A program made the translations under genes and the position numbers. A stretch of DNA of 64,000 nt from Collinsella sp. (lineage in GTDB: Bacteria; Actinomycetota; Coriobacteriia; Coriobacteriales; Coriobacteriaceae): the NCBI GenBank assembly GCA_029264355.1, contig JARIBW010000036.1:1-64000 (forward strand). Direction: 5' to 3'. Shown in pieces: positions 1-64,000 of the stretch (position 1 is its first letter; the number at the start of each line of letters is the position of its first letter). Under the pieces are notes generated by a model. It had not been told where the DNA came from. It saw nothing but the letters and a program-made list of their open reading frames with translations, and searched no databases.

Positions 1-23
1 CGCGATGCGATGCCCCTGAACAT
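1..23 (-). CDS. kdpC: Start of kdpC, potassium-transporting ATPase subunit C (partial)
   Basis: Only the first codons (MFRGIASR) lie in the window; the gene runs off the left edge. An ATG at 21-23 follows a GGAGG-type ribosome site in the short gap after the kdpB stop. The kdpF-A-B order makes kdpC the expected next gene; KdpC is the single-span subunit that helps KdpB bind ATP. The identity rests on position, since the visible residues are too few to recognise. Confidence 0.55.
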
Positions 24-36
24 GAGAAACCTCCGC

Positions 37-2097
37 TTACATCATGCCGATGCCGAACAGCGTCAGCAACATGTCGATGATCTTGATGGATACGAACGGC
101 GCCACGATGCCGCCCAGGCCCCACACCAGCAGATTGTGGGCCAGCAGCTGACTGGACGGGACCTCACGGTACTTCACGCCTTTGAGGGCCGCCGGGATCA
201 ACGCGACGATGATCAGCGCGTTGTAGATGATGGCGGACAGCACGGCGGTCAACGGATTGGTGAGACCCAAGATATTGAGAGCCCCCAAACCCGGATAGAT
301 CGGCGAGAACAGGGCCGGGATGATGGCGAAATACTTGGCGAAGTCGTTTGCCACGGAGAACGTCGTGAGCGACCCGCGGGTCATGAGCAGTTGCTTGCCG
401 ATGCGCACGACGTCGATGAGCTTGGTGGGGCTGGAGTCGAGGTCGACCATGTTGCCGGCCTCCTTGGCAGCCTGGGTGCCCGTGTTCATGGCAACCGCCA
501 CATCCGCTTGTGCGAGTGCCGGCGCATCGTTGGTGCCGTCCCCGGTCATGGCGACCAAGTGCCCCTCGCGCTGGAACGCGCGGATCTTCTCGAGCTTGCC
601 CTCGGGAGTGGCTTCGGCCAGGAAGTCGTCCACGCCCGCCTCGGCGGCGATGGCGGCGGCCGTGAGCGGGTTATCGCCCGTCACCATGATGGTCTTGATG
701 CCCATGCGGCGCAGGTCGGCGAACTTCTCCCTCACCCCGGACTTGATGATGTCCTTGAGGTACACGACGCCCAGCACGCGACGGTTCTTGGTGACGACCA
801 GCGGGGTGCCACCCGCCTTTGCGATGCGCCCGACGACTTCATCGCACTCCCTTGAAAAGACTCCTCCGTCGGCCTCGACATACGCTCGAACGGAATCCGC
901 CGCGCCTTTTCTGATCTCGTTGCCCTCGTAGTTCACACCGGACATGCGCGTCGCCGCGGTGAAGGGGATGAACTCCATGCCCTTGTCCTCGAGCGTACGG
1001 CCGCGCAGGCCGAATTGCTCCTTGGCGAGCACGACGATGGAGCGGCCCTCAGGCGTCTCGTCGGCCAGGGAGGAAAGCTGAGCGGCGTCGGCCAACTCGG
1101 CGGGATCGACACCATCGACCGGGATGAACTCGGAAGCCTGGCGGTTGCCCAGGGTGATGGTGCCGGTCTTGTCGAGCATGAGGATATCGACATCGCCGGC
1201 GGCCTCGATGGCCCGACCGGACATGGCCAGCACGTTGGCCTCGTTCAGACGGCTCATGCCGGCGATGCCGATGGCGGACAGCAACGCGCCGATGGTCGTC
1301 GGGGCCAGGCACACGAGCAACGCCACAAGCGTGGTGACGGCGGTGGGGTTGGCCATGCCGTTCAAGCCCGCCGAGAACGTCGAGTAGCAGTATAGGGCGA
1401 TCGTGACCAGGATGAAGACGATGGAGAGGGAGACCAGGAAGATCTCGAGCGCGATCTCGTTGGGGGTCTTCTTGCGCGAGGCGCCCTCGACCATGGCGAT
1501 CATCTTGTCCAGAAAGCCCTGGCCGGGTTCGTTGGAGATCCTCACGACGATCCAGTCGGACAGCACCGTGGTGCCGCCGGTCACGGCGGAACGGTCGCCA
1601 CCGGCCTCGCGTACCACGGGAGCGGACTCGCCGGTGATGGCGGATTCGTCCACCGACGCGGCTCCCTCCACGACGTCGCCGTCGCCCGGGATCTGCTCGC
1701 CGGCGCGCACGATCACCAGGTCACCGCGCGTGAGCTCGGTGCCGGGAACGACCGTGAAACGCCCCCTGTCCTCGACGGATTCGATGAGATGGGCCTCCAC
1801 GTCCTTCTTGGCCGCACGCAGGGAATCCGCCTGCGCCTTGCCACGGCCCTCGGCGAGCGCCTCGGCGAAGTTGGAGAACAAGTCGGTCAACCACAGGATG
1901 ACCGCGATGGCAACCACGTAATAGGTGGGAACGCCGGCGTCCTGCACGCCAAAAATAGAAGCGACGGCCAGGACGGAGGTCATGACGGCGGACAACCACA
2001 CCAGGAACATGACCGGATTTTGAATCTGGACGCGAGGATCCAGCTTGGCAAACGAGTCGCGCACCGCACGGCCCATCATGTCTTTTTGCACAGCCAT
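37..2097 (-). CDS. kdpB: KdpB, P-type ATPase catalytic subunit of the high-affinity K+ pump
   Basis: This 686-residue protein is the ATP-hydrolysing subunit of KdpFABC, which imports potassium when it is scarce. It shows the P-type hallmarks in order: actuator TGES near residue 155, the phosphorylation motif DKTGT with Asp309, and a hinge region with TGDN and [10 protein letters not shown]. Hydrophobic segments lie near 30-75, 220-285 and at the C-terminus. The length matches the family (about 680). The open frame extends upstream to 2553, but that part is an out-of-frame shadow of kdpA; the start chosen, MAVQKDMM, sits in the 17-nt gap after kdpA behind a GGGGAGCGC-type ribosome site. It forms an operon with kdpF, kdpA and kdpC. 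Confidence 0.97.
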
Positions 2098-2114
2098 AAA
2101 TCTGCGCTCCCCTT

Positions 2115-3938
2115 CTACGCGATCATCTGGAAGAACTCGGCCACGGGACCCAGCGCAAGAGCCGGGAAGAAGCTCAGCGCGCCGATTAGCAAAACGACGA
2201 GCACCAGCAGGAACACGAACATGCCGTTGGCGGTGGACAGGGTTCCAGCACCCTCGGCGACCCTGCCCTTCTTCGCCAGGGATCCTGCGATTGCCAGTGT
2301 GCCGGCGATGGGCATGAAGCGGGCGAAGAGCATCTCCAAGCCGAGCACGACGTTGATCCAGGGAACATCGCAATCCATGCCGGCAAACGAGGAGCCGTTG
2401 TTGCCGCCAGCCGAGGTGAAGGCGTAGAGCAACTCGGAAAAGCCGTGGGCGCCCCCGTTGGTGAGCTGGCCCGCCACGCCGGGCACCATGCAGGCGATGG
2501 CGGAGCACACCAGGATGGCGAACGGCGTCGCCAGACACAGCACGACCGCCCAACGCATCTCGGAGGGCTCGATCTTCTTGCCGAGGAACTCGGGCGTGCG
2601 GCCGACCATCAGGCCGGCGATGAACACCGTGAGGATGGCGAAGCCGATCATGCCGTACAGACCGGATCCCGCACCGCCGAAAATGACCTCACCCAGCGCT
2701 ATCTGGAGCATTTGGGCAAAACCTCCGAGCGGGGTGTAGGAGTCGTGCATGGAGTTGACGGAGCCGTTCGAGGCGGCCGTCGTGAAGGCGGACCAGGCGG
2801 AGGATGAGGCGATGCCAAAACGACTTTCCTTGCCCTCCATGTTCCCGCCGGCCTGACCGTCGGTCATCCCTATGTCGACCGCGCCGTCGGCGGCGAGCTG
2901 CGGCGTGCCCGCATGCTCGTTCACGGCGATGACGCCGGTGAACAAGACGAGTAAGACGAGCATGGCTGCGAAGATGGCCTTGCCCTGCCTGGTGTTCTTG
3001 ACGCCGATGCCAAAGGTGAAGCAGCAGGCAGCCGGGATCAGCAGCAGGCTGACCATCTCGATGATGTTGGTGAACGGGTTGGGGTTCTCGTACGGATGCG
3101 CGGAATTCACTCCAAAAAAGCCGCCTCCGTTGGTGCCGGTCTGCTTGATCGCGACCTGGCTGGCCGCCGGGCCCTGCGGCAGGAACTGCTCGGTGACCAC
3201 GCGCGCATCCTCAACGGCCTTGCCGTCGACCTTGACGGTTTCGTCCTCGATCTGGGCGCCCTCGATCACATCCCAGCCGCCGTCCGCATTGGGTGCAACC
3301 GCGACGGGCTCCATGAGTTCGGCTTTCTGGGCCGACTGGAAGTTGGAGATCACGCCACCACCCGCCAGGCAGACACCGAAAACCAGGTTGAGTGGGATGA
3401 GCACATACAAGATGACGCGCACGAGATCGGCCCAAAAAGAACCCAACCCCTGCTCTTTCTCCTGGCGAAAACCGCGGATCAGCGCGAACATGACCGCAAT
3501 GCCGGTGCCGGCGGACACGAAATTCTGTACGGTAAGACCCATGAACTGCACAAGGTAAGACAGGGTCGTCTCCCCGGAGTAGGACTGCCAGTTGGTATTG
3601 GTGATGAAAGACACCGCCGTATTGAACGACAAGTCCCAAGGCACGCCCGGCAGGCGTTTCGGATTGCCCGGAAGAACCGCCTGGAGCATCTGCAGCGCGA
3701 TAAGCGCCACAAGGCCGAGGCCCGAAAACACAAGGACGCTCGCCAGATACCGCTTCCAACCCATCTGCTCGCGCGGGTCGATGCGGATCAGGCGATAGAA
3801 ACCGCGCTCGACCGGACCGAGCACGGGCGACAAAAACGTACGCCCGCCGTCCATGATGCAGGCCATGAACCGGCCGAGCGGAATGGCCGCGACGACGAGC
3901 ACGGCGACGTACAGGACGTACTGAATTGCAGCGCTCAT
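2115..3938 (-). CDS. kdpA: KdpA, K+-binding and translocating subunit
   Basis: This 607-residue membrane protein of the SKT/channel-like superfamily binds and passes K+ in the KdpFABC complex. Pore-loop signatures are visible: [26 protein letters not shown] and [10 protein letters not shown]. About ten hydrophobic segments are spread over its length. It is longer than the E. coli protein (557), mostly because of an acidic insert around residues 205-245 before the second pore loop. The start lies 3 nt after the kdpF stop, with AGGAG inside the end of kdpF serving as ribosome site. Confidence 0.97.
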
Positions 3939-3941
3939 AGG

Positions 3942-4028
3942 TTACGAATCGCTCCTCATCAAAATGTAGATGTAGTAGATCAACAGGCCGATGCACGTGA
4001 TGCCTATGATCGGGATCAGGACGCTCAT
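3942..4028 (-). CDS. kdpF: KdpF, 28-residue stabilising peptide of the Kdp ATPase
   Basis: A very short gene of 28 residues, starting MSVLIPIIGITCIGLLIYY and ending in a charged tail (MRSDS). It is one hydrophobic helix, like KdpF of other bacteria (about 29 residues), which sits between KdpA and KdpB and stabilises the complex. AAGGAG precedes the ATG at good spacing, and the stop lies 3 nt before kdpA. Position, size and helix all fit. Confidence 0.9.
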   Translation of the reverse strand: MSVLIPIIGITCIGLLIYYIYILMRSDS

Positions 4029-4086
4029 ACCACTGCTCCTTCCGAGAATCGCGGTGACACCCTTCCCCGGGTGCCTGGGAACAGTA

Positions 4087-4194
4087 AACGGCGAAACGGA
4101 TTAAAACGGTGTTAGGGAGACGCCCCCCGACCTTAAGATGCCGTAAAGATGCAGCTGGGCGGATACGCCGCCCCCAGACGGAGCCCTATACTCA
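4087..4194. promoter_or_regulatory. Divergent kdpFABC / kdpDE control region with an 11-bp direct repeat
   Basis: AAGATGC occurs at 4135-4141 and again at 4146-4152, an exact 7-nt repeat with an 11-bp period, the spacing typical of operators for OmpR-family regulators such as KdpE. A plus-strand -10-like TATACT lies at 4187-4192 for kdpD, and a minus-strand TTTAAT-like -10 lies near 4101-4106 for kdpF, so the repeat sits about 45-60 bp upstream of both likely starts. The repeat is seen directly; the link to KdpE is inference. Confidence 0.5.
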
Positions 4195-4264
4195 TTCCAT
4201 GCTCGAAGCGGCCCATCGACGGCCGCCGCCGCGATCGATCCACACCCGCGAGAAAGGCCTCGCA

Positions 4265-6991
4265 ATGTCACGCGCTGCATCCGATGTACGGGCGGACCCC
4301 GACCTCTTGCTCAAGGCCCTCGAACAGGACGCCCGCGCGCAAGAGCGCCGCGGACACCTCAAGATCTTCTTCGGGTACGCCGCTGGTGTGGGCAAGACCT
4401 ACGCCATGCTCCAAGCCGCGCACGCCGCCAAGAGACGCGGCGTGGACGTTGTCGCCGGCTACATCGAACCCCATGAGCGCCCCGCGACGGCGCGTCTGTC
4501 GCGGGGCATCGAGCGCATCCCGCATATGCCCGTCGCGCACAATGGCATCGAACTTGCGGAATTCGACCTCGACGCCGCCCTGGAGCGCGCACCGCACCTG
4601 ATCCTCATCGACGAGCTCGCGCACACCAACGCCCCGGGATGCCGACACGAGAAGCGCTACCAGGATGTCGAGGAACTCCTGCGCGCGGGGATAGACGTCT
4701 ACACCACGGTCAACGTCCAGCACATCGAAAGCCTGAACGACATGGTGGCCTCCATCACGGGCGTCGTCGTGCGCGAGCGCATCCCCGACCGGGTCTTCGA
4801 CGACGCCGATCAGGTCGAACTCGTGGATATCGAGCCCGAGGACCTGCTCGGACGCCTCAAGGCGGGACTCGTCTACCGCGCGACGCAGGCCGATCGGGCC
4901 CAGCGCAACTTCTTCACCATCGAAAACCTCACGGCGCTGCGCGAAATCGCCCTGCGCCGCTGCGCCGACCGCACCGGCCGCCTCGCCGACGCCGCGCGCG
5001 TGCTCGGCAACCGCGACTATTACACCAGCGAGCGCATCCTGGTCTGCCTCTCCCCCGCACCCACGAACCCGCGTATCGTGCGGGCGGCCGCGCGGCTGTC
5101 AAGGGCCTTCCATGGCGAACTCGTCGCCTTGTTCGTCGAAAGCCCGCGAACCCAGACCATGGATGAGGGCGAGCGCGCCCGCCTATCCTCGAACAGCGCC
5201 CTCGCCGAGCAGCTCGGCGCGCAGGTTGAAACCGTATACGGAGACGACATCGCCTTCCAGATCGCCGAATTCGCGCGTCTTTCCGGCATCTCCAAGATCG
5301 TCATGGGACGCACCGGTGAGGCGCACGGCCTCCATCACGCGCTTTTCGGGCGCAAGTCGCTCGTGGAGAGGCTGATAGCCATCGCGCCGAACCTCGACAT
5401 CTATATCATCCCCGATCAGTCGGCGCCGATGGTACGGGGCCACGACCGGCGAACGGCCTCGAGGCCTCACCTGCCGAGCAAACGGGACATCCTGCTCACG
5501 CTGAGCTTATCCGCCATCGCCACGGCCGTCGGCACCGCATTCCGGGGGCTCGGATTCGCCGACTCGAGCATCATCTCCCTCTACATCCTCACGGCCCTGC
5601 TCACGGCCGTCGCGACGACGGGGCGCGTCTGCACCATCGTGTCGAGCATCCTCTCGGTGGTGCTCTACAACTTCTGCTTCGTGACACCACTGTTCTCATT
5701 CGATAGCTACGATCGAAGCTACCTCGTGACCTTCGCCATCATGTTCGCGGCCGCCATGGTGGCCGCCGAACTCACCGCGCGCCTCACCGACAACGCGCGC
5801 GCCTCGGCGAAAAACGCCTTCAGGACCCGCGTGCTCCTCGAGACCAACCAACTCCTGCAACGGGCACAGGGCCCTCAGGCGCGGGCGCACGTCTCCATGA
5901 GCCAGCTCGTGAAACTCCTCAGGCTCGACGTGGTCTTCTACCCCGCAGACGGAAACCTGCTCGGGGAGCCGCTGTATGAGAGGGCCGGGGCGGAAGACCG
6001 CCGTGCATCCCTGTTCACCGAATACGAACGCGCCGTGGCGACATGGACCTTCAACAACAATAAGCACGCCGGGGCGAGCACCCACACCCTACCCGAAGCG
6101 CAGTGCCTCTACCTCGCGTTGCGCGCGGGCGACGAGGTATTCGGCGTCGTCGGCATCGATCTGGAGGGGCGCGAGCTGGAGGCGTTCGAGCACTCCATCG
6201 TCTTGTCGATCGTCGGGGAGTGCGCGCTCGCCCTCGAGAGCGACAAGGCGGCGCGAGAGCGAGAGGAGGCCGCCGTCCTCGCCAAAAACGAGCAGCTGCG
6301 CGCCAACCTGCTGCGCTCCATCGGCCATGACCTTCGAACACCCCTCACCGCGATCTCCGGATCGGCCGCGGTGTTGCGCGATAGCGGGGAGAAACTCGAG
6401 GACGCGAAACGGGTCGAGCTCGCAGATGCCATTTACGACGACTCGCTCTGGCTGATCGACACCGTCGAGAACCTCCTCGCCATCACACGCGTCGAAGACG
6501 CCGACATGCACCTCAACCTCACGTCGGAGCTCATGGACGAAGTCATTGCCGCGGCGCTCGGCCATGTTGCCCGCGAGTCGCACGGGCACCATGTGGCCAT
6601 CACCCACGCGGATGAGATCCTCCTGGTCAAAATCGACGTCCATCTCATCATGCAGGTGCTCACGAACCTCATCACGAACGCGTTCAAATACACGCCCAAG
6701 GGCTCTACCGTGTCGATCGGGGCGCGCCGAGAGGGTTCGTCCGTCGTCGTCGAGGTCGCCGATGACGGACCCGGTATCTCAGACCGAGACAAGCCCCGCG
6801 TCTTCGACCGTTTCTTCATCGCCGAGGGATCCCGACCGGTCGACTCCCATCGAAGCTTCGGGCTCGGCCTGTCACTGTGCCGATCCATCATCGAAGCGCA
6901 CGGGGGTATCATCGAAGTCGCCGACAACGAGCCCCATGGGGCGGTCTTCCGCTTCACCCTTCCCGCCGAGGAGATCGAGATACATGAATGA
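4265..6991 (+). CDS. kdpD: KdpD, osmosensitive K+ sensor histidine kinase
   Basis: This 908-residue sensor kinase controls kdp expression. Domain order: an N-terminal KdpD domain (1-210) with Walker A GYAAGVGKT near residue 38; a universal-stress-protein domain (about 260-375); four hydrophobic segments (about 410-500); a GAF-like region; then a histidine kinase core with H-box GHDLRTPLTA, an N-box, and DDGPGIS and GLGLSL ATP-lid motifs. The open frame begins at 4109, but MSRAASDV at 4265 has AGAAAGG in front and matches family starts. It overlaps kdpE by 8 nt, implying translational coupling. Confidence 0.96.
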   Translation: MSRAASDVRADPDLLLKALEQDARAQERRGHLKIFFGYAAGVGKTYAMLQAAHAAKRRGVDVVAGYIEPHERPATARLSRGIERIPHMPVAHNGIELAEFDLDAALERAPHLILIDELAHTNAPGCRHEKRYQDVEELLRAGIDVYTTVNVQHIESLNDMVASITGVVVRERIPDRVFDDADQVELVDIEPEDLLGRLKAGLVYRATQADRAQRNFFTIENLTALREIALRRCADRTGRLADAARVLGNRDYYTSERILVCLSPAPTNPRIVRAAARLSRAFHGELVALFVESPRTQTMDEGERARLSSNSALAEQLGAQVETVYGDDIAFQIAEFARLSGISKIVMGRTGEAHGLHHALFGRKSLVERLIAIAPNLDIYIIPDQSAPMVRGHDRRTASRPHLPSKRDILLTLSLSAIATAVGTAFRGLGFADSSIISLYILTALLTAVATTGRVCTIVSSILSVVLYNFCFVTPLFSFDSYDRSYLVTFAIMFAAAMVAAELTARLTDNARASAKNAFRTRVLLETNQLLQRAQGPQARAHVSMSQLVKLLRLDVVFYPADGNLLGEPLYERAGAEDRRASLFTEYERAVATWTFNNNKHAGASTHTLPEAQCLYLALRAGDEVFGVVGIDLEGRELEAFEHSIVLSIVGECALALESDKAAREREEAAVLAKNEQLRANLLRSIGHDLRTPLTAISGSAAVLRDSGEKLEDAKRVELADAIYDDSLWLIDTVENLLAITRVEDADMHLNLTSELMDEVIAAALGHVARESHGHHVAITHADEILLVKIDVHLIMQVLTNLITNAFKYTPKGSTVSIGARREGSSVVVEVADDGPGISDRDKPRVFDRFFIAEGSRPVDSHRSFGLGLSLCRSIIEAHGGIIEVADNEPHGAVFRFTLPAEEIEIHE

Positions 6992-7697
6992 CGCCACACG
7001 CTCAAGCATCCTCGTGGTCGAAGACGACCCGGCGGTCCGAAACCTCGTGACGACCGCCCTCGACCTTCACGGCTACAGCGTCGAGAAGGCGACGGACGGC
7101 GAGACCGCAATCATGGACGCGGCATCGCGCAAACCCGACCTCATCATGCTCGACCTCGGCTTGCCGGACATCGACGGCGTCGAAGTCATCTCGAAGATCC
7201 GCAGCTGGTCGGCGGTCCCCATCATCGTCATCTCGGCGCGCGTAGAGGACTCGGATAAAATCGGCGCGCTCGACGCCGGCGCCGACGACTACCTGACAAA
7301 GCCGTTTTCGGTGGATGAGATGCTCGCCCGCGTCCGCGCCAACCTGCGGCGCTCGGCCATGACCGCCGCCGAATCCGTCGAGGCGAGCACCTTCGACAAC
7401 GGGGGCCTGCACATCGATTACGCCGCGGGGTACGCCGAGCTCGATGGCGAGCGCCTCTCGCTCACGCCCACCGAGTACAAACTCCTCGTGCTGTTGGCGA
7501 GAAACGTCGACAAGGTGCTCACGCACACCTTCATCACGCACGAGATCTGGGGAACGAGCTGGGACAGCGATATCGCGAGCCTGCGCGTGTTCATGCGGGC
7601 CCTTCGCAAAAAGATCGAGACGGACCCGTCGCACCCCACGATGATCCAAACGCACGTCGGGGTGGGTTACCGCATGCAGCGCCTCGAGCCCCGCTAG
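6984..7697 (+). CDS. kdpE: KdpE, response regulator of the kdp operon
   Basis: A 237-residue OmpR/PhoB-type regulator. The receiver domain (8-122) has the acidic pair EDD at 13-15, the phospho-acceptor Asp57 in LIMLDLGLPD, and the conserved Lys in LTKPF. The winged-helix DNA-binding domain fills about 140-235 (LTPTEYKLL, VGVGYRM). The ATG at 6984 lies inside the end of kdpD. KdpD is expected to phosphorylate it so that it activates the divergent kdpFABC genes; the tandem repeat at 4135-4152 is a candidate target. Confidence 0.96.
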   Translation: MNDATRSSILVVEDDPAVRNLVTTALDLHGYSVEKATDGETAIMDAASRKPDLIMLDLGLPDIDGVEVISKIRSWSAVPIIVISARVEDSDKIGALDAGADDYLTKPFSVDEMLARVRANLRRSAMTAAESVEASTFDNGGLHIDYAAGYAELDGERLSLTPTEYKLLVLLARNVDKVLTHTFITHEIWGTSWDSDIASLRVFMRALRKKIETDPSHPTMIQTHVGVGYRMQRLEPR

Positions 7698-7807
7698 ACC
7701 TCGGGGCCGAAGGAGATGCCGAGGGCACGTGCCTCGCGCGCCAAGTCACTTTCGAGCTCGACGATGCCCGTCGGCGCGCACGTTCAATCCCTTCCGCAGA
7801 CGAGGCC

Positions 7808-9691
7808 CTAGCAACCGTCCAGCTGCTCACTCGCCTCGAGCCACGCCATCTCGAGCTCGTCGAGCTCGTCGCGCGCGGCGGCGATTGCATCCTGCTGGGC
7901 GGCGAGTGCGGCGAAATCGGTGGGGTCGATATCGAACATCCCCCGCTCCATCTCCTCGACCTTGGCGCGACGCGTCTCCATCTTGCGCTCGAGGGAGGCG
8001 ACCTCTTTCTTGAGGCGCTGACGCTCCGCGTTCGAAAGCCCGCCCTGGGGGCCCTGGGCTGCCGCCTGCGAGGCATTCGGGGGAACGTGGGCATCGCCCC
8101 GCCCACCGTCGAATCCAGGAGCCTGGGGGCGCGGGGAGCCGCCCGCGCCCAAGCTCTCCGTCAGACGGAGATACTCATCCACACCGCCGGGCACGTGCCG
8201 CAGGGTGCCGCCGATGAGCGCCCACTGCTGGTCGGTCACGCGCTCCATGAGGAAGCGGTCGTGCGTGACCAAGATGAGCGTGCCGGGCCAGCTGTCCAGC
8301 AAATCCTCCACGAGCGCGAGCATATCCGTGTCCAAATCGTTGCCGGGCTCGTCCAGGATGAGCACGTTGGGCTCCTCGAGGATGGTGAGCAGCAGCGACA
8401 GGCGGCGCTTCTGACCGCCTGAAAGGTCCTTGATCCGGCTCCACATCTGCTGTTGCGTGAAACCCAGGCGCTCGAGAAGCTTCTCGGGGCTCGTCTCCTT
8501 GCCCTCGACCATCACATAGCGCTTGCCACGGGCGAGCACTTCGCGAATCGTGTCGTCCTCGACGGGCTTCAGCTCGTCGAGTTGCTGGGAGAGCACGCCG
8601 AAGCGCACCGTCGAGCCGATCTTCACCCGGCCGCGTCGGGGGCTGAGCTTGCCCTGGATGACGTTGAGCAGTGTGGTCTTGCCCGCGCCGTTCTCACCCA
8701 GCAGGCCGTACCGGTCGCCGGCGCCGATGAGCCAGGTCACATCCGAGAGCACGGGGCGCGGGGGCGTCGCAGCGGCGGAGCCGCCCTCGCCCGCACCGTT
8801 TTCATAGCCCGCATCGACGTCGATCACATCGATGACCTGCTTGCCCAGGCGACTTACCGCAAGGCGCTTCAGTTCGAGCTCGTTGCGCACGGGTGGGACG
8901 TCGGCGATGAGCTCGCGAGCGGCGTCGACGCGGAATTTGGGCTTGGTGCTGCGAGCCTGCGCACCGCGGGAGAGCCATGCGAGCTCCTTGCGCGCCATGT
9001 TCCGACGGCGCTCCTCGGTCACGGCCGCCATGCGATCGCGCTCCACGCGCTGCAGGATATAGGCGGAGTAGCCCCCCTCGAACGGGTCGACGCGCCCGTC
9101 GTGCACCTCCCACATGGAGGTGCAGACCTCGTCCAGGAACCAGCGGTCGTGCGTGACGACCAGCATGGCGCCGTCGCCGCGCTGCCAACGGGACTTGAGA
9201 TGATCGGCCAGCCAGTTGATGGTGCGCATGTCCAGATGGTTGGTGGGCTCGTCCAGCATGAGGACGTCGTAGTCGCCGATGAGCAGGCGCGCCAGGTCCA
9301 CGCGGCGACGCTGACCTCCGGACAGCTCCCCCACCAGCCCCTCCCAGGGCACATCCGCGATGAGGCCGTCCAAGATCTGACGCACGCGCGGGCTCGCAGC
9401 CCATTCGTACTCGGGAAGGTCGCCCACCACGGCCCTGTGCACCGTGGAGGCGCCGTCGAGCGCATCGCGCTGCCCGAGCACACCCACCGTCACATCTCGG
9501 CGGCGCGTCACGCGGCCCGCATCCGGCGGAACCGCCCCGGAAAGCACGCCGAGCAAACTCGACTTGCCGTCTCCGTTCTTGCCGACGATCCCGATGCGGT
9601 CGCCCTCATTGACGCCCAGGGTCACGTCCTGGGCGATCAGCTTGGTTGGAAACTCCAGATGCACACTGTCGCAGCCGAGCAGAATGGCCAT
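7808..9691 (-). CDS. uup: ABC-F family ATPase, Uup type
   Basis: A 627-residue soluble protein with two ABC ATPase domains and no membrane segments. Domain 1 has Walker A GKNGDGKSS and signature LSGGQRRR; domain 2 has GENGAGKTT and LSGGQKRR followed by LLLTILEEPNVLILDEP. After a Gly/Pro-rich linker comes a coiled-coil tail (about 540-625), as in Uup. Uup-like ABC-F proteins act on ribosomes or branched DNA intermediates rather than in transport. It is convergent with kdpDE and transcribed alone. The exact ABC-F subgroup is uncertain. Confidence 0.85.
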   Translation of the reverse strand: MAILLGCDSVHLEFPTKLIAQDVTLGVNEGDRIGIVGKNGDGKSSLLGVLSGAVPPDAGRVTRRRDVTVGVLGQRDALDGASTVHRAVVGDLPEYEWAASPRVRQILDGLIADVPWEGLVGELSGGQRRRVDLARLLIGDYDVLMLDEPTNHLDMRTINWLADHLKSRWQRGDGAMLVVTHDRWFLDEVCTSMWEVHDGRVDPFEGGYSAYILQRVERDRMAAVTEERRRNMARKELAWLSRGAQARSTKPKFRVDAARELIADVPPVRNELELKRLAVSRLGKQVIDVIDVDAGYENGAGEGGSAAATPPRPVLSDVTWLIGAGDRYGLLGENGAGKTTLLNVIQGKLSPRRGRVKIGSTVRFGVLSQQLDELKPVEDDTIREVLARGKRYVMVEGKETSPEKLLERLGFTQQQMWSRIKDLSGGQKRRLSLLLTILEEPNVLILDEPGNDLDTDMLALVEDLLDSWPGTLILVTHDRFLMERVTDQQWALIGGTLRHVPGGVDEYLRLTESLGAGGSPRPQAPGFDGGRGDAHVPPNASQAAAQGPQGGLSNAERQRLKKEVASLERKMETRRAKVEEMERGMFDIDPTDFAALAAQQDAIAAARDELDELEMAWLEASEQLDGC

Positions 9692-9802
9692 ATCAACGCT
9701 CCTCGCCTATCCTTGCACAGCCCTTCATCTTACCAGCCGTCCATACTACCGAGCATCGCATATGGGTAGAAGCTATAGCGTTGTCATCGATTGGAGGATC
9801 TC

Positions 9803-10456
9803 ATGACCATCGACTCCGGCGAGTTCACGTTCCGCGCCGCACGCCACGAGGACCTGGACGAGTTCGCCGACCTGTACTGCACGTTGTGGACCAACAGCCT
9901 CCGCAACCGCGGCGACCTCGAAGATGCCATGCTTGCGGGGCGGTACAACATCTCCATGCAGTTCAACCGCTCCCCCATCACAGTCGTCGCGGAGGCGGAC
10001 GGCAAGCCGATCGCCCTGTGCTGCGTCGGCCTGTTCGACGATGGCAAGCCGCAGGTGAACGAATATTGGCACGAGATCTACGAGGACCTGCTGGCACAGG
10101 CGACCGAGCGCCTCGAGCAAGGAGGCGACGAGCGTCTGTCCGGGTGCCTGTTCGGCGATACGCGTGAGAAGGCCACGGCCGACCGCTTTGCCGCCACTGG
10201 CAACGAGTTCGCGCAGGCGCAGATCAACCTGCTCGTCATCCGACCCGAATACCAGGGCAAGGGTCTGGGGGCGGAGCTGCTGAGGCGCGCCCGCGTCGCG
10301 ATCAAGGACGCCGGTCGAACCAAGTTCTTCCTCATGTCCGACAGCGAGTCCGACTGGCATTTCTACGACCATATCGGCATGGCCCGCATCGCCGAGGACC
10401 ACAGCCAGGACACGGGCGACGGTTTCACGGTGTACATGTACGGCGACGAGGCCTAG
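9803..10456 (+). CDS. GNAT-family N-acetyltransferase
   Basis: A 217-residue protein with the GNAT fold. The acetyl-CoA binding segment reads LLVIRPEYQGKGLGAELLRRA (about 145-165; the Q/RxxGxG/A core is QGKGLG). The N-terminal half is typical GNAT (FTFRAARHEDLDEFADLY). The ATG at 9803 follows TTGGAGGATCTC; an in-frame TTG at 9791 is part of that ribosome site and is not used. The substrate cannot be inferred. It is a single gene between the divergent uup and the convergent pst operon. Confidence 0.82.
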   Translation: MTIDSGEFTFRAARHEDLDEFADLYCTLWTNSLRNRGDLEDAMLAGRYNISMQFNRSPITVVAEADGKPIALCCVGLFDDGKPQVNEYWHEIYEDLLAQATERLEQGGDERLSGCLFGDTREKATADRFAATGNEFAQAQINLLVIRPEYQGKGLGAELLRRARVAIKDAGRTKFFLMSDSESDWHFYDHIGMARIAEDHSQDTGDGFTVYMYGDEA

Positions 10457-10481
10457 CGGTCGCCGAGCGTCGGCACGCCTG

Positions 10482-11312
10482 CTACGAGAACATGCCCGTG
10501 AGGTAATCGTTCAGGCGCTTGTCCTTGGGTCGCTGGAAGATCTGGTCGGTCTCGCCACACTCGACCATATCGCCCATGTAAAAGAAAGCCGTGCGGTTGG
10601 ACACGCGACTCGCCTGCTCCATGTTGTGCGTCACGATCACGATGGCGCGCTCCTTGACCACGCTCTGCATGAGCTCCTCGATCGCCAAGGTCGAAATGGG
10701 GTCGAGGGCCGAGCAGGGCTCGTCGAACAGGATGACATCCGGATGCATGGCGAGCGTGCGGGCGATGCACAGGCGCTGCTGCTGACCGCCGGAGAGCGAG
10801 AATGCGCTCTGGTTCAGCTTGTCCTTGACCTCGTCCCACAAGGCTGCGCCGCGCAAGGACTCCTCGACCAGGGCGTCGAGGTTCTCCTTGCCGCGCAGGC
10901 CATGGCGCTTGGGCGCGAACGCGATGTTCTCGTAGATCGTCTTGTGAAAGGGATTCGGCTGCTGGAACACCATGCCGATCGAACGGCGCAACTCGTAGAG
11001 GTTCTCCTCGCGCGTATTGATGTCGCGTCCGTCGTAGATGATCTCGCCCTCGACCCGGCAGCCCCTTATCTCTCGGTTCATGAGGTTCAAACTTCGCAGG
11101 AACGTGGACTTACCGCAGCCGGACGGACCGATCAACGCGGTGATCTCACCCTTATGGAACGCCAGCGAGGTGTCGTGCAGGACATGGTTGGATCCGTAGT
11201 AGACGTTGACGCCACGCGTCTCGAGCACGATCTCAAAGGACGGGTCCATCTCGACGGCGGCGTCCACGGACACCTGGCCCATGGCGTCTTCGGTCGCAAT
11301 CACTTCACTCAT
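10482..11312 (-). CDS. pstB: PstB, phosphate ABC transporter ATP-binding protein
   Basis: A 276-residue ATPase powering the Pst phosphate importer. Walker [11 protein letters not shown]-loop VFQQPNPF (PstB-characteristic), signature LSGGQQQR and Walker B VILFDEP with CSALDPIS are all present. The first 25 residues are an acidic extension before the ABC domain. Its start overlaps the pstA stop by 4 nt (ATGA). Order is pstS-C-A-B; no phoU follows in this window, as the next gene is the convergent acetyltransferase. Confidence 0.97.
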
Positions 11313-12274
11313 TCGGCGGTCATCCTTTTAGCCAGGGCCTTGCCCGCGAGGCGGGAGAGCACGTTGAACAAAAGCACGCAGATCATCAGCAAGGCGGCGG
11401 TGCCCCACACGATATGTTGGGCCTCGGGACTACCCTCGCCGTAGATCTTGTAGATATGCACCGCGAGCGACTCACCGGGACGGAAGATGTTCCAGGCGCA
11501 CGTGGGGCTGGAGAAGTCGAGCGTGAGGAAGTTCAGGCGCACCGGGCTCGACATGCCCGAGGTGAACAGCAGGGCCGCGGCCTCGCCGAACACGCGACCG
11601 GCGGAGAGCACGACACCCGTGACGATGGCGGGCATGGCAGCCGGGATGAGCACGTGAACCGTGGCCTCCCAGCGCGTGAGGCCCATGGCCAGACATGCGT
11701 CGCGCTGATGTTGGGGCACGTCCTCAAGTGCCTGCTGGATGACGCGCACCAAAATCGGGATGTTGAACATGGTGAGCGCCACAGCGCCGGAGATGATCGA
11801 GTACTTCCATCCGAAGTTCACGGAGAACACGAGGAACCCGAACATGCCCACGACGATCGACGGCAGCGACGACAAGGTCTCGATGGCCGTGCTCGCAATC
11901 GCGGTGATGGGGCCGTCCGGAGCGTATTCGGTGAGGAACACCGCCGCGCCCAGACTCACCGGCACCGATATCAGCAGCGTGATGACAAGCAGGTAGAACG
12001 AGTCGAACAGCTGATAGGCGACACCGCCGGCAGCACCGTTGGAACGGCTCGGCTCCGTGAGGAAGCCGGGGGTCAACAAAGTGGAAAGGCCCTCGTACAG
12101 AATATAGGCCACCATCGACACGACGATGAGCATGACGAAGCATGCGATGCCGGTCAGGACGGCGGTGGCGATGCGGTCGCCGCGCTGGGCGCGCAGGATG
12201 TGTCCCCCATCGCTCGCAAGCGATCGCGGGGCGCCAGAAGCGCGTGCCTGAGTGGCGGTGCGTTCATCGGCCAT
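11309..12274 (-). CDS. pstA: PstA, phosphate ABC transporter permease
   Basis: A 321-residue inner-membrane permease with about six hydrophobic segments starting near residue 35. The PstA motif region [17 protein letters not shown] is visible, as is the cytoplasmic EAA-type loop [21 protein letters not shown] that contacts PstB. It overlaps pstC by 11 nt and pstB by 4 nt. A ribosome site AAAGGGG lies about 8 nt before the ATG. Confidence 0.96.
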
Positions 12275-13178
12275 GGGACTTCGCCCCTTTCTTTCCGATC
12301 ATATGGATGATCAAGATGAAGATGAGCGACATGCCCATCAGCAGCAGGCCGAGGGACCACAGCACGTCCTTCTGCACCGATCCGTCGGCGTAAATCGCCA
12401 TGCTGCTGGTGAGCGTCGTGGTGATGGTCGAGGCCGGGGACAGCAAGGACAGCGGCATGACCTCGGCACCGCCGATGACCATGCGCACGGCCAGCGTCTC
12501 GCCAAAGGCGCGCGTCATGCCGAGGATGACCGCGGTCATGAGGGAGGGCATCGCGGATTTGATCACGACGTGACGGATGGTCTGCCAGCGCGTGCATCCC
12601 AAAGCGAGCGAACCCTGACGATAGCCGTCGGGCACGGCGCGCAAGGCGTCCATGGAAAGCGTGGTCACCGTCGGCAGGATCATGATCGCCAACACGATGG
12701 CGCCGGGCAGGATGCCCATACCGGTCTGCGTGCCGAAGATGGCCTTGCAGGCGGCGACGATCACATGGAAGCCGATGAGGCCGAACACGACGGAGGGAAT
12801 GCCCACGAGCAGCTCGACCAGCGGTTGGAAGATCTTCTTACCGAAATCCGGGCGGATCTCGACCGCGAAGATCGCCGAGCCGATGGCAATGGGCAGCGCG
12901 ATGGCGGTCGACAGCAACGTGACCGCGAACGACGTGACGATGAGCGGCAGCGCCCCGGTCTGCGGCAGACCGGTCCCGGGATCTATGTTGGCAAGGCTCC
13001 AATCGGTCCCGGTGAAGAAGCCGACGAGGTCCACGCCGTCCTTGAAGAAGGTGGAGAGGCCCTTTTGCGCGACCATGACGATAAGCGCGAGGACCAGCAA
13101 TGTCACGAGCGCGACGCACGCGCCCGTGACACCGAAACCGACCTTCTCAAGGCTGCGCTTGGGCATCTGTTTTGCCAT
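12264..13178 (-). CDS. pstC: PstC, phosphate ABC transporter permease
   Basis: A 304-residue permease partner of PstA with six likely membrane segments; the EAA-type loop reads SLALGCTRWQTIRHVVIKSAM. The N-terminus has a short basic lead before the first helix (about 15-38). GAAAGG precedes the ATG. It follows pstS by 34 nt and overlaps pstA, so pstS-C-A-B form one transcription unit. Confidence 0.96.
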   Translation of the reverse strand: MAKQMPKRSLEKVGFGVTGACVALVTLLVLALIVMVAQKGLSTFFKDGVDLVGFFTGTDWSLANIDPGTGLPQTGALPLIVTSFAVTLLSTAIALPIAIGSAIFAVEIRPDFGKKIFQPLVELLVGIPSVVFGLIGFHVIVAACKAIFGTQTGMGILPGAIVLAIMILPTVTTLSMDALRAVPDGYRQGSLALGCTRWQTIRHVVIKSAMPSLMTAVILGMTRAFGETLAVRMVIGGAEVMPLSLLSPASTITTTLTSSMAIYADGSVQKDVLWSLGLLLMGMSLIFILIIHMIGKKGAKSHGR

Positions 13179-13212
13179 GACGCACCTTTCGAGAGGATAT
13201 GTGAAGAGGGTC

Positions 13213-14145
13213 TTACTTCTCGGTGACGACGCCGTTCGCGTCCTTCACCACGGCCATCTTGGAGACCGGGATGAACCCCTGCTCGGCAACGAGCTCGCCC
13301 TGGACGTCATCGGAGAGCATGTACTCGAGGAACGCCTTGGTGGCGTCATCGGCGTCCTTGGCGCAGTACATGTGCTCGGTGGCCCAGATCGGGAAGGAGT
13401 TGTCGAGGACGTTCTCGCTCGCGGGCTCCACGCCGCCGACCTTGATGGCGGTGAACTTGGAATCGTCGAAGTGGGAGAAGTCGATGTAGGAAATGGCGTT
13501 GTCGGTTGAGCCCATCAGGGTCTGGACGTCGCCGGACTTGTCCTGCTCGGGCTGGGCGGGCTTATAGGTGTTCTTCTCGTCACCGAAGACGGCGGCCTCG
13601 AAGGTGGCACGGGTGCCGGAACCCTCCTTGCGATTGACGACGACGATCTCGGCATCCTCGCCGCCGACCTCGCTCCAGTTGGTGATGGCGCCGCCGAAGA
13701 TGCGTTTAAGCTGCTCGAGGGTCAGGTCGTCGACGGTGACGTTCTTGGAGACGATCGGGCCCATGCCCACAACGGCGACCTCGTGATCGACGAGCTTGGC
13801 GGCGGCATCGGCGTCGAGCTTGGTCTCGGCGAAGACGTCGGAGTTACCGATGGTCACGGTACCGGAGGACACGGCGGTGAGGCCGGCACCGGAGCCGTTG
13901 CCGGAACCGGAGATCACGCAGTCGGGGTTCTCGTTCATGAACTGCTCGGCCGCAGCCTCGACGAGGGCCTGGAAGGAGGAGGCGCCGTCGTAGGTGACCT
14001 CACCCGTAACGCCGGCGGCGGCGTCGGCGGAACCGGCAGCGGGGGCCTCGGAGCCACCGCAGCCAGCCAGGCCGAGACCCGCCACGGCGGCGGCGCCACC
14101 GGCGAGACCGAGGAAGGAGCGACGAGAGCAGGAATAATCGAACAT
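13213..14145 (-). CDS. pstS: PstS, phosphate-binding lipoprotein with Tat-like signal
   Basis: A 310-residue periplasmic-type phosphate-binding protein. The signal has a twin-arginine motif SRRSFLG (7-13), a hydrophobic stretch, and a lipobox ending at Cys29 (GLAGC), so it is probably Tat-exported and lipid-anchored. The mature part has PstS features such as the GSGNGSGAG loop and NRKEGSGTR. It is the first gene of the pst operon, with GAAGGGAG before the ATG, and sits below a promoter carrying PHO-box-like repeats. Confidence 0.95.
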   Translation of the reverse strand: MFDYSCSRRSFLGLAGGAAAVAGLGLAGCGGSEAPAAGSADAAAGVTGEVTYDGASSFQALVEAAAEQFMNENPDCVISGSGNGSGAGLTAVSSGTVTIGNSDVFAETKLDADAAAKLVDHEVAVVGMGPIVSKNVTVDDLTLEQLKRIFGGAITNWSEVGGEDAEIVVVNRKEGSGTRATFEAAVFGDEKNTYKPAQPEQDKSGDVQTLMGSTDNAISYIDFSHFDDSKFTAIKVGGVEPASENVLDNSFPIWATEHMYCAKDADDATKAFLEYMLSDDVQGELVAEQGFIPVSKMAVVKDANGVVTEK

Positions 14146-14317
14146 GGTTCTCCCTTCGAGAGCAACATCGGCATGATTTCACGCCGGACGGAAACGGGGC
14201 CCATCTTCATCCCCATGAGGCGCGTTCGGGCCCCATCCGTCGTACGGCAAGCACAATACCGCGCGCTCGCCGCCCATCTGCCCTCGTTCGCCGTCTCTTA
14301 CGGCACTCTGACCGAGC

Positions 14318-14357
14318 ATTACCACGTGTTTTGACCCGCCTTACAAGCGGCTTACAT
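14318..14357 (-). promoter_or_regulatory. pst operon promoter with PHO-box-like direct repeats
   Basis: On the minus strand TTGTAA (-35, 14341-14346) and GGTAAT (-10, 14318-14323) are separated by exactly 17 nt. The -35 is embedded in TGTAAG repeats at 14341-14346 and 14352-14357 (TTACA on the plus strand, 11-bp period). This matches the layout of Gram-positive PHO boxes bound by PhoP/PhoB-type regulators. The sequence pattern is direct; the regulator is inferred. Confidence 0.5.
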
Positions 14358-14390
14358 CGCAGCGAGCCCCTCTCGATTAAACTCCGTCAG

Positions 14391-14708
14391 TCATTCCCGA
14401 TTCCTCGCGTGTCCAACATCTTTCCCAGTCACCCCGTAATGCTCAAGGAGCCACTGAGACGCCTCGTCAATTTTCCTGTCCGCCCACCGCGCGATTACCT
14501 CCTTGGAAATAGGAAAAGAATCTCAGGGATGCACGTACCTTCGAGTATTGAAATCCTTTGGAAGCCCGCGTTCCTCTATGTAATCCTGACTCACGCCAGG
14601 CCCATTAGGGGGAATTCTGTAATTTGCGACCCGCCAGACGACCCAGCCAACAATCATCGCGGCACATACGACAAGAAGCAGTGCGACGGCACGGCAGGCA
14701 CGTCTCAT
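14391..14708 (-). pseudogene. Small membrane protein frame interrupted by an in-frame TGA
   Basis: An ATG at 14706-14708 behind AGGATTGTG begins a 61-codon frame: a short basic lead (MRRACR), one hydrophobic helix (about 7-27), then a polar part ending YVHP at a TGA (14523-14525). The same frame continues with 43 sense codons of coding character (starting DSFPISKEVIARW, ending ARNRE) to a TGA at 14391-14393. It could be a nonsense-inactivated 105-residue protein, a 61-residue protein, or a readthrough gene. GC is visibly lower than in neighbours. I do not recognise the family. Confidence 0.45.
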
Positions 14709-14715
14709 CACAATC

Positions 14716-14850
14716 CTAGCCCCCGTAGCAAAATGCACCAGTATGAGAACGATATGGAGCGACATCGTATGGAAGGATTTCCAATTCAGCGTCCCATCCA
14801 TCGCACGCCATCAGGGCGTTATGGCTCTCGCCGGTATAGTCGTTTTCCAT
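14716..14850 (-). CDS. Hypothetical 44-residue acidic protein
   Basis: The frame MENDYTGESHNALMACDGWD to FCYGG starts at 14850, 9 nt after GGAG. A plausible promoter is just upstream (-35 TTGAAT at 14913-14918, -10 TAAAGT at 14891-14896, 16-nt spacer), and the next small gene starts 7 nt after its stop. This makes a two-gene unit in a lower-GC patch. The protein is acidic, with two Cys and no membrane segment. The frame extends upstream without a stop, but that part lacks coding character. Family unknown; it could be a fragment of a decayed gene. Confidence 0.4.
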   Translation of the reverse strand: MENDYTGESHNALMACDGWDAELEILPYDVAPYRSHTGAFCYGG

Positions 14851-14890
14851 GCATGATGTCTCCAATAATCGAGCCATTCCGCTGCGTGCG

Positions 14891-14918
14891 ACTTTATTTG
14901 GTACGCAATCAAATTCAA
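14891..14918 (-). promoter_or_regulatory. Candidate promoter of the 14391-14850 mini-operon
   Basis: On the minus strand TTGAAT (14913-14918), a 16-nt spacer and TAAAGT (14891-14896) lie about 40 nt before the ATG at 14850. The flanks are AT-rich compared with the genome. The match to a sigma-70 promoter is reasonable but unproven. Confidence 0.35.
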
Positions 14919-15013
14919 TGCGGTTCGAGGAGAGGACTTCAATCAAATCGGTAAGCGGCGTAAAACCACAGCACAACAGCCTCGGTATTAGCGCTGTTGA
15001 CGACTTACATATG

Positions 15014-15047
15014 AAAAGGCGGTGCCACGTTCGACCGCGACACCGCC
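15014..15047 (-). terminator. Terminator after the pepV / 52-residue-protein unit
   Basis: On the minus strand GGCGGTG (41-47 of this line, ending 15047) pairs with CACCGCC (15018-15024) and is followed by TTTT (15014-15017). It lies about 55 nt beyond the stop of the 52-residue gene and fits a rho-independent terminator. Confidence 0.7.
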
Positions 15048-15102
15048 CTCTGCGAAATATGATGCTTCTTCCGAGCAGCTCACATTCCAACCGTTCAACG
15101 CC

Positions 15103-15261
15103 CTAGCGCTTCTTTTTCGGGCGCTTCTTCTTGGTGGGCTGGTCCGCCTTCTTGGCACTCGGGACATCGTGGCGTTTACAGTACAGATGCCTGCCGAACG
15201 CCATGGACACCGCGATGATTGCGATATAGAAGAGCTGCTCCCAGATATTCGGGGCTTCCAT
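15103..15261 (-). CDS. Hypothetical 52-residue membrane protein with Lys/Arg-rich tail
   Basis: Starts MEAPNIWEQLFYIAIIAV, with one hydrophobic helix (about 10-23), then a tail ending in a Lys/Arg cluster (KKKRPKKKR). The ATG at 15259-15261 follows TTGGAG, which lies in the last codons of the upstream M20 dipeptidase gene; only 1 nt separates the two, so they are co-translated. A terminator follows at 15014-15047. The basic tail predicts an N-out/C-in helix binding acidic lipid or nucleic acid. Family not recognised. Confidence 0.7.
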   Translation of the reverse strand: MEAPNIWEQLFYIAIIAVSMAFGRHLYCKRHDVPSAKKADQPTKKKRPKKKR

Positions 15262-15262
15262 G

Positions 15263-16690
15263 CTAGAACTCCAATTCGTTCAAGCGCACGAGCGCGATGA
15301 TGTACATCTTGAGGGCATCGCGCAGGAGCTGCTCGTTGGCGGCCTCGTTCGGGCCGTGCATGCTGCCCGCCCACGCAGGGAGCTCCAGGCCGTTATCCTC
15401 GGGGCCGAACGAGACGGCGCTCTTGAAGTTGCGCGCATACGTGCCGCCGCCCATGGAGAAGGGCTCTGCGGGCTTGCCCGTGACCTCGCGATACGTATTG
15501 AGCAGCGCGCGAACCGCCGGGCTGTCCGCGGAGACGCTGAAGGGCTCCTTGGCGCGGCCGGCGATGAACTCGGCTCCATATCGAGACGCATGGGCCCCGC
15601 AGATCATGACCATCTCATCGGAGGTGGTGGAATCGGGGTAACGGACATCGATGGTCTGGAGGATATGTCCGTCCGCCACCTCAATCGTGCCGGCATTGCA
15701 GGTAAGGGCACCGAAGGCCTCGCTCTCCGCGGCGATGCCCAGGCCCTCCCCCGCCGTGCCGTCATGCACCACGGAGAGCAAGTCGAGGAAGGAGCGCTCC
15801 GCGGGATCGAACAGATCGGGCTGAGCATCCATCACCTCATGCAAGTAGCCCACCACAAGCGCGATGGCGTTGATCGTGCCCTCGGGCAGGGAGGCGTGCC
15901 CACCGATGCCCTGGGCGAAGATGCGCGTGCAGCCTTCGCCCGCATCCTCAAGCGTGATGCGGTTCGCATTGGCCTGTGGGGCGGGAAGGTCGGACAGGGG
16001 CGCGGCGATGAAGCACGCGGACTGGCTGGGGATGGCGTTGGTCGCCTCGGCCCCGCTCCAGGAGCGGATGACGCCGTTCTCGATCTCCGCGCTCTTGAAG
16101 GTGCCGCCAAAACAGCCTTTCTCGGCGTTGCACACGGGGAACTCGGCATCGGGGGTGAAGAGGAACAGCGGTTGCTCATGGCCGGCCAGGTAGTGCTTGA
16201 CGTCGGTCATGCCCACCTCCTCGTCACAGCCGAGAAGCGCACGGAAGGTGTAGCGCGGGGCGATCCCCTCACGCAGGAAGAACGCGCCGGCGTAAAGCGA
16301 CAGGACGGCGGGGCCCTTGTCATCGATCACACCACGGCCGAGCAGCCAACCCTCGCGACGCTCCATGGAAAATGGGTCGGTGTCCCAACCGGGACCGGCG
16401 GGGACGACATCGACATGCGCGATGGTGGCGAGCTGCTCCTCACGCTCGCCCGGGATGTCGGCCATACCCACATACCCCGCATCGTCACTTACCTGATAGC
16501 CCAGGCGCCGTGCGATGGACAGAGCGCAATCAAGCGCTGAACGCACCTCGGGGCCGAACGGGGCCCCATCTTCGCCCTTGGAACCATCCGCGACGGACGG
16601 ATGGGAGACGAGCGCGGCGATGTCGCAGACAACGTCCTCCCAAACATCCTCGACATATGCGTCGACGCGCGCAGCAAGATCATAGGCCAT
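15263..16690 (-). CDS. pepV: M20-family dipeptidase, PepV/Sapep type
   Basis: A 475-residue cytosolic metallo-dipeptidase. First metal-binding stretch AHVDVVPAGPGW (about residues 92-103), then the catalytic region GRGVIDDKGPA, the Glu pair in LLGCDEEVGM, and the C-terminal GGGTYAR and MHGPNE of PepV-like enzymes. Length fits the family (about 470). The ATG at 16690 follows GAGGGG at 8 nt; an in-frame GTG at 16699 would place the start too close to it. It probably releases amino acids from dipeptides. Followed immediately by the 52-residue gene. Confidence 0.88.
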   Translation of the reverse strand: MAYDLAARVDAYVEDVWEDVVCDIAALVSHPSVADGSKGEDGAPFGPEVRSALDCALSIARRLGYQVSDDAGYVGMADIPGEREEQLATIAHVDVVPAGPGWDTDPFSMERREGWLLGRGVIDDKGPAVLSLYAGAFFLREGIAPRYTFRALLGCDEEVGMTDVKHYLAGHEQPLFLFTPDAEFPVCNAEKGCFGGTFKSAEIENGVIRSWSGAEATNAIPSQSACFIAAPLSDLPAPQANANRITLEDAGEGCTRIFAQGIGGHASLPEGTINAIALVVGYLHEVMDAQPDLFDPAERSFLDLLSVVHDGTAGEGLGIAAESEAFGALTCNAGTIEVADGHILQTIDVRYPDSTTSDEMVMICGAHASRYGAEFIAGRAKEPFSVSADSPAVRALLNTYREVTGKPAEPFSMGGGTYARNFKSAVSFGPEDNGLELPAWAGSMHGPNEAANEQLLRDALKMYIIALVRLNELEF

Positions 16691-16756
16691 GCTCTTCACC
16701 CCTCATCCGCCGCCCGGACGACCGGGACGGCTCAAATTGACACATTGCTCAATATC

Positions 16757-17440
16757 TTATCCCCAAACGCCGAGCACCGAGGCGATCTCATCAACTGAGC
16801 GACAAACCGCAACGGCACCCGCCCCCTCGAGCTCACCGGGTTCCGCGGCACCCGAATACAGTCCAATGCAAGGGATTCCAAGCTCAGCGGCACCAAGCAC
16901 ATCATATTTGCGATCACCGACCATGATGGCGTCTCGTGCGTCCGCGCCGAGCATTTCGAGCGCGGCGGAGATGGATTCCACTTTCGAATATCGCACGCCC
17001 GGGACGCGACCGGCGACGGCATGGAACTGCGTGACGCCGAGAGCGCTCAAAAGGGCAATTGCGGACGATTCGATTCGAGATGTCGCAACGGCCAAGCGAC
17101 GTCCCCGCGCGCGCAAATCGACGAGAAGATCGCTCATGCCGGGAAGCAGGGGAATCTCATCGACGGTGACGGTTTCCTCGAACAGCCTTCGATACTCCGA
17201 TACGGCTTCAAGCGCACCTTCGGCGTCGATATCGCACACGAGGCGGATCCCCTCTTCCAGCGGGGGACCGATCAGCGGGAAAAGCTGTTCGTCAAGTAAA
17301 TCGTATCCTCGACGGGAAAGCACCTCTCGGACAACGCGGAAGATAGCCGGTTGGGTGTCGGCGACCGTGCCGTCGAAATCGAAGAGAACGACCGGCCTCG
17401 ACCTGAGACACGATGCATCAGCAAGTACCGAAGTGCCCAT
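16757..17440 (-). CDS. HAD-superfamily phosphatase, phosphoglycolate-phosphatase-like
   Basis: A 227-residue hydrolase. Motif I is DFDGTVADT (about 21-29) with the nucleophile Asp and the acid/base Asp two residues later; motif II is VATSR; motif III/IV is MVGDRKYDVLGA. A helical cap lies between, as in Gph/PpaX enzymes. It probably dephosphorylates a small metabolite, perhaps 2-phosphoglycolate or pyrophosphate. The substrate is not determined by sequence. It lies between the rpsA terminator and pepV on the same strand. Confidence 0.82.
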   Translation of the reverse strand: MGTSVLADASCLRSRPVVLFDFDGTVADTQPAIFRVVREVLSRRGYDLLDEQLFPLIGPPLEEGIRLVCDIDAEGALEAVSEYRRLFEETVTVDEIPLLPGMSDLLVDLRARGRRLAVATSRIESSAIALLSALGVTQFHAVAGRVPGVRYSKVESISAALEMLGADARDAIMVGDRKYDVLGAAELGIPCIGLYSGAAEPGELEGAGAVAVCRSVDEIASVLGVWG

Positions 17441-17473
17441 GAGACCTCACAAACGATAACATGTCGAATAGAA

Positions 17474-17503
17474 GGCCCCGACGGACATACATCCGTCGGG
17501 GCC
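17474..17503 (-). terminator. Hairpin terminator after rpsA
   Basis: A perfect 12-bp stem (17474-17485 with 17492-17503) and 6-nt loop lie 40 nt past the rpsA stop, followed on the minus strand by TTCTATT. Strong stem, weak U-tract. Confidence 0.7.
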
Positions 17504-17542
17504 TGCAGCGAACCTAGGGTTCAAAGGCGATATACCGGAGAT

Positions 17543-18703
17543 TTACTCGGCGTCCTCGGCCTTCTCCTCACCCTCGAGCGGGGTGACCTCGATCTCGATG
17601 CCGAGGGTCTCGGCAGCGGACTTCATGGACAGGGAGATGCGACGACGGTCGAGGTCGATCTCCATGACCTTGACCTGGACCTTGGAGCCCACAGAGGTGA
17701 CCTGGGCAGGCTGGTCCACGTGCTTGTTGGCCATCTCGGAGATGTGCACGAGACCCTCGATGCCGTCACCGAGGTCGACGAACGCACCGAAGGGAACGAG
17801 CTTGGTGACGGTGCCCTCGACGATGGCGCCCACGGGGTACTTCTTGACCAGCGCACGCCACGGATCCTCGGTGGTCTGCTTGAGACCGAGGGAGATGCGC
17901 TCGCGGTTCAGATCGACGTCGAGCACCTCGACCTCGACCTCCTGGCCGACCTTGACGACCTCGGAGGGGTGGTTGACGTGGTTCCAAGAGAGCTCGGAGA
18001 TGTGGATGAGGCCGTCGATGCCGCCCAGATCCACGAAGGCGCCGAAGTCCACGATGGAGGAAACGGTGCCCTTGAGGCGCATGCCGCTCTTGAGCTTGGA
18101 GAGGATCTCGGAGCGCTCGGCCTTGCGAGACTCCTCGAGAACGACGCGGCGGGAGAGCACGACGTTGTTGCGGTTGCGATCCATCTCGATGACGCGAGCC
18201 TCGATGCGGGTGCCGAGGTAGGAGGTGAGGTCCTTCACGCGGCGAAGGTCAACGAGGGAGGCGGGCAGGAAGCCGCGCAGGCCGATGTCGAGGATGAGAC
18301 CGCCCTTGACGACCTCGATGACCTCGCCCTCGACGTTCTCGCCGGCGTTGAACTTCTCCTCGATGCGGTTCCAGGCACGCTCGTACTCGGCGCGCTTCTT
18401 GGAGAGAACCAGACGACCGTCCTTGTCCTCCTTCTGGAGCACGAGCGCCTCGATGGAGTCGCCCAGCGCCACGAGGTCGGCGGGGTTGGCATCCTTGCGG
18501 ATGGAGAGCTCGCGGACGGGAATGACGCCCTCGGACTTGAAGCCGATGTCGACGAGGACCTCGTCGCGCTCGATCTTCACAACGGTGCCGTTGACCAGGT
18601 CGCCCTCATCGAAATCGGTGATGGAGTTGTCGATGAGGTTGTTCATCTCCTCGGTATCGACGTCGTCGAGGGAGAAGATGGACGAGTTCTGAATCTCACT
18701 CAA
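17543..18703 (-). CDS. rpsA: Ribosomal protein S1, four S1 domains
   Basis: A 386-residue RNA-binding protein of the small ribosomal subunit that helps mRNA load. Four S1/OB-fold repeats are visible, at about 33-105, 120-188, 205-275 and 290-362, with recurring G.V..I..FG.FVDLG patterns (e.g. GTVSSIVDFGAFVDLGGIDG and VTKLVPFGAFVDLG). It starts MSEIQNSSIFS, with GAAAGGGG before the ATG. Four repeats is the usual number in Gram-positive and actinobacterial S1 (six in E. coli). The C-terminus is acidic. Confidence 0.95.
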   Translation of the reverse strand: MSEIQNSSIFSLDDVDTEEMNNLIDNSITDFDEGDLVNGTVVKIERDEVLVDIGFKSEGVIPVRELSIRKDANPADLVALGDSIEALVLQKEDKDGRLVLSKKRAEYERAWNRIEEKFNAGENVEGEVIEVVKGGLILDIGLRGFLPASLVDLRRVKDLTSYLGTRIEARVIEMDRNRNNVVLSRRVVLEESRKAERSEILSKLKSGMRLKGTVSSIVDFGAFVDLGGIDGLIHISELSWNHVNHPSEVVKVGQEVEVEVLDVDLNRERISLGLKQTTEDPWRALVKKYPVGAIVEGTVTKLVPFGAFVDLGDGIEGLVHISEMANKHVDQPAQVTSVGSKVQVKVMEIDLDRRRISLSMKSAAETLGIEIEVTPLEGEEKAEDAE

Positions 18704-18999
18704 AGGTGGACCCCTTTCGAACTACGGGGCCCCGATTACCTGACCTGCAGATGGTTGCTTGCAAAGAGCGGACGGACCGCCAGCGCGCGCGCACCGTTTG
18801 GAACAATCTCGGGGGCCGACAGATACTGACGTGAACTATAAACATTCACGGTTCATTAGGTTACGTTGAAAGCTCCCCGTTTTCAAGCGTTGTATGGGAT
18901 TTTTTCGTCTATGGTCGCAAACGACCCGCAAACGCCGAACGACCCGAGCCACCTCGCGTAAAATGGCCTTTCGAAAACTATTCGAGTCGGAGTGTCGTC
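18704..18999. other. Divergent intergenic region between rpsA and the LacI gene
   Basis: About 296 bp without a gene. It holds the rpsA leader (roughly 130 nt) and AT-richer sequence near 18835-18900, including TGAAC/GTTCA arms around 18832-18855 and a minus-strand TATAGT-like -10. For the LacI gene a TAAAAT-like -10 lies near 18959-18964. No clear -35 was seen for either, so start sites are uncertain. Confidence 0.4.
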
Positions 19000-19998
19000 G
19001 TGTCCACGATCCAAGAAGTCGCCAAGCGCGCGGGGGTCTCTGCCGGGACCGTCTCGCGCTACCTCAACGGCCACCATCTCAAAGCCGCAAACCGAGATCG
19101 CGTCGAATCGGCCATTCAAGAGCTGGGGTATCGAAGCAACTACCTGGCGCGCAGCCTGCGTTCCAATCGCAGCATGGCGATCGGCCTGCTCATCAACAAC
19201 ATGCTCAACCATTTCGCCGTGAGCATGGTCGCCCAGGTCGAACGCGAGATGGAGCTTAACGATTACAGCATAATCTTGAGCGGCTTTCGCGAGGACCGCG
19301 ATACGTTCGTGCGCAAGTTGGAAAATCTGATCGACCGCCGGGTCGATGGGATCATTTTATGCGAGCCCATCGAGGATGCGCGGGCCGAGGAGCTCCTCGA
19401 GCATTGCGGGGTGCCCGTGATCGCCGTCTCGAACCCCCTCCCCTACCCTCGTGTGGACAATATCCTCTCGGCCAGCAGGCGCGGCTCGCGCGATGTGACC
19501 CGGCATATGATCGCGGCCGGTCACGAACGAATCGGCGTGCTTGCGGCCACGCAGGAGGACTACGTCTCTCGTGAGCGCCTCGGCGGTGTCCTCGATGGGT
19601 TCGACGAGGCGGGGCTTTCACACGAGAACGCCGTCGTGCGCATCGGCGGATACTCGCGCGAATGCGGTTATCGGGACATGATGCGGCTCGTGCGCGAAGA
19701 CGGGGTCGATTGCGTGTTCGCCCTCAATTACGGCCGCGGGCGCGGGGCGCAACAGGCATTGATGGAACTCGGCCTGCACATAGGGCGCGACATCTCATTC
19801 GCCTGCTATGACTACCTGGATACCAAGACCTACTTCCACCCCAGCATCACCACCGTCTGCCCTCCCTCCATCGAGATCGGCTCGATGGCGGCATCTGAGA
19901 TCCTCTCGATGATCGAGCAGGGCCGCACGGGATCGGGGAAGACCGCCTACGTCGAAGAGGACATCACCTGGCTCCCCTCCATCATCGAAATCCCTTAG
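19000..19998 (+). CDS. LacI-family transcription regulator facing the PTS operon
   Basis: A 332-residue repressor. The N-terminal helix-turn-helix reads TIQEVAKRAGVSAGTVSRYL (3-22), with a hinge near 45-58, then a periplasmic-binding-protein-like sensor domain (60-330). The start is GTG at 19000 with a weak GGAG nearby. It is convergent with the PTS operon (20132-27172), so that operon is its most likely target; ATCGATT-centred repeats in the operon promoter have the CG core typical of LacI operators. The inducer is unknown, probably a phosphorylated or free disaccharide. Confidence 0.9.
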   Translation: MSTIQEVAKRAGVSAGTVSRYLNGHHLKAANRDRVESAIQELGYRSNYLARSLRSNRSMAIGLLINNMLNHFAVSMVAQVEREMELNDYSIILSGFREDRDTFVRKLENLIDRRVDGIILCEPIEDARAEELLEHCGVPVIAVSNPLPYPRVDNILSASRRGSRDVTRHMIAAGHERIGVLAATQEDYVSRERLGGVLDGFDEAGLSHENAVVRIGGYSRECGYRDMMRLVREDGVDCVFALNYGRGRGAQQALMELGLHIGRDISFACYDYLDTKTYFHPSITTVCPPSIEIGSMAASEILSMIEQGRTGSGKTAYVEEDITWLPSIIEIP

Positions 19999-20030
19999 GA
20001 GCCACGTCCAAATAAAGGCGGGCGGGTTCT

Positions 20031-20071
20031 AAAAAAACGGGGCCGCCCCGGTCGGATTCGGGGCGGCCCCG
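20031..20071 (-). terminator. Strong terminator of the PTS operon
   Basis: A perfect 13-bp GC stem (20038-20050 with 20059-20071), 8-nt loop, then seven T on the minus strand (20031-20037). It is a textbook intrinsic terminator for the minus-strand operon; it may also stop LacI transcripts from the other side. Confidence 0.9.
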
Positions 20072-20080
20072 CTGGCCGCA

Positions 20081-20108
20081 GGTCTTTACGCGCAACCGCG
20101 TAAAGACC
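20081..20108. other. Perfect 12-bp inverted repeat just before the PTS terminator
   Basis: GGTCTTTACGCG (20081-20092) and its exact complement (20097-20108) flank a CAAC tetraloop, between the IIA stop and the terminator. There is no U-tract, so it is not a terminator itself. It could protect the 3' end of the transcript, bind RNA, or be a DNA operator. Confidence 0.6.
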
Positions 20109-20131
20109 GAAGAGAACTTCTCGCGTACCCC

Positions 20132-20449
20132 TTAAGAACGGCGCTTGGCGAGATCGACGAACTTGCCGGCGAGGATCTTGAAGGTCTCGGCGCTCATGAG
20201 CTGGTCCTCCGCATGGATGAGGATGATGCTCGGCTCGATGTGCTCGCCGGAGGCCTCCTGCGCGATCATCTCGCCGTGCTTGGCGTGACCGACCAGGAAG
20301 AACTGCTCGCCCTCGGCGATGCGGGCCTCGGCCTCCTCGATCTTGCCCTCACCGGCCAGGTCGATGGCCTCGATGAAGCAGCTGCGCGCCGAGCCCACGT
20401 TGGCGATGATCTCGAAGCACGCCATATCGATCTTGTTCATGTCTTCCAT
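20132..20449 (-). CDS. PTS lactose/cellobiose-family IIA component
   Basis: A 105-residue phosphocarrier that takes phosphate from HPr and passes it to IIB (24235-24540). The all-helical IIA-lac pattern is clear: MACFEIIANVGSARSCFIEA, GHAKHGEMIAQEA and IIHAEDQLM-type ILIHAEDQLMSAET, with the expected active His near residue 79. Length is exactly typical. The start at 20449 lies 4 nt after the stop of the DUF3284 gene; ribosome-site sequence is weak (GAGAGCGAG), suggesting coupling. Last gene of the operon. Confidence 0.9.
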   Translation of the reverse strand: MEDMNKIDMACFEIIANVGSARSCFIEAIDLAGEGKIEEAEARIAEGEQFFLVGHAKHGEMIAQEASGEHIEPSIILIHAEDQLMSAETFKILAGKFVDLAKRRS

Positions 20450-20453
20450 ATCG

Positions 20454-20969
20454 TCACTCGCTCTCTGCGGCATGATCCGCCGCGTCCTCGGCCCCGCCCA
20501 GACGAGCATCGTCCTGATCGGCGTGGGCCACTTGCTTCTTGATGTACGCCTCCATATCGCGCAGGCGCCTTTTGATCTTTCGTTTTGCAAAGGGGCTGTA
20601 CAAGGCTCCCATGAGCTTGCCGTTGAGGTCGTTCAAGGTCTTGTCGCCCGTATAGGTCTCCTCGTAGCACACGTTGATCGAGGCGCCATCGGACGTCGGC
20701 TCGATCTCGTAGCGCACGGTGTTGACGCCCTGAGACGACACGATCGAGGCCGCGTAGCGATACGGGGGCTCGAACTCGGTGATCTTGGTCGTCACGTGCT
20801 GGGTTCCACCGAGCTTCGAACCAAGGGTCTTTTGATAGGAGAACCCGGCTTTGAGCTTCTTGGCGGGAACCTTCTTGCCGCGCGCCTGCTCGACATCGTA
20901 GAGCACGGACGAGACGAGGCTATCGAATAGACCCTCGGCCGGCACGCCCATCTTGACCTGTACCTTCAT
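20454..20969 (-). CDS. DUF3284 domain protein of the PTS operon
   Basis: A 171-residue protein beginning MKVQVKMGVPAEGLFDSLV. The N-terminal 130 residues resemble the DUF3284 family, commonly encoded in cellobiose/lactose PTS operons and with a START/SRPBCC-like pattern (polar ligand pocket). The C-terminus is charged and low-complexity (DARLGGAEDAADHAAESE). AGGAGGGG lies before the ATG, and a hairpin separates it from the upstream GH1 gene. The molecular role is not known; association with sugar PTS is from family context. Confidence 0.75.
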   Translation of the reverse strand: MKVQVKMGVPAEGLFDSLVSSVLYDVEQARGKKVPAKKLKAGFSYQKTLGSKLGGTQHVTTKITEFEPPYRYAASIVSSQGVNTVRYEIEPTSDGASINVCYEETYTGDKTLNDLNGKLMGALYSPFAKRKIKRRLRDMEAYIKKQVAHADQDDARLGGAEDAADHAAESE

Positions 20970-20985
20970 TACCCCTCCTCATAAA

Positions 20986-21012
20986 CGGCCCGGGCGGGCA
21001 CCGCCCGGGCCG
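20986..21012 (-). other. Intercistronic GC hairpin between GH1 and DUF3284 genes
   Basis: Perfect 12-bp stem (20986-20997 with 21001-21012) and 3-nt loop, followed on the minus strand by TTTATG. It may be a partial terminator or RNA-stability element that lowers expression of the DUF3284 and IIA genes relative to GH1. Confidence 0.6.
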
Positions 21013-21021
21013 CACGGGACC

Positions 21022-22404
21022 CTAAAAACCGCGGGCCTCGGCGAGCTGCTTGTACCAGCGACCGCTCTTCTTGATGCGGCGCTGCTGCGTGTCGCGATCG
21101 AGCTCGACCAGGCCGTAACGATTCTTGTACCCGTTCAGCCAGCTCCAGCAGTCGATGAACGTCCACAGATGATAACCGATGCAGTTGGACCCCTCGTCGA
21201 TGCCGCGGGCGAGCTGGGTCAAGTGCTCCTTGATGAACTCGATGCGGTAATCGTCCTGGATGGTTCCGTCGGGCCCGCGGAAGGCCTCTTCGCCCTCGAC
21301 GCCCATGCCGTTCTCGGAGACGATCCACTCGATGTTGCCGTAGTTGTCGCGGATGTTGCACGCGATGTCGTACAGCGCCTCGGGGTAGATCTCCCATCCG
21401 CGATGGGGGTTCATGCGGCGACCGGGCATGGCGTAGACGTCATAGTAATACGACGGCATGAACGGCGCATCGGGATTGGGGAGGCTCGCCCGCGCGCAGA
21501 CGCGCAGGGGCTGGTAGAAGTTGACGCCGAGATAGTCGACCGTGTGCTCGCGGATGACGTCGAGATCGTCCGCATCGACATCGGGCATGAGGCCGTGCTT
21601 TTCGATAAGCTCGAGCAGCTCGGGATCGTACACGCCCTTGACGCTCGGATCGAGGAAGCTCTTGTTGGCGAAAAGCTCGGCGATGTGAGCCGCTCGGACG
21701 TCCGCGGGATTATCGGAGCGCGGATAGGCCGGCGTGAGGTTCAAGACGATGCCGATCTTGGCGTCCGGGACGATGCGATGGCACTCGCGCACCGCCAGCG
21801 CGCTTGCGAGGGCGGTATGGTAGGCGACCTGGACGGCCGCCTTGGGATCGACCTTGCACGGGTAATGGTACTGCTGCAGATACCCGCACTCGACATGGAC
21901 GATCGGCTCGTTGAACGTGTACCAGCGCTTGACGACGTCGCCGAACAGCTCGAAGGCGCAGGAGGCGTAACGCGCGTACAGGTCGACGACCTCGCGGCTC
22001 TCCCAACCGCCGCGATCCTGCAGGCTCGCGGGCATATCGAAGTGGAACAGGTTCACGAAGGGCTCGACGCCCTCCTCCCGCAGCGTCGAGAACACGCCGC
22101 GGTAAAACTCGACCGCCTCGGGATTCGGATCGCCCTCGGGATCGGGGAGCAGGCGCGACCAGCTGATTGACGTGCGGAACGAATTCTGGCCCGTCTCATG
22201 CAAAAGCTCGATGTCCTCGCGCCAGTGCTCGAAGAAGGTGGAGGTGTCGGCCGGTCCGACTCCCCCGTGGAACTTGTAGGGCTCGAGCTCGTACCACAGA
22301 TCCCAAATATCGGGAGCCTTGTGCTCGGCACCATGGGACCCCTCAGATTGAGGGGCGCTCGTGGCGCTTCCGAAATAGAAGTCCCGCGGGAACGTAACCT
22401 CCAT
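21022..22404 (-). CDS. GH1 6-phospho-beta-glucosidase
   Basis: A 460-residue TIM-barrel glycosidase. The acid/base Glu166 lies in TFNEP and the nucleophile Glu364 in IVSENGMG; the N-terminal PRDFYFGSATSAPQSEG is typical. It hydrolyses 6-phospho-beta-glucosides delivered by the PTS into glucose-6-phosphate and an aglycone or sugar. In the operon it sits after a 57-residue membrane protein (4-nt gap). Whether it prefers phospho-gluco or phospho-galacto substrates is not settled from sequence alone. Confidence 0.92.
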   Translation of the reverse strand: MEVTFPRDFYFGSATSAPQSEGSHGAEHKAPDIWDLWYELEPYKFHGGVGPADTSTFFEHWREDIELLHETGQNSFRTSISWSRLLPDPEGDPNPEAVEFYRGVFSTLREEGVEPFVNLFHFDMPASLQDRGGWESREVVDLYARYASCAFELFGDVVKRWYTFNEPIVHVECGYLQQYHYPCKVDPKAAVQVAYHTALASALAVRECHRIVPDAKIGIVLNLTPAYPRSDNPADVRAAHIAELFANKSFLDPSVKGVYDPELLELIEKHGLMPDVDADDLDVIREHTVDYLGVNFYQPLRVCARASLPNPDAPFMPSYYYDVYAMPGRRMNPHRGWEIYPEALYDIACNIRDNYGNIEWIVSENGMGVEGEEAFRGPDGTIQDDYRIEFIKEHLTQLARGIDEGSNCIGYHLWTFIDCWSWLNGYKNRYGLVELDRDTQQRRIKKSGRWYKQLAEARGF

Positions 22405-22408
22405 CGTC

Positions 22409-22582
22409 TTACCTCTTTCTCTTTATGAACAGGTAGATGCCGCTCGCCGCGACGATCACCAGGCCGCCCACGAGCAGCCCGATGCTCTTTGGCGCATCCG
22501 AGGCCGCGCCGAAATTCGACATGACGACGAAGAAGAAGCCAACGGCCATAACGAACACGGCCCAAGGAGATCTGAATCCCAT
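22409..22582 (-). CDS. Small membrane protein of the PTS operon (57 residues)
   Basis: Starts MGFRSPWAVFVMAVGFFFVV, with two hydrophobic helices (about 7-22 and 36-53) and a basic end (KRKR). AAGGAAGG lies 9 nt before the ATG at 22582, and the stop is 4 nt before the GH1 start, so it is a genuine operon member. The two-helix hairpin shape suggests an accessory of the membrane IIC or of lipid-anchored assembly. I do not recognise its family. Confidence 0.72.
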   Translation of the reverse strand: MGFRSPWAVFVMAVGFFFVVMSNFGAASDAPKSIGLLVGGLVIVAASGIYLFIKRKR

Positions 22583-22644
22583 GAACGGCGATCCTTCCTT
22601 ACCAATTTCACCGACGCACCCGATAGGAGGCCGGCATCAGATGG

Positions 22645-22683
22645 GCATGGCCCCGCGCCTCTGTGCCGAAGCGGGGACCATGC
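22645..22683 (-). other. Intercistronic hairpin after PTS IIC
   Basis: GCATGGCCCCGC (22645-22656) pairs with GCGGGGACCATGC (22671-22683) with one bulge/mismatch and a 14-nt loop. It lies between IIC and the small membrane protein gene and has no U-tract; probably an mRNA-processing or stability element. Confidence 0.45.
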
Positions 22684-22710
22684 GATTGACTCGGGAGACC
22701 GAAGCGATTG

Positions 22711-24153
22711 CTATGCCTCTGAAGGCTCCTCGGAGGCAGCGGCCTCGGCCTTCTCCTGCTCCTTGTTCGCCAGCAGGACGAACGGGAGCCAGATGACGAA
22801 GGACACGACGAGGTTGAGCAGCGCGACGAGGGCAGCCATGACGTTGCCACCGGTGGCGAAGAAGGCATACAGGCCGACGGGCATGATCCAGGGCACCTGG
22901 ATGTAGACGGGCGGGATGATGCCGGCATAGGTGAAGCCGAGGGCGATGGCGGCGGTGATCACCGGGACGAGCAGCCACGGGAAGAAGTAGAGCGGGTTCA
23001 AGACGATCGGCATACCGAAGATGACCGGCTCGTTGATGTTGAAGATGCCCATGGGCGCGGCGAGCTTGCCGATGGTCTTGGCGTCCTCACGCTTGGAGAA
23101 GAACAAGATCGCGATGATCAGGCCGAGCGTCAGGCCGGAACCGCCCATCATGGTGTAGGCATCGAAGGAACCGCGGGTCCACATGTAGGGAAGCTGGGAG
23201 ATGTCGCCGGTGGCGTTCCAGACGGCGAGGTTCTCCAGCAGGGCCGGGGTGTAGATGCCCTCGGTGATGGGGGCGAGGACGTTCATGCCGTGGATGCCGA
23301 AGAACCAGAAGAGCTGGGCCAGGAACTCGACGAGCAGAACGGTGAAGAAGCCGGAGGACATGCCGAGCAGCGGGCGCTGGATGAACTCGGAGATGAGGTC
23401 GTTCGGATAGGAACCGGAGACGACGACGCAGACCTGCGTGATGATCGCGGAGGCGAAGATGGCCGCGACACCGGGGATCATGGCGACGAACGCGTTGTTG
23501 ACCGCGGGCGGAACCGAATCGGGCAGCTTGATGGTGAGCTTGGCCTGGATGAGCTTGACGTAGATCATCGTGCAGAGCAGGCCGAAGATGAGGGCGGTGA
23601 ACAGACCGGTGGCGCTGGTGAGCGCCGTGGAGATCATGCTCGGAGCCGTCACGCTCATCGTGACCGCGCCGGCGTCGGTGACGGTCAAACCGGCGACACC
23701 CGCGGCCTCGAGGGCCTTGGCGGCGTCGGCGCCGACCTCGGGCAGGGTGTAGACGAACTCGGGGGCGAAGTTCATCGTGGCGACCACGGAGGCGAGGGAG
23801 ACGGCCGCACCGGAGATCGGCGAGACGTCATAGGCCTTGCACAGGTGATAGCCGAGGGCGAACGCGAAGCACAGGGCCAGGATGGAGATCGTGCCGTTGA
23901 AGACGTTCACGTTGACGTTGATGAGCTGGGTGCAAGCCTCGGTGAACCCGTTGCCGACGCCCCACCAGGTGTTGGGGAGGTCGCGGAAGAACACGTTGAG
24001 GAGGACGGCGATCGAGCCGGCCATGGTGACGGGCATGATGGAGATGAAGCCGTCGCGAATCGCCACGAGGTGACGCTGGTTGCCGATCTTCTGGGCGATC
24101 GGCATGAATTTGGTCTCCATCCATTGCATGAAGCGGTCCATGAATGATGCCAT
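22711..24153 (-). CDS. PTS lactose/cellobiose-family IIC permease
   Basis: A 480-residue membrane transporter domain that moves the sugar while IIB phosphorylates it. About ten hydrophobic segments are visible, with CelB-type features: FWFFGIHGMNVLAPI and the conserved FNINEPVIFGMPIVLNP loop. It stands alone (no fused IIB or IIA) and is followed by separate IIB, IIA genes. The C-terminus is an acidic tail (EKAEAAASEEPSEA). Sugar specificity is probably a beta-linked disaccharide such as cellobiose or chitobiose. Confidence 0.92.
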   Translation of the reverse strand: MASFMDRFMQWMETKFMPIAQKIGNQRHLVAIRDGFISIMPVTMAGSIAVLLNVFFRDLPNTWWGVGNGFTEACTQLINVNVNVFNGTISILALCFAFALGYHLCKAYDVSPISGAAVSLASVVATMNFAPEFVYTLPEVGADAAKALEAAGVAGLTVTDAGAVTMSVTAPSMISTALTSATGLFTALIFGLLCTMIYVKLIQAKLTIKLPDSVPPAVNNAFVAMIPGVAAIFASAIITQVCVVVSGSYPNDLISEFIQRPLLGMSSGFFTVLLVEFLAQLFWFFGIHGMNVLAPITEGIYTPALLENLAVWNATGDISQLPYMWTRGSFDAYTMMGGSGLTLGLIIAILFFSKREDAKTIGKLAAPMGIFNINEPVIFGMPIVLNPLYFFPWLLVPVITAAIALGFTYAGIIPPVYIQVPWIMPVGLYAFFATGGNVMAALVALLNLVVSFVIWLPFVLLANKEQEKAEAAASEEPSEA

Positions 24154-24234
24154 ATCATCTCTCCTTACTGAAAAGACGGGGTGATGAGCGGATAAATGGG
24201 CGCGCGTGCGCGCGTCGGACGATGGCGCCTCGGC

Positions 24235-24540
24235 CTACTCGTGGCCGATGAGCTTGAGGCCCTGGTCGAGGACCTTGGCCCCGTCCATCATGCCGTAGGC
24301 CATCATGTCGATGACCTCGACCGGCGTATCGCCGGCGACGGCCTTGATCTTGTCCAGCAGGAAACGGACCTGCGGACCGAGCAGGATGACGTCGGCCTTC
24401 TCGGCGTTGGCCTGAGCCTGGGCCTCGGGGACCGCCCAGATGGTGGCCTCGATGCCGCGCTCGTCGGCACTCGCCTGCATCTTGGACACCATGAGGCTGG
24501 TGGACATGCCAGCGGAGCAGCACAGAAGAATGTTAACCAT
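24235..24540 (-). CDS. PTS lactose/cellobiose-family IIB component
   Basis: A 101-residue protein carrying the active Cys in the P-loop ILLCCSAGMSTS (Cys8), which accepts phosphate from IIA and gives it to the sugar. GGAGGGGAGA precedes the ATG at 24540; the longer open frame upstream is not used. An 81-nt gap separates it from IIC. Length is as expected. Confidence 0.93.
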   Translation of the reverse strand: MVNILLCCSAGMSTSLMVSKMQASADERGIEATIWAVPEAQAQANAEKADVILLGPQVRFLLDKIKAVAGDTPVEVIDMMAYGMMDGAKVLDQGLKLIGHE

Positions 24541-24672
24541 ATTCTCCCCTCCTTCCCTTCTCCCGGATTCCCGGGATCGTGATGTCGCCCCCTTGCGAGG
24601 GCGCAATATTCCCATCACCCCAAGTTCGATAGTACGCCTCGGAGCGAGAATACCCTAGCGAATGCCGCCGAA

Positions 24673-26004
24673 TTAGTCCTCCGAGCGGAAGAATTGCGGC
24701 AGATAGCGACGATGGGCCTCCATGAGCTCGGATACGACGATGTTCGCGAGCTTGTCCGAGGGGCACAAGGGGTTCATCTCGAGCGCCGCCACGGCCAGGT
24801 CTCGATCGCCGGTGACGGCCGCATCGACGACCATGCACTCGAAGCCCTTCATCATCTGAACATAGCCGGCGATGCGCGGCTTGAGCTCACCCGTGGAGAT
24901 CGGCTTGGGGCCATCGGCGGTGATGCGGCAGGCGACCTCGACGGCACTCGACGAGGGCAGACCCTCGATGCAGCCGTCATTGCGCACGTCAACGTACTGG
25001 ATGTCGCCGCGGTTGGTATGGATGGACTCGATCAGGTTGCAGGCCGCGTCGCTGTAGCGGGCCCCGCCGCGCTGCTCGAGCTGCTTGGGCTTGATATCGA
25101 GGGCCTCATCGCGGTAAATCTCAAAGAGCTCATCCTCGAGCCTGGACACGACCTCGCCGCGCACGTTGCCCTCCTCGAACTCCTTGAGTTCCTCGGCGAG
25201 CATCTCGTCGGTGTGGAAGTAGTAGTTGTGATACGGGCACGGGATGGCGTGGATGCCGCGGATGAATGCGGGCGAGAACGGGATGGACATGAAATTCTTC
25301 ATGGAGAGCGCGTCGTCCTCGGAGACATGGGCGTACTTCTCCACCGCCTCGTCGATGACCGACACGCCGTCCACATAGACGTCGGTGGCAAAGACGAAAT
25401 GGTTCACACCCTGTAGCTGGAGCTCGAGGCGGCTCTCATCCACACCGAGCACGCGGGCGATGCCGGCATGCATGTTGATGGGCACGTTGCACAGGCCGAT
25501 GGCGCGGTCGAAGTCGGTGTAGTTGAGGATGGCCTCCTCGATCATGCCCGAGGGGTTGGAGAAGTTGATCATCCAGGCCTGGGGGCAGAGCTCCTGCACC
25601 TCGCGAACGAAATCGAGAATGACCGGGATGGTGCGGAACGCCTTGAACATGCCGCCGGCGCCGTTGGTCTCCTGACCGAGCATGCCGTGGGACAGCGGGA
25701 TGCGCTCGTCGAGCACGCGGGCGGGAAGGCGCCCGATACGGACCTGGCTCGTCACGAAGTCAGCGCCATCGAGCGCTGCCCGGCGATCGGTGGTCAAGAC
25801 GACCTTGGTGGGAAGGCCGGCTCGCTTGACCATGCGCTGGGCGAGGGCGCCCACCGTGTCGAGCTTATCCCGGCCCTCGGGGATGTCCACGAGCCACAGC
25901 TCATCGACGGGAAGGTTCTCATAACGCTTGATGAAGCCCTCGACGAGCTCGGGCGTGTAGCTTGAACCGCCGCCGATCGTCGCGATCTTGATTCCGTTTG
26001 CCAT
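24673..26004 (-). CDS. GH4 6-phospho-beta-glucosidase (NAD-dependent type)
   Basis: A 443-residue family 4 glycosidase, which works by a redox-elimination mechanism with NAD+ and a divalent metal. The N-terminal Rossmann motif TIGGGSSYTPEL (9-20), NPSG, the metal-ligand region LCNVP and GVNHF are all present, as in CelF/LicH. It gives the operon a second phospho-beta-glucosidase besides the GH1. The next gene, IIB, starts 132 nt downstream. Which phospho-disaccharide each enzyme takes is unknown. Confidence 0.9.
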   Translation of the reverse strand: MANGIKIATIGGGSSYTPELVEGFIKRYENLPVDELWLVDIPEGRDKLDTVGALAQRMVKRAGLPTKVVLTTDRRAALDGADFVTSQVRIGRLPARVLDERIPLSHGMLGQETNGAGGMFKAFRTIPVILDFVREVQELCPQAWMINFSNPSGMIEEAILNYTDFDRAIGLCNVPINMHAGIARVLGVDESRLELQLQGVNHFVFATDVYVDGVSVIDEAVEKYAHVSEDDALSMKNFMSIPFSPAFIRGIHAIPCPYHNYYFHTDEMLAEELKEFEEGNVRGEVVSRLEDELFEIYRDEALDIKPKQLEQRGGARYSDAACNLIESIHTNRGDIQYVDVRNDGCIEGLPSSSAVEVACRITADGPKPISTGELKPRIAGYVQMMKGFECMVVDAAVTGDRDLAVAALEMNPLCPSDKLANIVVSELMEAHRRYLPQFFRSED

Positions 26005-26086
26005 GTGTTCTCACCTATTTCCTAAAATGATGGGATGACGTGGGCCGATGCGGACGCACGCGGACAGACGTGCCGAACGTCAGCGC

Positions 26087-27172
26087 CTAGATCAGGATGC
26101 CGAAACGCGACCAGGAGTCCAGGTAGTCCAGCAGCATCTGCTCGTGTGCGGGCAGGGTGCCCACCACATTGCGCGTGCCGTCGTCGGGCATGTCCTGGAG
26201 CACCAGCTGAAGCTCGCCCTTGTAGCGCGGGCTGGCATCGTTGACGACCACCACGTCGCCGCGCTTGAGGTCGCGCCCGACCGGGCGGGCGGGAATGTCC
26301 AGGTCGGCGTACTCAACGCGAGACCAGGTGCTGCGCAGCAGGTAGGGGCTCAGGTCGCCACGAACCTTGTGCTTGGGGTAGAGGGCGACCGTCCGCTCGT
26401 TTTCGGTCAAGCCGGGATCGGCGACGGGGCGGAGCTGGACGAGGGAGCGATCGATCTGCTCGATGGAGGCGAGCTCCTCCTCGGTTGCGAAGCAGTTGGA
26501 GATGATGATGTCGTCCACCAGGCCCATGGCGGAAAGATGGCGCGCCTGGAAGTCGAGCGGAAGGTCGCGATGGCACTCGAGGGTGACGAGGCCTTCACGC
26601 AGGGGCCAGGGACCGAATGCATCGGGACGGGGGATTCCGATGAACGCGGCGAGATTCACGCCCAGGTCCCGAACGGCGGCGCTCTCCCGTTCGAAGAAGG
26701 CGACATCGAGACCGCTGAAACGCTGGGGATAGAAATTGTGGCAGGAGATGAGACGGGCGCGATCGGGGTCGTGCGTGAGCGTGGCGGGCAGGATGCCGTC
26801 GGCGCAGCTCGCATTGAGCTCGATCATGAGGCCGTGGGGATTGCGGGTCATATCGGCGACCTGGCAGGGCTGGAACGGCTCGTCGAGGCGGATGCCGTCG
26901 GCACCGATCTCGGAGAAAAAGGAAAGATCGTCATAGCCGATCCCAAGCTTGGAAAAGACGTTGGGGGCCACATCGAAGATGACCTCCATGCCGTTCGCGT
27001 GCGCGCAGGAGGTGAGCTCCGCGGACTCCCGCTTGACCTGCTCCGGATCCCCCTCGACCGACAGCAGGCAGGAAAAGATCCGACTGAAGCCATGTGCGGC
27101 GGCGCGCTCGATATACGAGCAATCCTGCACGACTGTCGAGTGCTCGGGATACAGGGAGATGCCCCACTTCAT
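26087..27172 (-). CDS. MupG/DUF871-family protein, putative 6-phospho-N-acetylmuramidase
   Basis: A 361-residue protein of the DUF871 family: N-terminal TIM-barrel-like domain (starts MKWGISLYPEHS; IRLDEPFQP motif near 90-100) and a C-terminal cyclophilin-like domain (about 245-361). The characterised member MupG cleaves MurNAc-6-phosphate-GlcNAc, a cell-wall disaccharide. First gene of the PTS operon; AAGGA lies 9 nt before ATG 27172. No murQ etherase is in the window, so the true substrate may be another phospho-disaccharide. Confidence 0.8.
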   Translation of the reverse strand: MKWGISLYPEHSTVVQDCSYIERAAAHGFSRIFSCLLSVEGDPEQVKRESAELTSCAHANGMEVIFDVAPNVFSKLGIGYDDLSFFSEIGADGIRLDEPFQPCQVADMTRNPHGLMIELNASCADGILPATLTHDPDRARLISCHNFYPQRFSGLDVAFFERESAAVRDLGVNLAAFIGIPRPDAFGPWPLREGLVTLECHRDLPLDFQARHLSAMGLVDDIIISNCFATEEELASIEQIDRSLVQLRPVADPGLTENERTVALYPKHKVRGDLSPYLLRSTWSRVEYADLDIPARPVGRDLKRGDVVVVNDASPRYKGELQLVLQDMPDDGTRNVVGTLPAHEQMLLDYLDSWSRFGILI

Positions 27173-27231
27173 ACGCGGACGTCCTTCCTCGCGTGTGCTC
27201 CTTCGCCGCACACGACTTGCTGCGTGCGTTC

Positions 27232-27344
27232 ATCGATTGGAATTATATCGATTCAAATATTTTGAACAAACATAAAGCCGTAGGCGTATCCTGATGCTAA
27301 AGCGATATTTTTTAACGTAATGCCAGTTATTTATATCGATTTAA
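27232..27344. repeat. ATCGATT-centred operator-like repeats
   Basis: TTATATCGATTcAA (27243-27256) and TTATATCGATTtAA (27331-27344) agree at 13 of 14 positions and lie 88 bp apart; a third core ATCGATT is at 27232-27238. The central CG fits LacI-family operators, and the first copy overlaps the -10 of the PTS promoter. Candidate sites for the regulator at 19000-19998. Confidence 0.5.
27242..27269 (-). promoter_or_regulatory. PTS operon promoter with internal palindrome
   Basis: On the minus strand, -35 TTGTTC (27264-27269), 16-nt spacer and a perfect -10 TATAAT (27242-27247), about 70 nt before the first gene. The spacer contains the palindrome TTCAAAtatTTTGAA (27252-27266), a position where a bound repressor would block RNA polymerase. 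Confidence 0.6.
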
Positions 27345-27645
27345 TTATACTGATCCCATTCGCATGAAACCGCGAACGGTAGCGATTCTTCGGTGAACGG
27401 GATACACGACGCAAAACGCTGAAACCCCAAAGGCACATACACGCTGGCAGCACTCACAAACAGGGACCGATCGAGACGTGGGGGCGAAGGCGGGGCGGCG
27501 TGTTCGGAAATGAAGGCGGCGGCCGACTCGCCCAACCGAGAGCCTAGACGAACGCCAACGGGGTACAAGGGGTCCAATGCAGACGCGCGCGCCGATCCAC
27601 GTCCCATTTCGCCCGCCCCGCACGGAACAAACCCAGGAGACGCTC

Positions 27646-28389
27646 ATGCCCCAGCTCAAAGCCGTCGTCTTCGATATGGACGACACGCTGCTCAGCATCA
27701 ATCTCGCCACCTTCATCGGCGTGTTCGCACTCGACGAGGCGAAGCTGCTCGCACAGGTCGCGCGCAAGCCCATCATGTCTCTCTTCTCCTCCGTCGGCTC
27801 AGCCATGCTGGCCCTCAACAACGGCGATCGCGAGCAGGGCGACACCCGGACCAACCGGCAATTCTTCGCCGATGAACTCGAGCGCCGTTGCGGCGTCCCC
27901 ATCCTCGAGCCCGCCATCGCCGACATGCTCGACTACTACGAGCGGGAGATCCTGCCCAAAAAGAACGACCGGACCATCTCCGCGCGGCCGCGCGAGGGCG
28001 CCCATGAGGCCGTTCGAGCCGTGCTCGACCATGGCATGCGCATCGCGCTGCTCACCAACCCGAGCTTCTCGCGGTCCTGCATCGAGTGCCGCATGGGATG
28101 GGGCGACATGCTCGACATGCCCTTCGAGCTCGTGACCACGTGGGAGAACTCGACGCGCGTCAAGCCGAGCGCCGATTACTACCGCGATTCGCTCGACAAG
28201 CTCGGCCTCTCCCCCGAGGAGACCCTCATGGTGGGAAACGATCCCAAACGCGACTTCCCCTCCCCCGCCATCGGCCTCAAAACGGCCTACGTGGGCGGCG
28301 GGCGCCAATCCCATGCGTTGTGGAACGGCAGCATGGCCGACTTCGCCGAGGAGTTCGACCGCATCGAGGAGTCATTTAACCAGGGATAG
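27646..28389 (+). CDS. HAD-superfamily hydrolase
   Basis: A 247-residue hydrolase. Motif I FDMDDTL (about 9-15), motif II LLTNPSFS, a conserved KPSADYY Lys, and motif IV MVGNDPKRDFPSP are in the usual order, with a helical cap at about 20-100. The ATG at 27646 follows AGGAGACGCTC. Substrate not predictable. Transcribed divergently from the PTS operon and convergent with the cysteine desulfidase gene. Confidence 0.82.
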   Translation: MPQLKAVVFDMDDTLLSINLATFIGVFALDEAKLLAQVARKPIMSLFSSVGSAMLALNNGDREQGDTRTNRQFFADELERRCGVPILEPAIADMLDYYEREILPKKNDRTISARPREGAHEAVRAVLDHGMRIALLTNPSFSRSCIECRMGWGDMLDMPFELVTTWENSTRVKPSADYYRDSLDKLGLSPEETLMVGNDPKRDFPSPAIGLKTAYVGGGRQSHALWNGSMADFAEEFDRIEESFNQG

Positions 28390-28413
28390 CCCGCGGCGGG
28401 CCAAAACCGCACG

Positions 28414-28458
28414 GAAGCGCCCCTTTGGACGGGACCGACCCGTCCAAAGGGGCGCTTC
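28414..28458. terminator. 20-bp perfect hairpin between convergent genes
   Basis: A perfect 20-bp inverted repeat (28414-28433 with 28439-28458) and 5-nt loop lie between the stops of the HAD and cysteine desulfidase genes. No clear T-run on either side, but the position suggests a bidirectional transcription end. Confidence 0.65.
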
Positions 28459-28479
28459 ACATCCGCCCGCAACACCTTG

Positions 28480-29862
28480 CTACAGGCGCGTCTCACCCGT
28501 CATGAGCTTCAAGATCTCGACATCGGTGTCCTTCATGCCCACGCGGCCGACGTAGCCCATGCTCGCGATGGTCTCCTCCACCGTGCCCATCACGATGCCC
28601 TCTCCCGCGCGGAAACCGCGTCCGGCCCGTGCCATGTCGGCGCCGAGGATCGCGGCATCCACCGCGGCCGAGATCTTGGCGGCGCAGCTCGCCTTGGCGC
28701 CGTCGCACACGATGCCGCCCACATTTCCGAGGGTGTTGACGATGGTGGCACCGACCTGCTCGCGTGATCCGCCGCGCATCCACGCGATGGCGGCGCCGGC
28801 GCCGCAACCCGCGCACACCACGCCGCAAAACGCCGAAAGCGCGCCGATGTGGCTCTTCACATGGATCGCCACCAAATCGGACAGGGCGAGCGCGCGCAAC
28901 AGGCGATCCCCCTCGACGCCGAGCTCCTCGGCGTAGGTCGCCACGGGCATGGCGCAGGTGATGCCCTGATTGCCCGATCCGCACACGATGGCGACGGGCA
29001 GCGCGCAGCCGCTCATGCGGGCATCGGAGCCCGCGGCCGCGCGGGCGCGGGCGCGGCAGGCGAGATCGTCGCCGCGCGTGGCGAGCAAGGTACGACCCAC
29101 CTCGGCGCCCCACTCGTTTGTCAGGCCCTCCTCCGAAATGGCCGTGTTGAGCGTGAGCTGGCGTTCGAGGGACTCGCGGGCTCCGGCTATATCGCCGTCC
29201 TCCACGAAGTCGAGGATGACATCGAGCGAGAGGCCCTCGAGGGGCTTGGCGCCAGATGCCCCGGAATCCCCGGCGGATCGCACCGCGCTCATGAGCGCGC
29301 ATGTGCCGGAGCAGGAATCCTCCACGTCACCGCCGTGGGCGGTCGGGCACAGCTGATTGGCGGGCACGCCGTCACGCGTGCAACGGACCACGTTCGTGTG
29401 GTGCTCGGAGATGGCGACGTCGGCCACATGGCCCAATGCGTGCGCCTTGATCTCTATATAGAGGTTCGGCACGCCCTCGACCAGCGTCACTTCGCAGTAG
29501 CCCTCCTGGGCGAGGAGCTCGCGCGTGCGCGTTATATCGGCCTCGCCCACGCCCTCGAGCGCCTCCAGGGCCGCCGCGGCGTCGCCGCCGACCGCGCCGA
29601 GCACCGCCGCGGCCTCGACGCCGCGCATGCCACCGGAATTGGGGACGGTGACGCTCTTGACGTTCTTGATGATGTTGCCGGAGCAACCCACTTCCAGCGA
29701 TTCGGGTTCGCATCCCAACACGAGCCGGGCGAGTGCCGCGGCGTAGGCGACGGCGATCGGCTCGGTGCAGCCCAGCGCGCAGATCAGCTCGGAATTCAGC
29801 AGGTCGCACAGCGCGCGATCGCGCTGCGCGAGCGTCATGTCGGTCACATTCTTGACATCCAC
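28480..29862 (-). CDS. cyuA: L-cysteine desulfidase family protein (CyuA/YhaM type)
   Basis: A 460-residue enzyme expected to split L-cysteine into pyruvate, ammonia and sulfide with an iron-sulfur cluster. Family motifs: ALGCTEPIAVAYA (catalytic Cys near the N-terminus), VGCSGNIIKNVKSVTVPN, GSGNQGI and the Cys-rich CGVVCAGCGAG plus GIVCDGAK towards the C-terminus. The start chosen is GTG at 29862, 6 nt after AAAGGGG; ATG at 29838 is an alternative. Relevant to sulfide production in anaerobes. Confidence 0.85.
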   Translation of the reverse strand: MDVKNVTDMTLAQRDRALCDLLNSELICALGCTEPIAVAYAAALARLVLGCEPESLEVGCSGNIIKNVKSVTVPNSGGMRGVEAAAVLGAVGGDAAAALEALEGVGEADITRTRELLAQEGYCEVTLVEGVPNLYIEIKAHALGHVADVAISEHHTNVVRCTRDGVPANQLCPTAHGGDVEDSCSGTCALMSAVRSAGDSGASGAKPLEGLSLDVILDFVEDGDIAGARESLERQLTLNTAISEEGLTNEWGAEVGRTLLATRGDDLACRARARAAAGSDARMSGCALPVAIVCGSGNQGITCAMPVATYAEELGVEGDRLLRALALSDLVAIHVKSHIGALSAFCGVVCAGCGAGAAIAWMRGGSREQVGATIVNTLGNVGGIVCDGAKASCAAKISAAVDAAILGADMARAGRGFRAGEGIVMGTVEETIASMGYVGRVGMKDTDVEILKLMTGETRL

Positions 29863-29994
29863 GGCGGTCCCCTTTCGATATGTCATTCGGCTATCTCCAA
29901 GTGTAGCAGGCGCGGCCCCTTCACGCGGAAACGCGGCTCGACCCACAAGGGCCGAACCGCGTCGTAGGGGGGGCATATTGGACGGTCGTCGCAC

Positions 29995-30402
29995 TCAGCC
30001 GAAGAAGCGCTCGATCTCGATGGCGGCGTTTTCCAGGGAGTCGGAGCCGTGGATGATGTTTGCGTTCACGTCGTTGGCAAAGTCGCCGCGAATCGTGCCG
30101 GGAGCGGCGTCGATCGGGTTGGTGGCACCCATGAGGGTGCGCATCTTGGAAACGGCGGAAAGACCGGACACGACCATCTTAACCACGGGACCGCTCGTCA
30201 TGAACTCGACGATATCGCCGAAAAACGGCTTATCGGCAAGGTGGGCGTAATGCACCTTGACGAGCTCCTCGTCAAGGTCGCACTTCTCCATCTTCTCAAT
30301 GGTGAGGCCGCAGCGCTCGATGCGGTCGATGATGAGGCCCGTCTTGCGATCTCGGACGGCATCGGGCTTGATCATGATGAAGGTCTTCTCGATATCTGCC
30401 AC
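29995..30402 (-). CDS. ndk: Nucleoside diphosphate kinase
   Basis: A 135-residue enzyme balancing NTP pools. TFIMIKPDAV at the start, RTLMGATNP and the active-site His in NIIHGSDS are all clear. The start is GTG at 30402 behind GAAAGGGGA, the same arrangement as the neighbouring cysteine desulfidase gene. Normal length. Confidence 0.97.
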   Translation of the reverse strand: MADIEKTFIMIKPDAVRDRKTGLIIDRIERCGLTIEKMEKCDLDEELVKVHYAHLADKPFFGDIVEFMTSGPVVKMVVSGLSAVSKMRTLMGATNPIDAAPGTIRGDFANDVNANIIHGSDSLENAAIEIERFFG

Positions 30403-30580
30403 GGGGTTCCCCTTTCGATGGGAGTGTTGTGGGCGCGCCCTGCGCGCCGGGTGTTCGCTACGCATGGTACCCAAAGCGCGAGCGCGGAAAACCGCGTTTC
30501 GCCAAAGGGAGCGGCTGAAACGTTTCCCCATGCGAACATACACCTCCCGCCCACGAAACCACCATCATCGAGCCGTCCGA

Positions 30581-32008
30581 TCAGGCCCCCTCCCCCATGG
30601 GCACGAGAGGCGCGAGCCCCTCGAGGTACGCCTCGTCTGCGATAAGCGATGACCGAACCGAGCGCATCTGCTCGTTCACGGCGGAAGGAGACGTCCCGCC
30701 CATCGTGGTGCGCGCACCGACGATCGCATCGATATCGAGGGACGATACGATATCGGGTCCGAACAGGGGGCTCGCCTCCTGGAAAACGGCGAGGGGCAGG
30801 TCATCGAGCCGACATCCGCGCTCCTCGCATGCAAGCACCAAGTGCCCGACGACCGCATGCGCCTCGCGAAAGGGCAGCCCCTTCTTGGCGAGGTAGTCGG
30901 CGACGTCCGTCGCCGCAAGATGCCCGACCTCGCAAGCCGCGCGCATGACCTCGGCGTTGAACGTGCAGGTGGAGATCATGCCCGCCATGACGGTGAGGCT
31001 CTGGGTGAGCGTGCTGGCGGAATCGAGCATACCGCCCTTGTCCTCCTGCAAATCCTTGTTGTAGGCCAGCGGAAGCCCCTTGCACGTCACCAGCAGCTGC
31101 AGGAGATTGCCGTAGACGCGGCCCGTCTTTCCCCGGATGAGCTCCGCGAAATCGGGGTTCTTCTTTTGGGGCATGATCGAGGACCCCGTGGAATACGCAT
31201 CGGAAAGGGTGATGTAGCCGAACTCCGAGCTGCTCCACAAAACGATTTCCTCGGCGAGGCGGGAGAGGTGCATCGCCATGGTCGAGCATGCGAAATGCAG
31301 GTCCAAAATGAAATCTCGATCAGAGACCGCATCGAGGGAGTTGCAGATGACGCGGGAGAACCCCATCGCGTGCGAGGCGGCGACGCGGTCGAGCGGATAT
31401 GTGGTCCCGGCAAGCGCCGCCGCCCCCAGCGGGGACGCATCGGCGGCCTCGAAGGCCGCGGTCAAGCGATGGAAATCGCGCTCGAACATCCAGTAATAGG
31501 CGAGCAGATGGTGCGAGAGCAAAATGGGCTGCGCGTGCTGGAGGTGCGTCATGCCCGGCAAGATCACGCCGTCGTTGTCGCGAGCGGCGCCGATCAGGGC
31601 CTCGCGCATATGCAAATTGGCCCGCATGAGGTCGTGGGCGAGCGCCTTGGCGGCAAGCCGCGTATCAGTGGCGACCTGGTCGTTGCGGGAGCGTCCGGTA
31701 TGCAGGCGCTTGCCCGCCTCACCGATGCGGCGCGTGAGCTCGCCCTCGATCGCCATATGGATGTCCTCGTCCTCGATGCGGAAGGGAAACGAGCCGGCAT
31801 CGATCTCCCCCTCGATATCGGCAAGACCCCCCACTATGGCACCACAGTCCCCTTGGGAGATGATGCCCTGCTTGGCGAGCATGCGCGCATGCGCCATCGA
31901 ACCCGCGATATCTTGCTTGTACAGATGCCTGTCGATCGGCAGCGACGCGCCGAATTCCCGTGTGCAGGCAGCGACGCCCTCCTTGAACCGACCATCCCAA
32001 AGCGCCAT
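30581..32008 (-). CDS. argH: Argininosuccinate lyase
   Basis: A 475-residue enzyme for the last step of arginine synthesis, releasing arginine and fumarate. Signature GSSIMPQKKNPD (about 280-291) and the HTGRSRNDQ motif (about 105-113) are intact. ATG at 32008 (MALWDGRF) has GGAAAGG 6 nt upstream; an in-frame ATG at 32014 is too close to that site. It follows argG by 97 nt on the same strand. Confidence 0.96.
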   Translation of the reverse strand: MALWDGRFKEGVAACTREFGASLPIDRHLYKQDIAGSMAHARMLAKQGIISQGDCGAIVGGLADIEGEIDAGSFPFRIEDEDIHMAIEGELTRRIGEAGKRLHTGRSRNDQVATDTRLAAKALAHDLMRANLHMREALIGAARDNDGVILPGMTHLQHAQPILLSHHLLAYYWMFERDFHRLTAAFEAADASPLGAAALAGTTYPLDRVAASHAMGFSRVICNSLDAVSDRDFILDLHFACSTMAMHLSRLAEEIVLWSSSEFGYITLSDAYSTGSSIMPQKKNPDFAELIRGKTGRVYGNLLQLLVTCKGLPLAYNKDLQEDKGGMLDSASTLTQSLTVMAGMISTCTFNAEVMRAACEVGHLAATDVADYLAKKGLPFREAHAVVGHLVLACEERGCRLDDLPLAVFQEASPLFGPDIVSSLDIDAIVGARTTMGGTSPSAVNEQMRSVRSSLIADEAYLEGLAPLVPMGEGA

Positions 32009-32104
32009 TCTCATCCATCCTTTCCGCGACGACCCGTCTCGGCCGTATCCGTCGCGCGGGGACGCGCCCCGCGCGGTCCGCCCCTCACGCACCCCGTGCG
32101 AACA

Positions 32105-33409
32105 TCAGCAATTCACCGCACGGGCCAAGGGGTGTTCAGCGGACGCACCGTCCAGGACATCGAAGGTCGGGGAAGTCGAGGCGCCCCCCTTCGCACGCGC
32201 TGCCTCCCGCATCGCCCACGTCTTGATCGGGAGCCCCTGGATATCGATGAAGCCCTTCGCCGCCTTCTGGTCGAGCGCCTTATCGTCCTCATAGGTGGCG
32301 AGCGCCGGGTCGTACAGGGCGTAGGCGCTCTTGCGGCCCACGACCACGCACCCGCCCTTGTACAGCTTGAGCCTCACCGTGCCGGTCATGCCGTGCTGCG
32401 TGGCGGCCATGAACGCGTCGAGAGCCTGCTTGAAGGGGCTGAACCAGCGCCCGTTGTAGACCTGGTCCGCCCAAAGTTGCTCGAGGGCGAGTTTGTGGTG
32501 GAGCACGTCGCGCTCCAGGCACAAATCCTCGAGGGCCTTGTGCGCCTGGATGAGCGCGAGGCCGGCCGGGACCTCATAGCACTCGCGGGACTTCAGGCCG
32601 ACGTAGCGGTTCTCGATCATGTCGATGCGGCCGTACCCGCACGAACCTGCGATGCTGTTGAGCTTGGCGATGAGCTCGGACAGCGGCAGCTCCTCGCCGT
32701 CGAGGCTCGCGGGCACGCCCTCGGCGAATCCGATCTCGACGTACGTCGGGGTGTCGGGTGCGTCGAGCGGGTCGACGGTGATTGTCCAGATGTCCGCCGG
32801 CGGCTCCGTCCACGGGTCCTCGAGCACACCGGCCTCGATGGCGCGGCCCCACAGGTTGTCGTCGATGGAATAGGGCTTCTCAATGCTCTGGGAAACCGGC
32901 ACGCCATGCATCTTCGCATACGCGATCTCGTCGGGGCGCATCCCGAGGTCCCATTCACGCACGGGGGCGATGACCTTGAGAGAGGGGTCGAGCGCCGTGA
33001 TGGAGGTCTCGAAGCGCACCTGGTCGTTGCCCTTGCCCGTGCAGCCGTGGGCGACGCAGGTGGCACCGTGCTTATGAGCCGTCTCGACGAGGTGCTTCGA
33101 GATCAGCGGGCGCGAGAGGGCGGAGAGCAAGGGGTATTTGTTCTCATACATGGCGTTGGCGGCGATGGCTCGGACGATGTACTCGGAGACGAACTCCTCC
33201 GTCATGTCGACCACCTCGACGGCGACGCAACCGAGCATGCGCGCCTTTTGCGCGATCTCCTCGAGACCGTCGTGCTCCTGGCCAACGTTGCCCAACATGG
33301 CGATCACGTCGAGACCCATCTCGTCTTGCAGCCACTTGATGCACACGGAGGTATCCAGACCGCCGGAGTACGCCAGTACGACCTTTTCCTTGAGTTGCCG
33401 ATTGTTCAT
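32105..33409 (-). CDS. argG: Argininosuccinate synthase
   Basis: A 434-residue enzyme joining citrulline and aspartate using ATP. The PP-loop AYSGGLDTS (13-21) and substrate-binding motifs (HGCTGKGNDQVRFE, YSIDDNLWGR) are present. GAAAGGATGAGCC precedes the ATG. The C-terminal 30 residues are low-complexity and exceed the usual ~400 length. A terminator 120 nt upstream (33531-33552) separates it from the previous unit, so its promoter lies in 33410-33530. Confidence 0.96.
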   Translation of the reverse strand: MNNRQLKEKVVLAYSGGLDTSVCIKWLQDEMGLDVIAMLGNVGQEHDGLEEIAQKARMLGCVAVEVVDMTEEFVSEYIVRAIAANAMYENKYPLLSALSRPLISKHLVETAHKHGATCVAHGCTGKGNDQVRFETSITALDPSLKVIAPVREWDLGMRPDEIAYAKMHGVPVSQSIEKPYSIDDNLWGRAIEAGVLEDPWTEPPADIWTITVDPLDAPDTPTYVEIGFAEGVPASLDGEELPLSELIAKLNSIAGSCGYGRIDMIENRYVGLKSRECYEVPAGLALIQAHKALEDLCLERDVLHHKLALEQLWADQVYNGRWFSPFKQALDAFMAATQHGMTGTVRLKLYKGGCVVVGRKSAYALYDPALATYEDDKALDQKAAKGFIDIQGLPIKTWAMREAARAKGGASTSPTFDVLDGASAEHPLARAVNC

Positions 33410-33530
33410 GGCTCATCCTTTCACGATGCCTTGATACGGTGGAAATGGGTGAGCCCAACCGATGCGAAGGTGCCCCGGGGCCGCACCTGCGCCGGCGCGC
33501 ATCATGAGACGCATGCGATGCGCGCATATG

Positions 33531-33552
33531 AAAAATCCGCCTCTCGGCGGAT
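33531..33552 (-). terminator. Intrinsic terminator upstream of argG
   Basis: On the minus strand ATCCGCC-GAGA-GGCGGAT (33535-33541 with 33546-33552) is followed by TTTTT. It closes the small transcription unit at 33621-33770, or acts as an attenuator ahead of argG. Confidence 0.8.
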
Positions 33553-33620
33553 GCTCCCTCGACGATATCGGTTGGACTCTGCGTGAAGGCCCATGCCTTC
33601 ATGCGAACAGAGACAACGAG

Positions 33621-33770
33621 CTATCGTCGTCGGGAGATTGCGCGCTGGCGTCGGACGGCCGCATCGGCGGCATTCTGGCGGGGCATGCCGGCGGCAATCG
33701 CCTTGCCCTCATATGTAGCCAGAAGCTGTGCCACGGTTACTCGTCCCCTCAAATTCGGCAGCGCAATCAT
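33621..33770 (-). CDS. Candidate 49-residue basic protein ahead of argG
   Basis: The frame starts MIALPNLRGRVTVAQLLA and ends in a basic cluster (RRQRAISRRR). From the middle on it shows coding-type codon use. Support is contextual: a -35 TTGTCA (33845-33850) inside an inverted repeat lies upstream, and a clear terminator follows at 33531-33552. The ribosome site before the ATG is poor; GTG at 33734 behind GAGGGG would give 37 residues. It could also be a leader peptide for argG. Family unknown. Confidence 0.4.
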   Translation of the reverse strand: MIALPNLRGRVTVAQLLATYEGKAIAAGMPRQNAADAAVRRQRAISRRR

Positions 33771-33821
33771 TGCTCGCCATAGTAGCCTAAAGCCAGCGCG
33801 CGAACACTCGAGATTTTCGAA

Positions 33822-33863
33822 TATTTCGACCCTGTTTCTCATATTGACAAGATAAACAGGGTC
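33822..33863 (-). promoter_or_regulatory. Promoter-like site flanked by a 10-bp inverted repeat
   Basis: GACCCTGTTT (33828-33837) and AAACAGGGTC (33854-33863) are perfect complements 16 nt apart. Between them on the minus strand is TTGTCA (33845-33850), a good -35, with a poor -10 (GAAATA, 33822-33827). It may be an operator around a promoter, or a hairpin ending the amino-acid transporter transcript that stops at 33881. Confidence 0.4.
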
Positions 33864-33880
33864 ACATAAATGCAATAGAC

Positions 33881-34654
33881 CTAATCAGAGAGGTACCTGG
33901 ATAGGAATTCCCGGGTTCGGGGGTTCTCGGGCGCGGTGAATATCTGCTCGGGCTCCCCCTGCTCGGCGATGACGCCGTGGTCCATGAAGACCACGCGGTC
34001 CGATACGATGCGCGCGAACTCCATCTCGTGCGTGACGACCACCATCGTCATGCCATCGCGAGCGAGGGCGCGCATGACCTCGAACACCTCGCCGACGATC
34101 TGCGGGTCAAGTGCGCTGGTGGGCTCATCGAACAGCATGATCTTCGGGCGCATGCACAAGGCGCGCGCGATGGCGACGCGTTGCTTCTGCCCACCCGAGA
34201 GCGTGGAGGGGGACGCATGGGCGAATGCCTCGAGCCCCACCGAGCGCAGGTGCCCGAGCGCCACTTCCTCGGCCTCGGTCTTCGACATCTTCTTGCGGGT
34301 GATGGGCGCCAAGGTGCAATTGGCCAACACGTCCATGTTGTTGAACAGATTGAAGCCCTGGAACACCATGCCGATGTCCTCGCGCAGCGCATTCACATCC
34401 ACATGGTCGGCGGTGAGGTCGCTGCCTTGGAACCACACGTGGCCCGCATCGGGAGTCTCCAGCAAGTTGATGCACCGCAGAAGGGTCGACTTGCCAGAAC
34501 CGGAGGCGCCGATGATGGTCACGACCTCGCCGGGTGCGACGTCCATGTTGACGTCGCGCAGGACCTCCAGATCGCCGAAGGACTTGCGCAGCCCCTCGAT
34601 GCGCACCAGGAATTCGCCGGCGGGGGCCTTCGCGGTGATGTCACTCGTATTCAT
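33881..34654 (-). CDS. Polar amino-acid ABC transporter ATP-binding protein (GlnQ type)
   Basis: A 257-residue ATPase. Walker [11 protein letters not shown]-loop VFQGFNLF, signature LSGGQKQR, Walker [14 protein letters not shown] and the switch HEM ([10 protein letters not shown]) match the GlnQ/HisP group. It sits 3 nt after the permease gene and completes a three-gene importer (binding protein, permease, ATPase). Substrate class is polar amino acids; glutamine, arginine or cystine cannot be separated by sequence. Confidence 0.93.
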
Positions 34655-34657
34655 GAT

Positions 34658-35857
34658 TTAGCGCTCCTCGACGTTGACGGGCTGATCGGATGTGCTGCCG
34701 AGCTTCACGGACTTGACGTCGAGCCGGCTTGCGAGGCGCCCCAGCAACCACGTGGCGGACATGGTGAGGAGCAGGTACATCGCACTCGTCACGAGCGCGG
34801 CCTCGAACTTGGCGTAGTAGATGCCGCCCACGGTGGTCGCGGAGAACATGAGGTCGAAGGTTCCGATCACCGAGAGCACCGACGAGTCCTTGATGTTGAT
34901 GACGAGCTCGTTGGAAAGGCCGGGGATGGCCAGCTTGACGCCCTGCGGGAAGACGACCTTGCGCATCGCCTCCCACTGCGAGAGGCCGAGCGATCGCGCC
35001 GCCTCCGTTTGACCCGCGTCGACCGACTCGATGCCGCCGCGCAGCACCTCCATCATGTAGGCCGTGGAGTTGAGCACGATGGTCACGAGGCCGGCGGTGA
35101 ACGTGCTCCAGATCGCGTTGATCTGCGTGGTGGTGAGATCGGTCATCTTGAACAGCGAGAAGACGCCGAAGAAGATGATCATGGCCTGGACCATCATGGG
35201 GGTGCCGCGAACCACGGCGCTGTACGCGCGGGCGAATCCGCTGCCCGCGACCTTCCAAAAGCGCACGAAATCGTTATCCGAGCGATCGACGACCTGGATG
35301 CGCAGGAATACGAGGAGCAAGGCCAGGAAGAACGCGATCACGGTGCCAAGCACCGCGAGGGCGACCGTGGTCTTAAGGCCCGCGGCGAAGATGGAGCGGC
35401 CGTTGTAAAGCATGTAGAGCATGCTCTCGAGCATGGCGGGGGGACGCGTCGTCGCCGTGGTCGCGACCGCCCAGGCGGAGGCAAGCCCGCAGCCCACGCG
35501 GTCGACGACGAGCACGGAGGTCATGGCGGCGACCGCATATGAGCCATAGCGCAGGGCGCGCGCGACGACGGGGCGCGTGAACGGCGAGGTTCGCGCGTAA
35601 TTCCCCCGCAGCACGACCTTGAACGCCAGGCCGATGACGGCGAGCACGAGCCAGGCGGCGAGCAAATAGTACATGACGACTTCGAGCGCATACGCATGGG
35701 CCATGAAGCTCAGGGCCGGACGCGGCCGGCTGGACAGCTCCATGCCCAGCGCCGCGATCACGCTGGTCCCCAGCAGCACATAGCGATGGTCGGCACGGGC
35801 AAATGAGATGATGCGGGCGACTCGGCCAGAGCCGGCGCCCATGATATTGGATGTCAT
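34658..35857 (-). CDS. Polar amino-acid ABC transporter permease with N-terminal extension
   Basis: A 399-residue membrane protein. The C-terminal 230 residues are a normal GlnP/HisM permease with the motif AARSLGLSQWEAMRKVVFPQ. The N-terminal 160 residues add extra hydrophobic segments (about 25-45, 60-85, 105-125), absent from standard ~220-residue permeases. AGGAGAGACC precedes ATG 35857. The frame further upstream is a shadow of the binding-protein gene. Confidence 0.88.
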   Translation of the reverse strand: MTSNIMGAGSGRVARIISFARADHRYVLLGTSVIAALGMELSSRPRPALSFMAHAYALEVVMYYLLAAWLVLAVIGLAFKVVLRGNYARTSPFTRPVVARALRYGSYAVAAMTSVLVVDRVGCGLASAWAVATTATTRPPAMLESMLYMLYNGRSIFAAGLKTTVALAVLGTVIAFFLALLLVFLRIQVVDRSDNDFVRFWKVAGSGFARAYSAVVRGTPMMVQAMIIFFGVFSLFKMTDLTTTQINAIWSTFTAGLVTIVLNSTAYMMEVLRGGIESVDAGQTEAARSLGLSQWEAMRKVVFPQGVKLAIPGLSNELVINIKDSSVLSVIGTFDLMFSATTVGGIYYAKFEAALVTSAMYLLLTMSATWLLGRLASRLDVKSVKLGSTSDQPVNVEER

Positions 35858-35958
35858 GGTCTCTCCTATGATTCCAAGGCAACGGGCCCTGGGCGCGCGC
35901 CCATACGTCGCACGCCCAGGGAGAGATATCCGATACGGGCGTTTCCCGCCGTATCGAC

Positions 35959-36879
35959 CTATGCGGGCTGGCGGTCCATGCAGGCGGACCACATGTCCCG
36001 ACGCTCTTCGTCGTCGATGGACGCGATGATCTCGTTGACCTTGTCGAGCACGGCGTCGCTCCCCTTGGCGACGGCGGCGTTGTCGGGCATGATCGATCCC
36101 TCGAAGGCGTCTTCCATATCGAGCACCACCAGATCGGGATAGACCCCGATCAGCTTGGGGGCGGAGAGCTCGGAGTACGTGATGATGTCGCATGTGCCGT
36201 TGAGCAGGTTCTCGACGACCATGGGCTGGGTCTCGGCGGGCGTCATGTGGTTGACGCCCCCGATCTGGTCGATGACGTCATCGTACATGGTAGCCGCCTG
36301 ACCCAGGATGGAGGCGCCCGCAAGCTCGTCGAACGTGGTGGCGGAGACGTAGGCGGAATCGGCCCTGCAGATCATGACGATATCGTCGTCGACATATGAA
36401 TCGGAAAACGCCGCGGCGGCCGCGCGCTCGGGCGTGACGGACATGCCCGCGCATACGATATCGACTTGGCCGTTGTCGAGCGCGTCGATAAGCGAGCCGA
36501 ACTCGAGCTTGACCACGACGGGCTCCATGCCGAGGCCCTCGGCGATGATCTTGGCGACCTGGACGTCATAGCCATCGGCGTAGGCGCCGGGGACGTTCTC
36601 GATGGGGATGGTGAACTCGGACTCCTCGGAGACCTGCCAGTTGTACGGGGCGTAAGCCGCCTCCATGCCGACGCGCAGGGTCTTGCCGTCGCCGATCTGG
36701 ATACCGGACGCAGAGGCACCGCCGTCGGCGGGGCCGCCGGCATCTCGGGGAGCGGGGCCGCAACCCGTGAGGAACACCATGCCTCCAATGCTCAACGCCG
36801 CCATACCCGAGAGCTTCAAGAACTCCCTGCGCGAACGCATAACGGGTTGTACGGATGCAGGAACAGTCTCGTGAATCAT
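35959..36879 (-). CDS. Polar amino-acid ABC transporter substrate-binding lipoprotein
   Basis: A 306-residue solute-binding protein (family 3). The N-terminus has a Tat-type SRREFLK (16-22), a hydrophobic stretch and a lipobox at Cys40 (FLTGC). The mature domain has LRVGMEAAYAPYNW and the EFGSLIDALDNGQVDIVCAGMSVTPER signature region of amino-acid binding proteins. The ATG at 36879 follows GGAGGTATCATC. First gene of the importer operon. Confidence 0.92.
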   Translation of the reverse strand: MIHETVPASVQPVMRSRREFLKLSGMAALSIGGMVFLTGCGPAPRDAGGPADGGASASGIQIGDGKTLRVGMEAAYAPYNWQVSEESEFTIPIENVPGAYADGYDVQVAKIIAEGLGMEPVVVKLEFGSLIDALDNGQVDIVCAGMSVTPERAAAAAFSDSYVDDDIVMICRADSAYVSATTFDELAGASILGQAATMYDDVIDQIGGVNHMTPAETQPMVVENLLNGTCDIITYSELSAPKLIGVYPDLVVLDMEDAFEGSIMPDNAAVAKGSDAVLDKVNEIIASIDDEERRDMWSACMDRQPA

Positions 36880-37208
36880 GATGATACCTCCGGTTTTGTC
36901 TGAGACCCCTTCCGCACGACGCAACCAGAGGGGGCCCATCCCCCTCTCCCTTGCAACTTAATGCGTGAAAGTTCCGCGTGCCATAAAACAGGATACTCCG
37001 TCTAAATGGAGCATTACCACGAGATATACCATGTAATCTGTTAGTTACATTTTCTATGCATAATTACGTATAGAGAATCACACATGATCGATGACGACGA
37101 AACCCGCCAGAAGGTTAAATGTGGCGGGCTGCCCGCACGGACCGCCTCACGGGCCTACAATATCCTTTGAATCCAGTGGCAATAAACCACACGTCTGAAA
37201 AGGAATCC
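36880..37208. other. Divergent control region with an ARG-box-like palindrome
   Basis: About 329 bp without a gene, AT-rich between 36980 and 37085. It holds an imperfect 18-bp palindrome TATGCATAATTACGTATA (about 37057-37074; 14 of 18 positions symmetric) resembling ArgR sites, an ATGTAA/TTACAT repeat (about 37030-37050), and CTCC/GGAG arms near 36991-37006. These probably control the amino-acid importer. Promoter hexamers were not assigned. Confidence 0.4.
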
Positions 37209-38042
37209 ATGCTACCGTCCTACCTCTCCGACAACGACCTCTCCTCCATCAAGCTCGTGGCCACCGATATGGACCTCACCCTGCTGGCCGATGACAAATC
37301 GATGCCCGAGGGCGTCGACGGGCGCATCGACGCCCTCGCCGCGTGCGGGATCGTCTTTTGCGCGGCGAGCGGCAGGCCCGGCCTCGCCCTGCGAGAGTCC
37401 TTCCCCGACCATCATGCCGACATGGCCATCGTCGCCGACAACGGGGCATCCGTGTACCTGCGCGACGAGCTCATATATCGAGATCTCATCGACCGCGACC
37501 TCTACCATGAGGTGCTCTCCCTGGCGGTGGGCACCCCCGGCTGCGTGCCGGCCCTGTGCGCCTTCGACGACGCCTACGTGCTCGAGCGCGATCGAGACCA
37601 TGAGGATGTCGTCGGCATCTACTACCGCTCCATCACCTACGTCGACTCCTTCGACGCACTCGATGTCGATTCCAACAAGATCTCGATTTATTTCCCCGCC
37701 TGGGATAGCAAGAAGAACCTCGATGAGATATACGCCCCCGCATTCGGGACCCGCCTGTATCTGACGTGCGCCGGCGACGAATGGCTCGATTGCATGAACA
37801 ACGGCGTCGATAAGGGATCGGGCATCCGTCATCTCGTCGAGCATCTGGGCATCGAGCTCGCGGACGTGGCCGCCTTCGGCGATACGTACAACGACATCCC
37901 CATGCTGGACATCGTGGGGCATAGCTACGTGATGGCCAACGCCGGCGAGCACATGCATGCCCACGGCAAGTTCCTCGCACCGACCAACAACGAGGCCGGG
38001 GTTCTCACCGTCATCGACCGTATCGTCGACGCAAGGGGATAG
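37209..38042 (+). CDS. Cof-type HAD phosphatase (class IIB)
   Basis: A 277-residue sugar-phosphatase-like enzyme. Motif I is ATDMDLTLL (the usual DxDGT appears as DMDLT), motif II CAASGRP, the conserved Lys in NNGVDKGSGI and motif IV FGDTYNDIPML, as in Cof/YidA proteins. A C2B cap occupies about 90-200. The ATG at 37209 is preceded by AAAAGGAATCC; the upstream extension to 37119 is not used. Substrate unknown. Confidence 0.85.
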   Translation: MLPSYLSDNDLSSIKLVATDMDLTLLADDKSMPEGVDGRIDALAACGIVFCAASGRPGLALRESFPDHHADMAIVADNGASVYLRDELIYRDLIDRDLYHEVLSLAVGTPGCVPALCAFDDAYVLERDRDHEDVVGIYYRSITYVDSFDALDVDSNKISIYFPAWDSKKNLDEIYAPAFGTRLYLTCAGDEWLDCMNNGVDKGSGIRHLVEHLGIELADVAAFGDTYNDIPMLDIVGHSYVMANAGEHMHAHGKFLAPTNNEAGVLTVIDRIVDARG

Positions 38043-38064
38043 CGTCGCCCCCACTTTGAACGGG

Positions 38065-38104
38065 ACCGCCCCCGACGCCCGCACATGCGCGCGTCGGGGG
38101 CGGT
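38065..38104. terminator. Hairpin between convergent HAD and polA genes
   Basis: Perfect 14-bp stem (38065-38078 with 38091-38104), 12-nt loop, between two convergent stop codons. No strong T-run; likely a bidirectional terminator. Confidence 0.65.
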
Positions 38105-38134
38105 CCTCACATATGGGGACGATTCCGGCGAGGC

Positions 38135-40942
38135 CTACTTCGCCTCGGCCCAGGTCTCACCGGTGCTCGCGTCGGCGATGAGCGGTACGCGGAGCTCGGC
38201 GACGCCCTCCATCTCCTCGCGAACCATCATGACAAGCCGATCGACCTCGTCAACGGGGCACTCGAAGTCGAGTTCGTCATGCACCTGCAAGATCATCTTC
38301 GCCGCGAAACCCTCGGCGCGCAGACGCTCGGCCACGCGGACCATGGCGATCTTGATGATATCGGCCGCGGAACCCTGCATGGGATGGTTCATGGCCGTGC
38401 GCTCGCCGAACATGCGCTGAGCGGGGACGCGAAGCTCCGGAATCGGACGGCGGCGACCGTACATGGTCTCGGCATAGCCCGTCTTCTTGGCGAAGACGAC
38501 CGTCTCATCCAAATACGCGCGCACGCCGGGGTACGCGCGAAAATACGCGTCGATCATCTCACGTGCCTCGGCCATGGGGATGTCGAGGGTCTGGGACAGG
38601 CCATAGGCCTGCTGACCGTACACGATGCCGAAGTTCACCGCCTTGGCCCGACTGCGGAGCTGGGGCGTGACCTCGTCCACGGGGACGCCAAAGACGCGCG
38701 CCGCGGTCTCGGCGTGGAAATCCTCGCCCTCGTTGAAGGCACTCACCAGATGCTCGTCACCGGAAAGGTGCGCCAGCAGTCTGAGCTCGATCTGCGAGTA
38801 GTCGATCGCCACGAACACCGATCCCTCCTCGACCGAAAAGGCGCGCTTGACCGCATGGCCCAGCTCGGAGCGGGTGGGGATGTTCTGCAGATTGGGATTC
38901 GAACTCGAAAGGCGCCCCGTCGCGGTGATGGTCTGGTTGTACGTGGTGTGCACGCGCCCGTCGTTGCGACGCTGACCGCCGAGCGTGTCGAGATAGGTGG
39001 ACTTGATCTTGGTCTTCTCGCGGAACTCGAGGATGAGGCGGACGATCTCGTGATCCTTCGCCAGGTCCTCGAGCACCTTGGCGTTCGTGGAATAGTAGCC
39101 GCGCTGCGTCTTCTTGAGCCCGGCGGTGGGAAGGCCGAGCCTGTCGAACAGGATGCGGGAGAGCTGCATGGGACTTGAGAGGTTGAACTCCTCGCCGCCG
39201 GCGAGCTCGCGGATGCGGTCCTCGAGGGCCTGGATCTGGCCGACGAGCTCGTCGGACTGCTCCGCGAGACGCGCAGGGTCGACGTACATGCCCGCGCGCT
39301 CCATGGAGGCCAGGACCCGAACGAGCGGCATCTCGATCTTGGCGAAGATGGCATCCGCCCCCTGGGCTTCGAGTGCGGAAGTGAGCGGCTCGCGCAAGGT
39401 GCGGGCGAGCCAGGCCCCGCGCGCGGCGACGCTCACGGCGTCCGCAGGGGCGCCGTCCTCCCCCGCCGCGGGCGGCAGCGATGCATGCAGGTAGGTCTCG
39501 ACCAGATGGGAATCGGAGAAATCGGAACGTACCGAGTCGAGCAGATACGCGGCGACCACGGTGTCGAACAGGCGGGCGGAATCAACCGTCAGGGGATCCA
39601 GCAGCTCATCCTCGCTCGAATCGACCGGCGAAAGCTCGTGGAGCAGCGCCTTGATGTCGGAGGAGACCACGTGCCCGTTCCCCAAGACGAGCCTGAGCAC
39701 GCTCGGGATCACACCCGCGGATAGATCGAAACCGGCAGGGAGCGTCTCGCAGGGGCCGACGGGCTCCTCGAATGACAGCAAGGCCCGATCGGTGGCGACC
39801 CACAAGCGGCGCGTCATGCCGAAGAGCGCATCGGCCTCCTTGTCGTCCTCCATGGCGACACCGAGCCATTCGCCCGCCTCGAGCGCGCGGGACAGCTCGT
39901 CGAAGCACGCATTCATCTCGGCGACGGAGCGATCGCCCCCGGCCGCGTCGAGGGCTCCGGACGTATCGAGGGCCATCCGCAGGACCTCGGGCAGCTCCAA
40001 GTTCGTCATGGCGGGATCCGCGGCATCGCCCGCGCCCAGCAACGCGAGGAAGCGGTTCTGCATGGCCATGATGCCGATCCCGCCCAAGGCGGCGGAAACG
40101 GCGGCCGCGTCGAAGGCCGGGAACGTCACCTCGGTCAGATCGCACTCGATGGGCGCGTCCGTCATGATCGTCGCGATCTTGCGCGAGATGAGCGCGTCGT
40201 CGATGTGGGCGCGCAGGTTCTCCCCCATCTTGCCCTTGACCTCGTCGGCATGCGCGATGACCTCGTCGAGGTTGCCGTACTGCGCGATGAGGGCGCTCGC
40301 CTTCTTGGGGCCGATGCCGGGCACGCCGGGGATGTTGTCGGAGGAGTCCCCCTTGAGACCGTAGAAGTCCGGAACGAGCTCGGGCGTGATCCCGTGATAC
40401 AGGTCGTCCACGCTCTCGGGCGTCATGATGGCGATGTCAGACAGGCCCTTGCGGGTGGACACCACATGCACATGATCGGTCACGAGCTGGTACATGTCGC
40501 GATCGCCGGTGACGAGGTACATGTCGCACCCCGCCGCCTCACCGCGGCGGGCGAGCGTGCCCAGGATATCATCGCCCTCCCAGCCCTCGAGCTCCACCAC
40601 GGGGATGGACAGGCTGGCGAGCAGCTCCTTGATCATGGGGAACTGGCTGCGCAGACCCGGGTCCATCGGCGGGCGCTGCGCCTTGTACTGGGGCAGCATC
40701 TCCATGCGGACCTTCGGGCGGCCCTTGTCGAACGCGCAGACCACGCCGTCGGGCGCGAACTCGTCGACCATCTTGAGGAACATGTTGAGGAAGCCGAACA
40801 CCGCGTTCGTGGGACGGCCGTCGGGCGCGTTCATGGTGGGCGGTACCGCGTGGAACGCCCGGTGCATGAGCGAATTGCCGTCGATGACGGCTATGACGCG
40901 GCGCTCGCGGGCGCAAGAGGGGGAAGTGGCGGCATCGGTCAT
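38135..40942 (-). CDS. polA: DNA polymerase I
   Basis: A 935-residue repair and primer-removal polymerase. The N-terminal 5'-3' exonuclease (about 15-290) has IDGNSLMHRAF, VTGDRDMYQLV and GLKGDSSDNIPGVPGIGPK. The middle 3'-5' exonuclease-like domain (about 300-510) lacks the first proofreading motif (no DxE; the region reads LGVAMEDDKEAD). The polymerase domain has motif A VAIDYSQIELR, motif B RAKAVNFGIVYG and motif C QVHDELDFE. ACGAGG precedes the ATG. Confidence 0.96.
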   Translation of the reverse strand: MTDAATSPSCARERRVIAVIDGNSLMHRAFHAVPPTMNAPDGRPTNAVFGFLNMFLKMVDEFAPDGVVCAFDKGRPKVRMEMLPQYKAQRPPMDPGLRSQFPMIKELLASLSIPVVELEGWEGDDILGTLARRGEAAGCDMYLVTGDRDMYQLVTDHVHVVSTRKGLSDIAIMTPESVDDLYHGITPELVPDFYGLKGDSSDNIPGVPGIGPKKASALIAQYGNLDEVIAHADEVKGKMGENLRAHIDDALISRKIATIMTDAPIECDLTEVTFPAFDAAAVSAALGGIGIMAMQNRFLALLGAGDAADPAMTNLELPEVLRMALDTSGALDAAGGDRSVAEMNACFDELSRALEAGEWLGVAMEDDKEADALFGMTRRLWVATDRALLSFEEPVGPCETLPAGFDLSAGVIPSVLRLVLGNGHVVSSDIKALLHELSPVDSSEDELLDPLTVDSARLFDTVVAAYLLDSVRSDFSDSHLVETYLHASLPPAAGEDGAPADAVSVAARGAWLARTLREPLTSALEAQGADAIFAKIEMPLVRVLASMERAGMYVDPARLAEQSDELVGQIQALEDRIRELAGGEEFNLSSPMQLSRILFDRLGLPTAGLKKTQRGYYSTNAKVLEDLAKDHEIVRLILEFREKTKIKSTYLDTLGGQRRNDGRVHTTYNQTITATGRLSSSNPNLQNIPTRSELGHAVKRAFSVEEGSVFVAIDYSQIELRLLAHLSGDEHLVSAFNEGEDFHAETAARVFGVPVDEVTPQLRSRAKAVNFGIVYGQQAYGLSQTLDIPMAEAREMIDAYFRAYPGVRAYLDETVVFAKKTGYAETMYGRRRPIPELRVPAQRMFGERTAMNHPMQGSAADIIKIAMVRVAERLRAEGFAAKMILQVHDELDFECPVDEVDRLVMMVREEMEGVAELRVPLIADASTGETWAEAK

Positions 40943-41010
40943 GGGAAACCTCGTTTCGTCGTTTTACAAAAACCAGTCTACCCCACCGCGCGGAACTCAT
41001 TGCGCCATAA

Positions 41011-41047
41011 GAGAAAGCACCCGCCCCCCATACGGGGAGGCGGGTGC
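41011..41047 (-). terminator. Terminator after the glycosyltransferase gene
   Basis: On the minus strand a 9-bp GCACCCGCC stem (41017-41025 with 41039-41047), extended by an inner CCCC/GGGG pair, is followed by TTTCTCTT. It lies 12 nt past the gene's stop. Confidence 0.75.
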
Positions 41048-41058
41048 CCGGCGATGCC

Positions 41059-42192
41059 CTAGTTGAACTTGAAGATCTTACTCGCCAGGTGATACATCCC
41101 GATGGTGGTCTTCTCCCCCAGCCTGCCGGGGAGGTTCGTCCCGATGCCGATGACGCCGTGGCGCGCCTTGCGGTACATCTTCTCGTCGTACTCCTTGAGC
41201 TCGGACCACAGCTCGGCCAGTTCGCCCTCGATGCCGGGCCGATCGGACAGCTTGGTGAAAACCGAGCAGATGGCCATCATCATGGTGAAGTAGCCCATCA
41301 TATAGGAGCGCAGCTTCTCCTGCGACACGTCCTCGTACAGATGGTACGCGTGCATCATGATGCGCGTGATGCGGAACTGCTGGTCGAGGCGACCGACCAT
41401 GGTCTGCTCGTTCACGCTCTGCCCCTCGCGGCCGATGAAATATCGATACAGGTCGATATCGGCGTAGTAAAGGGTCTCGCAATTGGGCAGGGGCACGTAC
41501 GCGTAGATGTTGTCCACGTAAAACGTATGCGGCGGCATGGGCAGCTCATGCGCGCGCAAGACATCCGTGCGGTAGCACAGGGAATGCATGAGCAGGTTCT
41601 GGTCCGGACGGAAGCGGCCGATGTCGCCCCAAGAGAAGACCTTCTTGCGCGGCAGGGCCATGCGATAGCTGATGGTGGTATGCGTGCCCTCGTACACCTT
41701 CTCATAGACGTAATTCGATATGAAAAGGTCGACGCGCAGGTCTCGCTCCTCAAAGCCTCGCAGGAGCTGCAACATCGCGGCGAGAGCATCGGCGTCGAGC
41801 CAGTCGTCGGAATCGACGACCTTGTAGTAGGTTCCGCACGCCTCGCGCAAGCCGGCGCGAACGGCCATGCCGTGTCCGCCGTTCTCCTGATGAACCACAC
41901 GGACGATGCCGGGGTAGCGGGCCTCCCACTCGTCGGCCTTGGCGCCGGTCTCATCCTTGGAACCATCGTTCACGATGATGATCTCGATATCGGAAGCGCA
42001 CTGGGAGCCCTCGAGGATCGAGGAGATGCAATGGTCCATGTCCTTGGCGGCGTTGTAACTCGGAATACCGAAGGAGAGGACCTTGTGGCCCTCCCCCGCA
42101 GGGGTCACGGACAGCGTCTTGGTGGGAAATGCGGCGCGAGCCGCCTCCACATCATAGGAGGCGGCAAGTGCGGAATAGTCGACGTTAGGCAT
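41059..42192 (-). CDS. GT2-family glycosyltransferase paired with glf
   Basis: A 377-residue protein. The GT-A core is clear: VLSFGIPSYNAAKDMDHCI, IIIVNDGSKDET and the DxD-type VDSDDWLD (about 129-136). The last 150 residues are helical and basic. It overlaps the glf stop by 8 nt, so the two are co-translated; the pair suggests transfer of galactofuranose or a related sugar onto a surface glycan. The donor is inferred from the neighbour. Confidence 0.85.
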   Translation of the reverse strand: MPNVDYSALAASYDVEAARAAFPTKTLSVTPAGEGHKVLSFGIPSYNAAKDMDHCISSILEGSQCASDIEIIIVNDGSKDETGAKADEWEARYPGIVRVVHQENGGHGMAVRAGLREACGTYYKVVDSDDWLDADALAAMLQLLRGFEERDLRVDLFISNYVYEKVYEGTHTTISYRMALPRKKVFSWGDIGRFRPDQNLLMHSLCYRTDVLRAHELPMPPHTFYVDNIYAYVPLPNCETLYYADIDLYRYFIGREGQSVNEQTMVGRLDQQFRITRIMMHAYHLYEDVSQEKLRSYMMGYFTMMMAICSVFTKLSDRPGIEGELAELWSELKEYDEKMYRKARHGVIGIGTNLPGRLGEKTTIGMYHLASKIFKFN

Positions 42193-43387
42193 GGCAGGCG
42201 ATGATTTCGTCCGAGAGGTTGAGGGCGGAGGCGGTCACGGCGTCCATGTCGTAATAACGGTACTCGGCCAGACGACCGACCGGATGGAAGTTCGTGATGT
42301 GCGAGACGCGCTCAAGATAGCCCTCGTACAGCTTGCGGTTGTCCGGGTCCAAGATCGCGTAGTACGGGGTCTGACCGCTGCCCGGCTCGTAGGCGTGGCT
42401 GTACTCCTTCATGATGGTCGTCTTGCCGGGAACCTCCTGGCCGGTCATGTTCTTGAACTCGGTGATACGGGTGAAATCCTCGGAAACGGTGTAGTTCACG
42501 GTGCCCACGGGCTGGAACTGGTCCACATCGAGGGTCTCGAACTTCATGTCGAGCGTGCGGTACGGCAGGGCCCCCAAGTCGAGGTCGAACAGCTCATCGA
42601 GCGGTCCGGTGTAGATGACCTCGCCGCCGTAGACGTTGCCGCAGACCTTGACCGTGGTGTCGGTGAGTTCGAAGATGTCGCGGGCGTCCACGTCGCAGAA
42701 CACGTCGATGCAGTCGTGGTCGAGCATGTTCTCGAACAGGGCGGTGTAGCCCTCTGCGGGCATGCCCTGGTAGGGAGCCTGCGGGAAATAACGGTCGTCG
42801 TCGCCGACGAAGATCGGCACGCGGGCGGTGACGGAGGGGTCGATCTCGTCGGGGGTCTGACCCCACTGCTTCATCGTGTAGTGGAGGAACACGTTCTCAT
42901 ACACGTAGTCGGCGATCTCGGCCAGGTCGGGATCGTTTTTCTCACGCAGCTGCAGGATGGGGACCTTCACGTCCTTGCCGAAGGTCTCGACGAGCTTGGC
43001 GTACAGCTCCTCGCCGCGCTCCTCGCCGAACGCGAGCAGCAGGCTCTTGTGGTTGAAGGGAACCGGCATGAGCGTGCCGTGGACATTGGCGAGCACCTTG
43101 TGCTGGTAATCGGTCCATTCGGTGAACCGGGACAGGAACGTGTGCACGCGCTCGCTGAAGGTGTGGTAGATGTGGGGGCCGTACATGTGCACGAGCACAC
43201 CGGCCTCATCCAGGTAGTCGTAGGCGTTGCCGGCGATATGGTTGCGGCGCTCGAGAACGGCGACGCGGAAGCCGACGGTCTCGGCGAGGCGACGGGCGCA
43301 CACCGCACCCGCGTAGCCCGCACCGACGACGATCATGTCGTAGGCACTCGGGTTGAAGTCCTCAGGGAGACCTGAATTGATCTGCAT
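42185..43387 (-). CDS. glf: UDP-galactopyranose mutase
   Basis: A 400-residue flavoenzyme interconverting UDP-galactopyranose and UDP-galactofuranose. FAD-binding GAGYAGAVCARRLAE (about 22-36), ERRNHIAGNAYD, HIYHTF and the C-terminal GRLAEYRYYDMD are diagnostic. The ATG at 43387 follows CAAGGAGCTGTC. Implies galactofuranose in surface polysaccharide. Confidence 0.95.
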   Translation of the reverse strand: MQINSGLPEDFNPSAYDMIVVGAGYAGAVCARRLAETVGFRVAVLERRNHIAGNAYDYLDEAGVLVHMYGPHIYHTFSERVHTFLSRFTEWTDYQHKVLANVHGTLMPVPFNHKSLLLAFGEERGEELYAKLVETFGKDVKVPILQLREKNDPDLAEIADYVYENVFLHYTMKQWGQTPDEIDPSVTARVPIFVGDDDRYFPQAPYQGMPAEGYTALFENMLDHDCIDVFCDVDARDIFELTDTTVKVCGNVYGGEVIYTGPLDELFDLDLGALPYRTLDMKFETLDVDQFQPVGTVNYTVSEDFTRITEFKNMTGQEVPGKTTIMKEYSHAYEPGSGQTPYYAILDPDNRKLYEGYLERVSHITNFHPVGRLAEYRYYDMDAVTASALNLSDEIIACHA

Positions 43388-43476
43388 GACAGCTCCTTGC
43401 AGGTGGCGACGGCAAATGTTCCCTCTTGCGACACGCGGGGCCGTCATGAGCCACGCGCCGCGTTTTCATCGAACCG

Positions 43477-43500
43477 ATTATAACGGTCGGGGCATATAAT
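43477..43500. promoter_or_regulatory. Back-to-back -10 elements of glf and pta
   Basis: A plus-strand TATAAT (43495-43500) lies 74 nt before pta, and a minus-strand TATAAT (43477-43482) lies 90 nt before glf. Both -35 regions are weak and would overlap the opposite promoter, so the two genes may compete for polymerase. Confidence 0.5.
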
Positions 43501-43573
43501 TACCCCCGTCACACCAATAAAGCTCATCATCAGACACGGACGATGATGGGCGCGCACGACGAGGAGCGTTTGC

Positions 43574-44554
43574 ATGAGTGATTTCCTGAGCCGCATGAAG
43601 GCCACCGCCAAGGCCGACAAGAAGACCATCGTCCTGCCCGAGGGCGAGGATCCGCGCGTCATCGAAGCGGCCAAGAAAATCGTCGAGGAGGACCTTGCCA
43701 ACCTCGTGATCCTGGGCAATCCCGACGAGATCGACGTCCCCGGGGCCACCGTCATCGATCCACGCAACACCGATAAGAACGAGGAGTACGCCCAGAAGTT
43801 CGCCGAGCTCCGCGCCAAGAAGGGCGTGACCATCGAGCAGGCCCGCGCCCAGGTCATGGACGCCACCTATTTCGGCACTATGATGGTCAAGATGGGTGAC
43901 GCCGACGGCCTGGTCTCCGGGGCCTGCCACTCCACCGCCGATACCCTGCGCCCGGCGCTCCAGATCCTGAAGACCGCGCCCGGCACCAAGCTGGTCTCCG
44001 CCTTCATGATCATGTGCACCCAGGCCGAGCAGTTCGGCGCCGACGGCACCCTCGTGTTCGCCGACTGCGGCCTGAACATCGCCCCGACCTCCGACGAGCT
44101 CTCCGAGATCGCCATCGCCTCCGCCAAATCCTTCAAGACATTCATGGGCGATGTGGAGCCCAAGGTCGCCATGCTCTCCTACTCCACCATGGGCTCCGCC
44201 GGCGGCGACACCGCCAAGAAGGTCCAGGAAGCCACCGCGTTCGCCAAAGAGAAGGCCCCCGAGCTCGCCATCGACGGCGACCTGCAGCTCGACGCCGCCA
44301 TCGTCCCGTCCGTCGCGGAGCTGAAGGCGCCCGAGTCCAAGGTCGCCGGCCACGCCAACGTGCTCGTGTTCCCCAACCTCGAAACCGGCAACATCGGCTA
44401 TAAGCTGGTCCAACGCTTCGGTGGCGCAGAGGCCTACGGCCCGATCTTGCAGGGCATTGCCAAGCCGGTGAACGACCTGTCCCGCGGCTGCTCCGCCGAC
44501 GACATCGTGGGCGTTGTGGCCATCACCGCCGTCCAGGTGCAGATGGCCGAGTAA
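43574..44554 (+). CDS. pta: Phosphate acetyltransferase
   Basis: A 326-residue enzyme turning acetyl-CoA and phosphate into acetyl phosphate, the first step of acetate fermentation. PLPEGEDPR-type IVLPEGEDPRV, DGLVSGACHSTADT and the C-terminal GNIGYKLVQRFGGA with DLSRGCSADDIV are family signatures. It is the short form without the P-loop N-terminal domain. GAGGAGCG precedes the ATG. Faces ackA convergently. Confidence 0.96.
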   Translation: MSDFLSRMKATAKADKKTIVLPEGEDPRVIEAAKKIVEEDLANLVILGNPDEIDVPGATVIDPRNTDKNEEYAQKFAELRAKKGVTIEQARAQVMDATYFGTMMVKMGDADGLVSGACHSTADTLRPALQILKTAPGTKLVSAFMIMCTQAEQFGADGTLVFADCGLNIAPTSDELSEIAIASAKSFKTFMGDVEPKVAMLSYSTMGSAGGDTAKKVQEATAFAKEKAPELAIDGDLQLDAAIVPSVAELKAPESKVAGHANVLVFPNLETGNIGYKLVQRFGGAEAYGPILQGIAKPVNDLSRGCSADDIVGVVAITAVQVQMAE

Positions 44555-44579
44555 CGCGACCGCATCCCACGGTTACCCC

Positions 44580-44614
44580 GGCCCGAGGCCCTCTCAGAGA
44601 GCCTCGGGCCTTTT
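44580..44614 (+). terminator. pta terminator
   Basis: A 10-bp stem (44580-44589 with 44601-44610), 11-nt loop, then TTTT CTC. It lies 25 nt after the pta stop; classic intrinsic terminator. Confidence 0.85.
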
Positions 44615-44652
44615 CTCATGACAAGCGCCCGGAACGGGTGCCCGAAAAACGA

Positions 44653-44688
44653 AAAGAAAGCGGCCTCCATCAGAAGGCCGCTTTCTTT
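44653..44688 (-). terminator. ackA terminator (bidirectional)
   Basis: A perfect 14-bp stem, AAAGAAAGCGGCCT (44653-44666) with its complement (44675-44688), and 8-nt loop. Stem ends in A/T runs on both strands, so it can terminate in both directions; ackA ends at 44714. Confidence 0.8.
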
Positions 44689-44713
44689 GAAAATCACGGT
44701 ATGAGGCGCGAAG

Positions 44714-45886
44714 CTACCTGGTGAGGCGCTCGACGTCGCAGGCGATCATGTACTCCTCGTCAGTCGGGAGCACCATGACGGTGACGGAGGAACCCGCGGT
44801 GGAGATGACGCCGGTCGCGCCGCCGACCATGCCCTTGTTCTTCTCGCGGCTGACGCGCACGCCCATCCACTCGAAGCACTCGCATACGGCCTGGCGCGTC
44901 GCCCAATCGTTCTCCCCGATGCCGCCGGTGAAGGTGATGGCGTCGACGCCGGACATGGCGGCGATCATGGACGCGCCCTGCGTGACGACCTTGTAGATGA
45001 ACATATCGAGCGCGAGCAGGCACTTCTCGTCGCCGGCGGCGGCTCCATCGCGGATGTAGCGCACGTCGCTCGTGTTCTCCGAGATGGCGAGGAAGCCCGA
45101 CTGCTTGTTCATCATGGTGTCGACCTCATCGCAGGTGTAGCCCCCCTCGCGCTGGAGATAGCACACGGTGGCCGGGTCGATCGAGCCGCAACGGGTACCC
45201 ATCATGAGACCGTCGAGCGGGGTGAGGCCCATCGTGGTGTCGCGCACCACGCCGTCCTCGATCGCGCACAGCGAGGAACCGTTGCCCAGATGGCAAGACA
45301 GGACGCGATGGCAGGATTCGCCGAGGAGCTCCCTGGCCGTCTGCCACTCATAGCGGTGGCTGGTGCCGTGGGCGCCGTATTTGCGGATGTGCAGCTTCTC
45401 GCGCACCTCGACCGGCAGGGCATAGGTGTAGGCCGCAGGCGGCATGCCCATGTGGAATGAAGTGTCGAACACGGCCACGTTCGGGAGCTCGGGGTACGTC
45501 TCGCGACAGTACTCGATGACGCCGGCCTCGGCATAGTTGTGCAGCGGGGCGAGCGGGGCGACCTCGTAGATCTTGGCGAGGACCTCATCGTCGACGAGCG
45601 CGGAGTCCTCGAAATGCCAACCACCCTGAACGATGCGATGGCCGAAGGCCTCCATCTCGAAACCGTGCTCGTTGATGAGCTCGATGACCTTGCGCACGGC
45701 AGTTCCGTGGTCGGGGAAGTCAACGGTCTCCTTGACCTTCGCACCGTCGCCCACGGAATGGCCGAAAATACCGTCGGCCAGGCCGATGCGCTCGCAATTG
45801 CCCTTGACGAAGACCTCGCGGGTCTTCGTGTTCATCAGCTGGAATTTGAGGCTCGAGCTACCGGCGTTGAGAACGAGAACGTTCAT
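44714..45886 (-). CDS. ackA: Acetate kinase
   Basis: A 390-residue enzyme making ATP and acetate from acetyl phosphate. MNVLVLNAGSSSLKFQL at the start, AFGHRIVQGG, HLGNGSSLCAI and FTGGIGEN are ASKHA acetokinase motifs. CAAGGAG precedes the ATG. Works with Pta; unusually, the two genes point towards each other rather than forming an operon. Confidence 0.97.
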   Translation of the reverse strand: MNVLVLNAGSSSLKFQLMNTKTREVFVKGNCERIGLADGIFGHSVGDGAKVKETVDFPDHGTAVRKVIELINEHGFEMEAFGHRIVQGGWHFEDSALVDDEVLAKIYEVAPLAPLHNYAEAGVIEYCRETYPELPNVAVFDTSFHMGMPPAAYTYALPVEVREKLHIRKYGAHGTSHRYEWQTARELLGESCHRVLSCHLGNGSSLCAIEDGVVRDTTMGLTPLDGLMMGTRCGSIDPATVCYLQREGGYTCDEVDTMMNKQSGFLAISENTSDVRYIRDGAAAGDEKCLLALDMFIYKVVTQGASMIAAMSGVDAITFTGGIGENDWATRQAVCECFEWMGVRVSREKNKGMVGGATGVISTAGSSVTVMVLPTDEEYMIACDVERLTR

Positions 45887-46004
45887 GACACTCCTTGGTG
45901 GTTCGGTTGCCCGGTCGATCCGGGCGGTTTTACACGCATGTTCTTATCATAGCGTGAACGCGGACCCTTGGGGCCGCACAGAAACGCAGCCGCCGGTTGC
46001 GCCC

Positions 46005-46340
46005 CTAAATGAGACTCTCACCAAGCGACTTTCCACCCAGCACATGCAGGTGGAGATGCATGACGGTCTGGCCGGCGGCCTCGCCCTTGTTGGAGATGAC
46101 GCGGAAACCTTCTTCGAGACCCTTGATGCGCGCGACCTCCGACACGGCGTGGGCCATGGCGGCGAGCACCTCGGCGGGCACATCGTCGATGATGCTCTCG
46201 TGGTGCGCTTTGGGGATCACGAGCGTGTGAACGGGGGCCTGGGGATTCAGGTCGTCGAACGCGATGACGAAGTCGTCCTCATACACGATGGTGGCGGGGA
46301 TCTCGTGCTCGGCGATCTTGCAGAAGATGCAGTCGGACAT
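46005..46340 (-). CDS. HIT-family nucleotide hydrolase (HinT type)
   Basis: A 111-residue protein with CIFCKIAEHEIPA at the start (two Cys of a possible zinc site) and the histidine triad HLHLHVLGG near residues 95-103. HinT-type enzymes hydrolyse aminoacyl-AMP and other phosphoramidates. GGAGC precedes the ATG. Located between ackA and xseB on the same strand. Confidence 0.92.
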   Translation of the reverse strand: MSDCIFCKIAEHEIPATIVYEDDFVIAFDDLNPQAPVHTLVIPKAHHESIIDDVPAEVLAAMAHAVSEVARIKGLEEGFRVISNKGEAAGQTVMHLHLHVLGGKSLGESLI

Positions 46341-46477
46341 GGCGAAGCTCCAATCGTCTTAATACGCAGGGGGAAGGAGTGCACAGAGAGGGCGATGCGC
46401 ATATCCGAATCGCTTCCGCGCGCGATGCGCGCAGATGCGAGGTTCGCGCCCGCCCCCTTCTTCACATCGTAGCGAAT

Positions 46478-46744
46478 TTACAGATTGAGGGCGTCGGAAT
46501 CGTCAGCTGGAGAACCGGCCACGAGCTCGTCGTTGCCGTCGATGTCCTTGAGGAGCACCGAGACCTTCTGCTCGGCACCGGCAAGACGGGAGCGCAAGGT
46601 CTTGAGCAGCTCCACACCGCGCGTATAGCTCTCGAGCGACTCCTCGAGCTCCATCTCGCCAGACTCGAGACTGCGGATGATGAGCTCCAGCTCGGTGGAG
46701 GCCTCCTTGTACGTGAGGTCCTCGACGTTCTTGTACTCTGCCAT
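46478..46744 (-). CDS. xseB: Exodeoxyribonuclease VII small subunit
   Basis: An 88-residue helical protein (LTYKEASTELELIIRSLESGEMELEESLESYTRG), the regulatory/structural small subunit of ExoVII. GAAAGGATAAAG lies before the ATG. It follows xseA by 69 nt; several copies associate with one XseA. Confidence 0.93.
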   Translation of the reverse strand: MAEYKNVEDLTYKEASTELELIIRSLESGEMELEESLESYTRGVELLKTLRSRLAGAEQKVSVLLKDIDGNDELVAGSPADDSDALNL

Positions 46745-46813
46745 GTTCTTTATCCTTTCACGTCGCCGCGCTCGCGCGGCAAGATCTCATGATTCGACGC
46801 GCGTCGACGCACG

Positions 46814-48292
46814 CTATGCCCGTGGCTCCCCGGAGCCCTCGACGGCATCGACCGTCGCCAACACATCGCCGTCGACCATGCGCAGGCGCAGGGCATCGCC
46901 CGCATGGAACGCATCGACGTGCGTGGCGACCGAACCGCCGCCGTCATAGGCGATCGAATAGCCTCGGCCCAGGACTTTGAGCGGCGAAAGCGCGTCGAGC
47001 GCGGCCGCCGAACGGCCGAGCTCGGCCGCCGGGCCGCTCAGCAGCTGGGTTCCCCTGGACCTCAAACGAGAGGCCGCGAGCTCCAGGCCGTGCCCCATGC
47101 GGTCCATGTGCACCGTGCTCGAGCGCAACCGCGGTGCCAAACGGTCGAGTTCGGCGGCAAAGCGATCCCGCGATCGCTCGCACGCGGCGCAGAAACGGTC
47201 GACGGTCTGGGCAAGCTCCGCCTCGCGGCGGTCCACGATATTCACCGGGCTGGTGAGGCAGGGGCGCGTCGCGAACGCATCCAAAGACCGATGCTCGCGC
47301 TCGAGCCGCACCTCCATGGCCCGTCCGAGCCGGCCGCCCAGCCCGTCACAAGCGGCGGCGGCGCCGGCGATCTTGCCCTCGAGCACTCGCTGCAAGCGCC
47401 GCTCGCGGCCATCTAAGGCGTTCACCAACTCGGAGAACTCCGGAGCGATGGATTCCGCCGCCGCGGTGGGCGTGGAGCAGCGGCGATCGCCCACCATGTC
47501 GCAGATCGAGTTATCAGGCTCATGGCCGATGCCCGTGACCACCGGCACGGGACACGCGGCAACCGCGCGCGCCAGGCCCTCGTCGTTGAAGGTCATGAGG
47601 TCCTCGAAGGAACCGCCGCCTCGCACGAGCAGGATGCAGTCGGGCGCCGGCGTGATGGAGGATGCGCGCCGCAAACCCTCGATGAGCTCTTCCGGGGCCC
47701 CCTCGCCCTGCACCTTGGCGCCCACGCACACGACTTCGACCATGGGGTTGCGACGGCGCAACGTGCGCTTCACGTCGTTGATGACCGCACCGGAAAGCGA
47801 GGTCACCACGGCCACCCGCGTGCAAAACACGGGGATGCGGCGCTTGCGCTCGGGCTCCATGAGCCCCTCGCGGCGCAGCTTCTCCGCGAGTTGGGCGACC
47901 TGCTGACGCAGCAGCCCCTCCCCCGCCAGGGTGAAGGAGCTCGCCTTGAAACTCATCTTGCCCGTCGGCTTGTACAAGTCGAACGAACCGGTGAACAGCA
48001 CCTGCAAGCCGTCGCGCAAATCGAATGCGCGCCTACCGTACGTGTCCTTCCACACGATGCACTCGAGTGCGGCCGACTCGTCCTTGATTTGAAAGTAGCA
48101 GTGACCGCTGCGGGCGTTCGGTCCGCGAAACCCGGTGACCTCTCCCAAAACGGTGATTTTGGGAACGCCGTGCAAGGCGCCTGCCGCCAGCTCGGCGGCC
48201 TGCGAAACCGACAGGGCATCCGAATCGGCCTCACCCGTCGCGGCCGCCCGCGGCTGGCCGGGCGCATCTCCCGTCAAATTCCAGGCACTCAT
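46814..48292 (-). CDS. xseA: Exodeoxyribonuclease VII large subunit
   Basis: A 492-residue nuclease subunit degrading single-stranded DNA from both ends. The N-terminal OB-fold (about 25-130) has VLGEVTGFRGPNARSGHCYFQIKD; the catalytic region has VAVVTSLSGAVINDV, RGGGSFEDLMTFNDE and TGIGHEPDNSICDMVGDRR-type motifs; a coiled coil and C-terminal VLGRGYSIAYD follow. GAGGAGG precedes the ATG. Confidence 0.95.
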   Translation of the reverse strand: MSAWNLTGDAPGQPRAAATGEADSDALSVSQAAELAAGALHGVPKITVLGEVTGFRGPNARSGHCYFQIKDESAALECIVWKDTYGRRAFDLRDGLQVLFTGSFDLYKPTGKMSFKASSFTLAGEGLLRQQVAQLAEKLRREGLMEPERKRRIPVFCTRVAVVTSLSGAVINDVKRTLRRRNPMVEVVCVGAKVQGEGAPEELIEGLRRASSITPAPDCILLVRGGGSFEDLMTFNDEGLARAVAACPVPVVTGIGHEPDNSICDMVGDRRCSTPTAAAESIAPEFSELVNALDGRERRLQRVLEGKIAGAAAACDGLGGRLGRAMEVRLEREHRSLDAFATRPCLTSPVNIVDRREAELAQTVDRFCAACERSRDRFAAELDRLAPRLRSSTVHMDRMGHGLELAASRLRSRGTQLLSGPAAELGRSAAALDALSPLKVLGRGYSIAYDGGGSVATHVDAFHAGDALRLRMVDGDVLATVDAVEGSGEPRA

Positions 48293-48350
48293 GAGAACAC
48301 CTCCTCTTCTCGTCCATCCATCGGTACTCTAGCGCGACGTGCGGACAAAA

Positions 48351-49055
48351 CTAGTTGTCGTCATCGCGATGCGTGCGAGCAAGGAGGTACAGCAGCTGGA
48401 GCACGCTGGAGAGCGCCGCCGCCACGTAGGTGAGCGCCGCGGCGGTCAGCACCTTGCGGGCGCCGCGCACATTCACCTCGCTCATACCCGAGCCCTCGAT
48501 ATAGGCCACGGCACGGCGGCTCGCGTCGATCTCGACGGGCAACGTGACAAGCTGGAACACCACGGAGAACGCGAACATGGCGATGGCAAGCGACGTCAGA
48601 CCGGCCATATCCATCATGAAGCCGAACAGGAACACGATGGTCCAGATGTTCTGGGTGAAGTTGACGATGGGCACGAGGGCGTGACGCACCCTCATCATGA
48701 AATAGCCGCTCTCCCGCTGGGCCGCATGGCCCGCCTCATGACAGGCGACCGCCACGCTGGCGACCGATCCGCCGCTGAGATTCTCCCGCGAGAGATAGAG
48801 GTTGTTGTCGCGCGGGTCGTAGTGGTCGCTCAAATGGCCGGGGGTCCCGAGAATTCCCACGCGGGCGCAACCGGATGCGTCGAGCATGCGGCGAGCGACC
48901 TGCTCACCGGTCTCCCCATCCGAGGGAACGCGGGACCAACGCCGGTACGTGGAGTCGACATAGCTCTGCGCCATGAGCCCGACGACCGTCGTGACCAGCA
49001 CGATGATCAGATAAAACGGGTCGTAGCCATAGCCGAAATAGCCGTAATGGGGCAT
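48351..49055 (-). CDS. Membrane zinc metallopeptidase, YugP type
   Basis: A 234-residue membrane protein. HEAGH (His106, His110) is the HExxH zinc motif, with four hydrophobic segments (about 14-30, 125-160, 180-195, 205-225). The N-terminus MPHYGYFGYGYDPFY is aromatic-rich, as in YugP (COG2738). ATG 49055 follows GAAAGGATCC; the longer frame upstream is a shadow of tgt. Substrate unknown. Confidence 0.88.
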   Translation of the reverse strand: MPHYGYFGYGYDPFYLIIVLVTTVVGLMAQSYVDSTYRRWSRVPSDGETGEQVARRMLDASGCARVGILGTPGHLSDHYDPRDNNLYLSRENLSGGSVASVAVACHEAGHAAQRESGYFMMRVRHALVPIVNFTQNIWTIVFLFGFMMDMAGLTSLAIAMFAFSVVFQLVTLPVEIDASRRAVAYIEGSGMSEVNVRGARKVLTAAALTYVAAALSSVLQLLYLLARTHRDDDN

Positions 49056-49104
49056 GGGGATCCTTTCAGATGCAGTGTGCACATGTGGGTCCTTGTACCC
49101 AAAA

Positions 49105-49134
49105 GAGCGCCCCGACCTTTCAGATCGGGGCGCT
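49105..49134 (-). terminator. tgt terminator
   Basis: Stem AGCGCCCCGA (49106-49115) with TCGGGGCGCT (49125-49134), 9-nt loop, followed on the minus strand by CTCTTTT. It lies 25 nt past the tgt stop. Confidence 0.8.
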
Positions 49135-49158
49135 TTCGCACAGATGCGACGCGCAGGC

Positions 49159-50298
49159 TTAGAAGTCCACGGCTCCCTCACCGGCCATCCACTCGGCCTG
49201 GAACTCGGCGTATCGGCCGTCGATGATGGCCCGACGCGCACGGCGCATGAGATCGAGCAGGAAGTAGATGTTGTGCTGCGACAGCAAGATCCCGCCGAGC
49301 ATCTCCTTCTGCGTGACCATATGGCGGATGAGCGCACGGCTGTAGCCGCCGGTGCACACCGGGCAGGTGCATTTCTCATCGATGGGGCGCGGGTCCTTGG
49401 CGAACTTGGCGTTCTTGAGGTTCATGCGACCGGAGCTCGAGAAGGCGGTGCCCATACGGCCGGTGCGGGTGGGCAGCACGCAGTCGAACATGTCCACGCC
49501 GCAGCCGACACCGCGCACGAGCGTGGTGGGATTGCCCACGCCCATGAGATATCGGGGCTTTAGGCGCGGCATGTACTCGGACACGAGCGGCGCGAGGGTT
49601 TCGAACATGACCTCGTGGGGTTCGCCCACCGAGTAACCGCCGATGCCGTAACCGGGAAAGTCGCCGATCTCCTCGAGGTGCTTGAGGGAGCGTAGGCGCA
49701 GGTCCAAATGCATGCCTCCCTGCACGATGCCGAACAGCGCCTGGTCGTCGCGGGCATGGGCCTTGTAGCAGCGCTCGGCCCACATGCTTGAGAGCTCGAC
49801 GGCGCGTTCCACGAACTTGCGCGTGGCGGGGTAACCCGGGCATTGGTCGAGCTGCATGCAGATGTCGCTGCCGAGCTTCATGGCGATCTCCATGTTGTCC
49901 TCGGGCGTCCAGAACACATGGCTGCCATCGTAATCGGTGGCGATGAAACGCACGCCCTCGTCGGTGAGCTTGACCGCGTCGGAATGGGAGAAGATCTGAA
50001 AACCGCCCGAATCCGTGAGGATCGGACCGTGCCAATTCATGAAATCGTGCAGGCCGCCGAGTTCGGCCACCGTGTCGGCACCCGGGCGCATGGCGAGATG
50101 ATAGGTGTTGGCGAGCACGATCTGGGCGCCGAGGTCCTTCACGGTCTCGGTGGGGATGCCCTTGACGTTGGCCTTGGTGCCCACGGGCATGAAGATCGGG
50201 GTCTCGATATCGCCGTGCGGCGTATGGAGGATGCCGGCGCGCGCATGCGTCTTGGGATCCTCGGCGACGATCTCGTATTTGAACAGGGATTGGTCCAT
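49159..50298 (-). CDS. tgt: tRNA-guanine transglycosylase
   Basis: A 379-residue enzyme inserting the queuine precursor preQ1 at position 34 of GUN tRNAs. MPVGTKANVKG, the active TDSGGFQIFS, GGYSVGEP, the nucleophile Asp region GVDMFDCVLPTR, and the zinc ligands CTCPVCTGGYSRALIRH are all present. CGAGGAGCC precedes the ATG. Functionally linked to queA and queH at 52970-54854. Confidence 0.97.
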   Translation of the reverse strand: MDQSLFKYEIVAEDPKTHARAGILHTPHGDIETPIFMPVGTKANVKGIPTETVKDLGAQIVLANTYHLAMRPGADTVAELGGLHDFMNWHGPILTDSGGFQIFSHSDAVKLTDEGVRFIATDYDGSHVFWTPEDNMEIAMKLGSDICMQLDQCPGYPATRKFVERAVELSSMWAERCYKAHARDDQALFGIVQGGMHLDLRLRSLKHLEEIGDFPGYGIGGYSVGEPHEVMFETLAPLVSEYMPRLKPRYLMGVGNPTTLVRGVGCGVDMFDCVLPTRTGRMGTAFSSSGRMNLKNAKFAKDPRPIDEKCTCPVCTGGYSRALIRHMVTQKEMLGGILLSQHNIYFLLDLMRRARRAIIDGRYAEFQAEWMAGEGAVDF

Positions 50299-50491
50299 GA
50301 AACGGCTCCTCGATTGTCCGGCGCAGCAGGGGCCATGCGGTGGCAGGCCCCCGTCGCGCCGCGTGTTTTCAGCCGTTTATTGTACTATCGCGCACCGCGC
50401 ACCGCGCCATTCAACGGGAAATGAGCTGGAATCCCACCTGGAGCACAACGCCGACGGCCCAAAGCGATGCCGGCGAAATCGAGTCGCCCCC

Positions 50492-50950
50492 CTACTTGGC
50501 ACCGGGCAAACCGTCACCCGCACCGCGATAAGGACGTTTGAGGGCAAGCAACCGGTCGCGCACTTCCTCGCACTGGGATATTGCCCGGGCGACGCGTTCA
50601 CGCGATTCGGCGATGCGCTGCTGGACCATGGCGTCCATGAAAACGTTGTCGAACAGCCAATCGGCGGTGAGCAGGAACCCCCCGACGTCGGGACCGATGC
50701 CCGAGAACCCCCGGACGTCCCTCAGCTCATCCGCCAGGCGGGAAAGCGCGCGCTGAGCCGCGTCGAGATGCTCCTGCGCGGTCTGCATCCTGCCGTGCTT
50801 GAACGCGGAGATCCAAAACCCTCCACCGAACATGTCGAGAAGGCCCCAGTTCCGCGCGCTCTTGAGGTCTCGCGCTGCGGCGGCGAGGCAATCCAGCGCG
50901 TCCTCGACGGCCGCGAGCGCCTCATCGATCTCGATCTCCCTCTGAGCCAT
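50492..50950 (-). CDS. Conserved hypothetical helical protein
   Basis: A 152-residue soluble protein with a central glycine motif GLLDMFGGGFWISAFKHG followed by an amphipathic helix (MQTAQEHLDAAQRALSRLADEL). It is predicted mostly helical, with no membrane segment. ATG 50950 follows GGGGGCGAT; an extension to 50977 has no better site. Divergent from the coiled-coil gene at 51084, with 133 bp between. I do not recognise a function. Confidence 0.72.
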   Translation of the reverse strand: MAQREIEIDEALAAVEDALDCLAAAARDLKSARNWGLLDMFGGGFWISAFKHGRMQTAQEHLDAAQRALSRLADELRDVRGFSGIGPDVGGFLLTADWLFDNVFMDAMVQQRIAESRERVARAISQCEEVRDRLLALKRPYRGAGDGLPGAK

Positions 50951-51083
50951 ATCGCCCCCTTTTTCCGCCTGCGTCACTTCCGCGTGATTCTACCGTTAAA
51001 AGCGCATGGAGACCACCGTGCAACCGCGGTGGGAGAAGCCCTATCATAGATGGACGAATCGGACGATCACGGGGAGGCGCGCC

Positions 51084-52490
51084 ATGTGCGACCAGGATGA
51101 ATTGCAAGACCAGCCGGCAAGTGCCGACGCAGCCGAACCCCTTGCCAAGACTTCCGGCGCTGTCGAAGGTGCCGAGGGCGAGCCATCGGGGCAGATCCCG
51201 GCATTCCTCGCCCAAAACCCGATGGCGGCCACCCACGAGGCCGGCGCCCCCAATGAACCGGCAGATGAAAACGAGCTGGACACCACGGACGCCGATGACG
51301 GCAAGCTCCGGATCAGCGGCCCCGGCGAGGCCGAAGACACGGGGGCCGTCGGGTCTTCCGGCCCCTCCGGCCTGTTCTCCGAGGGCGTTGCGAGCATGAA
51401 GGCCATGAGCAATGCGCGGCGCGCGCATGCCGAGGCCCGCGACGAACTCGAACGACTTCAGAACACCATCGCCGCGCGCGAGAGCGAACTCGCGCATCGC
51501 CGCGACGTCGAGTCGAACTACGATGCGATCATCGAGCGGGAGCGTGCGCGCAAGCGCGACGCCGAACAGGCGGCCGAAGACTTGAAGGCCGAGCGCGATT
51601 CGACGGCCGAGCGAGTAAGCCGGCTCAAGCGCGAGCTCGAGCAGATGCGCGAGGAGGACACGACCACGGAGAAGCGCCTCAAGGTCACCCTCGACGCCGC
51701 AACCGACAAAGAGCGGTCCGCGCGCGAGGCCGGACGCCGTCTCCAAAACCGCCTCGACGACGCGAAGAGCGACCTCGAACGCCTCAACGAGGAACGACGA
51801 GCCAGCCTTATCGCATCCGAGCAGGCCATTGCCAGCGCAGAGAAGCGCCTCGAAACCCTCAATACCGAATACGCCGAGCTCCAGCGCAACCCCTCCGCCA
51901 ACTCCGCAGGATACTCGGTCAGGACGCGCGAACTCGAATTCGAGATCTCCGATGCCGCCGCGGCGCTTCGCAGCGCCCGGGAGGATCTGCCGCAGACCGA
52001 CCGAGAAACGCAACGCGCCATCGACGAGGCGCTCGCCGCCGTCGCGGCCGCGCAAAAGCCCATCGCCGCCGCAAAGGCCGTTTTCGATGAGGCGGCGGAT
52101 GCATCCGACAAGGCCCGCGACGCCTATGGCGAGGCGAAAGAGGCCGCCGAATCACGTCAAAAGGAGCTGCGGAAGCGAATCGGGGATGAGGAGAAGGCCC
52201 TCAAGTCGCAAGATCGCTCCATAACGGACAAGCTCGAAGAGGCGAGGGCGGCGCAGGCCGTCATGGACGAGGCCGAGGGCGTCATCGCCCACCCGGAGGT
52301 GACCGAGGCGATCGCCCACGCCCTCGAGGCCGATCGGGCCGAGCACGGCGACCGCGTGTCCGAAGTCGAGCAGCTCGCAAACACCGAACGCGACGTGCGA
52401 GAGCAAACGCGCGCCTCGCGCATCCGATTCATCGCCGCGGTCGCGGGGATAGCGCTGCTGGGCATCTTGGCGATCTGGATGCTCCTGTAG
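51084..52490 (+). CDS. Tail-anchored coiled-coil protein of unknown function
   Basis: A 468-residue protein. The first 110 residues are acidic and disordered (DDGKLRISGPGEAEDTGAVG). From about 120 to 435 it is long coiled coil, rich in Glu, Arg, Ala and Lys heptads, broken by a short Asn/Ser/Tyr loop (NPSANSAGYS, near 270). A single hydrophobic helix ends it (FIAAVAGIALLGILAIWMLL). GGGGAGG precedes ATG 51084. It suggests a membrane-tethered spacer or scaffold. Coiled coils match many families, so homology is not clear. Confidence 0.72.
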   Translation: MCDQDELQDQPASADAAEPLAKTSGAVEGAEGEPSGQIPAFLAQNPMAATHEAGAPNEPADENELDTTDADDGKLRISGPGEAEDTGAVGSSGPSGLFSEGVASMKAMSNARRAHAEARDELERLQNTIAARESELAHRRDVESNYDAIIERERARKRDAEQAAEDLKAERDSTAERVSRLKRELEQMREEDTTTEKRLKVTLDAATDKERSAREAGRRLQNRLDDAKSDLERLNEERRASLIASEQAIASAEKRLETLNTEYAELQRNPSANSAGYSVRTRELEFEISDAAAALRSAREDLPQTDRETQRAIDEALAAVAAAQKPIAAAKAVFDEAADASDKARDAYGEAKEAAESRQKELRKRIGDEEKALKSQDRSITDKLEEARAAQAVMDEAEGVIAHPEVTEAIAHALEADRAEHGDRVSEVEQLANTERDVREQTRASRIRFIAAVAGIALLGILAIWMLL

Positions 52491-52581
52491 CACTGGCCTG
52501 CACATCGGATGAGGGGCCGCCCGCCCACGCGGACGACCCCTCGTTGAACGTACTTTTCCCTCTGCACCCCGCATTGACAAA

Positions 52582-52622
52582 GGCGGCGGCACCGCCTCTC
52601 GCGGTACCGCCGCCTCTTTCAC
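52582..52622 (+). terminator. Hairpin after the coiled-coil gene
   Basis: GGCGGCGGcACCGC (52582-52595) pairs with GCGGTaCCGCCGCC (52601-52614) with one mismatch, followed by TCTTTCACTTTC. It lies 90 nt beyond the stop and is a plausible plus-strand terminator. Confidence 0.55.
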
Positions 52623-52765
52623 TTTCTACGGTGGACTCGCCCACTTTCCCTTACCGAGAGAACGGGACCATTCGATTCATCGAGCCCGCCGATGCGTTTC
52701 CTCTTCGATCGTCCTACCAACCAACCGGTGGAACAAAGAACGGCGCGTGCGCCGGCATCTTGCAT

Positions 52766-52825
52766 CTACCCGATCTCGGTATCGCAGGCGGCGGGCCCGA
52801 AAGCTGCTATATCTTCAAAACCCAT
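52766..52825 (-). CDS. Candidate 19-residue peptide with strong ribosome site
   Basis: The frame reads MGFEDIAAFGPAACDTEIG and stops. GGAGG (52834-52838) lies 8 nt before the ATG, a better match than many real genes here. A second ATG directly follows the stop and opens a frame of about 49 codons with poor coding bias. The peptide is acidic with one Cys. It could be a leader or signal peptide, or chance. Downstream of queA on the same strand. Confidence 0.25.
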   Translation of the reverse strand: MGFEDIAAFGPAACDTEIG

Positions 52826-52969
52826 CGGACACACCTCCCGTCTCGGTCGCGGTGACGTTGCGACTCTTTTTGGTACACCCTGTCTATGCCCCAGACGCCA
52901 GTGGTCTTACATATCGAATGCCAATATCCCGTGAACGGTACGATAGCGCCGGCAAATGGCGCTGGAACC

Positions 52970-54196
52970 TTACTCGATGAGCATTGCATCGCCAAAACTG
53001 AAGAAACGATACCTCTCGCGCACGGCCTCCTCATATGCATCGATGATCTGGTCGCGCGTGGCGAGGGCCGAGACGAGCATCATGAGCGTGGAACGCGGCA
53101 CGTGGAAGTTCGTGATGAGCGCGTCGACCACATGGAAGGTCGAGCCCGGCATGAGGTACAGATTGGTGGTGGCGTCTTCACGCACGGTGATATCGCCCTC
53201 GCCGCGCACGTCCGCGCCGTCCTCGCGCCCCTCGAAGCCTCGCGCCGTGACCGCGGGGTCACTCGCCGGGGCCGCGGCGTCCCACGCGCTCTCGAGGGAT
53301 CGCACGGCGGTCGTGCCCACCGCGATCACGCGATGACCGGCGGCCTTGGTCGCGTGCACGGCCTCCACGACCTCGACCGGCACATGGTAGCGCTCGGTGT
53401 GCATGACATGCTCGGTGGGGTCGTCCTCCTCCACCAGGCGGAAGGTGTCGATACCCACCTCGAGCTCGACCGTCGCCCAGCCGCAACCCTTCTCCTTGAT
53501 GCGCTGGATGAGCTCCGGGGTGAAGTGCAGACCGGCGGTCGGGGCCGCGGCCGAGTGCTCCTCGCTCATAGCGTACACGGTCTGGTATTTCTCCGGGTCC
53601 CCCTCGTAGCCGGTGATATAGGGCGGCAGCGGGACATGGCCCGCGGCGTGGATGGACTCGTCGAGCGTGCGCGGCGCGCCGTCCTCGTCCTCGCCCACGG
53701 GCTCGAAGCGCACGAGGCGACCGCCCTTCGAATCATCGATGAAATCAAGGATCTCGGCGGTGAGCACGATGGGCGCGCCCTCCGGCGCGAGCAGGCCGCC
53801 GGCGCGGTACTCGACGACGTTGCCCGGCTTGAGGCGCTTGCCGGGGTTCACCAGGCACTCCCACACATGCCCGAGAGGATCGACGTCCTCGCGGCGGCGG
53901 AGCAGCAGCGTCTCGGCCACGCCGCCCGTCGGCTTCCTGCCGATGAGGCGGGCGGGCATGACGCGCGTCTGGTTGGCGACCAGCAGGTCACCGGGCTCAA
54001 GGTAATCGACGATATCGTGAAAATGGCGGTGCTCGACGGAGCCGCCGTGCTCGAGCGCGACCGCATCCGCGGCGCGGGTGGGACCGCCCTCGAGCTCGCG
54101 GTTCACGACCAGGAGGCGACAGGAGTCGCGTGGCTCGGCGGGGGCCTGGGCGATCAGCTCGTCGGGCAGGTTGTAATCAAAATCATCGGTGCGCAT
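52970..54196 (-). CDS. queA: S-adenosylmethionine:tRNA ribosyltransferase-isomerase
   Basis: A 408-residue enzyme adding the epoxycyclopentane of queuosine to preQ1 on tRNA. MRTDDFDYNLPDELIAQ, RVMPARLIGRK, PTAGLHFT and TNFHVPRSTLMMLVSA are diagnostic. It has an insert near 310-330 (ASDPAVTARGFEGREDGADVRG region) compared with shorter family members. GAAAGGTGGCGCC precedes ATG 54196. queH lies 61 nt upstream. Confidence 0.96.
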   Translation of the reverse strand: MRTDDFDYNLPDELIAQAPAEPRDSCRLLVVNRELEGGPTRAADAVALEHGGSVEHRHFHDIVDYLEPGDLLVANQTRVMPARLIGRKPTGGVAETLLLRRREDVDPLGHVWECLVNPGKRLKPGNVVEYRAGGLLAPEGAPIVLTAEILDFIDDSKGGRLVRFEPVGEDEDGAPRTLDESIHAAGHVPLPPYITGYEGDPEKYQTVYAMSEEHSAAAPTAGLHFTPELIQRIKEKGCGWATVELEVGIDTFRLVEEDDPTEHVMHTERYHVPVEVVEAVHATKAAGHRVIAVGTTAVRSLESAWDAAAPASDPAVTARGFEGREDGADVRGEGDITVREDATTNLYLMPGSTFHVVDALITNFHVPRSTLMMLVSALATRDQIIDAYEEAVRERYRFFSFGDAMLIE

Positions 54197-54257
54197 GGCG
54201 CCACCTTTCACTTGAGAGTTCGACAGCCGTCCATGATAGCGCAGGCTCGGTTGGGCA

Positions 54258-54854
54258 TCAGCCCTTGAGGGCGGCTCGGCGGGCCTTCTCCGCCTTGCGC
54301 TCATCGCGCATGCGCGCGCGATCGAGCGCCGCCTCGGCGGCCGAAAAGCGGCAGCCGCAGTAATTCTGGCGATACATGCCGAGCTCGCGCGAGCGCACGG
54401 TCGCCTGCGGGTACCACGGGCGGAAATCTCGAATGACCGGGGTCAGCCCACGAGCCGACGCGAGCTTTTCCAATACGTCGTTGCAGGTATCGAACAGCTG
54501 GTATGGAGAGACTGCGAGCGTCGTGGCGATATGCGAGAACCCCTCGCGCTCCGCGACGCGACAGGCCTCGGCGAGGCGCAAGGCGTAGCACGTGCGGCAG
54601 CGGCGCTCTCGATCCGCGCCGAACCGGGCCACCGACGCATCCCAGCGCCCACGGTCGTCTGCCGCCTCGATCAGGCGGATGCCGTTATCGGAGCTCCAAC
54701 GGCGAAGCTCCCCCAGGCGCTTATCATGCTCTGACACGGGCTGGATGTTCGGATTGGTCCAACATATCGTGGGCTCGAAACCCTCCTCCACGAGCAAACG
54801 CACCGGCTCGAGCGAGCAGGGCGCGCAGCACGCATGCAACAGCAACGGGGTCAT
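54258..54854 (-). CDS. queH: Epoxyqueuosine reductase QueH
   Basis: A 198-residue iron-sulfur enzyme for the last step of queuosine synthesis, replacing the unrelated QueG. Cys motifs are HACCAPCS (about 8-15), RRCRTCYALR and YCGCRFS. GGGAGGGAGG precedes the ATG at 54854. It overlaps the DUF3267 gene by 4 nt and precedes queA, so the three are one unit. Confidence 0.9.
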   Translation of the reverse strand: MTPLLLHACCAPCSLEPVRLLVEEGFEPTICWTNPNIQPVSEHDKRLGELRRWSSDNGIRLIEAADDRGRWDASVARFGADRERRCRTCYALRLAEACRVAEREGFSHIATTLAVSPYQLFDTCNDVLEKLASARGLTPVIRDFRPWYPQATVRSRELGMYRQNYCGCRFSAAEAALDRARMRDERKAEKARRAALKG

Positions 54855-55648
54855 GGACGCCTCCCTCCCTCGACGGCGCTGAAACCAGATGCCCCCCGAC
54901 CGGGCCCCGCATGACGGGGCGCATGCGCCGAACCGAGCTCGGAGGGGGCATCCGCCTCCCCCGTCATGGGCGCCACGCGGGCTTCGGAGGGGGAGCCGTG
55001 GGGCCGACGGCGGCGACCGGCGTCGTAGAAGGAGACACCCCATGCGGTGTCCTCGCAATAGGCGATGGTCGGGTCGGAGCGAATGGCGCGCACATACCCC
55101 CAATCCCCCGTGCACCCGGAGAGATGGGCGGTCGCGACGACGATGGTCCACAACGGCCACCGGAAGCCGATGCCGAGCACGATGGCCAGCAGCGTCACGA
55201 TGAGGGAGGGCGCCAACGCGATGACGAGGTACGCATCGCGCGGATACACCACCCCGTCGGCACTCGCGTAAATCATGCCCATCTCGAGATTCGAGCCGAA
55301 CGCGACCCGAGCACCCGGAGGCGCGTAATATCTGAAAAACATCGCGTGCACGAGCTCGTGGATGGCGAACATGGCGGGAATGGCGACGGCAAGGGAGATC
55401 CACCAGCGGATGTCGACGCCGCGCCCGCCGCCCTCGACACCCATGAGGCGATCTCCCAGCGAGCCCAGGACGGCCCCGAGCTCGAAGGGGGTCACCGGGG
55501 CATCGAGGAACTCGCGCAGGGCCGTCATGGCGAGCGCCCATAGAATCGCGGCGAGGACCCCGGCCGCCAGCACCGCGGCCGACATGGCCCGCATGCGCGC
55601 CAGGAAGTCCCCATCCTCGAAAACGTGTATGTCGGCTATTTTCCTCAT
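54851..55648 (-). CDS. DUF3267-type membrane zincin peptidase homologue
   Basis: A 265-residue protein. It has HELVH (AIHELVHAMFF), a HExxH zinc motif, inside the second of about four hydrophobic segments, matching the DUF3267 putative metalloprotease group. The last 50 residues are disordered and Arg/Gly/Pro-rich. The start is uncertain: ATG 55648 is used here, and GTG 55678 is in frame behind AGGTG. It overlaps queH by 4 nt. Substrate unknown. Confidence 0.75.
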   Translation of the reverse strand: MRKIADIHVFEDGDFLARMRAMSAAVLAAGVLAAILWALAMTALREFLDAPVTPFELGAVLGSLGDRLMGVEGGGRGVDIRWWISLAVAIPAMFAIHELVHAMFFRYYAPPGARVAFGSNLEMGMIYASADGVVYPRDAYLVIALAPSLIVTLLAIVLGIGFRWPLWTIVVATAHLSGCTGDWGYVRAIRSDPTIAYCEDTAWGVSFYDAGRRRRPHGSPSEARVAPMTGEADAPSELGSAHAPRHAGPGRGASGFSAVEGGRRP

Positions 55649-55681
55649 GCGACCAAGTGTAGCGTCTCGCACGGACACCTG

Positions 55682-55690
55682 TGCGATAAT
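55682..55690 (+). promoter_or_regulatory. Extended -10 promoter of metG
   Basis: TGCGATAAT (55682-55690) is an extended -10 element; no good -35 is seen, as is usual for this type. The predicted start near 55697 leaves a leader of about 90 nt. Confidence 0.5.
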
Positions 55691-55714
55691 GTGGGATTAC
55701 TTCGGACAAAGATC

Positions 55715-55755
55715 GAGACGGTGCGGCGCGCCCGGACGTGGCGCCGCACCGTCTC
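55715..55755 (+). promoter_or_regulatory. 15-bp hairpin in the metG leader
   Basis: A perfect 15-bp stem (55715-55729 with 55741-55755) and 11-nt loop lie in the metG leader, 18 nt before the ribosome site. There is no U-tract, so it is not an intrinsic terminator; it may affect translation or mRNA stability. Confidence 0.55.
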
Positions 55756-55786
55756 ATTCACCACGAAACCCGGAAGAAGGACGCAC

Positions 55787-57952
55787 ATGACCGCACACCT
55801 CACTCCCGCCGACCGCCCCTCCTGGCCGCGTCGGGCCGTCGTCACCGCCGGCATGCCCTACGGCAACAAGGGCCTGCACTTCGGCCACGTGGGAGGCGTC
55901 TTCGTCCCGGCGGACTTCTATGCGCGCTTTCTACGCGACCGCCTGGGCCGCGAGAACGTGATCTTCGTCTCCGGCACCGACTGCTACGGCTCTCCCATCA
56001 TGGAGGGCTTCCGCAAGCGCCGCGAGGCCGACGGCCAGGCCGAGAGCATCTCCGATTACGTGCGCGGGAACCACGACAGCCAAGAGACCGACCTCGCCAG
56101 CTTCGGCGTGTCCTGCGACCTGTACGCCGGCAGCGCGCTCGAACCCTCCGTGCACATCCACGAGCGCATGACCGCCGAAGTCGTCGAGCGCCTGCATGAG
56201 CGGGGAAAGCTCACCAAGATGAGCACCAAGCAATTCTACGACCCGGTCGCCGGGCAGTTCCTGAACGGCCGCCAGGTCCTCGGCCGCTGCCCCATCCAGG
56301 GCTGCAAGTCCGAGAAAGCCTACGCCGACGAATGCGACCTCGGCCACCAGTTCGAGCCCGAGGAGCTCATCGCCCCCAAGAGCGCCCTCACCGGCGAGAC
56401 GCCCGAGCTCGTGCCGGTGGACAACCTGTACTTCGACCTGCCCTCCTATACCGAGTTCATGCGCGGGCACACCGAGCGCCTGGCCGCCGATCCCACCGTG
56501 CGGTCCGTGGTGTCCAAGACCATGCAGGAGTGGCTCGACGCCCCGCGCCTGTTCATCCAGGTGAAATTCCGCGACGAATTCGAGGCCGTCCGCCCCGAGC
56601 TGCCCACGCACGAGCTCATCGAGGCCGAGGGCAATAAGGGCTCCTTCACGGTGGTCTTCCCCACCTGGCGCGAGCGCGACGAGGCCCATGAGGTCCTCAA
56701 CCGAGCCGGCGTGCGCTTCCGCTCCGGCAAGGCGCTCGTGCCGTTCCGCATCTCGGGCAACGTCGAGTGGGGCGTGCCCCTGCCCGAAGTGGAAGGCTGC
56801 CGCGACCTCACGGCCTGGGTCTGGCCCGAGAGCCTGTGGGCGCCCATCAGCTTCACCCGCGCCGTGCTCGCACGCGATGCCGCCAAGCTCGAGGCCGCGG
56901 GCACGCCCGCATCCGAGCTCGTCGAGTGCGCCGTCGAGGATGCCGGGCTCGTTCATGACGCCCCGGCCATGATCATGGACGAGCCTGGCTACACGCACGC
57001 CAGCCTCGACTGGCGCGATTGGTGGGCGAATGAGGACGCGCGCGTCTACCAGTTCATCGGTCAGGACAACATCTACTTCTACTGCATCGCGCAATCCGGT
57101 ATGTGGGAGGCGCTCGACTGGAACATGCGGCAGTCCTGCGTGGCCGCCAATTACCACATCCTGTACATGGGCAAGAAGGCGAGTTCCAGCTCTCAAACTC
57201 CCCCGCCGCTGGCGCATGAGATGCTCGAGCACTACACCGCCGAGCAACTGCGCGCGCACTGGCTGTCGCTCGGCCTGGGCGAAAAGCCCGTCAGCTTCTC
57301 CCCGAAAGCCTTCGACCTGCGCGAGACCGGCAAGGACAAAGACGGCAACCCCGTCCTCGCCCGCGACGACAAACGCGTGATCGACCCCGCCCTCAAGGAG
57401 GGAGCGCTGCTCACCGGGGTCTTCAACCGCCTGGCCCGCTCGGCCTTCTACGGCGTGGCCGTCAAAGAGGGAGACGAGGCCGCCTATCGCAGCGGTTGCA
57501 TCCCCGCGGGCGAACCGTCCGAGGGTGCGCGCGAGGCCGCCGAGCAGGCCGCCATCGAATTCGAACGGGCGATGCACGCCTTCGAGCTTCACCACGCCCT
57601 CGGCGTGTGCGACGAGTTCCTGCGCGCCGCGAACAAGCGTTGGAGCGATGCCTCCAAGGCCGCCAAAAACGCCGATGCCGCCGAGTCGGACGCCGCCATG
57701 ACGCAGGCCCTCGTCGATGCGTTCCACGAGCTGCGCATCGCCACCGTCCTCATGCACGGCATCGTGCCCACGGGCTGCGAGCTGATCTGCGAGCACTTCG
57801 CCATCGACCCCGTCGCCTTCTTCTCGTGGGACAACATCTTCAAGTCGAATGACGAGCTTTTGGCCGACCTGGGAGAACAGCCCGGCACGCATGCCGTCGA
57901 GGCGCTGCCGCCGCGCTTCGATTTCTTCGAGAAGCACCCGTCGCAGTTGTAG
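55787..57952 (+). CDS. metG: Methionyl-tRNA synthetase with variant KMSKS loop
   Basis: A 721-residue class I synthetase charging tRNA-Met. The HIGH-type motif is HFGHVGG (about 33-39), preceded by TAGMPYGNKGLHFG; zinc-knuckle Cys are in GRCPIQGCKSEKAYADECDLGH. WWANEDARVYQFIGQDNIYFY matches MetRS. The KMSKS loop reads GKKASSSSQTPPP, keeping the first Lys but not the canonical sequence. No C-terminal tRNA-binding (EMAP-like) domain is visible. ATG 55787 follows GAAGAAGG; the longer frame from 55625 overlaps the promoter. Confidence 0.9.
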   Translation: MTAHLTPADRPSWPRRAVVTAGMPYGNKGLHFGHVGGVFVPADFYARFLRDRLGRENVIFVSGTDCYGSPIMEGFRKRREADGQAESISDYVRGNHDSQETDLASFGVSCDLYAGSALEPSVHIHERMTAEVVERLHERGKLTKMSTKQFYDPVAGQFLNGRQVLGRCPIQGCKSEKAYADECDLGHQFEPEELIAPKSALTGETPELVPVDNLYFDLPSYTEFMRGHTERLAADPTVRSVVSKTMQEWLDAPRLFIQVKFRDEFEAVRPELPTHELIEAEGNKGSFTVVFPTWRERDEAHEVLNRAGVRFRSGKALVPFRISGNVEWGVPLPEVEGCRDLTAWVWPESLWAPISFTRAVLARDAAKLEAAGTPASELVECAVEDAGLVHDAPAMIMDEPGYTHASLDWRDWWANEDARVYQFIGQDNIYFYCIAQSGMWEALDWNMRQSCVAANYHILYMGKKASSSSQTPPPLAHEMLEHYTAEQLRAHWLSLGLGEKPVSFSPKAFDLRETGKDKDGNPVLARDDKRVIDPALKEGALLTGVFNRLARSAFYGVAVKEGDEAAYRSGCIPAGEPSEGAREAAEQAAIEFERAMHAFELHHALGVCDEFLRAANKRWSDASKAAKNADAAESDAAMTQALVDAFHELRIATVLMHGIVPTGCELICEHFAIDPVAFFSWDNIFKSNDELLADLGEQPGTHAVEALPPRFDFFEKHPSQL

Positions 57953-58046
57953 CTGGCGACCCGGGAGAGGGCCCCGGGCCGCCGCGGTGAGACGCTCGCG
58001 GGCCCCTCTCAGGGCCATGGTTGATTGAATGAAAGGGGATTTGCCC

Positions 58047-58583
58047 ATGAACGTCGTCGTTCGCCAAACCGCCGCCGCCGATGTCGAGGCAGCCGGGGGC
58101 TGTCTCATGGACGGGAAGCGTGCCTTGGCGTCGCTGGGCATCCCCCAGTGGCTGGGCGACTATCCCAACCATCGCGACATCGAGGCCGACATGGCGGAAG
58201 GCGCGTCGTACGTCGCCGTGGACGAAGCCGGAACCGTGCTCGCCGTCATGGCGCTTTCCTTCTCAGGAGAGGAGACCTACGACCGGATCGATGGAACCTG
58301 GCTCACCGAATCAACCAGCACCGCGCCGCGCTACGCCGTCATCCACCGCTGCGCGATCAGCGCCGACGCCGCCCGGCGCGGCATCATGACCGCCATGTTC
58401 CGCGAGGGCGAGCGCATCGCACGCGAGCGGGGAGCCCAGAGCATCCGCGTCGACACCCACGAGCGCAATACGCCCGTCCAGGGCCTGGTGGCCAAACTCG
58501 GCTACACCCGCTGCGGGACCATCACACTTCCCTATCCCGACGAAGTCGACCCATCGCGCATCGCGTTCGAGAAGGTCCTCTAA
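58047..58583 (+). CDS. GNAT-family N-acetyltransferase
   Basis: A 178-residue acetyltransferase. The acetyl-CoA loop is HRCAISADAARRGIMTAMF, with a C-terminal NTPVQGLVAKLGYTRCG typical of GNAT. ATG 58047 follows AAAGGGG. It lies 94 nt after metG and 3 nt before the rlmA homologue, so it is probably co-transcribed with rlmA. Substrate unknown. Confidence 0.85.
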   Translation: MNVVVRQTAAADVEAAGGCLMDGKRALASLGIPQWLGDYPNHRDIEADMAEGASYVAVDEAGTVLAVMALSFSGEETYDRIDGTWLTESTSTAPRYAVIHRCAISADAARRGIMTAMFREGERIARERGAQSIRVDTHERNTPVQGLVAKLGYTRCGTITLPYPDEVDPSRIAFEKVL

Positions 58584-58586
58584 TCC

Positions 58587-59429
58587 ATGGCGCGCCCGGG
58601 CGTTCAAAAGCACCTCGATATCGCCGAGCTCCTTCGCTGCCCCCTATGCGGTTCGCGCATGCGGGCACGCGAATCATCGGTCGCCTGTAAAGGCGGTCAT
58701 GATTTCACCATCTCGGCAAAGGGTTTTTTGAACTTCATCCCGCATCAGAAACCCCTCAAGGGCTACGACGAGACGTTCTTCGCGAGCCGCCAGCGCATCA
58801 TGGCGCATAGATACTATCGCGAAGTTCATGAGGCCGTTACCGCCTCCCTGGGAGAGCTCGAAAACACGGCCACCATCATCGACGCCGGTTGCGGTGAGGG
58901 GTCGTACGCCAAAGACGCGGTGGGCGCGCTCCCCCACTCGACCGTCTTGGGCCTCGACATCGCCAAGGACGCGATCCGCGTCGCCGCGCGCGGCGGGGGT
59001 CCGGTGCGTTGGCTTGTGGCGGACCTCGCCAACATCCCACTCGCCGATTCCACGGTCGACGCGGCCCTCAACGTGTTCACGCCCGCCAACTACGACGAGT
59101 TCAAACGCGTCCTCAAACCGGGCGGCCTGCTCATCAAGGTCATTCCCGCCCCGCGCCACATGCATGAACTGCGCGAGCTCGCAGGCGGGCAGCTGTCCGA
59201 GGCCGATTTCGTCGACCACGGCGTCTGCGCGCACCTGATGCGCCACATGCACGTCGTGAGCCGAACCCGCGTGACTCAAACCTCTCCCGTCCAAGCGCAA
59301 GACGCACTCGACCTGGTGCGCATGAGCCCCGTGGCCTTCAGCGTCGAGGAGCGCGTCCTCGACCTCGCATCACTGACGGACATCACCGTCGACGCCGAGG
59401 TCATCTGCGCGCGCTTCTCAAGGTCCTAG
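58587..59429 (+). CDS. rlmA: RlmA-type 23S rRNA (guanine-N1) methyltransferase
   Basis: A 280-residue SAM-dependent methyltransferase. An N-terminal zinc ribbon (LRCPLCGSRM ... VACKGGHDF) is followed by the conserved KGFLNFIP, then the SAM-binding DAGCGEGSYA (about 97-106) and a Rossmann methyltransferase fold. RlmA enzymes methylate a guanine in 23S rRNA helix 35; some relatives (TlrB) give macrolide resistance. Target base not distinguishable here. Confidence 0.85.
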   Translation: MARPGVQKHLDIAELLRCPLCGSRMRARESSVACKGGHDFTISAKGFLNFIPHQKPLKGYDETFFASRQRIMAHRYYREVHEAVTASLGELENTATIIDAGCGEGSYAKDAVGALPHSTVLGLDIAKDAIRVAARGGGPVRWLVADLANIPLADSTVDAALNVFTPANYDEFKRVLKPGGLLIKVIPAPRHMHELRELAGGQLSEADFVDHGVCAHLMRHMHVVSRTRVTQTSPVQAQDALDLVRMSPVAFSVEERVLDLASLTDITVDAEVICARFSRS

Positions 59430-59507
59430 GGTCACATCGAACCCACGGGTCCCAAGCACAAGAGATCGAAGGCCACTCGAAGATCGCCGCCACGGGCCGA
59501 TGAAAGC

Positions 59508-61307
59508 TCACCTACCACCGTGGCCGTTGCGCCAGATCTCGCGTCCGAGGCCGAGGGCGAGAAAGAGCGCGCTCGCATAGCCCAAGAAGCCGATGACGGG
59601 GATGCCGAAGATGACCGGTTCGATCTTGGCGTAATACACGACGGACGAGCCGATGAAGAGACCGGCGATGACGATCGCCATCGACAAACGATCCACGATG
59701 CCGCCGAAATGACGAAGCACCTGCTCGCTGCCGAGCACCTGCATGTTCATCTTGAGTTGGCCGCGCGTGAGCATCCTTGAAGCCAGGCCGAGCTGCTCGG
59801 CCATCTCCAGATGGCCCTTGAGCGCGCGGTACGACGCGTGCGTCAACTCATCGGCGGCCTCGCGGGCACGGCGGTACGGGCTCTTCTCGTGCTTGATGTG
59901 CTCGGTGATGATCTCGATCATGTTGACGTCGGGCATGTACTCGGTGAGCAGACCCTCGAGCGTCACCATACCGCGGGCGAACATCGTCACCACGCTGGGC
60001 AACTCGACGTCGTTCTTGCGCGCCAGGCTGATGAGGGAGGTCAGGAACTCGCCGATGTCGAGGTCTTTTAAATCCAGACCGGCGAAGTCGGCGATGATGA
60101 AATCGAGGTCGGTGAGGAACGTGGAGTGGTCGAGTTCGGCGGAATCTCCCCGGGTAACGGCGAAGCGCATGAGCGAGTCCTTGAGCTTGGGGACATCGCC
60201 CGTCGCGACCGCGTAAATCATGTCCTTGACAATCCCACGGTCATGGCCGGACATGCGGCCCACCATGCCCATATCGATGAAATAGACGACGCCATCTCGC
60301 ACGATGATGTTCCCCGCGTGCGGATCGGCGTGGAAGAAGCCGTCTTGGAGCACCTGGGTCGCGTAGTCGTCGACGATGGAGGACCCGACCTCCTCGAGGT
60401 CGTAACCGGCCTCCTCCAGCCGGTCGGGGTCCGCGATCGAGATACCGTCGACGTAGTCCATGACCACGATGTGCTCGGTGCAGTAGGCCAGATACGAGCG
60501 CGGACAGGAAATCGCCCCATCGCCCTCGTGCAACCGATGGAATTCGTCGAGGTTGCGAGCCTCCATGAGGAAGTTCGTCTCCTCGCGAAACGACTGCCAA
60601 AGCTCCTCGACCACACCCTTGAGGTCGACGAACTGGTCGGTTTTCACAAAATGCGAAGCCCGGGCGACGATGGAGCGCATGATGTCGATGTCCTGAGCCA
60701 TGACCTGCTGGGCGCCGGGGCGCTGTACTTTGATGGCCACGTCCTCGCCCGTGAGCAACGTGGCTCGGTGCACCTGCGCGAGCGAGGCGCTCCCCAGGGG
60801 TCTGCGATCGATATGCGAGAAAATCTCGCCGAGGGGCCGACCGTATTCGGCGACCAGGCAATCGTTCACCACGGCGAACGGGACGGGTTCCACGTTCGAG
60901 CGAAGACGACGCAACTCGTCGCAGTACTCCTGCGGCAAGATCTCGGAACGGTTGGCGAGGATCTGCCCCATCTTGACGAACATGGGGCCCAGATCCTCGA
61001 GCATGCGCCGCAACCGACGCGGTGTGAGATTGTGCCACGCCTCGTACTTGCGCACGATCGACAAGATCTCCGCGATGCGCTGGCGGCGACCGCGCGAGGT
61101 GAGCTTGACCTCCTCGGAGGGAGCCATGGCCTCCGGCTCCTCCGGGAAGGCGTCGACCGCACGCGGCATGCGCCATGAGGAGCGCAGCGCCTCCTCGACC
61201 CCCTCGAGGTTGACCGTGTCCTCCGGACTCAACGGTTTACGGGCGGCATTCACCCCATCGTGCGCGCCCGTCGTCGCGGCGCGCTTGTCCTCAGCATCGA
61301 TTGTCAT
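59508..61307 (-). CDS. UbiB/ABC1-family atypical kinase
   Basis: A 599-residue protein. KMGQILANRSEILPQEY (KxGQ motif, about 110-126), GSASLAQVHRA, the ATP Lys in VAIKVQRPG, FHADPHAGNII (catalytic loop) and IDMGMVGR are UbiB features. Two hydrophobic helices end the protein. Related proteins support isoprenoid quinone or lipid metabolism. It begins 7 nt after the stop of the small gene at 61314-61772, so they are co-translated. Role in a fermentative organism is unclear. Confidence 0.88.
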   Translation of the reverse strand: MTIDAEDKRAATTGAHDGVNAARKPLSPEDTVNLEGVEEALRSSWRMPRAVDAFPEEPEAMAPSEEVKLTSRGRRQRIAEILSIVRKYEAWHNLTPRRLRRMLEDLGPMFVKMGQILANRSEILPQEYCDELRRLRSNVEPVPFAVVNDCLVAEYGRPLGEIFSHIDRRPLGSASLAQVHRATLLTGEDVAIKVQRPGAQQVMAQDIDIMRSIVARASHFVKTDQFVDLKGVVEELWQSFREETNFLMEARNLDEFHRLHEGDGAISCPRSYLAYCTEHIVVMDYVDGISIADPDRLEEAGYDLEEVGSSIVDDYATQVLQDGFFHADPHAGNIIVRDGVVYFIDMGMVGRMSGHDRGIVKDMIYAVATGDVPKLKDSLMRFAVTRGDSAELDHSTFLTDLDFIIADFAGLDLKDLDIGEFLTSLISLARKNDVELPSVVTMFARGMVTLEGLLTEYMPDVNMIEIITEHIKHEKSPYRRAREAADELTHASYRALKGHLEMAEQLGLASRMLTRGQLKMNMQVLGSEQVLRHFGGIVDRLSMAIVIAGLFIGSSVVYYAKIEPVIFGIPVIGFLGYASALFLALGLGREIWRNGHGGR

Positions 61308-61313
61308 GTGCAG

Positions 61314-61772
61314 CTACTCGTCCGCCTGACCATCCTCGGCAGACTCGTCGTCGACGACCACGGCCTCCTCGACCTCTACGGTCACCGTGCCATCGTCGAC
61401 GGAGTCGACCAAGTCGCGCACATGCGCCATGAACGCGACACGCTCCGACTTGGTCAACAGGCGCACGCGGGCGAGGATGAGTTCGTCGAGGATGCGCTCG
61501 GCGGCGGTGGCCCCATGCTCGCCCAGGCGCTCGGTCACCTCGGAGAACGTACCGCCGGCATCCATGAAGATATCGGACATGGAGCGCGCGAAAGCGGACG
61601 AGCGGTTGTCGTGACGCGCCTGTTCCCCGCGATCGTTGAGGTCCCGCAGAACCTCCTCGCCACGAGCGTTCAACCCGTCGAAAAACTCCTTGCCCTTCTC
61701 CGCGGTAACCGCCGCGGCGCCAAAGCCGACGTTGACCATACCGTTGACGAGCTCTTCGAATTTCATGGCCAT
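61314..61772 (-). CDS. Phasin-like helical protein coupled to the UbiB-family kinase
   Basis: A 152-residue protein with a hydrophobic N-terminal stretch (VNGMVNVGFGAAAV), amphipathic helices and an acidic tail (VEVEEAVVVDDESAEDGQADE). The pattern resembles phasin-type/PHA-granule-associated helical proteins, but similarity is only general. ATG 61772 follows GGGAGGCTGTC. The stop is 6 nt before ubiB. Possibly an adaptor for the kinase; function unassigned. Confidence 0.6.
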   Translation of the reverse strand: MAMKFEELVNGMVNVGFGAAAVTAEKGKEFFDGLNARGEEVLRDLNDRGEQARHDNRSSAFARSMSDIFMDAGGTFSEVTERLGEHGATAAERILDELILARVRLLTKSERVAFMAHVRDLVDSVDDGTVTVEVEEAVVVDDESAEDGQADE

Positions 61773-61918
61773 GACAGCCTCCCAGACATTCACGGCGCGC
61801 CCATTGCGCGCGCTCCCACACACAACCCTTGTACCCATCGCCGCGCCTGAAAAGCCGACGGCGACGAACGGTTTTGCAACCTCGCCGCCGTCGCGATGGA
61901 TATCGGGATGGATTGAAC

Positions 61919-63571
61919 TTACCGCTCGTTGTCAGACATCGCGAAGCCGTTCCTCATCGCGCAGCTCGTGATGTAGAGCACCTGACCGAGCAGCTTGTCA
62001 GTTGCGACCTTGACATCGGCGCACAAGGCGTCGTTCGCCTCGGCGAGCAGGGCGGGAATCTGAGAATCGGCAAGATCGGCAGCGGCCTTATCCGTCTCAC
62101 GCAGCATCTTGTGCCCGAGCGAACCGATCTTCTCCTGATAGGACTCGATCTTCGCAGAGGTCTCGTTGAAACGGGCGTCGGCGAGGGCGGCGATGACGCG
62201 ATTGGCCCAATAGAAGTTCTCGGTCGTCACGCGCTCGGTGGTATCGGACAGATACGCGGGCATCTCGTCGACGTTCGCGTAAAGCGCGACCAGGGAGTTG
62301 AATGCGTTCGAACCAAAGGCCATCCACTGGATGCACTGAAGCGGCTCGGGCACGTACGGGCGGATCTGCAAGACGGCGAGCTGGCTGTTGCGGTTGATGC
62401 CGATGGGACGGTACGCGTTGCGCGAGGCATGCGTGCCCTTGTTGCCGTAACAATCGTACGCGGTCCCCTGATAGTGCGAGGACAAGACGTACTTCACATC
62501 CTCGATCGTCACCTTGCGCTCGGGCACGCGGCTCCAGGGGATGTCGTCGGACTCGGGCGTGAACGCGGCATCCGGGCCCTCCCAGCCGTCGTGCGGGTTC
62601 AGGCAGCGCTGGATATACCAGGCGCGCGGGGTGTTGTAGACATGGTCGGAATCGGAATGAGAGCCAAAGGCCTCACGCGGGTTGAAGATCTCACCCGAGC
62701 GCATGCCCTCGCGGACATCCGCGATCAGATCAACGAGGTCTGCGAGATACTCCTCGTACGCATCGGCCTCATCGCCCTCAAGGCCGTCGAGATCGTCCGT
62801 GAAGTACTCCTCATCCAAGATGTCCTCGGGTTCGAGACGATTCGCATTGGTGAGGTTGAGGTGGTTCTCGGCCATCCATTCGCGCAGGTCGGGACTTGCC
62901 ATATGCTCGACTTGCTCGCCCTCGGCGTCAAGAAGGTCGAAGTAGTCGATGCCGAGCTGGTTGGGCATGGTCACGTAGGCGTCGTCGGGCACGCGTTTGG
63001 CTATCCAGTGATGGCCGCCGATCGTCTCGAGCCACCAGATCTCATCGGCATCGGAAAACGCGATGCCGTTCATCTCATAGGTGCCATACTGCTCGAGAAG
63101 GGCACCCAGGCGCTGGACGCCCTCGCGGGCCGAATGGATATAGGGCAAAACGACGGTGACGAAGTCCTCCTCACTCAGGCCGCCGGGTACCTCGGGCGCA
63201 TAGTCGGGATCGCCGGGCTCACCGTGGCCCGGAATGTACTCGACAAGCGGATCGGCACCGAGGACGCGCTCATTCGAGGTGATGGTCTCGGTGGCGCTCA
63301 TGCCGACGTTCGCCTCGTTAAAACCGGCGGCGGCCCACACGCCATGGCCCTGAATGGCATCGGGAACGCTGGAATAGCGCATGGGGTTGTCCGGGAGCTC
63401 GAAACTCAAATGGGAGAGCACGCTCGTATAGGTGCGCGGCTGGTCCTCGGGGTGGACCACCATCATCTTTTGGGGCTCGAACTTGCCATTGGGCGAATCC
63501 TCATTGCGGGCGACGATGGTCGACCCATCGTAGCTCGCGTGCTTGCCGACCAAGATCGTGGTGCATGCCAT
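61919..63571 (-). CDS. pepD: C69-family dipeptidase (PepD type)
   Basis: A 550-residue N-terminal-nucleophile peptidase. MACTTILVGKHASYDGSTIVARNEDS shows the nucleophile Cys3 (exposed after trimming), and the conserved NWxRN-type and GGHHWIAKRVPDDAY-type segments follow. No export signal, so probably cytosolic. AAGGAGG precedes the ATG. Complements PepV at 15263-16690 in dipeptide breakdown. Confidence 0.92.
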   Translation of the reverse strand: MACTTILVGKHASYDGSTIVARNEDSPNGKFEPQKMMVVHPEDQPRTYTSVLSHLSFELPDNPMRYSSVPDAIQGHGVWAAAGFNEANVGMSATETITSNERVLGADPLVEYIPGHGEPGDPDYAPEVPGGLSEEDFVTVVLPYIHSAREGVQRLGALLEQYGTYEMNGIAFSDADEIWWLETIGGHHWIAKRVPDDAYVTMPNQLGIDYFDLLDAEGEQVEHMASPDLREWMAENHLNLTNANRLEPEDILDEEYFTDDLDGLEGDEADAYEEYLADLVDLIADVREGMRSGEIFNPREAFGSHSDSDHVYNTPRAWYIQRCLNPHDGWEGPDAAFTPESDDIPWSRVPERKVTIEDVKYVLSSHYQGTAYDCYGNKGTHASRNAYRPIGINRNSQLAVLQIRPYVPEPLQCIQWMAFGSNAFNSLVALYANVDEMPAYLSDTTERVTTENFYWANRVIAALADARFNETSAKIESYQEKIGSLGHKMLRETDKAAADLADSQIPALLAEANDALCADVKVATDKLLGQVLYITSCAMRNGFAMSDNER

Positions 63572-63661
63572 GAATCCTCCTTGGAGTCTGTGCGGTCACT
63601 GGCCACAGTGTACCCATGGGGGCACGAGGCTACGCTGAGGAACTGACGAGTGGTATGACGA

Positions 63662-63704
63662 AGCCCCCATCATGGGCGTTGCCGAGACGTCCATGATGGG
63701 GGCT
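63662..63704 (-). terminator. Hairpin after folD
   Basis: A perfect 14-bp stem (63662-63675 with 63691-63704) and 15-nt loop, 50 nt after the folD stop on the minus strand; short T-rich tail. Likely terminator. Confidence 0.7.
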
Positions 63705-63754
63705 CGATGAGGGGGCCGGGTGACACGCTGCGGGAGGAAACCCGGGCAAAGGCG

Positions 63755-64000
63755 CTATGCGCGCATGGCCGCCTCGGGATGCTGGAGCTCGGCCGCCAGG
63801 CACACGTTGCTCATGAGCATGGCGCGCGTCATGGGACCGACGCCGCCCGGCACCGGTGTGATGGAGCCCGCGACCAGTTCGGCAGATGCGAAGTCGACGT
63901 CACCGCAAAGCTTGCCGTTCTCGTCGCGATCCATGCCGACATCGATGACGGCGGCTCCCGGTTTGATCCAGGGACCCTTGACCATCTTGGGGATGCCGCA
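63755..64000 (-). CDS. folD: FolD, methylene-tetrahydrofolate dehydrogenase/cyclohydrolase (C-terminal part)
   Basis: The 3' end of folD; it runs off the right edge. The visible 82 residues contain [14 protein letters not shown] and the diagnostic [18 protein letters not shown]. FolD interconverts one-carbon tetrahydrofolate forms. The N-terminal substrate-binding half is outside the window. Confidence 0.95.

Follow-up and report, generated by a model that had tools for sequence, protein, structure and literature searches.

A conserved arginine-rich leader ahead of argG in Collinsella, probably with a regulatory function and likely read by the ribosome

A short open reading frame with an arginine-rich end lies directly ahead of argG in the analysed stretch of Collinsella DNA (64,000 nucleotides, here called the window). 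The question raised by this locus is whether the frame represents a small gene in its own right or a leader through which arginine supply is communicated to argG, both of which had been put forward in an earlier note. On the minus strand, the leader region is preceded by an amino-acid ABC transporter operon and followed by argG and argH (Table 1). The presence of argG downstream of the small unit, as the earlier note had it, was verified by profile matches above cutoff, and argG and argH are probably carried on one transcript. The host genome is close to Collinsella intestinalis, as its argG is 89% identical to that of genome G005; the leader region taken from G005 (L002) is identical to that in the C. 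intestinalis DSM 13280 record (L094).

Table 1. Coordinates of the argG leader region and its neighbours in the window.
Feature	Coordinates	Strand	Sequence or remark
Amino-acid ABC transporter operon	binding protein 36939-35959, permease, ATPase 34654-33881	minus	
Inverted repeat	33828..33863	minus	arms GACCCTGTTT (33828-33837) and AAACAGGGTC (33854-33863), perfect over 10 bp; candidate 3'-end hairpin of the upstream transporter operon; arm covariation in relatives
Likely leader promoter	33779..33806	minus	-10 TACTAT 33784-33779, weak -35 TGTTCG 33806-33801, 16-nt spacer
Shine-Dalgarno-like sequence of the leader ORF	33744..33750	minus	GAGGGGA; from sequence and a like spacing to GTG in relatives
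Leader peptide ORF	33621..33734	minus	GTG start, 37 codons, (M)AQLLATYEGKAIAAGMPRQNAADAAVRRQRAISRRR; ends RRQRAISRRR-stop at 33621
First arginine cluster	33642..33653	minus	CGA CGC CAG CGC; CGA CGC invariant in 43 leaders
Strand A	33623..33636	minus	CTCCCGACGACGAT, leader ORF end (CGA CGA CGA and first stop base), also written CCCGACGACGAT; pairs with C2
P hairpin	33577..33613	minus	TCTCTG ... GCAGAG with inner stem
Strand C1	33567..33580	minus	AGAGTCCAACCGAT; pairs with E
Strand C2	33554..33566	minus	ATCGTCGAGGGAG, directly 3' of C1; pairs with A
Intrinsic terminator	33531..33552	minus	hairpin ATCCGCC-GAGA-GGCGGAT and T5; lineage-specific
Strand E	33446..33463	minus	ATCGGTTGGGCTCACCC; pairs with C1 or the argG Shine-Dalgarno region
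argG Shine-Dalgarno region	33410..33421	minus	AAAGGATGAGCC
argG, argininosuccinate synthase	32105..33409	minus	putatively controlled gene; TIGR00032 and NF001770 above cutoff
argH, argininosuccinate lyase	30581..32092	minus	TIGR00838 above cutoff; 12 nt 3' of argG

Among the 30 loci first fetched, 26 contained a short ORF upstream of argG that ended in RRQRAISRRR or close variants. A pattern search with RR(Q/R)RAISRRR-stop was then compared with a reversed-pattern control in 45 genomes of Collinsella, Enorma and Limicola; the pattern was matched exactly once per genome in 41 of them, the reversed pattern in none. Second leader copies ahead of other genes were not found in these 45 genomes by this search. 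Of the four genomes without the tail, three (G020, G023 and G027) gave no argG match and the fourth (G025), a useful contrast, carries argG behind a plain short upstream region. In an independent scan of approximately 85,000 species genomes, every match to the tail came from Coriobacteriaceae except for one in Schwartzia (L083), which was dismissed as a chance occurrence, with no argG within the 700 nt examined. Wherever the gene 3' of the leader could be read it was argG, at a distance of 175-276 nt. The argG copy of G025 (contig C11, around 38871; L017 and L113), which either lost the leader or never had it, is preceded by a different promoter-like sequence.

The earlier note had described the frame as a 49-residue basic ORF. 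The ORF and its RRQRAISRRR tail exist, but the ATG start that gives 49 residues is not conserved and was rejected, as an in-frame ATG is missing from the nearest relative. Most relatives share a GTG start and a Shine-Dalgarno-like sequence at the position equivalent to 33734, and this comparison indicates that the leader most likely begins at GTG 33734 (37 codons) and not at the ATG (49 codons). The last codons are indeed dense in arginine, with six Arg among the final ten (binomial p about 1e-5). Four of these six are CGA, a codon that accounts for 6.7% of the Arg codons in neighbouring genes; across the leader as a whole, seven of the 37 codons specify Arg, and the disfavoured CGA accounts for four of the seven.

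Conservation of the Arg cluster had been named beforehand as a point on which the leader idea could fail. When it was checked, the idea withstood the test, as the five Arg codons CGA CGC ... CGA CGA CGA proved invariant across 43 distinct leaders, all of which derive from one genus and do not count as independent events. In the first cluster the third codon is CAG or CGC and the fourth CGC or CGT in the same 43 leaders. The codons between the invariant ones vary synonymously while the identities Arg, Ala, Ile and Ser are kept (positions -7 to -4: CGC/CGT 13/13, GCA/GCG/GCT/GCC 11/8/4/2, ATT/ATC 15/11 and TCC/TCT/TCG 18/5/1), and this combination of invariant and synonymously variable codons points to selection on both peptide and RNA. 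Constraint on the RNA also keeps the pN/pS ratio of the whole leader only weakly below 1 (0.75, against 0.90 and 1.24 in the two shifted frames), and the per-codon counts are therefore more informative. Judged by these substitution patterns, the leader ORF is under coding selection, with an additional nucleotide-level constraint on its Arg codons.

This degree of peptide conservation raises the possibility of nascent-peptide arrest, in which the peptide LATYEGMA..AIMPGQNAAD..RRQRAISRRR would stall its ribosome on arginine or another ligand and thereby set the same RNA switch as would a shortage of charged tRNA. TnaC, for example, is a nascent-peptide arrest system that responds to tryptophan. 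The A-I-S residues and the ATYEGMA body are retained despite synonymous changes in their codons, which goes beyond what a simple codon counter needs. Nevertheless, the Collinsella aerofaciens group retains a 24-residue leader without the body, L010 has T-I-A in place of A-I-S, and the body is also constrained at the RNA level (ACA and GCC are nearly invariant). As it would further be odd for a biosynthetic gene to be induced by its own product, arrest is considered an unlikely explanation.

The end of the leader ORF also belongs to a set of complementary RNA strands that extends to the start of argG. Strand E, located about 45 nt before argG, contains a 13-nt complement to C1 and a 12-nt complement to 33410-33421, its alternative partner being the argG ribosome-binding site and start codon. 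Duplex energies of short segments were compared with permutations in which the partner was taken from other species. Matched C1:E duplexes reached -21.2 kcal/mol, compared to -14.2 kcal/mol (SD 0.8) for permuted ones, a difference of 8 SD; the corresponding values were -13.2 and -11.4 kcal/mol (SD 0.4; 4 SD) for E with the start region and -20.6 and -19.4 kcal/mol (SD 0.4; 3.4 SD) for A:C2; as the species are relatives, such figures overstate independence. In all 28 representatives, no other window of the respective leader complemented C1 better than E. A compensatory pattern is seen in L061, where the second argG codon changed from AGC to GGC and E changed from CTC to CCC, so that the pairing between E and the start region is kept. 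A test on unrestricted duplex energies with shuffled E admitted long spurious duplexes and gave mixed z-scores as a result; it was replaced by the short-segment permutation and the window ranking.

Folding predictions connect these pairings to the position of a ribosome on the leader. Removal of the leader tail from folding, which mimics a stalled ribosome, increased the mean C1:E pairing from 3.8 to 10 bp. Predicted exposure rose from 0.40 to 0.47 for the argG Shine-Dalgarno sequence and from 0.31 to 0.46 for the AUG when C1:E instead of A:C2 was forced, a significant but on average modest shift that some species do not show or show in the opposite direction. In silico, the leader thus offers mutually alternative structures that are coupled to leader position, one of which sequesters the argG ribosome-binding site through a helix between E and the start region that covaries.

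Of the two proposals of the earlier note, these observations strongly favour an arginine leader or attenuator, as the Arg codons are conserved, always stand before argG and lie within pairings that reach the argG start. Even though the ORF has its own promoter-like motif and start, as a gene for a small basic protein acting in trans would, the peptide has no family match, the ORF occurs only directly before argG and the RNA near its stop codon is paired toward the argG start. Bacterial arginine synthesis is mostly described as being controlled by the ArgR repressor, and an ArgR-family repressor gene is present in the genome of the window; promoter-level control may therefore exist besides the leader. 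ArgR as the sole arginine regulator of argG would leave the leader unaccounted for, although it could act additionally. An independent protein, or ArgR alone, is accordingly the explanation to which we attach the least weight, and we regard it as extremely improbable. Control of the RNA independently of the ribosome, by an arginine aptamer or a protein-binding leader in which the ORF is incidental, would fit the invariant nucleotides and the long-range pairings. Rfam covariance models, T-box included, yielded no match at the gathering or a relaxed threshold, and the synonymous variation together with the Shine-Dalgarno-like sequence and start codon indicates that the ORF is read, which makes such control very unlikely.

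The terminator was examined in the same 28 representatives. Clear intrinsic terminators between leader and argG were detected in the clade of the window (L001-L005) and in L008-L010, weaker candidates occur in a few other leaders, and most lineages have none. The strong intrinsic terminator reported by the earlier note is a genuine hairpin with a T5 run, but it does not hold up as the essential part of the unit, as most lineages do without one. The two groups also differ in arrangement. In L008-L010 the terminator stem is C2:D with C2 as its 5' arm, and A:C2 would therefore be a classical antiterminator there; in the clade of the window the terminator is separate from C2, and in the window's own species A:C2 and the terminator are compatible. 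A classical transcription attenuator, with the terminator as output, a stall at the first Arg cluster that frees A for the antiterminator, and C1:E as a secondary feature, would agree with the mutual exclusion of A:C2 and C2:D in L008, L009 and L010, with a presumed geometry in which A would stay accessible while a ribosome sits at the first cluster, and with the good terminator in the window. It is nevertheless an improbable account of the element as a whole, because most lineages have no intrinsic terminator, the C1:E and E:start pairings were present in every case tested, and the terminator of the window's own clade does not overlap C2. As the terminator is lineage-specific while the leader and the pairings to the argG start are kept throughout, the conserved core resembles a translational switch to which a transcription terminator was added in some lineages.

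The argG leader element is real and conserved, and on the comparative evidence it probably is a functional regulatory element. Its clustered pathway codons, their conservation, the position directly before the matching biosynthetic gene and the alternative structures predicted in silico would place it in the broad class of amino-acid leader-peptide regulators, and the 5' leader of argGH is considered likely to act in cis as an arginine sensor read by the ribosome. In such a sensor, transcription would start near 33772 and the 37-codon leader would be translated. When charged Arg-tRNA is short, the ribosome would stall in the Arg-rich tail. Without a stalled ribosome, A would pair with C2, the P/A:C2 fold would absorb C1, and E would mask the ribosome-binding site and start of argG. 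If a ribosome occupied the tail, C1 would pair with E, the argG start would be exposed, and argG, and probably argH, would be made, so that expression would respond to arginine by being switched on when it is scarce. In some lineages, that of the window among them, the terminator located between C2 and E could in addition end transcription prematurely.

Occupation of the CGA run by a ribosome would promote C1:E, yet in L008-L010 it would promote the terminator as well, since antitermination there requires a free strand A whereas the translational switch seems to require an occupied one. This tension could be resolved by a stall at the first Arg cluster or by a pseudoknot that combines A:C2 with C1:E, which is sterically possible because C1 and C2 are adjacent. 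We tentatively consider, as a possibility of rather low probability, a dual-layer H-type pseudoknot in which the CGA run serves both as slow-decoding sensor and as a strand of A:C2, while C1:E, as the second helix, makes the start of argG accessible; in most species this element would then act on translation alone, and in a few it would be a transcription attenuator. If true, this would show how one output evolves into the other. In any case the terminator comes and goes among species while the codons and the start-region pairings persist, and the leaders thus provide a natural series for the interconversion of translational and transcriptional attenuation.

The position of the promoter required a correction. 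The earlier note had placed a -35 element within an inverted repeat. The perfect 10-bp repeat and the TTGTCA in its loop exist, but a promoter role was rejected. The repeat is kept at the end of the transporter gene with compensatory changes in L002 (C. intestinalis, GGCCC) and L004 (C. stercoris, AGCCC), the loops of both lack TTGTCA, and L003 carries a hairpin with a T-run instead of the repeat where the upstream transporter gene ends. Since the repeat covaries without TTGTCA and L003 has a T-run hairpin, it is more likely, from this comparison, the 3'-end hairpin of the transporter operon than a promoter. In most leaders a promoter-like motif, CTTTAGNNTANNAT, is present at the expected place, often with TTGNNN 16 nt upstream, and this motif is likely to be the leader promoter. 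Between the promoter and the start of the leader ORF, many species have a further inverted repeat in the 5' UTR (e.g. CAACGTGAAGCGG ... CCGCTCACGGTTG); it was seen by eye in L011-L014, L064, L073, L077, L079, L086 and L095 and not in the species of the window.

Ribosome-read leader sensors are well known for other amino acids. The LEU element of leuA in Actinobacteria needs no terminator (PMC1262725). It senses leucine and its codon run itself pairs with the Shine-Dalgarno box (PMC1262725), whereas the argG leader uses an intermediate strand, C1, that competes with the Shine-Dalgarno box for E, and is unrelated in sequence and gene. As in the trp, his and ilv attenuators (e.g. the ilvB-II motif in Corynebacterium, PMC10272879), an ORF rich in regulatory codons precedes the matching biosynthetic gene, a terminator is present in some lineages, and there is one copy per genome; in the argG leader, however, the terminator is not conserved while the predicted sequestration of the start region is, and the amino acid and gene are arginine and argG. 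As is proposed for the argG leader, the orf34 (SpeFL) leader of speF in Salmonella employs consecutive Arg codons, ribosome pausing and alternative mRNA structures to sense arginine, but its target is ornithine decarboxylase, which it regulates through Rho, RNase G and RBS structure, and it belongs to gammaproteobacteria (PMC6386406). A Pfam search gave no match of the argG leader peptide to the SpeFL family DUF2618 (PF10940), nor was any family match obtained in the family libraries tried, Pfam included. In the rbfL leader peptide of Staphylococcus aureus, slow Arg codons also tie arginine supply to translation of the next gene, but there pausing directly blocks the next ribosome-binding site and lowers expression, and the target is a biofilm regulator (PMC13009471). 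The output proposed here, in which a stalled leader ribosome frees a sequestered start, resembles erm-type translational attenuation (ermB, PMC8274638), where the signal is an antibiotic-induced stall and not amino-acid supply. None of the LEU element, the ilvB leaders, the speF leader and rbfL concerns arginine biosynthesis, and no report of a leader-peptide attenuator of an arginine biosynthesis gene was found in the open-licence literature searched. The argG leader is near-universal in a common gut genus and absent from the family libraries tried.

The gene content of the host suggests what the switch may serve. While argG is present, argJ gave no match in the genome of the window (G000) or in G005, G034 and G035, which suggests that these genomes make arginine from citrulline only. 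As G000 keeps one or more ornithine carbamoyltransferase-type genes together with argG and argH, the switch may serve the conversion of citrulline to arginine, and in the species of the window the leader would then tune this step alone.

Further observations were made on the neighbouring genes. A 914-codon open frame on the plus strand (30842-33586) runs antisense to argG and argH and is most likely an artefact of the elevated GC content at third codon positions in these two genes. A Corio-PBP RNA (RF02945, 101.7 bits) was identified at 36908-36981 on the minus strand, just 5' of the gene for the transporter binding protein. The listed ORF start of this gene, 36939, falls within the Corio-PBP RNA, and the likely start is ATG 36879.
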